A DNA stretch of 32,919 bases. It comes from a virus. Of this stretch, positions 1-32,919 are shown in pieces (position 1 is the stretch's first letter; each line of letters opens with the position of its first letter). The translations under genes were made by a program, and so were the position numbers. Location of the stretch: positions 1-32,919 of IMG/VR virus record IMGVR_UViG_3300044695_003509. One strand, given 5' to 3'. Under the pieces are notes generated by a model, which worked only from the letters and a program-made list of their open reading frames with translations, made no database searches and was not told the DNA's origin.

Positions 1-2
1 AG

Positions 3-110
3 CTCCTAGTAGAGTCAGAAATCACGTTAAATCTCCCCGTGCTAGGTGGTGGTGGTGACCTAGCAACATTACCCTCTCGTCTAACGGCAGGACAACTGGT
101 TTTGGTCTAG
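3..110 (+). CDS. C-terminal end of an upstream protein (partial)
   Basis: An open frame enters from the left edge and ends at TAG 108-110, giving 35 residues that include a run of four glycines followed by GDLATLPSRLTAGQLVLV. The other two forward frames stop early (TAG at 7-9, TGA at 56-58), so this is the most likely end of a gene that starts outside the window. Glycine runs of this sort also occur in the fibre protein just downstream, so a virion protein is possible, but I do not recognise the family. Its last 41 bases lie inside the tRNA-Gln gene. The frame could be chance, because only 108 bases are visible. Confidence 0.4.
   Translation, partial: LLVESEITLNLPVLGGGGDLATLPSRLTAGQLVLV
40..65 (+). 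other. Perfect 8-bp inverted repeat (hairpin)
   Basis: TGCTAGGT at 40-47 pairs perfectly with ACCTAGCA at 58-65 around a GGTGGTGGTG loop. There is no T-tract after it, so it is not a typical intrinsic terminator. It lies just upstream of the first tRNA and inside the apparent end of the preceding gene. It may help processing of the tRNA transcript, or it may simply reflect coding sequence. Confidence 0.35.
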
Positions 111-140
111 TTAATGGTAGTTCGAATCTATCGGGGGTAA
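70..140 (+). tRNA. tRNA-Gln (anticodon TTG)
   Basis: A full cloverleaf can be drawn. The acceptor stem is TACCCTC (70-76) with GGGGGTA (133-139), containing one T-G pair. The D stem is GTC/GAC (79-81 with 91-93). The anticodon stem is ACTGG/CTAGT around the loop TTTTGGT, giving anticodon TTG. The T arm is GGTAG-TTCGAAT-CTATC and the discriminator base is A. CCA is not encoded in full. It is the first of three tandem tRNA genes and overlaps the apparent 3' end of the preceding protein gene. Confidence 0.88.
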
Positions 141-171
141 CAATTGCTCAGTTCTTCTATTGAGTACTACT

Positions 172-245
172 AGACCCTTAGCTCAGCTGGTCAGAGCGGT
201 GCACTCATAATGCAAAGGTCACAGGTTCAATCCCTGTAGGGTCTA
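172..245 (+). tRNA. tRNA with anticodon CAT (Met, or Ile2 reading AUA)
   Basis: The acceptor stem AGACCCT (172-178) pairs perfectly with AGGGTCT (238-244). The D arm is GCTC-loop-GAGC, the anticodon loop is CTCATAA (anticodon CAT), and the T arm ACAGG-TTCAATC-CCTGT is perfect. The first anticodon-stem pair is a G-A mismatch (GTGCA/TGCAA). CCA is not encoded. The anticodon alone cannot separate elongator Met from a tRNA-Ile2 whose C34 is converted to lysidine. AUA codons are common in this AT-rich phage, so Ile2 is a real option. Confidence 0.88.
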
Positions 246-253
246 CTTTTTTT

Positions 254-327
254 GATCTTGTAGCTCAGCTGGATAGAGCAACTGCCTTCTAAGCAGTAGG
301 TCACAGGTTCGAATCCTGTCAGGATCA
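254..327 (+). tRNA. tRNA-Arg (anticodon TCT)
   Basis: The acceptor GATCTTG (254-260) pairs with CAGGATC (320-326) with one T-G pair. The D arm GCTC/GAGC is intact. The anticodon stem ACTGC/GCAGT encloses CTTCTAA, giving anticodon TCT. The T arm is ACAGG-TTCGAAT-CCTGT. It reads AGA/AGG arginine codons, which are the main arginine codons in the neighbouring genes. It is last in the tRNA cluster and lies 22 bases before the terminator. Confidence 0.92.
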
Positions 328-349
328 CCGCAGTGAGATGCTTACCGTT

Positions 350-386
350 AAAGGATCTATCATTAAGTTGGTAGGTCCTTTTTTTT
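350..386 (+). terminator. Strong intrinsic terminator after the tRNA cluster
   Basis: AAAGGATCTATC (350-361) pairs over 12 positions, three of them G-T, with GGTAGGTCCTTT (370-381) around an 8-base loop. A T-tract follows to 386. It should end the transcript carrying the upstream gene and tRNAs and insulate the fibre gene, whose own late-type promoter motif begins at 391. Confidence 0.85.
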
Positions 387-390
387 ATGT

Positions 391-400
391 CTATTTATAA
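391..400 (+). promoter_or_regulatory. Late-promoter-type motif CTATTTATAA (fibre gene)
   Basis: The motif ends 6 bases before the ATG at 407 and sits directly after an intrinsic terminator, so a new promoter is expected here. The same motif precedes eleven other starts in the window. Function is inferred from its recurrence and position. Confidence 0.65.
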
Positions 401-406
401 TCGATT

Positions 407-3064
407 ATGGCTATTGTATTAAGAGAAACAAAAGGTTCTGCGTTATCCTTTCCAGAGATGGATGGTAATTTTACGTATTTGTCAAGTTCTTATTTACCTG
501 CATCAGGCAGTAATACGTACGAAGGATTATTACTTATTAACGGTACGTTAACTATCTCAGGTTCAAATACTTTAATCGCTGATACATCGATTATACAAGG
601 TAAGAATTATGGAACTACTGCTTCACCCTCTTACAGGAATTTAGCTTCTGGGCAATATGCTTTTGCGAGAGGAGAACATGTTACTGCTTCAGGTGCTCAT
701 TCATTTGCAAATGGATCTGGTAGCATTGCTTTGTATGACTACTCACATGCTGAAGGAAGAAATACTAGAGCTCTCAGTGATTATGCTCATGCTGAAGGTA
801 ATGGCAGTACTGCAGAAGGGTATGCTTCGCATGCTGAAGGTTTTAGAAGTTATGCTTATGGTGAATCATCACATGCTGAAGGATATAACGGCTTAGGTAT
901 AAGTGATTACTCTCATGCTGAGGGTTGGTATACTACTACACAGGGTCTTGCAGCTCATGCTGAAGGTATCCAAACTAGGGCGGCAGGTGCTTATTCGCAT
1001 GCTGAAGGTGAGAGGACAGTTGCTTTGGGAAGTGGTTCGCATGCTGAGGGTAGAGATACTACGGCAGGTGGTTGGAGATCTCACACCGAAGGTTATTTGA
1101 CTGTTACTGCTGGTGAGGGTGGTCCTACTGGGCACGGTTCAGGTGGAAAGGGACATGCTGAAGGTAGGGGTACTACTGTAATCGGTTACGGTGCTCACAC
1201 AGAGGGTTATCAGACCACAGCTGCTACTGGTTCGGTATCATCACATGCTGAAGGAGCTTATACAACAACCAAAGGTGTTTATTCTCATACTGAAGGGCTT
1301 TATACTTTTGCTCTCGGTTCTGGTTCTCATGCTGAAGGTTCTGGAAGTTCTGCTTTAGGTATAGCCTCTCATGCAATGGGATTAGGTACTATTGCTTCTG
1401 GTTCTTTCCAGCAAGTGCTTGGTAAGTATAACCTTATCCACAGTGCTTCTAACGATTTCTTAGTTGTCGGTAACGGTACGCCTACAATACGTAAAGATTT
1501 AGCGATCTTCAGTCAGAACTTTATAGGGTTATCTCAAAGCATATTTATGCCTGATTTAACTTTGGTTGAAAGACCTCACGTTATTTCATTTAACCCTGTT
1601 GATGGTCAGTTATTCTACATGTCGACTGCTTCTTTCGGCGGTGGTGGTGGAACTACTATTACAAACATTTATACATCGAGTTTTAACTACTACACAAGCT
1701 CTATTATATACACCGGTAGCTTTAACCCCACAGGTAGTTCTTTTACCTACAATAGCAGTAGTATAACCAACATAATTATTTCAGGGTCTGGGTTTGATAA
1801 CTGGCAGGATGTGACTACTCGCGGTAACCATACTTCATGTAGCTTGGATGTTTCTTTGGGTGTTCCTAGGAATAAAACAGGATCATTCTCTGTAGGACCT
1901 ACTCTATCTCACGGTAATAACTTAACAGCTTCAGGTATCTATGCTCATGCACAGGGTAATGGAAGCGTTGCATCAGGTTCTTATTCACATGCTGAAGGAG
2001 TTCTTGCAAAGGTGTTTTCCGCCTATGGTCACGCAGAGGGTGGTGCTACTGTTGTTTACGGTGCACAAGCGCATGCTGAAGGTGCGGAAACGACTGCACT
2101 TGGAGATTCATCTCATGCTGAAGGATATAATAACATAGCTCACGGTAGTTATGCTCACGCTGAGGGTGCTATTACTACTGCGATTGGAGATTTCTCTCAC
2201 ACAGAGGGTTTTAGAACTACGGCAGTAGGAACGTACTCTCATGCTGAAGGTCAGAGGTCAACTGCGGTTGGGGAATCGTCTCACGCAGAGGGTGGTTTCT
2301 GGGATAGTGGAGTTACAACTTTTGGTAATATAGGTTTAGGGTCTTACTCGCATGTTGAAGGTGCAGCTAACACTACCGTGGGTATTGCATCTCATGCAGA
2401 AGGATGGTTGAATATCACCTATGCAGATTACTCACATGCTGAAGGGTACCAAAATACTACAAATCCAGATGCTATTTACTCTCACGTAGAGGGTTTCTTA
2501 AATACTGCCCGTGCAACTGGGTCGCATGCTGAGGGGTATGATAACATAGCAGAAGGGAAGTGGTCACATGCTGAAGGATATTCTAACATTGCAAACGGAA
2601 TTGTATCTCATGCTGAAGGACAGAATACAAGGACGTACGGACCTTTTGCTCACTCTGAAGGATTAGCAACACAGGCTCATGGTTCTGCTTCACATGCCGA
2701 AGGTCATTTAACTTATGCTTACGGAACTGGGTCTCACTCTAGCGGATACGCAACTATTGCTTTAGGTAACTACTCGTTCACAGCAGGTATTGAAACCGTA
2801 GCTTCCGGTGCTTATCAAACAGTAGTAGGATCTAAAAATACACCCGGTGATACTACTTCTCTATTCATTGTAGGTAACGGCACTACTGCTCCAGGCAGGG
2901 ATGCATTTAAAGTAACACCTTCTGGTTCAATCATTGTTCCTACAGGATCTTCCGCTCCAGCTTGGACAGGTAGAGAAGGAGAAATGATTCCAGTTGCTTC
3001 TGGTGGATCTTTTTACCTATATTGCTATATTGGAGGTACTTGGAAGAGAACACAATTTACATAA
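407..3064 (+). CDS. Trimeric-type tail fibre / adhesin with SHAEG repeats
   Basis: An 885-residue virion fibre candidate, probably a trimeric beta-roll like YadA-type and Hep/Hag adhesin heads, used for receptor contact. Two repeat blocks are visible: residues about 113-325 (15 copies) and 513-780 (19 copies). The core is SHAEG or close variants (AHAEG, SHTEG, SHVEG, GHAEG), mostly spaced exactly 14 residues. Each block ends in a similar cap: FLVVGNGT near 351 and LFIVGNGT near 819, followed by a short R-D/K segment. A Ser/Thr/Gly-rich linker (about 405-480) separates the blocks. The N-terminus (MAIVLRETKG...) probably anchors to the tail and the C-terminus ends in GGTWKRTQFT. The ATG is supported by the late motif 6 bases upstream. 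The next gene, 8 bases downstream, is a glycosyltransferase that may modify this protein. The repeat class is clear; the tail-fibre role is inferred. Confidence 0.85.
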   Translation: MAIVLRETKGSALSFPEMDGNFTYLSSSYLPASGSNTYEGLLLINGTLTISGSNTLIADTSIIQGKNYGTTASPSYRNLASGQYAFARGEHVTASGAHSFANGSGSIALYDYSHAEGRNTRALSDYAHAEGNGSTAEGYASHAEGFRSYAYGESSHAEGYNGLGISDYSHAEGWYTTTQGLAAHAEGIQTRAAGAYSHAEGERTVALGSGSHAEGRDTTAGGWRSHTEGYLTVTAGEGGPTGHGSGGKGHAEGRGTTVIGYGAHTEGYQTTAATGSVSSHAEGAYTTTKGVYSHTEGLYTFALGSGSHAEGSGSSALGIASHAMGLGTIASGSFQQVLGKYNLIHSASNDFLVVGNGTPTIRKDLAIFSQNFIGLSQSIFMPDLTLVERPHVISFNPVDGQLFYMSTASFGGGGGTTITNIYTSSFNYYTSSIIYTGSFNPTGSSFTYNSSSITNIIISGSGFDNWQDVTTRGNHTSCSLDVSLGVPRNKTGSFSVGPTLSHGNNLTASGIYAHAQGNGSVASGSYSHAEGVLAKVFSAYGHAEGGATVVYGAQAHAEGAETTALGDSSHAEGYNNIAHGSYAHAEGAITTAIGDFSHTEGFRTTAVGTYSHAEGQRSTAVGESSHAEGGFWDSGVTTFGNIGLGSYSHVEGAANTTVGIASHAEGWLNITYADYSHAEGYQNTTNPDAIYSHVEGFLNTARATGSHAEGYDNIAEGKWSHAEGYSNIANGIVSHAEGQNTRTYGPFAHSEGLATQAHGSASHAEGHLTYAYGTGSHSSGYATIALGNYSFTAGIETVASGAYQTVVGSKNTPGDTTSLFIVGNGTTAPGRDAFKVTPSGSIIVPTGSSAPAWTGREGEMIPVASGGSFYLYCYIGGTWKRTQFT

Positions 3065-3072
3065 AATAAATA

Positions 3073-4119
3073 ATGAAATTTAAAATCAGTTATGTTACAA
3101 CCTCGCCGTTGCAGGTCGGTTGTCCAATTATTAAATTCTACCCTGAGTCTCAAGAGGAGCTTTCTCAGGATTATACTATTGCTTTTCTAGATTTAGAAAG
3201 AGAAGAGGTTGTAGATCAGATTACTGTTAAACCTACTGTTTCAGTTTCCGGACAGAGACAGTGGTATACTGCCTGGCGTATCTTAATATCAAACAGTGAA
3301 GGGACAATTATTTTTCAAGAGGACCTCAACCTAAAAGGCAAAAATGTCTTTATCAAGTCTGATGCTAGTGCGTTGGGGGATAATTTAGCATGGATGCCTT
3401 ACATTGAAGAATTTAGAAAAAAGCATGAGTGTAACGTTATTTGCTCTACTTTCTTTAATGAACTGTTCGTAGATAACTACCCCAATGTGCTTTTTGTAGA
3501 ACCAAATACAAGGGTCTCTAACATATACGCTCAGTATTATATAGGTACCTCAAACGAAATTAACCTCACCTATAGCCCTTCGAGGTACTTGGAGAACCCG
3601 CTTCAAAAGATAGCATGTGATATTCTAGGACTACCCTACACTCAGATCAAACCTAAGGTAGGAGTACCTACAAACTACCCCAAGAAGAAAAAAGTCACGT
3701 TGAGTGAATATGCTTCTCTAAGGGTGAAAGAGTGGTATGCACCGGGCGGTTGGCAGCAGATTGTAGATCTATTTAACCGTTATGGGTATGAAGTTTGCGT
3801 GGTGTCAAAAGAGTATTCTTATCTTTCAGATGTTAGAAATAAGAGCGGGGATAGGTCTCTGCTTGATAGAGTGAGAGATATGGCCGAAGCAAAGTATCAT
3901 GTCGGAATGTCAACAGGATTGTCTTGGCTTGCATGGGCGTGTCACTGTCACGTCTTTTTAATTTCTGATTTCACTCCTCCGGATCACGAGTTTGAATGTA
4001 CTCGAATTTATAATCCAGACTCACCTAGGGAGGTTATAAATTACTTTGAAATTAAAGAGCCTGTTTCGATTCAGGAGGTGCTTTCTAAAATTGAAGCTAA
4101 GCTACTACAAGATCAATAA
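3073..4119 (+). CDS. BAHT-like O-heptosyltransferase (TibC/Aah family) glycosyltransferase
   Basis: A 348-residue cytoplasmic glycosyltransferase. It resembles bacterial autotransporter heptosyltransferases, which transfer ADP-heptose onto serines of repeat adhesins. Visible hallmarks are SDASALGDNLAWMPYIEEF (96-114), VICSTFFNELF (about 122-132), the PLQKIACDILGLP segment, EWYAPGGWQQIVD (about 220-232), and GMSTGLSWLAWA (about 275-286) followed by FLISDFTP. By family knowledge, D103 in LGDN is near the catalytic aspartate. Cellular members also carry a C-terminal four-Cys iron finger with a CxxC. Here the protein ends soon after the LISDFTP region and no CxxC is present, so that module is missing or replaced. 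It starts 8 bases after the fibre gene with no promoter motif of its own, so it is probably co-transcribed. The donor sugar is not determined; a different sugar or target is possible. Confidence 0.78.
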   Translation: MKFKISYVTTSPLQVGCPIIKFYPESQEELSQDYTIAFLDLEREEVVDQITVKPTVSVSGQRQWYTAWRILISNSEGTIIFQEDLNLKGKNVFIKSDASALGDNLAWMPYIEEFRKKHECNVICSTFFNELFVDNYPNVLFVEPNTRVSNIYAQYYIGTSNEINLTYSPSRYLENPLQKIACDILGLPYTQIKPKVGVPTNYPKKKKVTLSEYASLRVKEWYAPGGWQQIVDLFNRYGYEVCVVSKEYSYLSDVRNKSGDRSLLDRVRDMAEAKYHVGMSTGLSWLAWACHCHVFLISDFTPPDHEFECTRIYNPDSPREVINYFEIKEPVSIQEVLSKIEAKLLQDQ

Positions 4120-4125
4120 CTAGGT

Positions 4126-4135
4126 CTATTTATAA
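4126..4135 (+). promoter_or_regulatory. Late-promoter-type motif CTATTTATAA
   Basis: It ends 3 bases before the ATG at 4139, in the 19-base gap after the glycosyltransferase. Same motif class as the one at 391. Confidence 0.6.
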
Positions 4136-4138
4136 AAT

Positions 4139-4465
4139 ATGGCTACCTATTCGGTAAACGTTACTCAATCTAAGACTCTATTCCCAGATAATACTCCGGC
4201 AGGAACTAGTACGGTTTTTGCTGTTACAAATTCTTTAGCGGGAGCTTCTTATTTTAGTTTAGAGACTATTCCAAACAACTCCGGAGTTTATTACGGAACA
4301 GTTCCTTCTATTTCAGGTTCATTCACCTATAGTGCTGGGATTATAGACTTAGTTAAGGATGATTATAAGATGTCGGCTGTGGTTGCACCGGGTGGTGGTA
4401 CTATTACTTTTGTACCTGCAGTTTATGTTTCAGCATCCAGTGTTTGGATGAGGGGAACTTCCTAA
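4139..4465 (+). CDS. Small virion-like protein, unknown
   Basis: A 108-residue protein rich in Ser, Thr, Val and Gly with the beta-strand character of tail or head decoration proteins. I see no signal peptide, membrane segment or catalytic motif. The ATG lies 3 bases after a late-type motif, which fits a structural protein made late. The neighbours are the fibre/glycosyltransferase pair upstream and a tiny basic protein downstream. The family is not recognised; a virion role is inferred from composition and regulation only. Confidence 0.6.
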   Translation: MATYSVNVTQSKTLFPDNTPAGTSTVFAVTNSLAGASYFSLETIPNNSGVYYGTVPSISGSFTYSAGIIDLVKDDYKMSAVVAPGGGTITFVPAVYVSASSVWMRGTS

Positions 4466-4471
4466 GGGTTG

Positions 4472-4481
4472 CTATTTATTA
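4472..4481 (+). promoter_or_regulatory. Late-promoter-type motif CTATTTATTA
   Basis: It ends 6 bases before the ATG at 4488. This variant, with T in place of A at position 9, also occurs at 26414. Confidence 0.55.
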
Positions 4482-4487
4482 GTAACT

Positions 4488-4640
4488 ATGGCACCATCAA
4501 AAGGAAAATCTAAAACCGCCTCCGTTATTGTAAAGATTGCGAAGAAGCAGGTTAAGCGTAAGGGCATTCATGCTAAGACTAAAATGTCTAAAAATAAAAA
4601 ATCTAAAAATTACGTAAAGGTCTCGAGAGGCCAGGGTTAA
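4488..4640 (+). CDS. 50-residue basic Lys-rich protein
   Basis: A short ORF, ATG 4488 to TAA 4638-4640, encoding MAPSKGKSK...SRGQG. About a third of the 50 residues are Lys or Arg and there are almost no acidic residues. Its second half (GIHAKTKMSKNKKSKNY, about 26-42) recalls a short basic C-terminal motif that I remember from proteins of environmental T4-like phages. The late-type motif 6 bases upstream supports translation. A role in DNA condensation or as an internal head protein is possible but not shown; this is inference from charge and size. Confidence 0.65.
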   Translation: MAPSKGKSKTASVIVKIAKKQVKRKGIHAKTKMSKNKKSKNYVKVSRGQG

Positions 4641-4672
4641 TTTGCATCTCTAATTATTTTTACTTATCTTTA
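4641..4672 (+). promoter_or_regulatory. Bacteroidota-type promoter TTTG-N20-TATCTTTA
   Basis: TTTG (4641-4644), a spacer of exactly 20 bases, then TATCTTTA (4665-4672), which matches TAnnTTTG except for the last base. The ATG of the next gene is only 5 bases downstream, so its mRNA would be leaderless or nearly so. Confidence 0.6.
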
Positions 4673-4677
4673 CTGTT

Positions 4678-4908
4678 ATGAACAGTTCATGGAGAATTAT
4701 TGCAGTTCAACCCGACAAACACATTGCCGGAGTTTTAAGACTTTCAGATAGTAAAAAATTCTTTCTCGGTGATATGACACCATACGGCCCTATAAGTAGC
4801 TTCAGTGTCTACCAAGGGTCTATTCAAGTAGAAATGGGAGCAAGTAGTGTTCATGGGATCAAAGAGATTCAACGAGCAACCCTTAAGTATTTGCAGGAGT
4901 TACCCTGA
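4678..4908 (+). CDS. Hypothetical 76-residue protein
   Basis: A 76-residue protein beginning MNSSWRIIAVQPDKHIAG, with alternating hydrophobic residues suggesting a small beta-rich fold and an amphipathic C-terminal helix (EIQRATLKYLQELP). There are no cysteines, signal or membrane segment. Unlike its neighbours it has a host-type promoter rather than a late motif, which suggests early or constitutive expression. I do not recognise the family. Confidence 0.6.
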   Translation: MNSSWRIIAVQPDKHIAGVLRLSDSKKFFLGDMTPYGPISSFSVYQGSIQVEMGASSVHGIKEIQRATLKYLQELP

Positions 4909-4927
4909 GTTCTTTTCTGTAATTTGA

Positions 4928-4946
4928 CGCTATTTATATAAAAGCG
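4928..4946 (+). promoter_or_regulatory. Late-promoter-type motif within a hairpin
   Basis: CTATTTATAT (4930-4939) precedes the ATG at 4956 by 16 bases, longer than at most sites. The motif forms one side of an imperfect hairpin: CGCT at 4928-4931 pairs with AGCG at 4943-4946, extended by TTT/AAA across an A-A mismatch, around the loop ATAT. Confidence 0.5.
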
Positions 4947-4955
4947 CTTTTTAAA

Positions 4956-5792
4956 ATGAACAAAGAATTTAATAGAATGTTGAAACTTGCTGGTCTTATG
5001 ACTGAAGGTTTGTATACTGCTCAGATGTATTCTGAAGAGCCTGTAATGGAAGCTCCTATGAAAAAGATGACTAAGGAGAAATTGAAGGCAAAGATTAAGG
5101 AAATGATGCTCCCTGAAGAGACTATTGATCAAGAAGCTTATGCTGAGATGGGTAGTATGGATGAGTATGATACTCAAGGTCTTACTAATGCTGCCAGTGT
5201 TGTTGATCATTATTTGAAGATGGCTTATGATGCCGGGTCTACGGGTGCGGGATTTGATGATAGTCTTGCTTATGAGATGATGGATCATTTAAAGCAATTC
5301 TCAGGTGAGATGGACAGTCTAGATGAAGCTTCACCGGAAGCTATGGATAGAATGTCAGGGTTATCTCCTGTATCTTCTGTCGGTTCGTTAATCGATGCAG
5401 CAAGAAGAATTATCTCTGCTCTGAAGGGAGAGGGATTTGAAGAGGAAGATATCTTCGACTACATTATGGATAAGGTTAAGACTTTGTCTATGGATGAAAC
5501 TCTTTTTGAAGCTAAGAAAGATGAAGAAGAAGCTCCTCAAGATGTAAGTATCGATGTTGAAGCTCCTGTAGAGGATGTTCCTGATACAGTAGATACTTCA
5601 GTAGATGTTAATATGGATGGTGTTCCTGATGTTGATACTGGTTCTTCAGAATCAAAGAAAGCTTTCACAAACTTGGTTGATACTTATAATGCTGCAAAAG
5701 AATTAGGAGATCCTAAATTAACTCAAATGATTGCTAATGCTTTGACCTACTACAATAAGAACATCATTCTTAAGACTGGTCAACAAGCTTAA
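4956..5792 (+). CDS. Acidic virion-associated protein with LAGLMTEG N-terminus
   Basis: A 278-residue, strongly acidic protein. The N-terminus has an amphipathic stretch ending LAGLMTEG (about 11-18). This is followed by a Lys-rich segment, helical regions (about 75-180), an Asp/Glu/Val/Pro-rich low-complexity stretch (about 190-225) and a final helical segment. DVNMDGVPDVD near residue 217 resembles a D-x-N-x-D-G calcium loop. The hydrophobic-x-E start is like T4 internal head proteins that are trimmed by the prohead protease after [LI]-x-E. A late-type motif lies upstream, so a head-associated or scaffold-like role is inferred. The exact family is not recognised. Confidence 0.65.
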   Translation: MNKEFNRMLKLAGLMTEGLYTAQMYSEEPVMEAPMKKMTKEKLKAKIKEMMLPEETIDQEAYAEMGSMDEYDTQGLTNAASVVDHYLKMAYDAGSTGAGFDDSLAYEMMDHLKQFSGEMDSLDEASPEAMDRMSGLSPVSSVGSLIDAARRIISALKGEGFEEEDIFDYIMDKVKTLSMDETLFEAKKDEEEAPQDVSIDVEAPVEDVPDTVDTSVDVNMDGVPDVDTGSSESKKAFTNLVDTYNAAKELGDPKLTQMIANALTYYNKNIILKTGQQA

Positions 5793-5809
5793 TTAAACTT
5801 AAAATATTT

Positions 5810-5838
5810 GGAAAGGATGCCTTACGGTGTCCTTTTCC
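5810..5838 (+). terminator. Hairpin terminator running into the next late motif
   Basis: GGAAAGGATGCC (5810-5821) pairs with GGTGTCCTTTTCC (5826-5838), with one bulged T and two G-T pairs, around a 4-base loop. The descending arm carries TTTT. It separates the acidic protein from the next gene and its last base is the first base of the late motif there. Confidence 0.55.
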
Positions 5839-5847
5839 TATTTATAA
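5838..5847 (+). promoter_or_regulatory. Late-promoter-type motif CTATTTATAA
   Basis: It ends 5 bases before the ATG at 5853. It decides that start over an in-frame ATG at 5808, which would lie upstream of the motif and inside the terminator stem. Confidence 0.6.
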
Positions 5848-5852
5848 TATAT

Positions 5853-6290
5853 ATGGATCCTAAACTTGTATTTGGATTATTTCAAGATCCTGAAGATAAA
5901 TCAGAGAGTAAGGTTAAAGAGATCGTTGATTTCTCAGATCACCCTTATATCTTCATGGGAATGTTTACCCGAATTATATTTAGAGGGGATGTATTGAACG
6001 ACCAAGTCATTAGGTTCTTTACCGAGATTGATAGGGATTTAGATAAAGTAAATTTAGAACAGCTTAATAAGAACTTGATTTTCAATAGAGCTTATTCGTA
6101 TCTTAAACAATTAGATCTACAAAATTCATTCCACGTAGATACGCTTTTGGAGAAAGCAGATGCTAATTTTTTACAAGCATCTACTTTAGCTTTGAATCAC
6201 TTTTTAGAGTTGGAAGAATATGAAAAATGCAGTTTTATAAAAAATATTATAGATTTTGTAGAATTTTCTCAAAACAAGTTGCCTTTGTAG
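5853..6290 (+). CDS. Hypothetical 145-residue helical protein
   Basis: The start chosen is ATG 5853 (MDPKLVFGLFQDPEDK), 5 bases after a late-type motif. The longer in-frame start at 5808 would translate terminator sequence. The 145-residue product is mostly alpha-helical, with charged and hydrophobic alternation and no membrane segment, signal or metal motif. The motif FMGMFTRIIFRGD (about 35-47) and the terminal helix are its most distinct parts. It lies two genes upstream of the HD-hydrolase/sigma cluster. A chaperone or assembly role is possible, but I do not recognise the family. Confidence 0.6.
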   Translation: MDPKLVFGLFQDPEDKSESKVKEIVDFSDHPYIFMGMFTRIIFRGDVLNDQVIRFFTEIDRDLDKVNLEQLNKNLIFNRAYSYLKQLDLQNSFHVDTLLEKADANFLQASTLALNHFLELEEYEKCSFIKNIIDFVEFSQNKLPL

Positions 6291-6315
6291 TTTTTAGTTC
6301 TTAACATCTATACAT

Positions 6316-6346
6316 GGGGGTTTGGGAAAAGAGGGGACAAAAAGGG
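6316..6346 (+). other. G-quadruplex-type tract in a noncoding gap
   Basis: Four G-runs (GGGGG 6316-6320, GGG 6324-6326, GGGG 6333-6336, GGG 6344-6346) are separated by loops of 3, 6 and 7 bases. This fits the canonical G3+N1-7 pattern. It occupies the 78-base gap 6291-6368 in an otherwise AT-rich genome. No promoter of either class seen elsewhere in the window is clear here; a TATAAT at 6348-6353 follows directly. Confidence 0.6.
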
Positions 6347-6368
6347 ATATAATAGAGTATATAACAAT

Positions 6369-6578
6369 ATGAGATATAGAGAACAAGTAATTAACAAAGT
6401 AGAGGTGCTAGAGAGTACCTTAAAAGTATTAAGGCAGATTGTGCAAAGACAAGAGCCTGTTAAAACATATCTAGAGACTATTGAAAGAGCAGAAGAACAG
6501 CTTAATCAAGTTAAACAGTATGTTGAGATGGAGCCTACAACTTCTAACGAAGTAGGTGGCTTTTCCGGACAAAGGTAA
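6369..6578 (+). CDS. Small coiled-coil protein
   Basis: A 69-residue protein. Residues about 5-53 form a continuous amphipathic helix with heptad-like Leu, Val and Ile spacing (VEVLESTLKVLRQIV...), then a short flexible tail ending GGFSGQR. Small coiled-coil proteins of this type are common in T4-like phages, but I cannot name a function. It sits downstream of the G-rich tract and 13 bases before the HD-domain gene. Confidence 0.6.
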   Translation: MRYREQVINKVEVLESTLKVLRQIVQRQEPVKTYLETIERAEEQLNQVKQYVEMEPTTSNEVGGFSGQR

Positions 6579-6579
6579 T

Positions 6580-6587
6580 TATCTTTA
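6580..6587 (+). promoter_or_regulatory. Possible host-type -10 element TATCTTTA
   Basis: Identical to the -10 box at 4665 and 4 bases before the ATG at 6592, the same geometry as the other host-type sites. The position 20 bases upstream is GTGG rather than TTTG, so this is a weak candidate. Confidence 0.3.
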
Positions 6588-6591
6588 GAGT

Positions 6592-7380
6592 ATGAATTTA
6601 ACAGCAGAACAGATTCAATCGAATTGGGAAGAATTTTTAGGTTATATTGATACCTACATCTCTTCACCGAGGAAAGAAGACTTACGTAAGTTTTATGAAG
6701 ACCGTGTAGATAGATTTATCTTAATGCCGGCAGCTCATACTACAAAATACCACAACTGTTTTCCCGGAGGTTACATTGAACATGTTAACCGTGTTATCAA
6801 AGCTTCTTTGCATTTTGCAAAACTTTGGGAGAGATTCGGCTGTGATATGTCTACTTTTACGATTGAGGAATTAGTTTTTGCTGCTATGAATCACGACTTA
6901 GGTAAAGTAGGGGATAGTCAAAACGACCTGTATTTACCCGGGAAGGATGAGTGGAGAAAGAAGAACCTGGGTGAGGTTTACTCTTACAACAATGAGGTTG
7001 CTTTCATGACAGTTCCTGATAGGTCTTTATTCTTACTTCAAGAAGCTGGAATTAGGTATTCTATGAATGAGATGTTAGCTATCAGGACTCATGACGGGCT
7101 TTATGAAGAAGCTAACAAGGCTTATTTAATTTCCAGGATGCCAGAGAGTAGACCTAAATCAGTCATTGTTTATATCTTACACCAAGCAGATTTAATGGCT
7201 TCAGTAGTTGAGATGACAGTTAATCCTACAGAACAGCCTAAGTCAAAACAGTTCTCAATTTCAAAAGAGACTACTCAGAAGAACCCAGTAACTCATCAAC
7301 AACAAGCAAAGAACAAAGCATTATCTAACATCCAGAGTGATGGTTTGAAAAATGCAATGTCTAATTTCTTTACAGACTAA
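6592..7380 (+). CDS. HD-domain metal-dependent phosphohydrolase
   Basis: A 262-residue soluble enzyme of the HD superfamily, which hydrolyses nucleotide or other phosphate esters using bound metal. The fold is visible as H54 (YHNCFPGGYIEH), H64, the HD doublet H101-D102 in NHDLGKVGD, H167 in RTHDG and D200 in HQADLMAS. About 55 C-terminal residues are polar and probably disordered. It heads a tight run: the next gene starts on its stop codon (TAATG), followed by the late sigma factor. This arrangement suggests co-expression with the late switch. The substrate is unknown; a nucleotide pool or signalling nucleotide role is inference. Confidence 0.82.
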   Translation: MNLTAEQIQSNWEEFLGYIDTYISSPRKEDLRKFYEDRVDRFILMPAAHTTKYHNCFPGGYIEHVNRVIKASLHFAKLWERFGCDMSTFTIEELVFAAMNHDLGKVGDSQNDLYLPGKDEWRKKNLGEVYSYNNEVAFMTVPDRSLFLLQEAGIRYSMNEMLAIRTHDGLYEEANKAYLISRMPESRPKSVIVYILHQADLMASVVEMTVNPTEQPKSKQFSISKETTQKNPVTHQQQAKNKALSNIQSDGLKNAMSNFFTD

Positions 7381-7667
7381 TGACAACATTAATTACCATA
7401 CTAAGTATAGCAGTCTGTGTATTAGGATACACAACATACAACCTACTGCGCAAAAACGAAAAACAAGAAGACGTTTTGACTGCTTACTTGTTGTATATGG
7501 ATAATCTATCTAAGATTATTGAACATAGCGATCAACAGCTTAAAAAAATTGATAGTAAAGGTACATTTCAAAGTGATGATGAAATTGGATGGTTCTTCGA
7601 GCAAATAAAGGTTATTCAAAGCAGATTAAATAACTTTAAATTGACCGATGACCGAGAAGAAAAATAA
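7380..7667 (+). CDS. Small single-pass membrane protein
   Basis: A 95-residue protein with an N-terminal transmembrane helix (residues about 3-22, LITILSIAVCVLGYTTYNLL) and a cytoplasmic coiled-coil-like tail. The segment GTFQSDDEIGWFFEQIK (about 61-77) looks like a conserved core. It overlaps the HD gene by one base (TAATG) and the sigma gene by 20 bases, so translation is probably coupled. I recall similar small membrane proteins near the gp55 gene in other large phages, but the function is unknown. Confidence 0.7.
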   Translation: MTTLITILSIAVCVLGYTTYNLLRKNEKQEDVLTAYLLYMDNLSKIIEHSDQQLKKIDSKGTFQSDDEIGWFFEQIKVIQSRLNNFKLTDDREEK

Positions 7668-8382
7668 AAATTACTTTACTCACGATACAGAGCTTGCAAT
7701 AATCAAATATGTTAACACAGAAGATTATGCAGAACGTAATAAGATTTATAGGGAAGAAATTCACTATGCATTGTATAAGTTAACACAAAACTTAATTCAC
7801 ACTTTCAAATTTTACTACACGGAAGAGACAAACTTAGAAGATCTTCAACACGAAGTAATTACTTTCCTACTAACTAAACTTGATCGCTTTAATCCTTCTA
7901 ACGGGGCTAAAGCGTATTCTTATTTTGGAACAATTGCCAAGCGATACCTAATTGCTTCAAATCAAAAGAATTACAAAAAAAGAATGGAACTACTCTCCCT
8001 GGATAGCTTAAATACAGAACAAGAAGACGGTGAGTTTGTTTATGGAGACGTATTAGATACCAACGGAGTACAGGCTGATACTCAAGTATACCACCCAGTA
8101 GATGAGGTTTCTGAATTCTTAGATATCTACGTCACTCACTGTACAGATAATATCTACGAACTATTCCCCAAAGATGAAGATGCACAAATCGCCGATGCAA
8201 TCCTTGAACTATTCAGGAAAAGAGAGCATATCAGAATCTTCAACAAGAAAGCCCTATATATTTACATCAGGGAGATTATCGATGTTAAAACACCTAGGAT
8301 TACGAAAGTAGCTAATGAATTAGGAGATCTCTATAAGAAACAGTATGCATTCTATGTAGAGAACGGCTACGCAAGCTTCTAA
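7648..8382 (+). CDS. 55: Late-transcription sigma factor, gp55-like
   Basis: A 244-residue protein resembling T4 gp55-type late sigma factors, which direct host RNA polymerase to late promoters. The conserved region-2-like part spans about residues 40-112. It includes TNLEDLQHEVITFLLTKLDRF and AYSYFGTIAKRYLIASNQK, the segment that by family knowledge contacts the polymerase clamp and the -10 element. The C-terminal part (about 150-244) is more divergent and ends in a helical stretch. The gene overlaps the preceding membrane protein by 20 bases. The window's CTATTTATA sites are natural candidate targets. I judge the assignment good but not certain, since gp55 relatives diverge strongly. Confidence 0.75.
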   Translation: MTEKKNKNYFTHDTELAIIKYVNTEDYAERNKIYREEIHYALYKLTQNLIHTFKFYYTEETNLEDLQHEVITFLLTKLDRFNPSNGAKAYSYFGTIAKRYLIASNQKNYKKRMELLSLDSLNTEQEDGEFVYGDVLDTNGVQADTQVYHPVDEVSEFLDIYVTHCTDNIYELFPKDEDAQIADAILELFRKREHIRIFNKKALYIYIREIIDVKTPRITKVANELGDLYKKQYAFYVENGYASF

Positions 8383-8395
8383 ACCTTCCTACTTT

Positions 8396-8412
8396 CTATT
8401 TATAAAAAATAG
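8396..8412 (+). promoter_or_regulatory. Late-promoter-type motif within a hairpin
   Basis: CTATTTATAA (8396-8405) lies 14 bases before the ATG at 8420. Its CTATTT (8396-8401) pairs perfectly with AAATAG (8407-8412) around ATAAA. This and the site at 4930 are the two with long spacing to the ATG, and both are in hairpins. Confidence 0.55.
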
Positions 8413-8419
8413 ACTACTC

Positions 8420-8755
8420 ATGAGTTTAGATAAATTAATATTTAAGAATAAGAAATTCGCAGACCTTCTAGAAGAGATTTACGATAATCAAAAGAAGAAG
8501 GAGAAGCAGATTTCAACTCTTATCTCAGAATTAAGACCATTAATCGAAGATACTGGAGATGCGACTTTGATCGTACCTCTTATCAAAGAGTACCTAGAAA
8601 TCGGAGTTAAGAATGATGACCAGCTCGTAAAGGTTGCAACTATCATCCAACGTATATTTCAGAATCAAGATTCAGCAACCGATTCGTTTGGTATTTCTGA
8701 TGAAGAAAGAGAGCAGTTGATGAAAGAGATTAACAACATTAAGGAAGATAAGTAA
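8420..8755 (+). CDS. Hypothetical helical protein at the head of the baseplate block
   Basis: A 111-residue, charged, all-helical protein with a coiled-coil segment (QKKKEKQISTLISELRPLIED, about 24-44) and an acidic/basic C-terminal helix. It has no signal or catalytic motif. Its stop overlaps the start of the gp5-like gene (TAATG), so it is translated with the baseplate proteins. A role as a baseplate assembly factor or small hub component is inferred from position only; I do not recognise a T4 counterpart. Confidence 0.6.
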   Translation: MSLDKLIFKNKKFADLLEEIYDNQKKKEKQISTLISELRPLIEDTGDATLIVPLIKEYLEIGVKNDDQLVKVATIIQRIFQNQDSATDSFGISDEEREQLMKEINNIKEDK

Positions 8756-9993
8756 TGGCAAAATTCGGCTTTGGAGCTTTAAACGACAACTATAATACTG
8801 GAGCTTCCGGCACTAGTAAGACTCTTGATGCACTAAAGCTTGCAAGTTTAAATTCAACCGGGAGAGTATTAAGCATCGTCTTAGATGATACTCATCCAAA
8901 GTATCAAGAACTAGGAGGACCAAAAGCCATTGGTGCAGTTGAAATAATCGATCTTTCTGGAGGTACAGCAGACTATTCAACAACATCCGATAATCAAAAT
9001 TATAGAGTTGCATACCCTTTGCAGCCAGGGTTAAAAAACTACCCACTTATAAACGAAGTTGTTTATCTAGTATCACAGCCGACGAAGAAAATAATGCAGA
9101 GAAATTCTGCAAAAGCATTATATTATATTAGCGTAGTGAACCTTTGGAATCACCCACACCACAACGCTATTCCATATTCTGCAGGATCCTCTACTCCGGA
9201 GAATTCTAAAAACTATCAAGATTCAGCTCTAGGTAGTACGAACAAGTTAACAGATACTGCCGGAACGATAAAGTTTGGAAACTACTTTAAAGAAAGACCA
9301 AACATCTATCCCCTACAGCCTTTTGAAGGGGATCTGATTTACGAAGGAAGGTGGGGTAACAGCATCCGGTTAAGCGGTACAGCTCCTAATAAAAACCCGT
9401 GGTCTACCACCGGTACCCAAGGAGATGCTATAACTATTATTAGGAACGGTCAAACAGACAATCCAAATAAAAACGGATGGGACTTTACAGTAGAAGATAT
9501 AAACACAGATGCTTCTTCTGTCTACTTAACAACTACTCAGAAAGTCCCGCTCACTGCCAATACGAACTACTTTAGCTATAAATCGAATCCCCCCACCCTA
9601 CCTGATGAATATACAGGGAAGCAGATAATTTTGAATTCAGGAAGGTTAGTGTTTAATACAACAGAAGATCACCTGCTACTTAGCTCTGCTAAAAGTATCA
9701 GTTTGAGTTCTGCAGGAACGGTTAACGTAGATGCCTCTGAAATGACAATCCAAACAGAGAAAATATATTTAGGATCTAAATCTGCAACCGAACCTTTACT
9801 GTTAGGTGATACGACAGTAGAACTGCTAAAGACGATGATCGACGTATTAAAAGACCTGGTTACAGCATCTCAGACAGCATCTAATTCAGGAGGTCCAATA
9901 CCTAGTTTAAATCAGAAAGCACCCGGTCTGTTGAAAAAACTTTTGACATTAAATCCAGACCTTCTTAAATCAAATTCTAATTTTACAGTATAA
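8755..9993 (+). CDS. Baseplate spike/hub protein, gp5-like (no lysozyme domain)
   Basis: A 412-residue protein with the architecture of phage spike proteins: an N-terminal OB-like domain (about 36-110, with LPL-type beta strands and VAYPLQPGLKNYPLINE) and the segment DLIYEGRWGNSIRLSG (about 193-208). A repetitive beta region (about 290-345, LLLSSAKSISLSSAGTVNV) would form the trimeric needle, and a helical tail follows. T4 gp5 has an internal lysozyme domain; I see none here. Genes for baseplate gp25 and gp6 follow, which supports the assignment. It overlaps both neighbours by one base (TAATG). The class is confident; exact equivalence to gp5 is less so. Confidence 0.72.
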   Translation: MAKFGFGALNDNYNTGASGTSKTLDALKLASLNSTGRVLSIVLDDTHPKYQELGGPKAIGAVEIIDLSGGTADYSTTSDNQNYRVAYPLQPGLKNYPLINEVVYLVSQPTKKIMQRNSAKALYYISVVNLWNHPHHNAIPYSAGSSTPENSKNYQDSALGSTNKLTDTAGTIKFGNYFKERPNIYPLQPFEGDLIYEGRWGNSIRLSGTAPNKNPWSTTGTQGDAITIIRNGQTDNPNKNGWDFTVEDINTDASSVYLTTTQKVPLTANTNYFSYKSNPPTLPDEYTGKQIILNSGRLVFNTTEDHLLLSSAKSISLSSAGTVNVDASEMTIQTEKIYLGSKSATEPLLLGDTTVELLKTMIDVLKDLVTASQTASNSGGPIPSLNQKAPGLLKKLLTLNPDLLKSNSNFTV

Positions 9994-10940
9994 TGACACC
10001 GGAAGAATTAGAAAAACAGAGGAAACAAGAAGCAGCTAAGAGGGATGCTTTTAATAAAAAGTTAAAACTTCAAAGAGCGCTAGCTACTGCAACCGTTGTT
10101 GCAACTGCAACACAATTAGCTCCTTTAGATAGGATTAATCAAACAATCAATACTAAGATTGAAGACCTACGGGACAAAGCAACATCTACGCTACTAACCT
10201 TAGCATCCCAGCTAGGAATAGAAGGATTAGATACAGCTAACCCAACTTTACCGAACGTATGTCCTTCACAGGATATTCTAGATAGGGCATTACAAGTACG
10301 TAATGCTTTAGGTGCAGATATCGAAAACACCACGAAGTATATCGACACTATAGATGCATCTCTGCAGATATTAACCCCAATCCTAAACGGAACAGTTACA
10401 TCCCTGAATGCTATAAGCCTCCTAAAGACCGCTACGTCATTAGCTGCTAAACTAGCACCAACATTACCCGGAGCAGTTACAGCTCTTATAAGCGACTTAG
10501 ATGATATTAGAACATCGATAACATTCAAATCAGATGGAACAGCTAGACTACCAGAGTTACAAAGAGCTTTAGCATTAGGTAGTCAGTACGTCTCTGATGC
10601 AGCTAAGGTAATGCAGGCGGTTATAACAGTACTAGCAGTAGTCGACCTTGTATTAGAGAAGTGTGGTAAGAAGCCTAACGAAGTAGGAGCAAACACTAAT
10701 AAACTCTTGAATACCATAAAATTAGCAGCAACCTCTAATATCGACCTAACTTATAGAGGGTTTACTTTTGAGATTGTAGAGAAACCATTTAGTCCGACTC
10801 TAAAGCAGAGAATAGGACAAGCAAAAAATAGTCAAGGAATCGTTCTACTACAGACAGAACCATCCTTCACAACAGACCCTCAAGTCCTTGTTGAGGAGTT
10901 AAAACTCATTATAGACAGGGATAATCTAAAAGCCAATTAA
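9993..10940 (+). CDS. Ala/Leu-rich baseplate-region structural protein
   Basis: A 315-residue protein with a charged helical N-terminus (EELEKQRKQEAAKRDAFNKK). A long Ala/Thr/Leu-rich central region (about 28-225) follows, with helices hydrophobic enough to mimic membrane segments, then a compact C-terminal domain beginning TYRGFTFEIVEKPF (about 254) that looks beta-rich. It overlaps the spike gene by one base. The location between spike and gp25 suggests a baseplate hub or tail-associated component. No T4 homologue is recognised, and a long helical bundle or tape-measure-like helper is an alternative. Confidence 0.6.
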   Translation: MTPEELEKQRKQEAAKRDAFNKKLKLQRALATATVVATATQLAPLDRINQTINTKIEDLRDKATSTLLTLASQLGIEGLDTANPTLPNVCPSQDILDRALQVRNALGADIENTTKYIDTIDASLQILTPILNGTVTSLNAISLLKTATSLAAKLAPTLPGAVTALISDLDDIRTSITFKSDGTARLPELQRALALGSQYVSDAAKVMQAVITVLAVVDLVLEKCGKKPNEVGANTNKLLNTIKLAATSNIDLTYRGFTFEIVEKPFSPTLKQRIGQAKNSQGIVLLQTEPSFTTDPQVLVEELKLIIDRDNLKAN

Positions 10941-10943
10941 GAA

Positions 10944-10953
10944 ATATTTATAA
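10944..10953 (+). promoter_or_regulatory. Late-promoter-type motif ATATTTATAA
   Basis: It ends 3 bases before the ATG at 10957. The first base is A rather than C, as also at 19668. Confidence 0.55.
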
Positions 10954-10956
10954 AAG

Positions 10957-11334
10957 ATGGATACTAAAGTATTTAAAAAACTCATCAAAGAAGCCGTAAG
11001 AGAAGCTATTCAAGAAGAATTGAAAGACATTCTATTGGAAGCAGTACGTGCACCTAAAACAATCATTCAGGAGAGCTACTCAACTCCCGTACCAGTTTCA
11101 ACCCAACCAGTAGCAGCTAGTATTAATGCAAGAGATAAATACAAAGAACTATTAGGTGGAATGATGGAATCAAGAAACGGAAACATTTCAATGACTTCAA
11201 ACGACGCTATGTCTTTTGGAGCACAACCTGGATACAGACCACCTGCAACAGTTAACACTGCCGGAGAAGGATCTGCGCTACCTGCAGGAGAAGTTAACCT
11301 AGACCAGATTATGGGTCTTATTAATAAGAAATAA
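10957..11334 (+). CDS. Small protein with helical N-terminus, possibly virion-associated
   Basis: A 125-residue protein. The first 30 residues are a strongly amphipathic helix (KKLIKEAVREAIQEELKDI) ending ILLEA, which matches the hydrophobic-x-E pattern seen in several late proteins here. The remainder is Pro/Gly/Ala/Ser-rich and probably disordered, with a last short helix (LDQIMGLINKK). A late motif lies 3 bases upstream of its ATG. The stop overlaps the gp25 ATG (TAATG), so it is co-translated with the baseplate wedge. Function unknown. Confidence 0.6.
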   Translation: MDTKVFKKLIKEAVREAIQEELKDILLEAVRAPKTIIQESYSTPVPVSTQPVAASINARDKYKELLGGMMESRNGNISMTSNDAMSFGAQPGYRPPATVNTAGEGSALPAGEVNLDQIMGLINKK

Positions 11335-11741
11335 TGGCATTTGGTGCAAAGAAGATATTCCCAATAGATAAGAAACCTTCAGTCGCTGTAGGAGTCGGAA
11401 TACCCTTTGCTGCACCTGGCGTCTTTACCTCTACCTACACTACTCAACAAGCTATCAAAACTAACCTGATTAACTTGTTTCTAACTGGAACCGGACAAAG
11501 GTACTTAAACCCAACATTCGGAGCAGGTTTACAAGTTTATATTTTTGAACAGTTAAACAGTAATACAGAAGTAGCTTTAGAGGAAGATATACAGAGTATT
11601 ATAAGCGAGTATTTTCCAAGCGTTATTGTCGAAAACTTAACAGTGACAGGTAACCCTGATACAAATCAAATTACAGTTGCATTAAAGTATTCTATAAGAG
11701 ATACAGGAGTAACAGACAACTTAGAAATATCATTCAACTAA
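11334..11741 (+). CDS. 25: Baseplate wedge protein gp25
   Basis: A 135-residue protein of the GPW/gp25 family, a core wedge subunit joining baseplate to sheath. The family signature is visible as QAIKTNLINLFLTGTGQRYLNPTFGAGL across residues 39-66 (written here as its parts QAIKTNL, GQRYLNP and FGAGL). The FEQLN helix follows, then VALEEDIQSIISEYFP (about 80-95) and a C-terminal beta hairpin with the expected YSIRDTG. The length agrees with T4 gp25 (132). It is directly followed by gp6, the conserved order in contractile-tailed phages. Confidence 0.92.
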   Translation: MAFGAKKIFPIDKKPSVAVGVGIPFAAPGVFTSTYTTQQAIKTNLINLFLTGTGQRYLNPTFGAGLQVYIFEQLNSNTEVALEEDIQSIISEYFPSVIVENLTVTGNPDTNQITVALKYSIRDTGVTDNLEISFN

Positions 11742-11742
11742 A

Positions 11743-13599
11743 ATGGCAGTAAAAAGAGACATAAAATACCTAAATAAAGATTTTAGCACATTGAGGGCTT
11801 CCTTAATCGACTATGCTAAAACTTATTTCCCTACAACCTATAATGACTTTAGTCCGTCATCTCCCGGGATGATGTTTATGGAAATGGCAGCTTATGTAGG
11901 AGATGTTATGTCTTTTTACTTAGACAATCAAATACAAGAGACTTACTTGCAGTATGCTCGTCAAACAGATAACTTGTTTGAGTTAGCATATATGTTTGGT
12001 TACAAGCCAAATGTAACAGGTGTTGCAACAACAACCATTGATTTCTACCAACAAGTACCTGCAAAAGCATCTGGAACAGATACAGTTCCTGATTTTGATT
12101 ATGCTTTGTTGATTGCTGAAAATGCAGTTGTAGCATCAACCTCTAACAGCGAAGTTAAATTTCTAGTTCAAGATAGTGTAGACTTTTCAGTATCTTCTTC
12201 ACAAGATCCAACAGAAGTTACAATCTTCCAAACAGCAGGACCAGATCCGGTTAGCTATCTTTTGAAAAAAAGCAGGCAAGCAATCTCTGCTACAGTTAAT
12301 ACTGCCGCTTTAACCTTCACCGCACCGGTACAGTTCGATACTAGAACTATTAACGCAGAAAATATTGTTGGCATACTAGACGCTACAGATAGCGACGGCA
12401 ATACATGGTACGAAGTAGATTATTTAGCTCAAGATGCAATCTACTCAGGTATTAAGAATACAAACCCCAACGACCCTAACCGGTCAGTCGATAACGCAGA
12501 TACACCCTACATCCTACAATTAGAACAAGTTCAAAGAAGATTTGCAACTAGATTCTTAGATTCAGGGTCGTTACAACTACAATTTGGAGCAGGTACTGCA
12601 ACAGATACAGACGAAACAATCATACCAAACCCCGATAACGTAGGTCTTGGATTACCTTTCCAACAATCTAAGTTAACAACCGCCTATTCACCCACAAACT
12701 TTATTTTTACAAAAACATACGGCATTGCCCCTTCAAACACAACCGTTAGTGTTAGATACTTGACGGGGGGAGGAGTAGCTGCAAACGTTCCTTCAAATGA
12801 CCTAACAGTTATTACAGGGGATATCAACTTCTTAAATTCAAATCTTAATACAGCTACAGCAAACACTTACAGAGCATCTTTAGCGGTAAACAATCCAGAT
12901 GCAGCGGTTGGAGGTCAAGACGGCGATAGTATTGAAGAAATTAGACAGAATACATTGTCTAATTACCAGACTCAGCTCCGTAACGTAACTCAAGACGACT
13001 ATCTAGTTAGAGCATTATCGATGCCGGCCAGGTACGGAGTCATCGCTAAAGCATATATTGAACAGACTAAAATTGCTAATCTAGGAATAGGTGAAACACC
13101 AACAACGTTAGACCTGTACGTACTAACTTACAACAGCAATAAAAACCTAGTTAAAGCCTCTAACGCATTAAAACAGAACCTTGACACCTACTTATCACAA
13201 TACAGAGTAATAGGTGATTCAGTTAGAATTAAAGATGCTTTTGTAATTAACATAGGGGTTAATTTTGATATAACAGTTGCTCCAAACTACAACAGTAATG
13301 AGGTAATCCTCGCCGCTATAACAGCAGTAAGAGAGTATTTTAACATAAACAGTTGGCAGATCAATCAGCCTATCCTACTGAAAAACTTAAGTCTTTTAAT
13401 TGATAATATCGACGGAGTACAGACAGTTAAGAATGTTGAAATTGTTAATTTGACTGGGCAAGCATTAGGCTACTCTAACTATTCTTACGATACAAAAGGA
13501 GCAACGATTGATAACGTAGTGTACCCTTCTATTGATCCTATGATTTTTGAAGTTAAGTATCCAAACGTAGATATTAAAGGAAGAGTAGTTTCTCTTTAA
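11743..13599 (+). CDS. 6: Baseplate wedge protein gp6 (baseplate J-like)
   Basis: A 618-residue protein matching T4 gp6 (about 660 residues), which dimerises to form the inner ring of the baseplate wedge. The N-terminus has YLNKDFSTLRASLIDYAKTY, then SPGMMFMEMAAYVGDVM and FELAYMFGYKPN. The middle part carries the baseplate-J-like core (TVSVRYLTGGG near 350; EEIRQNTLSNYQTQLRNVT near 400, then DDYLVRAL), and the C-terminus is beta-rich. It starts 1 base after the gp25 stop, so it is in the same operon. This is one of the firmest assignments in the window. Confidence 0.92.
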   Translation: MAVKRDIKYLNKDFSTLRASLIDYAKTYFPTTYNDFSPSSPGMMFMEMAAYVGDVMSFYLDNQIQETYLQYARQTDNLFELAYMFGYKPNVTGVATTTIDFYQQVPAKASGTDTVPDFDYALLIAENAVVASTSNSEVKFLVQDSVDFSVSSSQDPTEVTIFQTAGPDPVSYLLKKSRQAISATVNTAALTFTAPVQFDTRTINAENIVGILDATDSDGNTWYEVDYLAQDAIYSGIKNTNPNDPNRSVDNADTPYILQLEQVQRRFATRFLDSGSLQLQFGAGTATDTDETIIPNPDNVGLGLPFQQSKLTTAYSPTNFIFTKTYGIAPSNTTVSVRYLTGGGVAANVPSNDLTVITGDINFLNSNLNTATANTYRASLAVNNPDAAVGGQDGDSIEEIRQNTLSNYQTQLRNVTQDDYLVRALSMPARYGVIAKAYIEQTKIANLGIGETPTTLDLYVLTYNSNKNLVKASNALKQNLDTYLSQYRVIGDSVRIKDAFVINIGVNFDITVAPNYNSNEVILAAITAVREYFNINSWQINQPILLKNLSLLIDNIDGVQTVKNVEIVNLTGQALGYSNYSYDTKGATIDNVVYPSIDPMIFEVKYPNVDIKGRVVSL

Positions 13600-13602
13600 T
13601 TC

Positions 13603-13612
13603 CTATTTATAA
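13603..13612 (+). promoter_or_regulatory. Late-promoter-type motif CTATTTATAA
   Basis: It ends 3 bases before the ATG at 13616, in the short gap after gp6. Confidence 0.6.
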
Positions 13613-13615
13613 CAA

Positions 13616-14722
13616 ATGGCAGTATACAAAATCTTCCCGGAGAAAGACGCTACCCTGTATAGTGAATACCCAGTAATGAACTCTGGTATTGATGAAATTA
13701 TCGAAGCAACTACCGGACAAGATGTTGCAGGAGATCCTAACGCCAGTAGATTCTTAATTAAATTTCCACAGTCTGAGATCCTAGATGTTATAGACAACAA
13801 AGCAACCGGCTCTCTTGCAGCATACTTAAAAGTATTTGTAGCGAAAGTAGAAGGACTTGGACAAGAAACAACAATAGAGTGTCTTGCAGTATCGGGTTCA
13901 TGGGAAAACGGTACGGGTAAATATTTAGATAGTCCGCAAGTAACTAACGGGGTTAGTTGGGAATACAGAACCGCCGAAGGCACAGGTGCTTGGGCAACCA
14001 CCTTCCCTAGCTTAGAGGTAACCGGTTCTTGGTCAGGATCAAACGTTGGCGGAGGAAACTGGTATACAAACGGAGCTTACATTCAAAGCACACCATTCCA
14101 GTATCGAAGTGATTTTGACATAGTATTAAATACAACAAACACGGTATTAAGCTGGTATAGCGGATCTATTGGAAACGACGGGTTTATTATTAAGCAGGCC
14201 AACGCTGATGAATTCTCAACAGATCCTGCTAAGAGAGTGCAGTTTAAGTATTTCTCAGTAGACACAAATACAATCTACCCACCTCAGTTAGAATTCAGAT
14301 GGGATGATTTTACTTTTAATACAGGATCATCAGCACAGAGAATCCTAACAGATCCAGATATAGTTGCAACGTTACCCAACAATACAGGAGTTTATTATTC
14401 AGGATCTCTACAGAGATTTAGAGTTAATGCTAGACCTCAATTCCCACCTAGAATCTTTACAACTAGTTCTTTTTATACTACAAACTACTACTTACCAACA
14501 GCTTCTTACTGGTCTATAAAAGATTTAGATACAAATGAAGTTGTAATTGACTTCGATAGTACTTATACTAAGGTTAGTGCAGACTCTATTAGTAGTTACT
14601 TTGATGTGTATATGAACGGTTTAGAACCTGAAAGGTATTATCAAATACTAATTAAAACACATATTGACGGTGCTATAAAAATATTGGATGACAAGTATTA
14701 CTTTAAAGTTGTAAACGGATAA
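13616..14722 (+). CDS. Virion structural protein with DNRLRE-like N-terminus
   Basis: A 368-residue, beta-rich protein. The start (MAVYKIFPEKDATLYSEYPVMNSG) followed by SRFLIKFP near 45 resembles the DNRLRE family of beta-sandwich domains, which often begin with D-A-t-l/y and contain R-x-L-I/L-x-F. A second beta region (about 200-365) ends in a fibronectin-like segment (YMNGLEPERYYQILIKT). No signal peptide. It lies directly after gp6 where T4-like phages keep other wedge and fibre-connector genes, so a peripheral baseplate or fibre-attachment role is inferred. The stop overlaps the next start (TAATG). Confidence 0.65.
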   Translation: MAVYKIFPEKDATLYSEYPVMNSGIDEIIEATTGQDVAGDPNASRFLIKFPQSEILDVIDNKATGSLAAYLKVFVAKVEGLGQETTIECLAVSGSWENGTGKYLDSPQVTNGVSWEYRTAEGTGAWATTFPSLEVTGSWSGSNVGGGNWYTNGAYIQSTPFQYRSDFDIVLNTTNTVLSWYSGSIGNDGFIIKQANADEFSTDPAKRVQFKYFSVDTNTIYPPQLEFRWDDFTFNTGSSAQRILTDPDIVATLPNNTGVYYSGSLQRFRVNARPQFPPRIFTTSSFYTTNYYLPTASYWSIKDLDTNEVVIDFDSTYTKVSADSISSYFDVYMNGLEPERYYQILIKTHIDGAIKILDDKYYFKVVNG

Positions 14723-15078
14723 TGAGTTCGGTAGTTGATTTAAGCAAGCAGGTATTTGAAAAGCAGCAGTACCAACAGGTTATCGATACCTCATTTACAC
14801 AGCTTACAGTGGGTGGTGTTCCAACAACACAGGTTGCAATTACACCCTTACCAACTGTTCAAGAATTTTTTGATAACTACTCTCAATTGTTTTACCAAAT
14901 ACCAAAAGCAGGAGAAACAAACTCACATCAATACCTAGTAAATCAAAGCAGTGCATACATAGGAGGAGAAGGAACCAACGAAGAAGTAACCGCATTACTT
15001 GCAGAAGTTACAGCTTTGAGAGAGGAAAATTTACAATTACAACAGCAACTATTAGACATAAAGCCAATTAATGGATAA
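14722..15078 (+). CDS. Small tail protein with C-terminal leucine-zipper coiled coil
   Basis: A 118-residue protein with a beta-type or loop-rich first half and a clear coiled coil at about 84-112 (EVTALLAEVTALREENLQLQ), probably for dimerisation or trimerisation. It overlaps the preceding gene by one base and the giant structural gene by 8 bases, so the three are translated together. A connector or bundling role in the baseplate periphery is inferred. I do not recognise a named family. Confidence 0.6.
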   Translation: MSSVVDLSKQVFEKQQYQQVIDTSFTQLTVGGVPTTQVAITPLPTVQEFFDNYSQLFYQIPKAGETNSHQYLVNQSSAYIGGEGTNEEVTALLAEVTALREENLQLQQQLLDIKPING

Positions 15079-18000
15079 GCAGATATACATACAGGATGTA
15101 CCCTCGATTGAACTTGGTGGACAGACTTATACTCCGTCTGATAATTCGCTAATTGCTTCTTTTAGGTCAGATATAACATTTAATAGTTCTACGGACTATA
15201 TTGAATATTATGTCTATAATGCTAACAAGCAGATAATCGATTCAGTAGAGAGATTAACAAGTTTTGCAATTTACGGAGAAGATTTAAGTATCAATCCAGA
15301 AAAAGACTTAGAAAGCAGAGCTTACCAGGAAGGAAAGTATTATACGGTTTATAATTTTTTAAGACCCGTATTATCTTCAAGTATATTAGAACCCTACTAC
15401 ATCTCTGAAATATCAACAGATAGAACAGAAATTAGACTTGCCAGTACTGATATAGTAGCCGGAGACATAGTTGATTCAACGGTTGCATTAAAAGCGGCTA
15501 TAGAAGCAGCACCTTTTCAAAAAGACTTTAACTTAGACTTTGGAGCAAACAATTTAATTATAGCAAATAATGTTCTGCTTGATGATACTGATCCAAACAA
15601 CGTTACTGTTTTAATTAAGCTTTACGAACCGCTCCCTTCACAATTTGATATACAAGCAAAGTGTTGGGGAGTAGAAAAGATTGCAGAATCAAAAGCTTAT
15701 CTAATAAACATACAGACGACTTACGCCGTTGAGGATGGCACGATAAAGCTGAAAGGTCCTAATGTTAATTTACAAGTTGCTTCGGAATTAAATAAAACAA
15801 CAGAGTATCAAAATACAGAAACTTTAGGTAATTCAAACAGCTCTGCATTAACGTACCAGTTAAATAGTTTACTTGCAGAATCTGGAATCGAATTAAACAT
15901 CGATTATAGTAACTACAGTAATTTTGTATTCTTTTCTAGTGCACAAACTAGACTGGAGAACTTCTACTACAAGTTAGGGCTGATCGAAGAATACACAGTC
16001 AGCAGCAGCTACGGAAGTACTGCCAGCGGATATTACAATTCAGCAAGTGTTAGTTACTGGGATTCAAAAATAAACGAAGTTATCACTAATTTCGACGGTT
16101 ACGAATATTACCTGTATTATGAATCCGGAAGTACAGCATGGCCTAAAACAAACAGTTTACCGCCATATACAAACGTCGGAACAACCTCTACAGCAGGACT
16201 AAATTGGTTCGTATCTCAATCAGCAATTGCACAAACCTTCGATGAAAATAACAAGGATGGTCTAGTAGAGACTATACCGATGTATATTAAAGAAGATCCT
16301 GCAAACACCAATTACGAATTGTTCGTTGAAATGGTTGGGCAGCACTTTGATAGCATCTGGGTATACACTCAAGCAGTCACTCAAAAATATAGTTCTGACA
16401 ACCGAGTAGAGTCGGGTCTATCAAAAGACTTGATTGGAACTGCTTTAAAAGACTTTGGTATTAAGTTATACCAGAACAACTTTACATCAGATAACCTATA
16501 CAACACCTACCTAGGATATACACCTTCAGGAAGCTTACTACCTTATACAGGGCAGGAGTTAATCACAACATATGTAACAGCCTCTGCAACCGGATCTTTG
16601 ATTCCGTTAGACAATCTTTCATCGGAAGTTTACAAAAGACTTTACCACAACCTTCCTTACCTCTTAAAGAAAAAAGGGACGGTTGAAGGATTAAATACGT
16701 TAATTACAACGTTTGGTGTTCCTGATACTATTTTAAGAGTTTACGAGTATGGAGGAAAAGATAAGGCTTCAAATACCTGGGATCAATGGCAAAACAAATA
16801 CACCTATGCTTTTGATACAGAAGGTATAAACTACATAACATCCTCTTTTGTTTTAAATTCAAATTGGAATGCAGATAACAATAGACCTCAAGCTGTAGAA
16901 TTTAGATTCAAAACCAGGGGTATTCCAACAAACACAGGGTACTACTCACAAAGTTTGTGGGCTACAAATTCCGGATCCGTAGTAACACTAAACTACAACG
17001 GAGCAGACACCACATCAGGATCCTACACCGGATCAATAGTTAGTCCGTATAGTCAGTACGGAACGTTAACATTTTATCCAGATACTGCTAGCACTACAAC
17101 TACTGCAAGTATATACTTACCGTTCTTTAACGAAGGTTGGTGGTCTGTCTTGATAAACAAGCAAGGAACAGCCTATACGGTATATGCAAAAAATAATCTA
17201 TACCAAGGTCAAAACGGAAATACATTAGGGTTTCAAGCATCAGCAGCAGTAGACCCCGGTACTGCAGCTACCTGGAATAACGCAACAGAATCATACTTTG
17301 GATCATCATCCTTCGGTGTTGAGACGTTTTCAGGATCACTACAAGAACTAAGGTACTACACAGTAGCGTTAAGTGAAAGTTCATTTAACGACTACGTAAT
17401 GAACCCAGGTTCAATAGAAGGAAATTACACTAATGCAGCACCGCAGCAACTAGCTTTTAGAGCAGCACTAGGAGGAGAACTGTACACCAGTTCTGTTTCC
17501 ATTCACCCTAAAGTTTCAGGAGAACAAGCAACAACATCTTCCTTTGCAACCACAAGCACCTTCTACTTTGATATACCTCCAACATCAGCATCATTATATG
17601 TTGAGACAGGGTATGTGGTAGATGGATATGTAGAACAGGTATTGTTTACTCCGTACATACCAAACAGAGAAATTACATTTTACGATCAACCAGCTGTTGG
17701 TATTAAAAATGCTGTTTCTGATAAAATTAGAGTTGCTACTACGGATATATACGGAACAGTTCTATCCGGACTAAACACCTTACAGCAAAACTACGTAATA
17801 AGTCAAAGCTATACTAGGGATGTAAACTACCTAGAGGTAGGATTCTCTCCTCAAAATGAAATTAACGAAGATATTAATTCACAGATTGGGTTCTTCAACA
17901 TTGGAGAATACATCGGAGATCCAAGAAGAATTTCAGATGCTAATTACAAATACCCTGCTTTAGATCAATTAAGCACAGAGTACTTTAAAAAGTACACAGC

Positions 18001-19651
18001 TTCATATAACTACAATGATTATCTTAGATTAATTAAGTTCTTTGATAATTCCTTATTCAAGTTAATAAAAGACTTTATTCCTGCAAGAACTGCAGCTGCA
18101 ACCGGTGCAATCGTTAAGCAGCATTTACTTGAAAGGAACAGACAAAGACCTGCTCAAGTAGATTACACTCAACCTGAATACACTGGATCAGTTACATCTC
18201 TAGCAAGAGACTATCAAACAGGGTCTATCGAGGTTCTCACAGGCGGTGCCGGTGGATCAGTTAACACCTTACGAGGTATAACACAGGCATGGAGTTCTTC
18301 TATTCTAACAAAAGCAGGAATAGTATCAGGAGTAAATTCATCACAGTATGAATTCTTTAACGGACAGTATTCCGGTTCAACCCTATACCCGCAGTTAGAT
18401 TACCAATTAAATACAACCCCGTTGCTAAACAACGTTAGCAGTAGTAGGTTATCAACCGTTTATGAAGATGTTGATTACCAGACCGACGGGTTGAATCCGG
18501 TTAACCAATCGCTAATTCTTTCCGGAAGTGCTTACCCTGCTACTGTTCAAGATTCAAATTATTCATCAGGCAGTGCATGGAGCAACGTTAGATATGCAGG
18601 GGTTAAATTAAGTAGTAAATTGTATAACACCTACACACCTGGAGATGTTTCTTACGGACAAACAGCTGTAATCGATAGCTATAGTAACTATATAGGGTAT
18701 TTCGACACAATTGAATCTTCAGACCCAGAATACCCGGGCGGTGGAGTTGTTAATTTAAAATACCTAGTACACACAGATGGAACAGTTATTGGACTAACCG
18801 CAGCAAACCAAAACTTAAACCTAGTAGAAAACACCTTTAAAGCAGGTCTACCAGCATCAGCAACCTTCCTCGGACAATCCTACTCTAACACAAACACTAC
18901 TGCAGCTGTACCAATTGTAGAGGGAGGAGCGTTTTACAGAACAATTATAGTTAAATCCGGCTCTAGAAGTGGATCTCCTGGAACCTACGCAGATCTTGCT
19001 ATAGCTTTCCAAAACTATCCAAACGGATATTCTTCTGGGGGGCAAGATACAATCTACGATACAATATACTTTGCTACGTCTAGTTTGAACAGTAGAGTAC
19101 TACAAGACTCAGGTAGCAGTCCGTCTTACACAACAGGGTGGTTGAGTATGATGTTAAGACCTTCTTCTTCTGTTGCAGGGATATGTACCGGGCTTTCTTC
19201 ACAGGATAATCAAATCTCTATTTGGAATAAATACCAGTCCAAATACTACACTGCATTCATTCCTTATGAGGAAACACTTTTCCCATTACGTACTTACGAT
19301 TACATAAGGTTCGGTTTAACCAACCCTGCCAACGTTACTGCATCAGTGGATTATTCTTTTTCAAGCTATGCACTATACAGAATAGTTTCATCTTCAGTAG
19401 GAGACGTTAACGATATTGCTAGTAGCTTAACATTAGAATCCGTAATAACAGGATCCTTCTCAGCAGATCTTCCTCACACTATCGGCACTACTCCACAAGG
19501 CTTTAGAATCTTCCGTAGGGTACCTGATGAAACAAAAGTAACTGTTTCACCAATTCCTGCATACTTACAAAACGGAATACTAGTACCAAGTAACTTTAAC
19601 CCAAACGTTGATCCTGTTGCGTTAGCTCGTAAAGCAGGATTGATAACTTAA
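15071..19651 (+). CDS. Giant baseplate/tail structural protein with LamG-like domain
   Basis: A 1526-residue protein, the largest gene here and about half as long again as T4 gp7 (1032), whose position in the wedge cluster it occupies. A beta-rich N-terminus is followed by helical segments including KDLIGTALKDFGIKLYQNNF (about 455-475). The stretch YKRLYHNLPYLLKKKGTVEG (about 525-545), with FGVPDTILRVYEYGG after it, is a hallmark I associate with large tail proteins of environmental T4-like phages. Residues about 605-785 look like a concanavalin/LamG-type beta sandwich (VEFRFKTRG ... WWSVLINKQG ... GSLQELRYY), a fold that can bind sugar. The C-terminus ends VALARKAGLIT. A gp7-like wedge role is inferred; a fibre role is the alternative. 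Confidence 0.68.
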   Translation: MDKQIYIQDVPSIELGGQTYTPSDNSLIASFRSDITFNSSTDYIEYYVYNANKQIIDSVERLTSFAIYGEDLSINPEKDLESRAYQEGKYYTVYNFLRPVLSSSILEPYYISEISTDRTEIRLASTDIVAGDIVDSTVALKAAIEAAPFQKDFNLDFGANNLIIANNVLLDDTDPNNVTVLIKLYEPLPSQFDIQAKCWGVEKIAESKAYLINIQTTYAVEDGTIKLKGPNVNLQVASELNKTTEYQNTETLGNSNSSALTYQLNSLLAESGIELNIDYSNYSNFVFFSSAQTRLENFYYKLGLIEEYTVSSSYGSTASGYYNSASVSYWDSKINEVITNFDGYEYYLYYESGSTAWPKTNSLPPYTNVGTTSTAGLNWFVSQSAIAQTFDENNKDGLVETIPMYIKEDPANTNYELFVEMVGQHFDSIWVYTQAVTQKYSSDNRVESGLSKDLIGTALKDFGIKLYQNNFTSDNLYNTYLGYTPSGSLLPYTGQELITTYVTASATGSLIPLDNLSSEVYKRLYHNLPYLLKKKGTVEGLNTLITTFGVPDTILRVYEYGGKDKASNTWDQWQNKYTYAFDTEGINYITSSFVLNSNWNADNNRPQAVEFRFKTRGIPTNTGYYSQSLWATNSGSVVTLNYNGADTTSGSYTGSIVSPYSQYGTLTFYPDTASTTTTASIYLPFFNEGWWSVLINKQGTAYTVYAKNNLYQGQNGNTLGFQASAAVDPGTAATWNNATESYFGSSSFGVETFSGSLQELRYYTVALSESSFNDYVMNPGSIEGNYTNAAPQQLAFRAALGGELYTSSVSIHPKVSGEQATTSSFATTSTFYFDIPPTSASLYVETGYVVDGYVEQVLFTPYIPNREITFYDQPAVGIKNAVSDKIRVATTDIYGTVLSGLNTLQQNYVISQSYTRDVNYLEVGFSPQNEINEDINSQIGFFNIGEYIGDPRRISDANYKYPALDQLSTEYFKKYTASYNYNDYLRLIKFFDNSLFKLIKDFIPARTAAATGAIVKQHLLERNRQRPAQVDYTQPEYTGSVTSLARDYQTGSIEVLTGGAGGSVNTLRGITQAWSSSILTKAGIVSGVNSSQYEFFNGQYSGSTLYPQLDYQLNTTPLLNNVSSSRLSTVYEDVDYQTDGLNPVNQSLILSGSAYPATVQDSNYSSGSAWSNVRYAGVKLSSKLYNTYTPGDVSYGQTAVIDSYSNYIGYFDTIESSDPEYPGGGVVNLKYLVHTDGTVIGLTAANQNLNLVENTFKAGLPASATFLGQSYSNTNTTAAVPIVEGGAFYRTIIVKSGSRSGSPGTYADLAIAFQNYPNGYSSGGQDTIYDTIYFATSSLNSRVLQDSGSSPSYTTGWLSMMLRPSSSVAGICTGLSSQDNQISIWNKYQSKYYTAFIPYEETLFPLRTYDYIRFGLTNPANVTASVDYSFSSYALYRIVSSSVGDVNDIASSLTLESVITGSFSADLPHTIGTTPQGFRIFRRVPDETKVTVSPIPAYLQNGILVPSNFNPNVDPVALARKAGLIT

Positions 19652-19667
19652 AACTTAGCAAATACAT

Positions 19668-19677
19668 ATATTTATAA
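19668..19677 (+). promoter_or_regulatory. Late-promoter-type motif ATATTTATAA
   Basis: It ends 6 bases before the ATG at 19684, in the 32-base gap after the giant structural gene. Confidence 0.55.
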
Positions 19678-19683
19678 TAGATT

Positions 19684-20340
19684 ATGGGATATCTGAATAA
19701 TAGCACTGTCACAGTTGACGCCATCCTAACTAAAAAAGGAAGAGAACTTCTTGCAAGAGGAGATGGTTCTTTTAGGATTACACAATTTGCCTTGTCTGAC
19801 GACGAGATTGATTATACATTGTACAATCCAACACAACCTTCCGGTTCTGCTTTTTACGGAGAAGCAATCGAGAATATGCCTCTGCTAGAAGCATTTCCTG
19901 ATGAAACTCAAATCATGAAGTACAAACTGGTAACTTTACCAAGAGGTACTGCTAAGATGCCTGTACTAGATATCGGTTATTCTTCAATCACTATCAAACA
20001 AGGTGCAAGTTTGGCAATAACTCCACAGACTTTGAATTACTTATCCCAAACAGCTCTTTACGAGTCTTCAGGATATACATTCACAATTTCTGATGTTAGA
20101 TTGTTCAATACCTTTAACGGTGTAGGAATCAATACCCCAGACGTTCAAGCTCTAAACCAAACCACCACAATCGGTACTACAGTATCCAAGACAGTAATTG
20201 GAACTACGTTGAACTTAACTGCAACCACAATCAATACATTGTTCGGATCAAATACTTCCTTATCTGCTACCTTGCAGGTAATTGGTAGAGATTCTGGTGC
20301 AAGACTTCAAATCCCTGTAACTGTTACCAAAACAAGCTAA
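19684..20340 (+). CDS. Conserved T4-like virion structural protein
   Basis: A 218-residue protein. Its N-terminus (TVDAILTKKGRELLARGDG, then FRITQFALSDDEIDYTLYN) is a pattern I recognise from structural proteins of cyanophages and other environmental T4-like phages. No enzyme motif is present. The C-terminal half (about 150-218) is Thr/Ser-rich and beta-type. It has its own late motif and begins a run of three structural genes after the giant wedge protein. A tail or baseplate-periphery location is inferred. The family is recognised, but its function is not known to me. Confidence 0.72.
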   Translation: MGYLNNSTVTVDAILTKKGRELLARGDGSFRITQFALSDDEIDYTLYNPTQPSGSAFYGEAIENMPLLEAFPDETQIMKYKLVTLPRGTAKMPVLDIGYSSITIKQGASLAITPQTLNYLSQTALYESSGYTFTISDVRLFNTFNGVGINTPDVQALNQTTTIGTTVSKTVIGTTLNLTATTINTLFGSNTSLSATLQVIGRDSGARLQIPVTVTKTS

Positions 20341-20350
20341 GATATAAACC

Positions 20351-21346
20351 ATGTCATTTAAAAGATTAGATCCAGAAGATTTTCTAGTTAGTATCGATTC
20401 GGTAACCGCTACTGCATGGTCTACTAATAACCCAACACTTACCGCATTCTTTACTTCATCTATAGCTACTACAAACGACAGCTACTATAAGAACGTATAC
20501 CAAACCGGATCAACAGCATCAGGTTCTGGAGTACAGTTTGCAATTGCTTACGGTAATAAACAAGGTTCCGGAAGTGCTAACTTTAACGATTTAGTACCCG
20601 GTGTATCACCAACTAGAACTGTTTACGGTCAGTATAGAAACTTAGTTTACGGAGATGAAAATGCTCAATTTATTTTTGGAACAGTAACTGCTTCTGATTT
20701 CTGGGCAATCTCTATTGATAGAGCAAGATACAAAGAGCATTTACTTAAGGGTACTTTTAATATTAAATTAGCAGGTTCTACAGTATTGCAACTTACCGAT
20801 AACTCCGGAATGGTATCAACTGATACTTACCTAGATTGCGGTAGAGTATACCAGATCATCTCTGGTTCAAATGGAACTTCATTCAACGGAGGAAACGGAT
20901 ATTCTGCTTCTTCTGGATCTTATGGATTGTTCTTACCCGATATTGCTACAATCATCTTAAATCCATTAGCCTTATCACAATCAATCAACTTGACTCCTTC
21001 AAGATCATCTGATATTGACGGCGATAATACAGGTATCTTATTCAGAGCTATCTCTGGATCAGGAGCTGCTTCTTTCCAAGTAAACAGCGAAGAAACAGTA
21101 TCGTCTGATTACGTATTTGTAAGAGCTAGAAATGCTGAGTTTAACTACTCAGAAAATCCTTCATTTATTTCAGGATCAACAGGGGATGTTATTTATAGCG
21201 TATTTATTAATTCTCCTCAGACCTATATGACAACTGTAGGATTTTACAACGACACTAACGACTTACTTGCTGTAGCTAAACTGTCTAAACCTCTAGTTAA
21301 AGACTTCACAAAAGAGTCTTTAGTGAGAGTTAAGCTTGACTTCTAA
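20351..21346 (+). CDS. Virion structural protein, paralogue 1
   Basis: A 331-residue beta-rich protein beginning MSFKRLDPEDFLVS. It shares a C-terminal module with the next gene: E-F-N-x-S-x-NPS-x-ISGSTG, then TTVG-x-YN and AV-x-KL-x-KPL, indicating duplication. Other parts, such as YGQYRNLVYGDENAQF (about 92-107) and YLDCGRVYQIISGS, are typical of tail-fibre-type or baseplate-edge proteins in T4-like phages. It starts 10 bases after the previous stop without a late motif, so it is probably transcribed from 19668. Exact role unknown. Confidence 0.68.
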   Translation: MSFKRLDPEDFLVSIDSVTATAWSTNNPTLTAFFTSSIATTNDSYYKNVYQTGSTASGSGVQFAIAYGNKQGSGSANFNDLVPGVSPTRTVYGQYRNLVYGDENAQFIFGTVTASDFWAISIDRARYKEHLLKGTFNIKLAGSTVLQLTDNSGMVSTDTYLDCGRVYQIISGSNGTSFNGGNGYSASSGSYGLFLPDIATIILNPLALSQSINLTPSRSSDIDGDNTGILFRAISGSGAASFQVNSEETVSSDYVFVRARNAEFNYSENPSFISGSTGDVIYSVFINSPQTYMTTVGFYNDTNDLLAVAKLSKPLVKDFTKESLVRVKLDF

Positions 21347-21351
21347 AATGA

Positions 21352-22323
21352 ATGACTGCGTTCAAACAACTACTAGCATCCGACATTATAGTCACACCCT
21401 TTGAGGTAAACAAGTCTTTCCGATTCGTCGGAGCGGCTGAACTCACTGGTTCTGATGTTGGTATTGATAGGTTACTAGGACAGAACATTCAAGGATTATT
21501 CTCCTTATCAGAAACAACCAGCGGACAAGTTGGTGTAGAGTATAAGAGGTTAATCTACAATTCAGCTAAAGAACTCTACTACTCTAACTACCTAAGTTCC
21601 AGCTACGGAGACCCGGTATCAGTACCATATGATTTTCCAGGATCAACTTCGGAAGGGAATGTATTAATCGGTTCTGCTAGTTCTGCAGGAAGGTATGAAA
21701 ACTACTTAGAAACAACTTTAGCATATGAAAGATACTTCCCAACCTCTTCTAGTGCAGTAATCGGAGTAATTTCAATACCATCCAGGCTCTACGGAGATAC
21801 TATTCAACCTGGATCCTTTATTATCACAGGAGATTCTGGAAGTATTACAGATGACGGGAATGGTAACTTGTACCTTACCTTAGATGGGGAATACTGCGGT
21901 AATATTGTATATCAGCATGGATTAGCTCTACTAACTAAGGACAATCTAAGCGGTGGTGATGTATACGGTACAGGTGTTTACGGAACATCAGTATACGGAG
22001 GAAGCAGTAATGCTTTTATTGAAAACATTATAACATCAAACAATGTTACTTGTTCTTTCTCTAGTTCATACACTCTATACGAAACTCAATTTAAATGCAC
22101 TTTTGATCCTTCAGAGTTTAACTTCTCATTAAACCCATCCTTAATATCAGGATCAACTGGAAACGTTTATGATTTTGTTACAGGTTCTTATTTTAACCCA
22201 TACATTACAACAGTTGGACTTTATAACGAGAATCAAGACTTAATTGCAGTCGGTAAGTTAGCAAAACCCCTACCAAGCAATAACGTAACAGACACAAGTA
22301 TTATAATTAACATTGATAGATAA
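21352..22323 (+). CDS. Virion structural protein, paralogue 2
   Basis: A 323-residue paralogue of the preceding protein. N-terminal FKQLLASDIIVTPFEVNKSF corresponds to the FKRL start of the first copy, and the shared C-terminal module has NPSLISGSTG followed by TTVGLYNENQDLIAVGKLAKP. The middle region carries a short Gly/Tyr repeat (VYGTGVYGTSVYGG, about 204-217) absent from the first copy. It begins 5 bases after the previous stop; an ATG at 21348 is out of frame and is not used. The pair may form hetero-oligomers in the tail or may be two related fibre-proximal subunits; neither is shown. Confidence 0.68.
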   Translation: MTAFKQLLASDIIVTPFEVNKSFRFVGAAELTGSDVGIDRLLGQNIQGLFSLSETTSGQVGVEYKRLIYNSAKELYYSNYLSSSYGDPVSVPYDFPGSTSEGNVLIGSASSAGRYENYLETTLAYERYFPTSSSAVIGVISIPSRLYGDTIQPGSFIITGDSGSITDDGNGNLYLTLDGEYCGNIVYQHGLALLTKDNLSGGDVYGTGVYGTSVYGGSSNAFIENIITSNNVTCSFSSSYTLYETQFKCTFDPSEFNFSLNPSLISGSTGNVYDFVTGSYFNPYITTVGLYNENQDLIAVGKLAKPLPSNNVTDTSIIINIDR

Positions 22324-22327
22324 AAAT

Positions 22328-22777
22328 ATGAGCAATTGGTTTTACGAAAATAAAGAAGTTACAGAAGAATATCAATTTAACGAAAAAGCAGTCGGATTTG
22401 TTTATAGAATAACAAACATTGAGACTGGTAAGTTTTACATTGGTAGAAAGATATTCACCAACACAATCACTAAAAAGCTAACGAAAAAAGAACTCTCCGT
22501 ACAGTCCGGCCCCGGAAGAAAGCCTACTAAGAAAAAAGTAAGTAAAGAATCTAACTGGAGGGAGTACTGGGGTTCGTGTAAGCCGCTACTTGCTGAAGTA
22601 AAAGAGATTGGTGAAGATAAATTTAAAAGAGAGATTTTAAAGTTGTGTTTTTCAAAAAAACAACTAACTTACTATGAAATTGCTTATCAATGTAAATATG
22701 ACGTACTCGAAACAAACTCATACAACGACAACATTATGTCCCGAATTTTTCGAAAAGACTTGCTCTTACCCGATTAA
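22328..22777 (+). CDS. GIY-YIG endonuclease, Seg-like (freestanding)
   Basis: A 149-residue protein with a GIY-YIG nuclease core: GFVYRIT (23-29) and FYIGRK (36-41) supply the paired motifs, and E117 in LTYYEIAYQ is the expected metal-binding glutamate. N-terminal NWFYENKEV and WREYWGSCKPL (about 77-87) match a Seg-like family frequent in T4-like phages. The start chosen is ATG 22328, just after the previous TAA; an in-frame TTG at 22313 would overlap that gene. Such enzymes cut DNA near a target site and may act in gene conversion or host-DNA degradation. No intron is visible. Confidence 0.8.
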   Translation: MSNWFYENKEVTEEYQFNEKAVGFVYRITNIETGKFYIGRKIFTNTITKKLTKKELSVQSGPGRKPTKKKVSKESNWREYWGSCKPLLAEVKEIGEDKFKREILKLCFSKKQLTYYEIAYQCKYDVLETNSYNDNIMSRIFRKDLLLPD

Positions 22778-22790
22778 ATTCGTATATTCG
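22759..22790 (+). promoter_or_regulatory. Bacteroidota-type promoter CTTG-N20-TATATTCG
   Basis: CTTG (22759-22762), exactly 20 bases, then TATATTCG (22783-22790), one mismatch from TAnnTTTG. The primase ATG is 4 bases downstream. The -33 box lies inside the end of the endonuclease gene. Confidence 0.6.
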
Positions 22791-22794
22791 CTTA

Positions 22795-23721
22795 ATGGTC
22801 AATCATCTACTAGTAAACCTGGTAAGTAGTGTTATAGGAGCGGGTAAACCTACCTCGGGTACAAACTACTCATACAACTGTCCATTCTGCAATCATTACA
22901 AACCAAAGCTAGAGATTAACTTCCAGGAAAACGAGGAAGGTATTAACCACTGGCACTGCTGGGTTTGTAATAAGAAAGGGAAGAAGCTAGTAAGCCTTTT
23001 CAAAGCAGTATCAGCTCCTGATCATAAGATCCAAGAGCTTAAGAACTACGTTAAAGTTTCTTACCAAGAAGAGCATGGAGTTAAAGTAGAAGCTCTAGCC
23101 CTACCTAAAGAATATAAAACCCTTCACGATGCTAGTACTTCAGAAGTTGCCGTACGCCAGGCATTAAGATACCTACGAGAAAGAGGAATAACACCAACCG
23201 ACATAAAAAGATACAGCTTAGGATACTGTGAATCAGGCCGATACAAGGATATGATTATTATTCCTAGTTACGATGAGAACGGAGTACTAAACTACTTTGT
23301 AGGACGTAACTTCGGTCCCGGTGATATAAAGTACAAGAATCCTCAAGCATCTAAAAACATTATCGGATTCGACTTACTCATTAACTGGGATAGTCCAATC
23401 GTATTATGCGAAGGTACTTTCGATGCAATGGCAATCAAACGTAATGCAATTCCGTTATTAGGAAAGACCCTACCAGAAAAACTTATGAAGAAGATTGTGT
23501 CTTCTAATGTTAAGCAGGTTTTTATTGCATTAGATAATGACGCATTAAAGCAAGCAATACAGTACTGTGAGACCTTGCTAAACCATGGAAAAGAAGTATT
23601 TTTAGTAGATCTTAACGAAAAGGATCCATCCGAACTAGGATTTGCTAATTTTGCAAAGTTATTACATAAAAGCACTCCTTTGACGTTTAGAACGTTGATG
23701 GAGAAAAAATTTGAATTATGA
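22795..23721 (+). CDS. DNA primase (zinc ribbon + TOPRIM)
   Basis: A 308-residue primase that would make RNA primers for lagging-strand synthesis, like T4 gp61 or the primase half of T7 gp4. An N-terminal zinc ribbon is formed by C29 and C32 (CPFC) and C55 and C58 (CWVC). The central part includes YSLGYCESGRYKDMIIIPSYD (about 140-160, split by Y140 and D160). The TOPRIM core shows E206 in CEGTFDAMA and D247/D249 in ALDNDA, followed by KDPSELG near 277. No helicase domain is fused. A host-type promoter precedes it, consistent with expression before late genes. The stop overlaps the next start (ATGA). Confidence 0.87.
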   Translation: MVNHLLVNLVSSVIGAGKPTSGTNYSYNCPFCNHYKPKLEINFQENEEGINHWHCWVCNKKGKKLVSLFKAVSAPDHKIQELKNYVKVSYQEEHGVKVEALALPKEYKTLHDASTSEVAVRQALRYLRERGITPTDIKRYSLGYCESGRYKDMIIIPSYDENGVLNYFVGRNFGPGDIKYKNPQASKNIIGFDLLINWDSPIVLCEGTFDAMAIKRNAIPLLGKTLPEKLMKKIVSSNVKQVFIALDNDALKQAIQYCETLLNHGKEVFLVDLNEKDPSELGFANFAKLLHKSTPLTFRTLMEKKFEL

Positions 23722-24512
23722 TAGAAAAAAACAACAACGTAAAGAAGGATAAACGAATTAATCGTATTGTTCAAGCCGACCCAACATCAAGGCAGATTAC
23801 CATTTTAGATTCTCGATACTACCAAAGAAGCGAGGGTGTGTTCTACCCGTCAGTAACTTATGTACTTTCCTTTTTTCCAAAGGATAGGTTCTTTGAAAGC
23901 TGGATTAAAGACGTAGGACACAATTCAGACATCATTATGCGTAGAGCTGGAGACGAAGGCACTCAAGTTCACAATGCTATCGAAGATTACTTAAAAGGAG
24001 AAGAGATTACCTGGATTGATGATAACGGAAACGTAAGGTACAACTTAGAGGTTTGGAAGATGATTCTTAAGTTTGCTGACTTCTGGGAAACACACAAACC
24101 AAAACTTATTGAATCAGAAACTCATTTATTCTCTGACGATTTAAAAATTGCAGGAACGGGTGACTTGGTTGTTGAGATCGCTGATGAATTATGGCTTTTA
24201 GATATTAAAACCTCAAACTCATTGCATGATACTTATGACTTACAGCTTGCTTGTTATAGAAAAGCTTGGTCTGAATTATTTGATACTCCCGTACAACGAA
24301 CCGGTATTCTATGGTTAAAAGCAGCAACAAAAGGACCAGATAAAACAGGAAAGAAGATTCAAGGTAAAGGGTGGCAGTTAAAAGAAACAGAATCTGATTA
24401 CGAAGAGAACCTACAAACCTTCAGACACCTCTACGAAATCTTTAAGTTTAAAAACCCGGAGCTTAAGCCATACTCGGAACTACTCCCAACATCTATTAAG
24501 TTACAAGCGTAA
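23718..24512 (+). CDS. PD-(D/E)XK exonuclease, RecB/Cas4-like
   Basis: A 264-residue nuclease with the full RecB-type motif set: H85 in GTQVHNAIE, E134 in SETH, D149 in GTGDLV, D162 and K164 in LLDIKTS, and the Q176-x3-Y180 motif in QLACY. These define the catalytic core of RecB/Cas4/lambda-exonuclease-type enzymes. There is no four-Cys iron-sulphur cluster of the Cas4 type. It overlaps the primase gene by 4 bases (ATGA), so it is probably translated with it and acts in replication, recombination or end processing. The polarity of digestion cannot be read from sequence. Confidence 0.87.
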   Translation: MIEKNNNVKKDKRINRIVQADPTSRQITILDSRYYQRSEGVFYPSVTYVLSFFPKDRFFESWIKDVGHNSDIIMRRAGDEGTQVHNAIEDYLKGEEITWIDDNGNVRYNLEVWKMILKFADFWETHKPKLIESETHLFSDDLKIAGTGDLVVEIADELWLLDIKTSNSLHDTYDLQLACYRKAWSELFDTPVQRTGILWLKAATKGPDKTGKKIQGKGWQLKETESDYEENLQTFRHLYEIFKFKNPELKPYSELLPTSIKLQA

Positions 24513-24522
24513 CTATTTATAG
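24513..24522 (+). promoter_or_regulatory. Late-promoter-type motif CTATTTATAG
   Basis: It ends 3 bases before the ATG at 24526 and starts 1 base before the end of the nuclease gene's trailing gap, separating replication genes from a late-class gene. Confidence 0.58.
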
Positions 24523-24525
24523 TAT

Positions 24526-25203
24526 ATGGAGTTGAACAGTCTAGTATACGACATGATAAAAGATCTCCTACCGGAAGGTATGGAGGAAACCTATAAGGGT
24601 AAGCGAACAGATAACGGTGCTCCCGGTACTTTTAAAGCAAAAATTACAAAAGCATATGGCGGGGATGTTACTATTGAGAAAGCTAGAAAGTTCAAGAATA
24701 GAGAGAATGCTACTGCATTAGACAAACAACAAGCCAACTGGTTTATTAACTTTCATACCAAAAACGAATCTGCAGATCCTCAATCAGGAAAAGCAGCACC
24801 TTACGGGTCTGGTTACACTCCTGCTCAAGAAGTTTTAGTAGGGTACATTCAAGAACTATCAAACTATATGAAGGAAGAGGGTTTAACTATTGAACCTGCA
24901 CCTGCTGTAAAAATGGAAGATGATGAGGAGAATGCAAAAGATCCTTTAGGTAAAACTGCTTACTACGATCCAAATAACCAAGTAATCGTGCTTTACATTA
25001 CCGGAAGACATTTGAAGGATATTTTAAGATCGTTTGCTCATGAAATGATTCACCACAACCAGAACCTTGAAGATAGGTTGGGTAAAATTGAAACAACTGA
25101 TATTAACGAAGATGACAGCCTGAAAGAAATTGAAAGAGAGGCCTACGAGAAAGGCAATCTATACTTCAGAGGTTGGGAGAATTCAAAAAGAAGTAAAGTT
25201 TGA
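24526..25203 (+). CDS. Zinc metallopeptidase (HExxH), possible head-packaged protein
   Basis: A 225-residue protein with an HExxH zinc site: H172, E173 and H176 in FAHEMIHHNQ. A downstream EREA at 203-206 could supply the third, gluzincin-type glutamate ligand. The N-terminus (LVYDMIKDLLPEGMEE, about 6-21) matches the hydrophobic-x-E pattern of other late proteins here. There is no signal peptide. A late-type motif lies 3 bases upstream. If it is packaged and injected, it could cleave host proteins; alternatively it acts in assembly or lysis. Protease class is well supported by motif; location and target are inference. Confidence 0.7.
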   Translation: MELNSLVYDMIKDLLPEGMEETYKGKRTDNGAPGTFKAKITKAYGGDVTIEKARKFKNRENATALDKQQANWFINFHTKNESADPQSGKAAPYGSGYTPAQEVLVGYIQELSNYMKEEGLTIEPAPAVKMEDDEENAKDPLGKTAYYDPNNQVIVLYITGRHLKDILRSFAHEMIHHNQNLEDRLGKIETTDINEDDSLKEIEREAYEKGNLYFRGWENSKRSKV

Positions 25204-25230
25204 TAATACCAATAAAAATTCGTATTTTTA
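25199..25230 (+). promoter_or_regulatory. Bacteroidota-type promoter TTTG-N20-TATTTTTA
   Basis: TTTG (25199-25202) overlaps the end of the metallopeptidase gene. A spacer of exactly 20 bases precedes TATTTTTA (25223-25230), and the ATG at 25237 is 6 bases further on. Confidence 0.62.
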
Positions 25231-25236
25231 GCACAA

Positions 25237-25839
25237 ATGAGAACATACAGAAACTTACACGAGGACGACGATCAAGATTTCTATCTACTACAAGACAGGG
25301 ATTTAATAGTAACAATTAAGAAACCGCATACTGCTGAAGAAGCAAGTGAGGCTTTAAGTAAGAAAGATAATTACGGAAGATACACCAGCACTATGAGAAA
25401 CTCTAAAGTTTCTGATAAGGATGTAGATGACTACTTTGGACCAAGAAGCCCTAACGTTAAGAATGTAAGACTAAGAGCTCGCTTTGAAAAGTTTAAAGAA
25501 GCTAATCCAGAAAGCACAATGGAGTATGGTGAATGGTTAACAAAAGGACCTGTGGGAACTGATATGGGACCATACCCAATTAGAACAAAAGACAACTATG
25601 ATGCTTTCGTAAATAAATTTATAACTAAGCCAAACTTACTTAACTGGACAGTTAAAGGAGATACTTTAGTATTTTCTAAGGACGGTAACCCAGGTAGAAA
25701 CGAAATTAAATCAATCGTTACTACAGTCTTGCAAAATGCTGGCTTCGGTGAAAAATCTTTTACTTTTAAAACAGATGTATCTGAATCAAAGTTAAAAGCA
25801 TTCTTAAAGGAAGAAATACTCAAAGTATATAAAAAATAA
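25237..25839 (+). CDS. Hypothetical 200-residue protein
   Basis: A 200-residue charged protein beginning MRTYRNLHEDDDQDFYLL. The middle has a Lys/Arg-rich stretch (VKNVRLRARFEKFKEANPES), and the C-terminal part (about 137-200) forms an alpha/beta unit ending in the helix ESKLKAFLKEEILKVYKK. There are no cysteines or recognisable catalytic motif. It has its own host-type promoter. The next gene starts 2 bases after its stop and is probably co-transcribed. Function unknown. Confidence 0.62.
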   Translation: MRTYRNLHEDDDQDFYLLQDRDLIVTIKKPHTAEEASEALSKKDNYGRYTSTMRNSKVSDKDVDDYFGPRSPNVKNVRLRARFEKFKEANPESTMEYGEWLTKGPVGTDMGPYPIRTKDNYDAFVNKFITKPNLLNWTVKGDTLVFSKDGNPGRNEIKSIVTTVLQNAGFGEKSFTFKTDVSESKLKAFLKEEILKVYKK

Positions 25840-25841
25840 TT

Positions 25842-26411
25842 ATGTCAGAATCGGTTTTAAAGAAAGAATTTAGAGGAGCAGATCTTCAACGGTTACGTAA
25901 TCTAGTTCAAGGAAAGGTAGGAGAAAAAACTTCTGTTTCGTCCGGTTATACTAAAGACTACGTTGAACGTAAAGAAGGAGAAGTTTGGGAAGAAGACAGC
26001 CGTCAATGGACTGTTAAGAACGGAGTTAAACAAACCATCTCAAAATTACAAGCAGTAAGAGATGTTGCTCTAACACCACTATTCTGCCCGGACTGCAAAG
26101 CGTTGATGAAAGGCCGGTACGATAATCAATTTTATAAAATACACCGTCACTGCTTTGATTGTCATATAAAATTTGAAGCAGAGATTAAAAAGCAGGGCAA
26201 ATGGGAAGAATACCAAAACCAGATTCAGAACTCAGAAATTGACGGAATGATTGATAATTATGAGGTTTGGGTTGACGACTTGCTCAACGAAAGTAACGAC
26301 GGGTTTGTAACAGAAATAGGAGAAGTTGAAAGCTGGTCTAAAGTTAACAGAGACAAAATATTAAAGCAGAAGGAAGAAGCTATAGAGTACTTGAAAAAGT
26401 TAAAGAAATAA
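25842..26411 (+). CDS. Zinc-ribbon protein conserved in T4-like phages
   Basis: A 189-residue protein. The N-terminal half carries FRGADLQRLRNLVQGK and EGEVWEEDSRQWTVKNG, followed by a four-Cys zinc ribbon with C82 and C85 (FCPDCK) and C104 and C107 (HCFDCH). A Lys-rich coiled-coil C-terminus follows (about 165-189). I recognise this arrangement from uncharacterised proteins of other T4-like phages. The ribbon could bind nucleic acid or a protein partner. It lies 2 bases after the previous gene, in the host-type promoter operon from 25199. Confidence 0.7.
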   Translation: MSESVLKKEFRGADLQRLRNLVQGKVGEKTSVSSGYTKDYVERKEGEVWEEDSRQWTVKNGVKQTISKLQAVRDVALTPLFCPDCKALMKGRYDNQFYKIHRHCFDCHIKFEAEIKKQGKWEEYQNQIQNSEIDGMIDNYEVWVDDLLNESNDGFVTEIGEVESWSKVNRDKILKQKEEAIEYLKKLKK

Positions 26412-26413
26412 AG

Positions 26414-26423
26414 CTATTTATTA
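26414..26423 (+). promoter_or_regulatory. Late-promoter-type motif CTATTTATTA
   Basis: It ends 2 bases before the ATG at 26426, the shortest spacing of the set. Confidence 0.55.
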
Positions 26424-26425
26424 AT

Positions 26426-26956
26426 ATGACGAACTCTTTCAACATGTCAAACTGGAGACGTAAATACGTTTTGGTGAGTGAAACCGATAAAGTTTTAGAC
26501 GAGAATATCTACCAGGATAATAAAATGTTAATCTTAAAATCTATCTTAAAAGATGAAAACATCGCAACTGAACAAGAAGCTATGGAAGTTTTTGATATGA
26601 TGGAGAAGTTTGACATGACCCAAGAAGAAGCAATTGCTCAATGGTTAGAATCTAAGTACGAATACGAAAAAGAAAAAGGCGGAGATAGAGGGGACGATAC
26701 TATGCCCGACGATTTGATGGAAGAAGAAAATCCTGTTGATATCATCAGCATGGATGTTCCTTTGTTTATCAGAATGCTTGAATTTGCTAGAGAAGATGCT
26801 TCTACAGATATGGACTTACACGACTTAGCTCAAAAAGCAATTAAGATGAGCAGTGAAGGTGAGCCATTAACTATGATGCACTACGATGAATTAATTACTA
26901 AAGGAGCTCCTGTAGCTGATGCAATGAGCTTATACGAAAAATATTACAAAGCTTAA
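26426..26956 (+). CDS. Acidic late-class protein, unknown
   Basis: A 176-residue acidic, mostly helical protein rich in Met, Glu and Asp. The N-terminus (WRRKYVLVSETDKVLDEN, about 10-27) contains V-S-E in the same place as the L/I-x-E sites of other late proteins. The middle part has a Glu/Asp-rich disordered stretch (about 78-100) and the C-terminus is helical (PLTMMHYDELITKGAPVADA). It is preceded by a late motif and followed 4 bases later by another unknown virion-like gene. A head-associated role is inferred. Confidence 0.6.
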   Translation: MTNSFNMSNWRRKYVLVSETDKVLDENIYQDNKMLILKSILKDENIATEQEAMEVFDMMEKFDMTQEEAIAQWLESKYEYEKEKGGDRGDDTMPDDLMEEENPVDIISMDVPLFIRMLEFAREDASTDMDLHDLAQKAIKMSSEGEPLTMMHYDELITKGAPVADAMSLYEKYYKA

Positions 26957-26960
26957 TACT

Positions 26961-28118
26961 ATGCCTATCCGTAAGAATGCTTCTATGGAGAAATACATCA
27001 AGGACTTTGAAAAGTCTGATGCTCCTCAATTTAAAGGTAAATCCAAAGATAAAAGAATTCAGATGGCTATAGCTGCAAAACTACAAGCTATGGATAAGAA
27101 GATGGAAGAAGGTATTAGTAAATACCAACCCCTCTTTGACGATTTATACACTAAGTATGAAGAGTTTTTAAACAAGTATAGAATTCATAGCGGCAACGAA
27201 TTGATGCATAAATTTAAAGATCCTAAAGTTGGAGTGTATAGCTTGTTAAAAGCTAATTTCGATATACTACCTGGACATAAAGCACAATTAGACGACTTTA
27301 TGCAATCTATAAAAAAAGATGAGCAACTCACTGAAAAGAAAGGTACTCTATGCGGAAGATGTGGACACGTTCACGTTAAAGGAACTCCCTGCCCAAGACC
27401 TTTCAAAGAAGGAGCTAAGCCTGACTACTTAGATTTTGATAAAGATGGCAACACTACTGAACCTATGAAAAGTGCAGTTAAAGACTCTAAAATGAAGCAT
27501 GAGGTTGTCGCTAACGTATTAGGTAAGTTAAAAGAAGCAGAAGTATCCCCTGCTGAAAAAACAGCAAAAGATGCTGAAGTAAAAGCTTTACAGCTTAGAA
27601 AAAAAGCCATTGACGATGAGTTGACTAGAATTCAAAGAGCAGGGCTTACAGAAGGATTAGAAAGAGACTACGAAGGTGAGATGGCTAAATCTCAATTGAT
27701 CTCTATTGTAAAAAATGCTAAGGAACTTTTTGATATGATAGATAACAGTACACAGCTTGAAGGTTGGGTACAATCTAAATTAACAAAAGCAGAAGATTAC
27801 CTTTCAGCAGTAGCAAGCTACCTAGAAGGTCAAAGCATCACTTCAACCACTCCGGTTGTAGTTGCAGAAGAAGCTGTTAAAGACGAAGAGGGGAGTAGCT
27901 TAAGCGTAGGTGATGTAGTTAAAGCCGGCGACGGTGGAATATATCAAGTTATATACTCTTACTCAGAAGGAAAACCTTTCTTAGTACCTTTTGACTTGAA
28001 GAAAAGAAAAGTTAGCAACCTACGAAATAGAATCTATTTTGATAGTGATTCAATGATTCCTAAAAGATTACATAAAGTAATGTCTCATTCTGCTACAAAA
28101 GGCGGGTTTATCAAATAA
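26961..28118 (+). CDS. Modular phage protein with Cys motif and calcium-type loop
   Basis: A 385-residue modular protein. The N-terminus is basic (SKDKRIQMAIAAKLQA, about 28-43). A short Cys motif follows, C131-x2-C134 and C144 (CGRCGHVHVKGTPC). After it, KPDYLDFDKDGNTTEPMK (153-170) contains D158-x-D160-x-D162-G, like a calcium-binding loop. Next is a helical module with LEGWVQSKLTKAEDYLSAV (about 267-285), a segment I recall from other environmental phage structural proteins. The C-terminal part (about 311-370) is SH3-like beta. It follows the acidic late gene by 4 bases. A virion or assembly role is inferred; the function is unknown. Confidence 0.62.
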   Translation: MPIRKNASMEKYIKDFEKSDAPQFKGKSKDKRIQMAIAAKLQAMDKKMEEGISKYQPLFDDLYTKYEEFLNKYRIHSGNELMHKFKDPKVGVYSLLKANFDILPGHKAQLDDFMQSIKKDEQLTEKKGTLCGRCGHVHVKGTPCPRPFKEGAKPDYLDFDKDGNTTEPMKSAVKDSKMKHEVVANVLGKLKEAEVSPAEKTAKDAEVKALQLRKKAIDDELTRIQRAGLTEGLERDYEGEMAKSQLISIVKNAKELFDMIDNSTQLEGWVQSKLTKAEDYLSAVASYLEGQSITSTTPVVVAEEAVKDEEGSSLSVGDVVKAGDGGIYQVIYSYSEGKPFLVPFDLKKRKVSNLRNRIYFDSDSMIPKRLHKVMSHSATKGGFIK

Positions 28119-28136
28119 GTATTATAGATATATTAT

Positions 28137-28649
28137 ATGCTTAACAAACATCAACTCAGGTCTTTAATTAAAAAAACTATTGTAGGGAAACTACAAAGGC
28201 AAGGTATTAACAAATACAAAGAGTATAAAGTTCTAAACCACGTACCTGATTTGATTTCAATCTTGACAGATTTAATGTCTCCGAAGTTTGATTTGTTTGT
28301 TAAGGATATTGAATGGGTATCACCTAAACCACCTACATTTAGAGTTATACTTGAAAACGACCAGTACTTTTACCTATCGGATCTTGCTAGATCTTGGGTT
28401 GCCGAAGTACAGGGCAAGAGGTACTACCTACTAAACTTAGGGGAAGAAGAAATGGCAGTTTCTGCTATCTCGAGAATATTACGCTACGGTAAACCAGTTA
28501 ATCCAGATATGGGTTTTGGAGAAGCTACCGGCAGTACCGGAGGCGGTGGTGGAATGGAAGCACAATTAGACCAAGCACCTGAAGGAGGAGCAGAAGAAGC
28601 ACCCGCAGAAGAAAGACCAGAAGGAATCCCTGACGAATTATTATATTAA
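28137..28649 (+). CDS. Hypothetical protein with low-complexity C-terminus
   Basis: A 170-residue protein. Residues 1-125 look folded (KHQLRSLIKKTIVGKLQRQG, then alternating strands with FRVILENDQYFYLSDLAR). From about 128 on it is Gly/Glu/Ala/Pro-rich and probably disordered, ending GIPDELLY. The N-terminal amphipathic helix resembles those of neighbouring late proteins, but it has no L-x-E site. No clear promoter precedes it in the 18-base gap. The stop overlaps the next ATG (TTAATGG). Function unknown. Confidence 0.6.
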   Translation: MLNKHQLRSLIKKTIVGKLQRQGINKYKEYKVLNHVPDLISILTDLMSPKFDLFVKDIEWVSPKPPTFRVILENDQYFYLSDLARSWVAEVQGKRYYLLNLGEEEMAVSAISRILRYGKPVNPDMGFGEATGSTGGGGGMEAQLDQAPEGGAEEAPAEERPEGIPDELLY

Positions 28650-29356
28650 TGGACGCATTACAGCGCTTTATAGAGCTTAACAGTTATAAATTTCCTAAAG
28701 GATATCCAGATATTAATATCAAGGAAGACAAGGATCTGCTATTCGCTCTTGTAAGGGAAGCAATAAAGGGTATGGATGTAGGGTATCACATAGGAGACTT
28801 TAAGAACCCCGCAGAAAGCCTTTCTGATAGAAACTGGAACTTTAAAAATAAGACAGGTTATTTAGGGACCGGGTTTTACTTTTACGGAGATCTAGAAACT
28901 GCAAAGCAGGACAGCGACTACTTGAAGGGAATTGGAAAAGGAGAAATTTCTGAAATAGACTTATCTAAATACAAACTTTACCGTAGTTCTAATCCTACTA
29001 ACTTCTACGATACAATGTCAGAAGTAACCAAGCAGGTAGGGCAGGCAGCTCCTAATATTCAAGAAGAAGACTTACAATCTCCGGAAATTAAAGAAGTTAT
29101 GGAAGAAATAGTGGATGTAATTACTAAAGAGTTAGGACTTCCCATAGAAGAAGGTACTGTTGTAGGAATTGTTTCTAAGTTTATAAAAGACGTTAGAGAT
29201 AGAGTTAACGGAGAAATGCTTAGTAATAGACTACTAAAAACATTAGGATACGAAGGCATCGACAATAGAGATACTAACCTAGACCACTTTGGAGTAGGTT
29301 CAGTACTATTTACTTATAAACCAGGTTCTGCAAAATTAGTTGCAGATACAAAATAA
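28649..29356 (+). CDS. Putative ADP-ribosyltransferase-like (ART fold) protein
   Basis: A 235-residue protein with a motif order reminiscent of H-Y-type ADP-ribosyltransferases and the ART domains of phage polyvalent proteins. VGYHIGDF (44-51) would carry the NAD-binding histidine and GYLGTGFYFYGD (70-81) the conserved Gly-Tyr block. The late LGYEGIDNRD (199-208), followed by GVGSVLFTYKPG, matches the typical end of such folds. A helical insertion (about 125-190) separates the halves. The third catalytic residue is not evident. T4 Alt and ModA show that phages use such enzymes on host polymerase. The assignment is by motif memory only and remains tentative. Confidence 0.5.
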   Translation: MDALQRFIELNSYKFPKGYPDINIKEDKDLLFALVREAIKGMDVGYHIGDFKNPAESLSDRNWNFKNKTGYLGTGFYFYGDLETAKQDSDYLKGIGKGEISEIDLSKYKLYRSSNPTNFYDTMSEVTKQVGQAAPNIQEEDLQSPEIKEVMEEIVDVITKELGLPIEEGTVVGIVSKFIKDVRDRVNGEMLSNRLLKTLGYEGIDNRDTNLDHFGVGSVLFTYKPGSAKLVADTK

Positions 29357-29370
29357 AATCGTTATATTTA
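29339..29370 (+). promoter_or_regulatory. Bacteroidota-type promoter GTTG-N20-TATATTTA
   Basis: GTTG (29339-29342), exactly 20 bases, then TATATTTA (29363-29370), with the ATG at 29377 after 6 bases. Its -33 box lies in the end of the preceding gene. Confidence 0.6.
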
Positions 29371-29376
29371 GAACAC

Positions 29377-30471
29377 ATGAATACTGAAAAAGTTATAACC
29401 TCTGAGGTGACCAACCGTGTTGTCACTATTGAGAAGTTATTAGAAATCTACAACATCGACCTAGAAATTTGGGAGATTGAGAAAAAAGTAGTTAATACAT
29501 GGGAAGTAGGAGCTAAAGATCCTAACGGAGCAATCGTAACCACACCCCTATTTCAAGTTAAGCTTTGGCTTAAAAAGAAGCAGGTTGCATACGACTTAAA
29601 CGTACTTAGAGCACAGTTCCTAGAAGATCTTAAGAAGTTATCACCGTTAGTTAAAGAATACAAAAGAACTTTGTCTTTAGAAACTCCAAAGTTATTAGAG
29701 ATTAACGTTTTCGATCTTCACTTTGGTAAAGTAGCTTGGGATGAAGAGGTAGGTGAAAACTACAGCATCGACATTGCAACCAAGCGTTTTAATGACTGTA
29801 TTGAATACTTTATTGAAACTTACAGAGGACATAACATCGAGAAGATTCTTTTACCAATCGGAAACGACTTCTTCAATTCAGATAGATCTCACCCATTCAA
29901 TTCAACAACAAGCGGTACTCCTCAAGAAGAAGATGCTCGTTGGCAGAATACATTCAGGAAAGGGAGAGAATTAATCATCAACAACGTACAGAAGTTAACA
30001 CAGCTTGCTCCTGTCGAAATTAAAATCATACCAGGTAACCACGATTACGAAAGAACTTTTTACTTAGGAGACTCACTGGAAGGCTGGTTTTCAAACAACG
30101 ACAACGTAGTAGTAGACAACAGTGCAAACCCACGCAAGTATTTTATGTTTGGAAAATGTTTGATCGGCTATACACACGGTAACAATGAGAAGATCGCAGA
30201 CTTGCCGATGATTATGGCTCAAGAAAATCCCGTACAGTGGGCTAAAACTTTCTACCGTGAATTTCACTTAGGTCATTTACACCACAAGAAAGAAACTCAG
30301 CTTAAGTCTACTAACGAATACCAAGGAGTAATCGTAAGATTTATGAACTCCTTATCAGGGACTGATAGCTGGCATCATAAGAAAGGATACATTGGGGCAA
30401 GAAAATCTGCAGAGGCTTTCCTATGGGATAGCGAGAAAGGTTTGCAAAACCAGACTTACTTCAATATTTAA
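29377..30471 (+). CDS. Calcineurin-like metallophosphoesterase
   Basis: A 364-residue phosphoesterase with the full two-metal motif set: D113-x-H115 in FDLHFGK, N163-D164 in IGNDFF, GNHD at 220-223, H267 in YTHGN and GHLH at 299-302. The first 100 residues form a separate helical domain (TIEKLLEIYNIDLEIWEIEK, then FQVKLWLKKK) like the DNA-binding-type N-terminus seen in related phage phosphoesterases. Members of the superfamily include SbcD/Mre11 nucleases and phosphatases. A DNA-processing role is likely but not proven. A host-type promoter suggests early or middle expression. Confidence 0.85.
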   Translation: MNTEKVITSEVTNRVVTIEKLLEIYNIDLEIWEIEKKVVNTWEVGAKDPNGAIVTTPLFQVKLWLKKKQVAYDLNVLRAQFLEDLKKLSPLVKEYKRTLSLETPKLLEINVFDLHFGKVAWDEEVGENYSIDIATKRFNDCIEYFIETYRGHNIEKILLPIGNDFFNSDRSHPFNSTTSGTPQEEDARWQNTFRKGRELIINNVQKLTQLAPVEIKIIPGNHDYERTFYLGDSLEGWFSNNDNVVVDNSANPRKYFMFGKCLIGYTHGNNEKIADLPMIMAQENPVQWAKTFYREFHLGHLHHKKETQLKSTNEYQGVIVRFMNSLSGTDSWHHKKGYIGARKSAEAFLWDSEKGLQNQTYFNI

Positions 30472-30476
30472 TATTG

Positions 30477-31049
30477 ATGGAGGATATCCTTTTTGAAGAT
30501 TTAATTAATAAGATGTATTCACTTCTGGAGCAAGAAAATCCAGAAGAGCCAGAACCTTTGCCCGGAGTTGATACCTTGAGTAAGGAACAACTGCGTTATA
30601 TTCTAAAGAATAGTAAAGGTAAGATTATGACCGTTGTATACAGAAAGAAAGACGGAAGCATTAGGACTATCAATACACGTACTGGAGTTAAGAAAAACAT
30701 TACCGGAGGTGGATTAAAATACAATCCAGACGAACACGGATATGTTATTTTATGGGACTTAAGGAAACAGGCTTATAGAACAGTTAATTTAAATACAGTA
30801 ACTGCATTAAAAGGTGGTGGAAAAGTATATGCTATAAAAGAAGCTATTGATAAAATGCCACTTTCTTTTAAAAATGGAGGTATTAATTTAACCGGAGAAG
30901 CTGCTTGGAATAAGTGGAAAAGATGGGCAGATCTCAATAGAAGGGATGATTATGTGTATAAAGTATTGGATACTATCAAAAGACAGGGGTACTTTGCTAC
31001 CCCTAAACAGCACCAAGTTTTAGTTACTTGGTTTAACCGGAAGAGGTAA
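30477..31049 (+). CDS. Phage protein with WYL/SH3-like beta domain
   Basis: A 190-residue protein. ATG 30477 is preferred over an in-frame TTG at 30474. The N-terminus (EDLINKMYSLLEQENPEEPE) has the hydrophobic-x-E pattern. Residues about 40-120 form a compact beta domain (IMTVVYRKKDGSIRTINTRTG, then NPDEHGYVILWDLRKQAYRT and VNLNTVTAL), resembling a domain I recall from other environmental phages and loosely a WYL-type fold. A C-terminal helical part has several Trp residues. It begins 5 bases after the phosphoesterase stop, in the same operon. Ligand and function unknown. Confidence 0.62.
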   Translation: MEDILFEDLINKMYSLLEQENPEEPEPLPGVDTLSKEQLRYILKNSKGKIMTVVYRKKDGSIRTINTRTGVKKNITGGGLKYNPDEHGYVILWDLRKQAYRTVNLNTVTALKGGGKVYAIKEAIDKMPLSFKNGGINLTGEAAWNKWKRWADLNRRDDYVYKVLDTIKRQGYFATPKQHQVLVTWFNRKR

Positions 31050-31059
31050 CTATTTATAC
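31050..31059 (+). promoter_or_regulatory. Late-promoter-type motif CTATTTATAC
   Basis: It ends 3 bases before the ATG at 31063 and overlaps the last base region of the preceding stop codon's trailing sequence. Confidence 0.57.
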
Positions 31060-31062
31060 CAT

Positions 31063-32079
31063 ATGAGTACCGAGATTAAATCCTGTTCTTGTGGATGCAA
31101 TTCTTGCGGAAACAAAGCACCTCTGCTTACAGAAGGGATGACCTTTCAACAACGAATTTCAGAAAACCTTTTATACCATATCAATAACGAAAAACCTTTA
31201 ACAGAGAATACTTTCAGATATGGGTCAACAGCTTTTTTGGATTTGTGGAGAGAGGCTAGAACTTTATATTCTAGAAACATTCTGAGTGTAGGGGATGAAG
31301 ATGAGCATATTCTTCTTGAAACAAACTTAGGAGAGTATGGAATGTTTGAAGGAGATAGAGTTCCTTTAGATTTACCAATCCTTGATGAAGGTACCTTCTA
31401 CTCTAAAGAGCATATTGCAACTTACGGAGATGATGAAGGGAATATGGCAAATGTTTACAAACACTACAACGGAAAAGACTTCTATGTAGATACTAACGAA
31501 TATGATTTTGATGCAACTACCTTACATGACCTAAAAGAAAAACTTAAAGGGTATGGATTCATTCACTGGATCAGCGGTAGATTAGAGGAAGAAAATCTTA
31601 AAGAGATTAGTATTAAATCAAGCAATGTTAGAGACCTAATAAGAAGACTATACAACGATTCAAAGTTAGTAGACTTTTTACAATTCAAAGATTTCAGAAA
31701 TGCATTACGGTTCATTAAAAATGCTTCCTTAGATGAGTGGTACGAGTTGATGGCAGATGTTAATACGTACGAAGATACTTTAACAGAAGCTAAGTACCAA
31801 GGTAAGGAAGTAGCTTTAGGAAAACCTAAGAGAGGTGGAGCTAAAAAGTTCTACGTTTACGTAATGAATCCTAAAACTAAAAAAGTAAAGAAAGTTTCTT
31901 TTGGAGACACTTCCGGACTATCAGCTAAGATTAACAATCCTAAAGCAAGAAAAGCCTTTGCCGATCGTCACGATTGTAAGAATAAAAAAGATAAAACTAA
32001 AGCAGGGTATTGGTCTTGTAGATTACCAAGATATGCCTCCTTGCTTGGACTAAAAGGATCTTATTCAGGATACTGGTAA
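31063..32079 (+). CDS. Cys-rich-ended late protein with basic C-terminal domain
   Basis: A 338-residue protein of three parts. The N-terminus has a Cys cluster, C8, C10, C12 and C15 (CSCGCNSCG), followed by LLTEG (21-25), a strong L-x-E site. The middle (about 45-230) is acidic and mixed alpha/beta. The C-terminal domain (about 245-338) is basic and contains KKFYVYVMNPKTKKVKKVSFG, ADRHDC and AGYWSCRLPRY. I recognise that domain from many environmental phage structural proteins. A second L-T-E lies just before it (DTLTEAKYQGK), as if it could be released by proteolysis. A late motif precedes it. A head role is inferred. Confidence 0.65.
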   Translation: MSTEIKSCSCGCNSCGNKAPLLTEGMTFQQRISENLLYHINNEKPLTENTFRYGSTAFLDLWREARTLYSRNILSVGDEDEHILLETNLGEYGMFEGDRVPLDLPILDEGTFYSKEHIATYGDDEGNMANVYKHYNGKDFYVDTNEYDFDATTLHDLKEKLKGYGFIHWISGRLEEENLKEISIKSSNVRDLIRRLYNDSKLVDFLQFKDFRNALRFIKNASLDEWYELMADVNTYEDTLTEAKYQGKEVALGKPKRGGAKKFYVYVMNPKTKKVKKVSFGDTSGLSAKINNPKARKAFADRHDCKNKKDKTKAGYWSCRLPRYASLLGLKGSYSGYW

Positions 32080-32468
32080 TGGTGAAACTGCTAGACATAC
32101 TAAAAACTGTTCTCGAAGAAGAAAAGAAGAAGCGTGATAGATGTCTCCGTATTGCTGACCGTAAATATGATAAACCTTCAGCATACAAATCAGGTGCTGT
32201 AGTTAGATGCCGTCAAGGTGAAATCTGGAAAGATCTGAAAGAAGAAGAACTCGACGAAGCTGAATCATTACATAAATGGTTTAACCGTCAAGGAGCTAAA
32301 GGAAAAGAAAAGGGTTGGGTAGACTGCAATGCACCGGACGGAGACGGAGGATACAAATCCTGCGGAAGAAAAGAAGGAGAGAAACGTTCAAAATATCCTG
32401 CCTGTAGACCAACAGCAGCTCAATGTAAAACAAAAGGAAAAGGAAAAACTTGGGGAAAAACAAAATGA
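32079..32468 (+). CDS. Small basic Cys-rich phage protein (DUF5872-like)
   Basis: A 129-residue basic protein with six cysteines (C22, C44, C83, C95, C109, C116). The N-terminal helix LLDILKTVLEEEKKK has the hydrophobic-x-E pattern. RCLRIADRKYDKPSAYKSGA (21-40) and the second unit LHKWFNRQGAKGKEKGWVDC (64-83), followed by SCGRKEGEKRSKYPACRPT, match motifs I associate with DUF5872-type phage proteins. The paired Cys may bind zinc. It overlaps the preceding stop by one base (TAATG) and the next start by 4 bases (ATGA), so the three last genes form a translation-coupled set. Function unknown. Confidence 0.65.
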   Translation: MVKLLDILKTVLEEEKKKRDRCLRIADRKYDKPSAYKSGAVVRCRQGEIWKDLKEEELDEAESLHKWFNRQGAKGKEKGWVDCNAPDGDGGYKSCGRKEGEKRSKYPACRPTAAQCKTKGKGKTWGKTK

Positions 32469-32899
32469 CAAACCTAATAGACATACTAAGTGAAGCAGAG
32501 GTAGCAAAATGTCCTGCACCTACTCAAAACATCGAACTTAACCTTCAGAACAGACAGAAGGCAATTAACGAATATGGATACGGACCATTAAATCCAAATG
32601 AACCTAATGAGAAGTTTTGGCAGGCTAAAGTTGATATGTGGAAGCTTGATTCTGCAGAAGAAGCTAAGAAGTCACTTTGCGGTAATTGTGCAGCATTTGA
32701 TATAACAAAAAAGACTTTGGACTGTATTGCAAAAGGAATAGGTGACGATGAAGGTTCTGAAGATCCTTTCGATGTTATTGAAGCCGGACAGTTAGGTTAT
32801 TGCAGGTTCTTAAAGTTCAAATGTGCAGCTGCTAGAACTTGTGATGCTTGGGTTGTTGGTGGTCCAATAACAGACGAAAAAAATGATAAACAAGCTTAA
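32465..32899 (+). CDS. Cys-rich phage protein, unknown
   Basis: A 144-residue protein. ATG 32465 is preferred because it gives the ATGA overlap seen elsewhere here; an ATG at 32450 would overlap the previous gene further. The N-terminus NLIDILSEAEV again has the hydrophobic-x-E pattern. The rest contains seven cysteines (C16, C72, C75, C87, C113, C120, C126) in the conserved frame LCGNCAAFD, LDCIAKG, EAGQLGYC and KCAAARTCDAWVVGGP, which I recognise from uncharacterised proteins of T4-like and other environmental phages. Metal or iron-sulphur binding is possible. Function unknown. Confidence 0.68.
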   Translation: MTNLIDILSEAEVAKCPAPTQNIELNLQNRQKAINEYGYGPLNPNEPNEKFWQAKVDMWKLDSAEEAKKSLCGNCAAFDITKKTLDCIAKGIGDDEGSEDPFDVIEAGQLGYCRFLKFKCAAARTCDAWVVGGPITDEKNDKQA

Positions 32900-32919
32900 A
32901 GAATGGTTTAACCATTTAA
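32883..32919 (+). CDS. Start of the next gene (partial)
   Basis: ATG 32883 opens a frame reading MINKLKEWFNHL that is still open at the window edge. It overlaps the preceding gene by 17 bases, similar to the 20-base overlap at 7648-7667. Only 12 residues are visible, so it could be a real gene or chance. Confidence 0.4.
   Translation, partial: MINKLKEWFNHL

Follow-up and report, generated by a model that had tools for sequence, protein, structure and literature searches.

Among the closest described systems to the locus reported here are bacterial ones of the BAHT family, in which TibC heptosylates TibA and Aah is paired with AIDA-I. The functional roles of the TibC residues discussed below are given in PMC4358343, which has also shown that TibC mutants in the iron finger or the thumb do not heptosylate TibA. 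In Burkholderia, BimC is reported to bind BimA and so to direct it to the cell pole (PMC11499645). Among phages, a YadA domain is known from the tail fibre of a pelagiphage (PMC3909814), which shares its repeat type with the fibre described here, and mycobacteriophage virions have been reported to be glycosylated (Freeman et al. 2023, as cited in PMC12691614 and PMC10955285). No paper on a phage BAHT was found in the open-access literature, and absence there is no proof.

The window, i.e., the whole stretch of viral DNA that was analysed, is 32,919 nt long and comes from IMG/VR record IMGVR_UViG_3300044695_003509; all positions refer to it. It carries a tail-fibre gene followed by the gene of a BAHT relative. 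The pair appears to be movable, and the phage probably sugar-coats its own fibre. The reading that we consider likely is that the enzyme O-glycosylates, and probably heptosylates, the fibre of its own phage, that both genes belong to one bicistronic, exchangeable unit, and that the enzyme acts without a dodecamer of the TibC type.

The fibre gene and its repeats

The fibre gene (positions 407–3064, plus strand), identified by its open reading frame and by profile and repeat scans, encodes 885 aa with repeats of the YadA-head type. The motif scan gave 36 matches in two blocks on the plus strand, block 1 at 701–1408 (about residues 99–334, matches at 99–335) and block 2 at 1943–2815 (about residues 513–803, matches at 513–795). 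Of these matches, 34 have the form xHxxG, and the spacing is exactly 14 residues in 30 of the 35 intervals, the remainder being 16, 16, 23 and 24 residues and the gap between the blocks. These counts agree with the roughly 34 SHAEG-type units of the first-pass annotation. Its further statement, that every 14-residue unit contributes one serine, is true of 73% of the units and fails for the others, which have Ala (20%) or Gly (7%) at that position. At the DNA level, the HAEG pattern was observed 24 times against 0.09 expected from shuffles.

The Pfam family YadA_head (PF05658) matches the fibre with E=1.1e-13 and 51.6 bits against a cut-off of 25, and the solved trimeric-adhesin heads BpaC, CbpF and YadA are among its sequence matches. 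The model of block 2 (residues 495–806, 312 residues, pLDDT 91.9) is all beta, and the structure that it resembles most is the BpaC head (Z 22.2, 34% identity, rmsd 7.8 Å over 245 residues, VIA-align); the large rmsd may stem from a differing long-range twist. Foldseek alone gave no significant match for the block, and the YadA-like assignment is based on profile, sequence and VIA-align, which together support the beta-roll proposed earlier. The top PHROG match is 25468 (function unknown). No membrane-anchor family, of the kind that marks a trimeric autotransporter (type Vc), was reported for the fibre in the Pfam and NCBIfam scans, and the same phage record also holds baseplate genes. The best annotated relatives of both fibre and baseplate are from the Flavobacterium immuto phages, which suggests a host among the Bacteroidota.

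Family and fold of the enzyme

The second gene (3073–4119, plus strand) encodes a BAHT-like glycosyltransferase of 348 aa that was identified by profile, alignment and model and lacks both the thumb and the iron finger. The profile searches proposed in the first-pass annotation were run for both BAHT and GT9. The profile TIGR04414 (hepto_Aah_TibC) matches the protein with E=5e-54 and 183.7 bits, just under the curated cut-off of 200, and the relatives of the enzyme score about 182 bits. The profile of LPS heptosyltransferase I (TIGR02193) gave E=0.04 and 13 bits against 185. TibC itself (PDB 4rap) matches the enzyme at E=4e-25. An AlphaFold model (pLDDT 95.4) superposes on TibC with Z 36.2 and 2.3 Å over 333 residues, the model range being 1–348 with the N-terminal barrel included. 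GT9 enzymes reach Z values of at most 19.2 and leave the barrel uncovered, and WaaC aligns over model residues 90–347 only (Z 17.8). The TIGR02193 score and this partial, barrel-less alignment speak against an identity as a GT9 LPS heptosyltransferase (WaaC/WaaF). Membership of the BAHT family, claimed earlier, is well supported by the profile match, sub-threshold though its score is, and by the predicted fold. The comparison with the homologue in relative L002 gave dN 0.053 and dS 0.554, which indicates purifying selection.

The two-gene unit and relatives that lack it

The fibre stop codon ends at 3064 and the ATG of the enzyme is at 3073, which leaves the 8 bases between them that had been noted earlier. 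Upstream of the unit lies a hairpin of 13 pairs that resembles an intrinsic terminator (350–381, plus strand). The element GTCTATTTATA...ATGGCTA occurs on the plus strand as the start element of the fibre gene (389–413, left edge of the unit) and again as that of the next gene (4124–4145, right edge), and the fibre and enzyme genes therefore lie exactly between the two copies. The next gene (4139–4465, plus strand) encodes a conserved protein of 108 aa for which no family was found. The element CTATTTAT has 10 copies in the window, all on the plus strand; eight are 12–26 nt upstream of a listed start, and two more stand at a similar distance upstream of an ATG. None of the 10 stands before the start of the enzyme gene. 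No hairpin was reported between fibre and enzyme, in contrast to the terminator-like one upstream of the fibre. This layout of hairpin and start elements fits a single transcript, from which both genes would be read, and exchange of the two as a unit, by gain or by loss.

Support for such exchange comes from a close relative, L356, whose proteins from gene 4139 to the baseplate are 74–98% identical to those of the window (most 81–98%). In L356 the left flank carries a tRNA-Arg, and fibre and enzyme are both missing. The empty site holds a small coiled-coil-like ORF and a terminator hairpin similar to that of the window, followed by CTATTTATA...ATGGCTA of the counterpart of gene 4139, which comes directly after the empty site. 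No match to the fibre or the enzyme was found in any of the ten relatives spanning the region (L356 and nine more distant ones). That the pairing is not a matter of chance is well supported by this joint absence, read from the genome of a close relative, and a phage of the L356 type without both genes offers a natural comparison.

Occurrence of fibre and enzyme in other phages

An alignment-based scan found relatives of the enzyme in 417 viral stretches, of which the best 80 were analysed. These 80 of 417 split into single-domain enzymes of about 345 aa without the iron finger (fingerless) and mostly fingered, often multi-domain enzymes, and within this set the fingerless single-domain group, 32 rows after clustering, falls into a single clade (SH-aLRT 99). 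A fibre with 14-residue repeats lies at most 2.4 kb from the enzyme gene in 13 of the 32 rows, and the distribution of such neighbours on the enzyme tree requires several changes. In other settings, the same fibre-enzyme pair is present in L002 (9 nt apart), L003/L004, L058/L067, L081 and L089. When whole records were searched, 24 of the 43 with a fingerless enzyme had YadA_head, compared with 1 of the 45 with other BAHTs (Fisher p ~7e-9); after clustering at 95% identity the figures were 18 of 32 and 1 of 36 (p ~8e-7), in a clade-level test that is not free of shared ancestry. No YadA-type fibre was seen in 14 of the 32 fingerless lineages, many of whose records are fragments, and in one fingerless sub-clade the enzyme gene lies away from the tail genes. 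A tblastn search of an annotated phage collection gave four BAHT records, one from a cultured isolate and three uncultured; the cultured one, Microcystis phage Mel-JY01, has a fingered, fused form.

Seen from the side of the fibre, the association is different. Fibre-bearing IMG/VR contigs were sought with a two-unit HAEG pattern, and of 50 records in a sample with SHAEG fibres one had a BAHT, a figure that holds among the matches listed and is no base rate for IMG/VR. The first-pass annotation had named independent occurrence of the two genes in related phages as evidence against their coupling; such independence is found for the fibre, which is mostly without the enzyme, and not for the enzyme, which is strongly associated with fibres. 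The coupling itself is borne out by the empty site of L356 and by the contrast in YadA_head content. Gene distance was set aside as proof of linkage: over 16 long records, with the far distances estimated by hand, fibre and enzyme were marginally closer than random (p=0.05).

That the two genes are coincidental neighbours, or that one is decaying, with no functional link, is a reading to which the frequent separation of fibre and BAHT genes in other phages could point. It is highly improbable given the strong purifying selection on the enzyme and its invariant active site, the clean empty site with joint absence in L356, and the recurrence of the pair on different branches of the tree of the enzyme.

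Repeat positions and the candidate acceptor

The regularly spaced serine had been taken earlier as the mark of a glycosylation substrate. This did not survive comparison, as Ser at position 1 of the repeat is about equally frequent in fibres with and without a BAHT, and it was rejected as a mark. It is Thr at position 9 that differs. Its frequency is 0.52 in enzyme-linked fibres against 0.23–0.28 in unlinked ones (p 8e-5 and 2e-4). This difference was picked from 42 comparisons (14 positions by three residue classes), a concern met in part by a held-out set of fibres that lie elsewhere in records with the enzyme and have 0.48 (p 7e-5 and 3e-4). By lineage the values are 0.51 and 0.26 (p=9e-5), with 13 of 13 lineages above the no-enzyme median, in a test not free of shared ancestry. 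The enzyme-linked group includes, as a putative member, L017 (fibre 79% identical), whose sequence ends at ATGAA, a few bases past the fibre stop. The fibre of the window, at 0.38, is among the weaker cases. Two other sources of the difference were considered and dropped. General enrichment in Ser and Thr was not seen, the per-position means adding up to about 3.6 S+T per unit in fibres with the enzyme and 3.5 in those that lack it, and GC content showed no correlation, the effect persisting below 42% GC. As a candidate acceptor, the repeated Thr9 (SHAEGxxTT) is to be preferred to the SHAEG serine. In ETEC flagellin, Thr as well as Ser has been reported to be heptosylated, with the transferase left unresolved (PMC5000012).

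These data also bear on the target of the enzyme. Tail-fibre regions collect accessory genes, and the enzyme might instead modify a virion protein other than the fibre, or a glycan or protein of the host surface in a block to superinfection. Such a target would sit well with the many fibres that occur without the enzyme, with the sub-clade in which the gene is away from the tail genes, and with a gene distance that is by itself only marginally non-random. We consider it unlikely. Fibre and enzyme are jointly missing from the close relative L356, the enzyme matches the BAHT family, whose members modify proteins, and not the GT9 LPS enzymes, YadA-type fibres are enriched in records of the clade, and Thr9 is raised even in fibres far from the enzyme gene.

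Active site, missing modules and neighbouring genes

The catalytic D110 of TibC corresponds by alignment to Asp103 of the enzyme (codon at 3379–3381, plus strand), and TibC K230, a sugar-donor contact, to Lys219 (3727–3729, plus strand; roles from PMC4358343). The other mapped pairs are T226-S215, R286-R266, W305-W285 and P300-S280. D103, S215, K219, S280 and W285 are invariant in 34 fingerless rows and R266 is present in 33 (Val in one). S280 is of the Aah type (S294), where TibC has P300, and S215 replaces TibC T226. The iron finger is missing as an alignment gap relative to TibC and fingered relatives (3985–4023, plus strand, about residues 305–317), with 0–1 Cys past residue 300 in 34 of 34 fingerless rows against 4–5 in six fingered relatives. 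The thumb is missing as a 9-residue gap across TibC F265/V266. Both absences had been overlooked in the first-pass annotation.

With both modules missing, it is unlikely that the enzyme assembles into a dodecamer like that of TibC. Since the TibC module mutants are inactive, the fingerless enzyme would either assemble and work differently or transfer no sugar. The latter case would make it a non-enzymatic helper, which binds the fibre as BimC binds BimA and helps it to fold, to trimerise or to reach its place while transferring little or no sugar. BimC is a BAHT whose gene neighbours that of a YadA-type adhesin and has a role in targeting (PMC11499645), the modules that TibC activity needs are absent here, and the enzyme gene lies directly 3' of the fibre gene, all of which would suit a helper. 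This reading is nevertheless improbable: throughout the clade the catalytic Asp and the residues of the donor pocket are unchanged, the reported role of BimC is exerted through the iron finger that the window enzyme lacks, Thr9 shifts with the enzyme, and genes for a sulfotransferase and an APS kinase adjoin the enzyme in relatives.

These neighbours were found in several records: a sulfotransferase-family gene in L057 and L097, an APS-kinase gene in L069, L084 and L097, and a GT4 glycosyltransferase in L059, with similar proteins at corresponding places in L057, L069, L083 and L084. None of the three adjoins the enzyme in the window. A decoration locus would look like this set of neighbours. 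Synthesis of ADP-heptose by the phage was rejected, as a search of 32 fingerless records turned up no HldE-kinase-like gene, and the donor would therefore be derived from the host. Two Bacteroidota MAGs carry an HldE nucleotidyltransferase domain scoring over the cut-off, which makes host ADP-heptose a plausible donor.

Proposed mechanism

Glycosylation of the fibre by its neighbour would proceed as follows. The two genes would form a bicistronic, exchangeable unit. A start element of its own precedes the fibre gene, and the message made from there probably serves the enzyme as well. During infection, the BAHT-type GT-B enzyme would use an ADP-sugar of the host, in all likelihood ADP-heptose, as donor and O-link the sugar to side chains along the repeated YadA-like beta-roll before the fibre joins the virion. 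It would do so without the iron-finger/thumb dodecamer, unlike TibC, and its acceptor would more probably be Thr at unit position 9 than the SHAEG serine. We infer the shared transcript, the modification, the sugar, the acceptor and the benefit to the phage, which could be stiffness, protease resistance, altered adsorption or masking; fibre glycosylation could thus alter adsorption, stability and recognition. If this is correct, phages treat their own fibres as bacteria treat autotransporter adhesins, with a dedicated enzyme, and the enzyme-substrate pair offers a test of whether BAHT chemistry needs the iron-finger dodecamer. A broader proposal is possible but somewhat doubtful, namely that a small, non-dodecameric, phage-specific BAHT branch O-glycosylates the repeated fibre Thr and travels as a cassette, and that in some relatives the glycan or the fibre is sulfated through the neighbouring genes. 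This would amount to a modular virion-decoration system without a description in the papers searched.

Comparison with known systems

Phage fibres resembling YadA/BpaC heads (PHROG 25468, Flavobacterium phage immuto tail spike) share the repeat type, and the immuto fibre is about 41% identical to that of the window over the matched stretches; the immuto records gave no match to a BAHT. The glycan-bearing particles of mycobacteriophages can be likened to the present proposal, and the passages that cite that work (PMC12691614, PMC10955285) contain no reference to BAHT enzymes or to fibres of the YadA type. The BimC/BimA pair of Burkholderia is similar in that a BAHT gene adjoins a YadA-homologous trimeric adhesin (PMC11499645), but BimC is bacterial, carries an iron finger and is described as targeting its partner to the pole, whereas the window enzyme is fingerless and phage-borne. 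With TibC/TibA and Aah/AIDA-I (TIGR04414; 4RAP/4RB4) the enzyme shares the family, the N-terminal beta-barrel and the GT-B fold (predicted for the enzyme), the catalytic Asp and the donor-pocket residues, and the arrangement in which the gene of a repetitive beta-structured adhesin adjoins that of the transferase. It differs from TibC in lacking both the beta-hairpin thumb and the iron finger, and from both systems in its partner, which is a secreted autotransporter in the bacteria and a phage fibre at this phage-borne locus.

Glycosyltransferase genes in other phages and contigs

Large or huge phage contigs also carry BAHT domains with an iron finger, which lie within proteins of 680-2859 aa (L092, L098, L101-L111, L113, L115-L128, L130, and L132). 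In one of these contigs, L103, the fingered BAHT protein (6885-9017, + strand) and a SHAEG fibre (9431-14401, - strand) are encoded on opposite strands and separated by 414 bp. The frequency of threonine at position 9 of the repeat unit is likewise high in this fibre (0.51). This pairing is separate from that of the fingerless enzyme. BAHT-like genes were also present in contigs that binning had assigned to Rickettsiales, Pacearchaeota, and Nitrosotalea (L134, L137, and L139), which are possibly phage DNA put in the wrong bins.

Possible start element and relatives of the window phage

The element CTATTTAT occurs in the window on the + strand only, at 391, 4126, 4472, 4930, 5838, 8396, 13603, 24513, 26414, and 31050, a short distance upstream of start codons. 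It may serve as a late promoter or as a start signal. At 7648-8382 there is a weak match to a late sigma factor. In the close relative L356, the site that the fibre and enzyme genes take up in the window is occupied by a 100-aa coiled-coil-like ORF (5832-6134), and accessory genes are perhaps exchanged at this site. Two further relatives carry 26 (L357, 196-5987) and 24 (L365, 97-5565) tRNA genes in stretches where the window has 3.

Possible sulfation genes beside the fingerless enzyme

Sulfotransferase-like and APS-kinase genes adjoin fingerless BAHT, with SHAEG fibres nearby, in L057 (2739-4041), L069 (5854-7573), L083 (3206-5057, - strand), L084 (9447-11298, - strand), and L097 (4144-5414). 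On the tree of the enzymes, these cases fall into three branches. This neighbourhood hints that the fibre, or the glycan on it, is sulfated in these phages.
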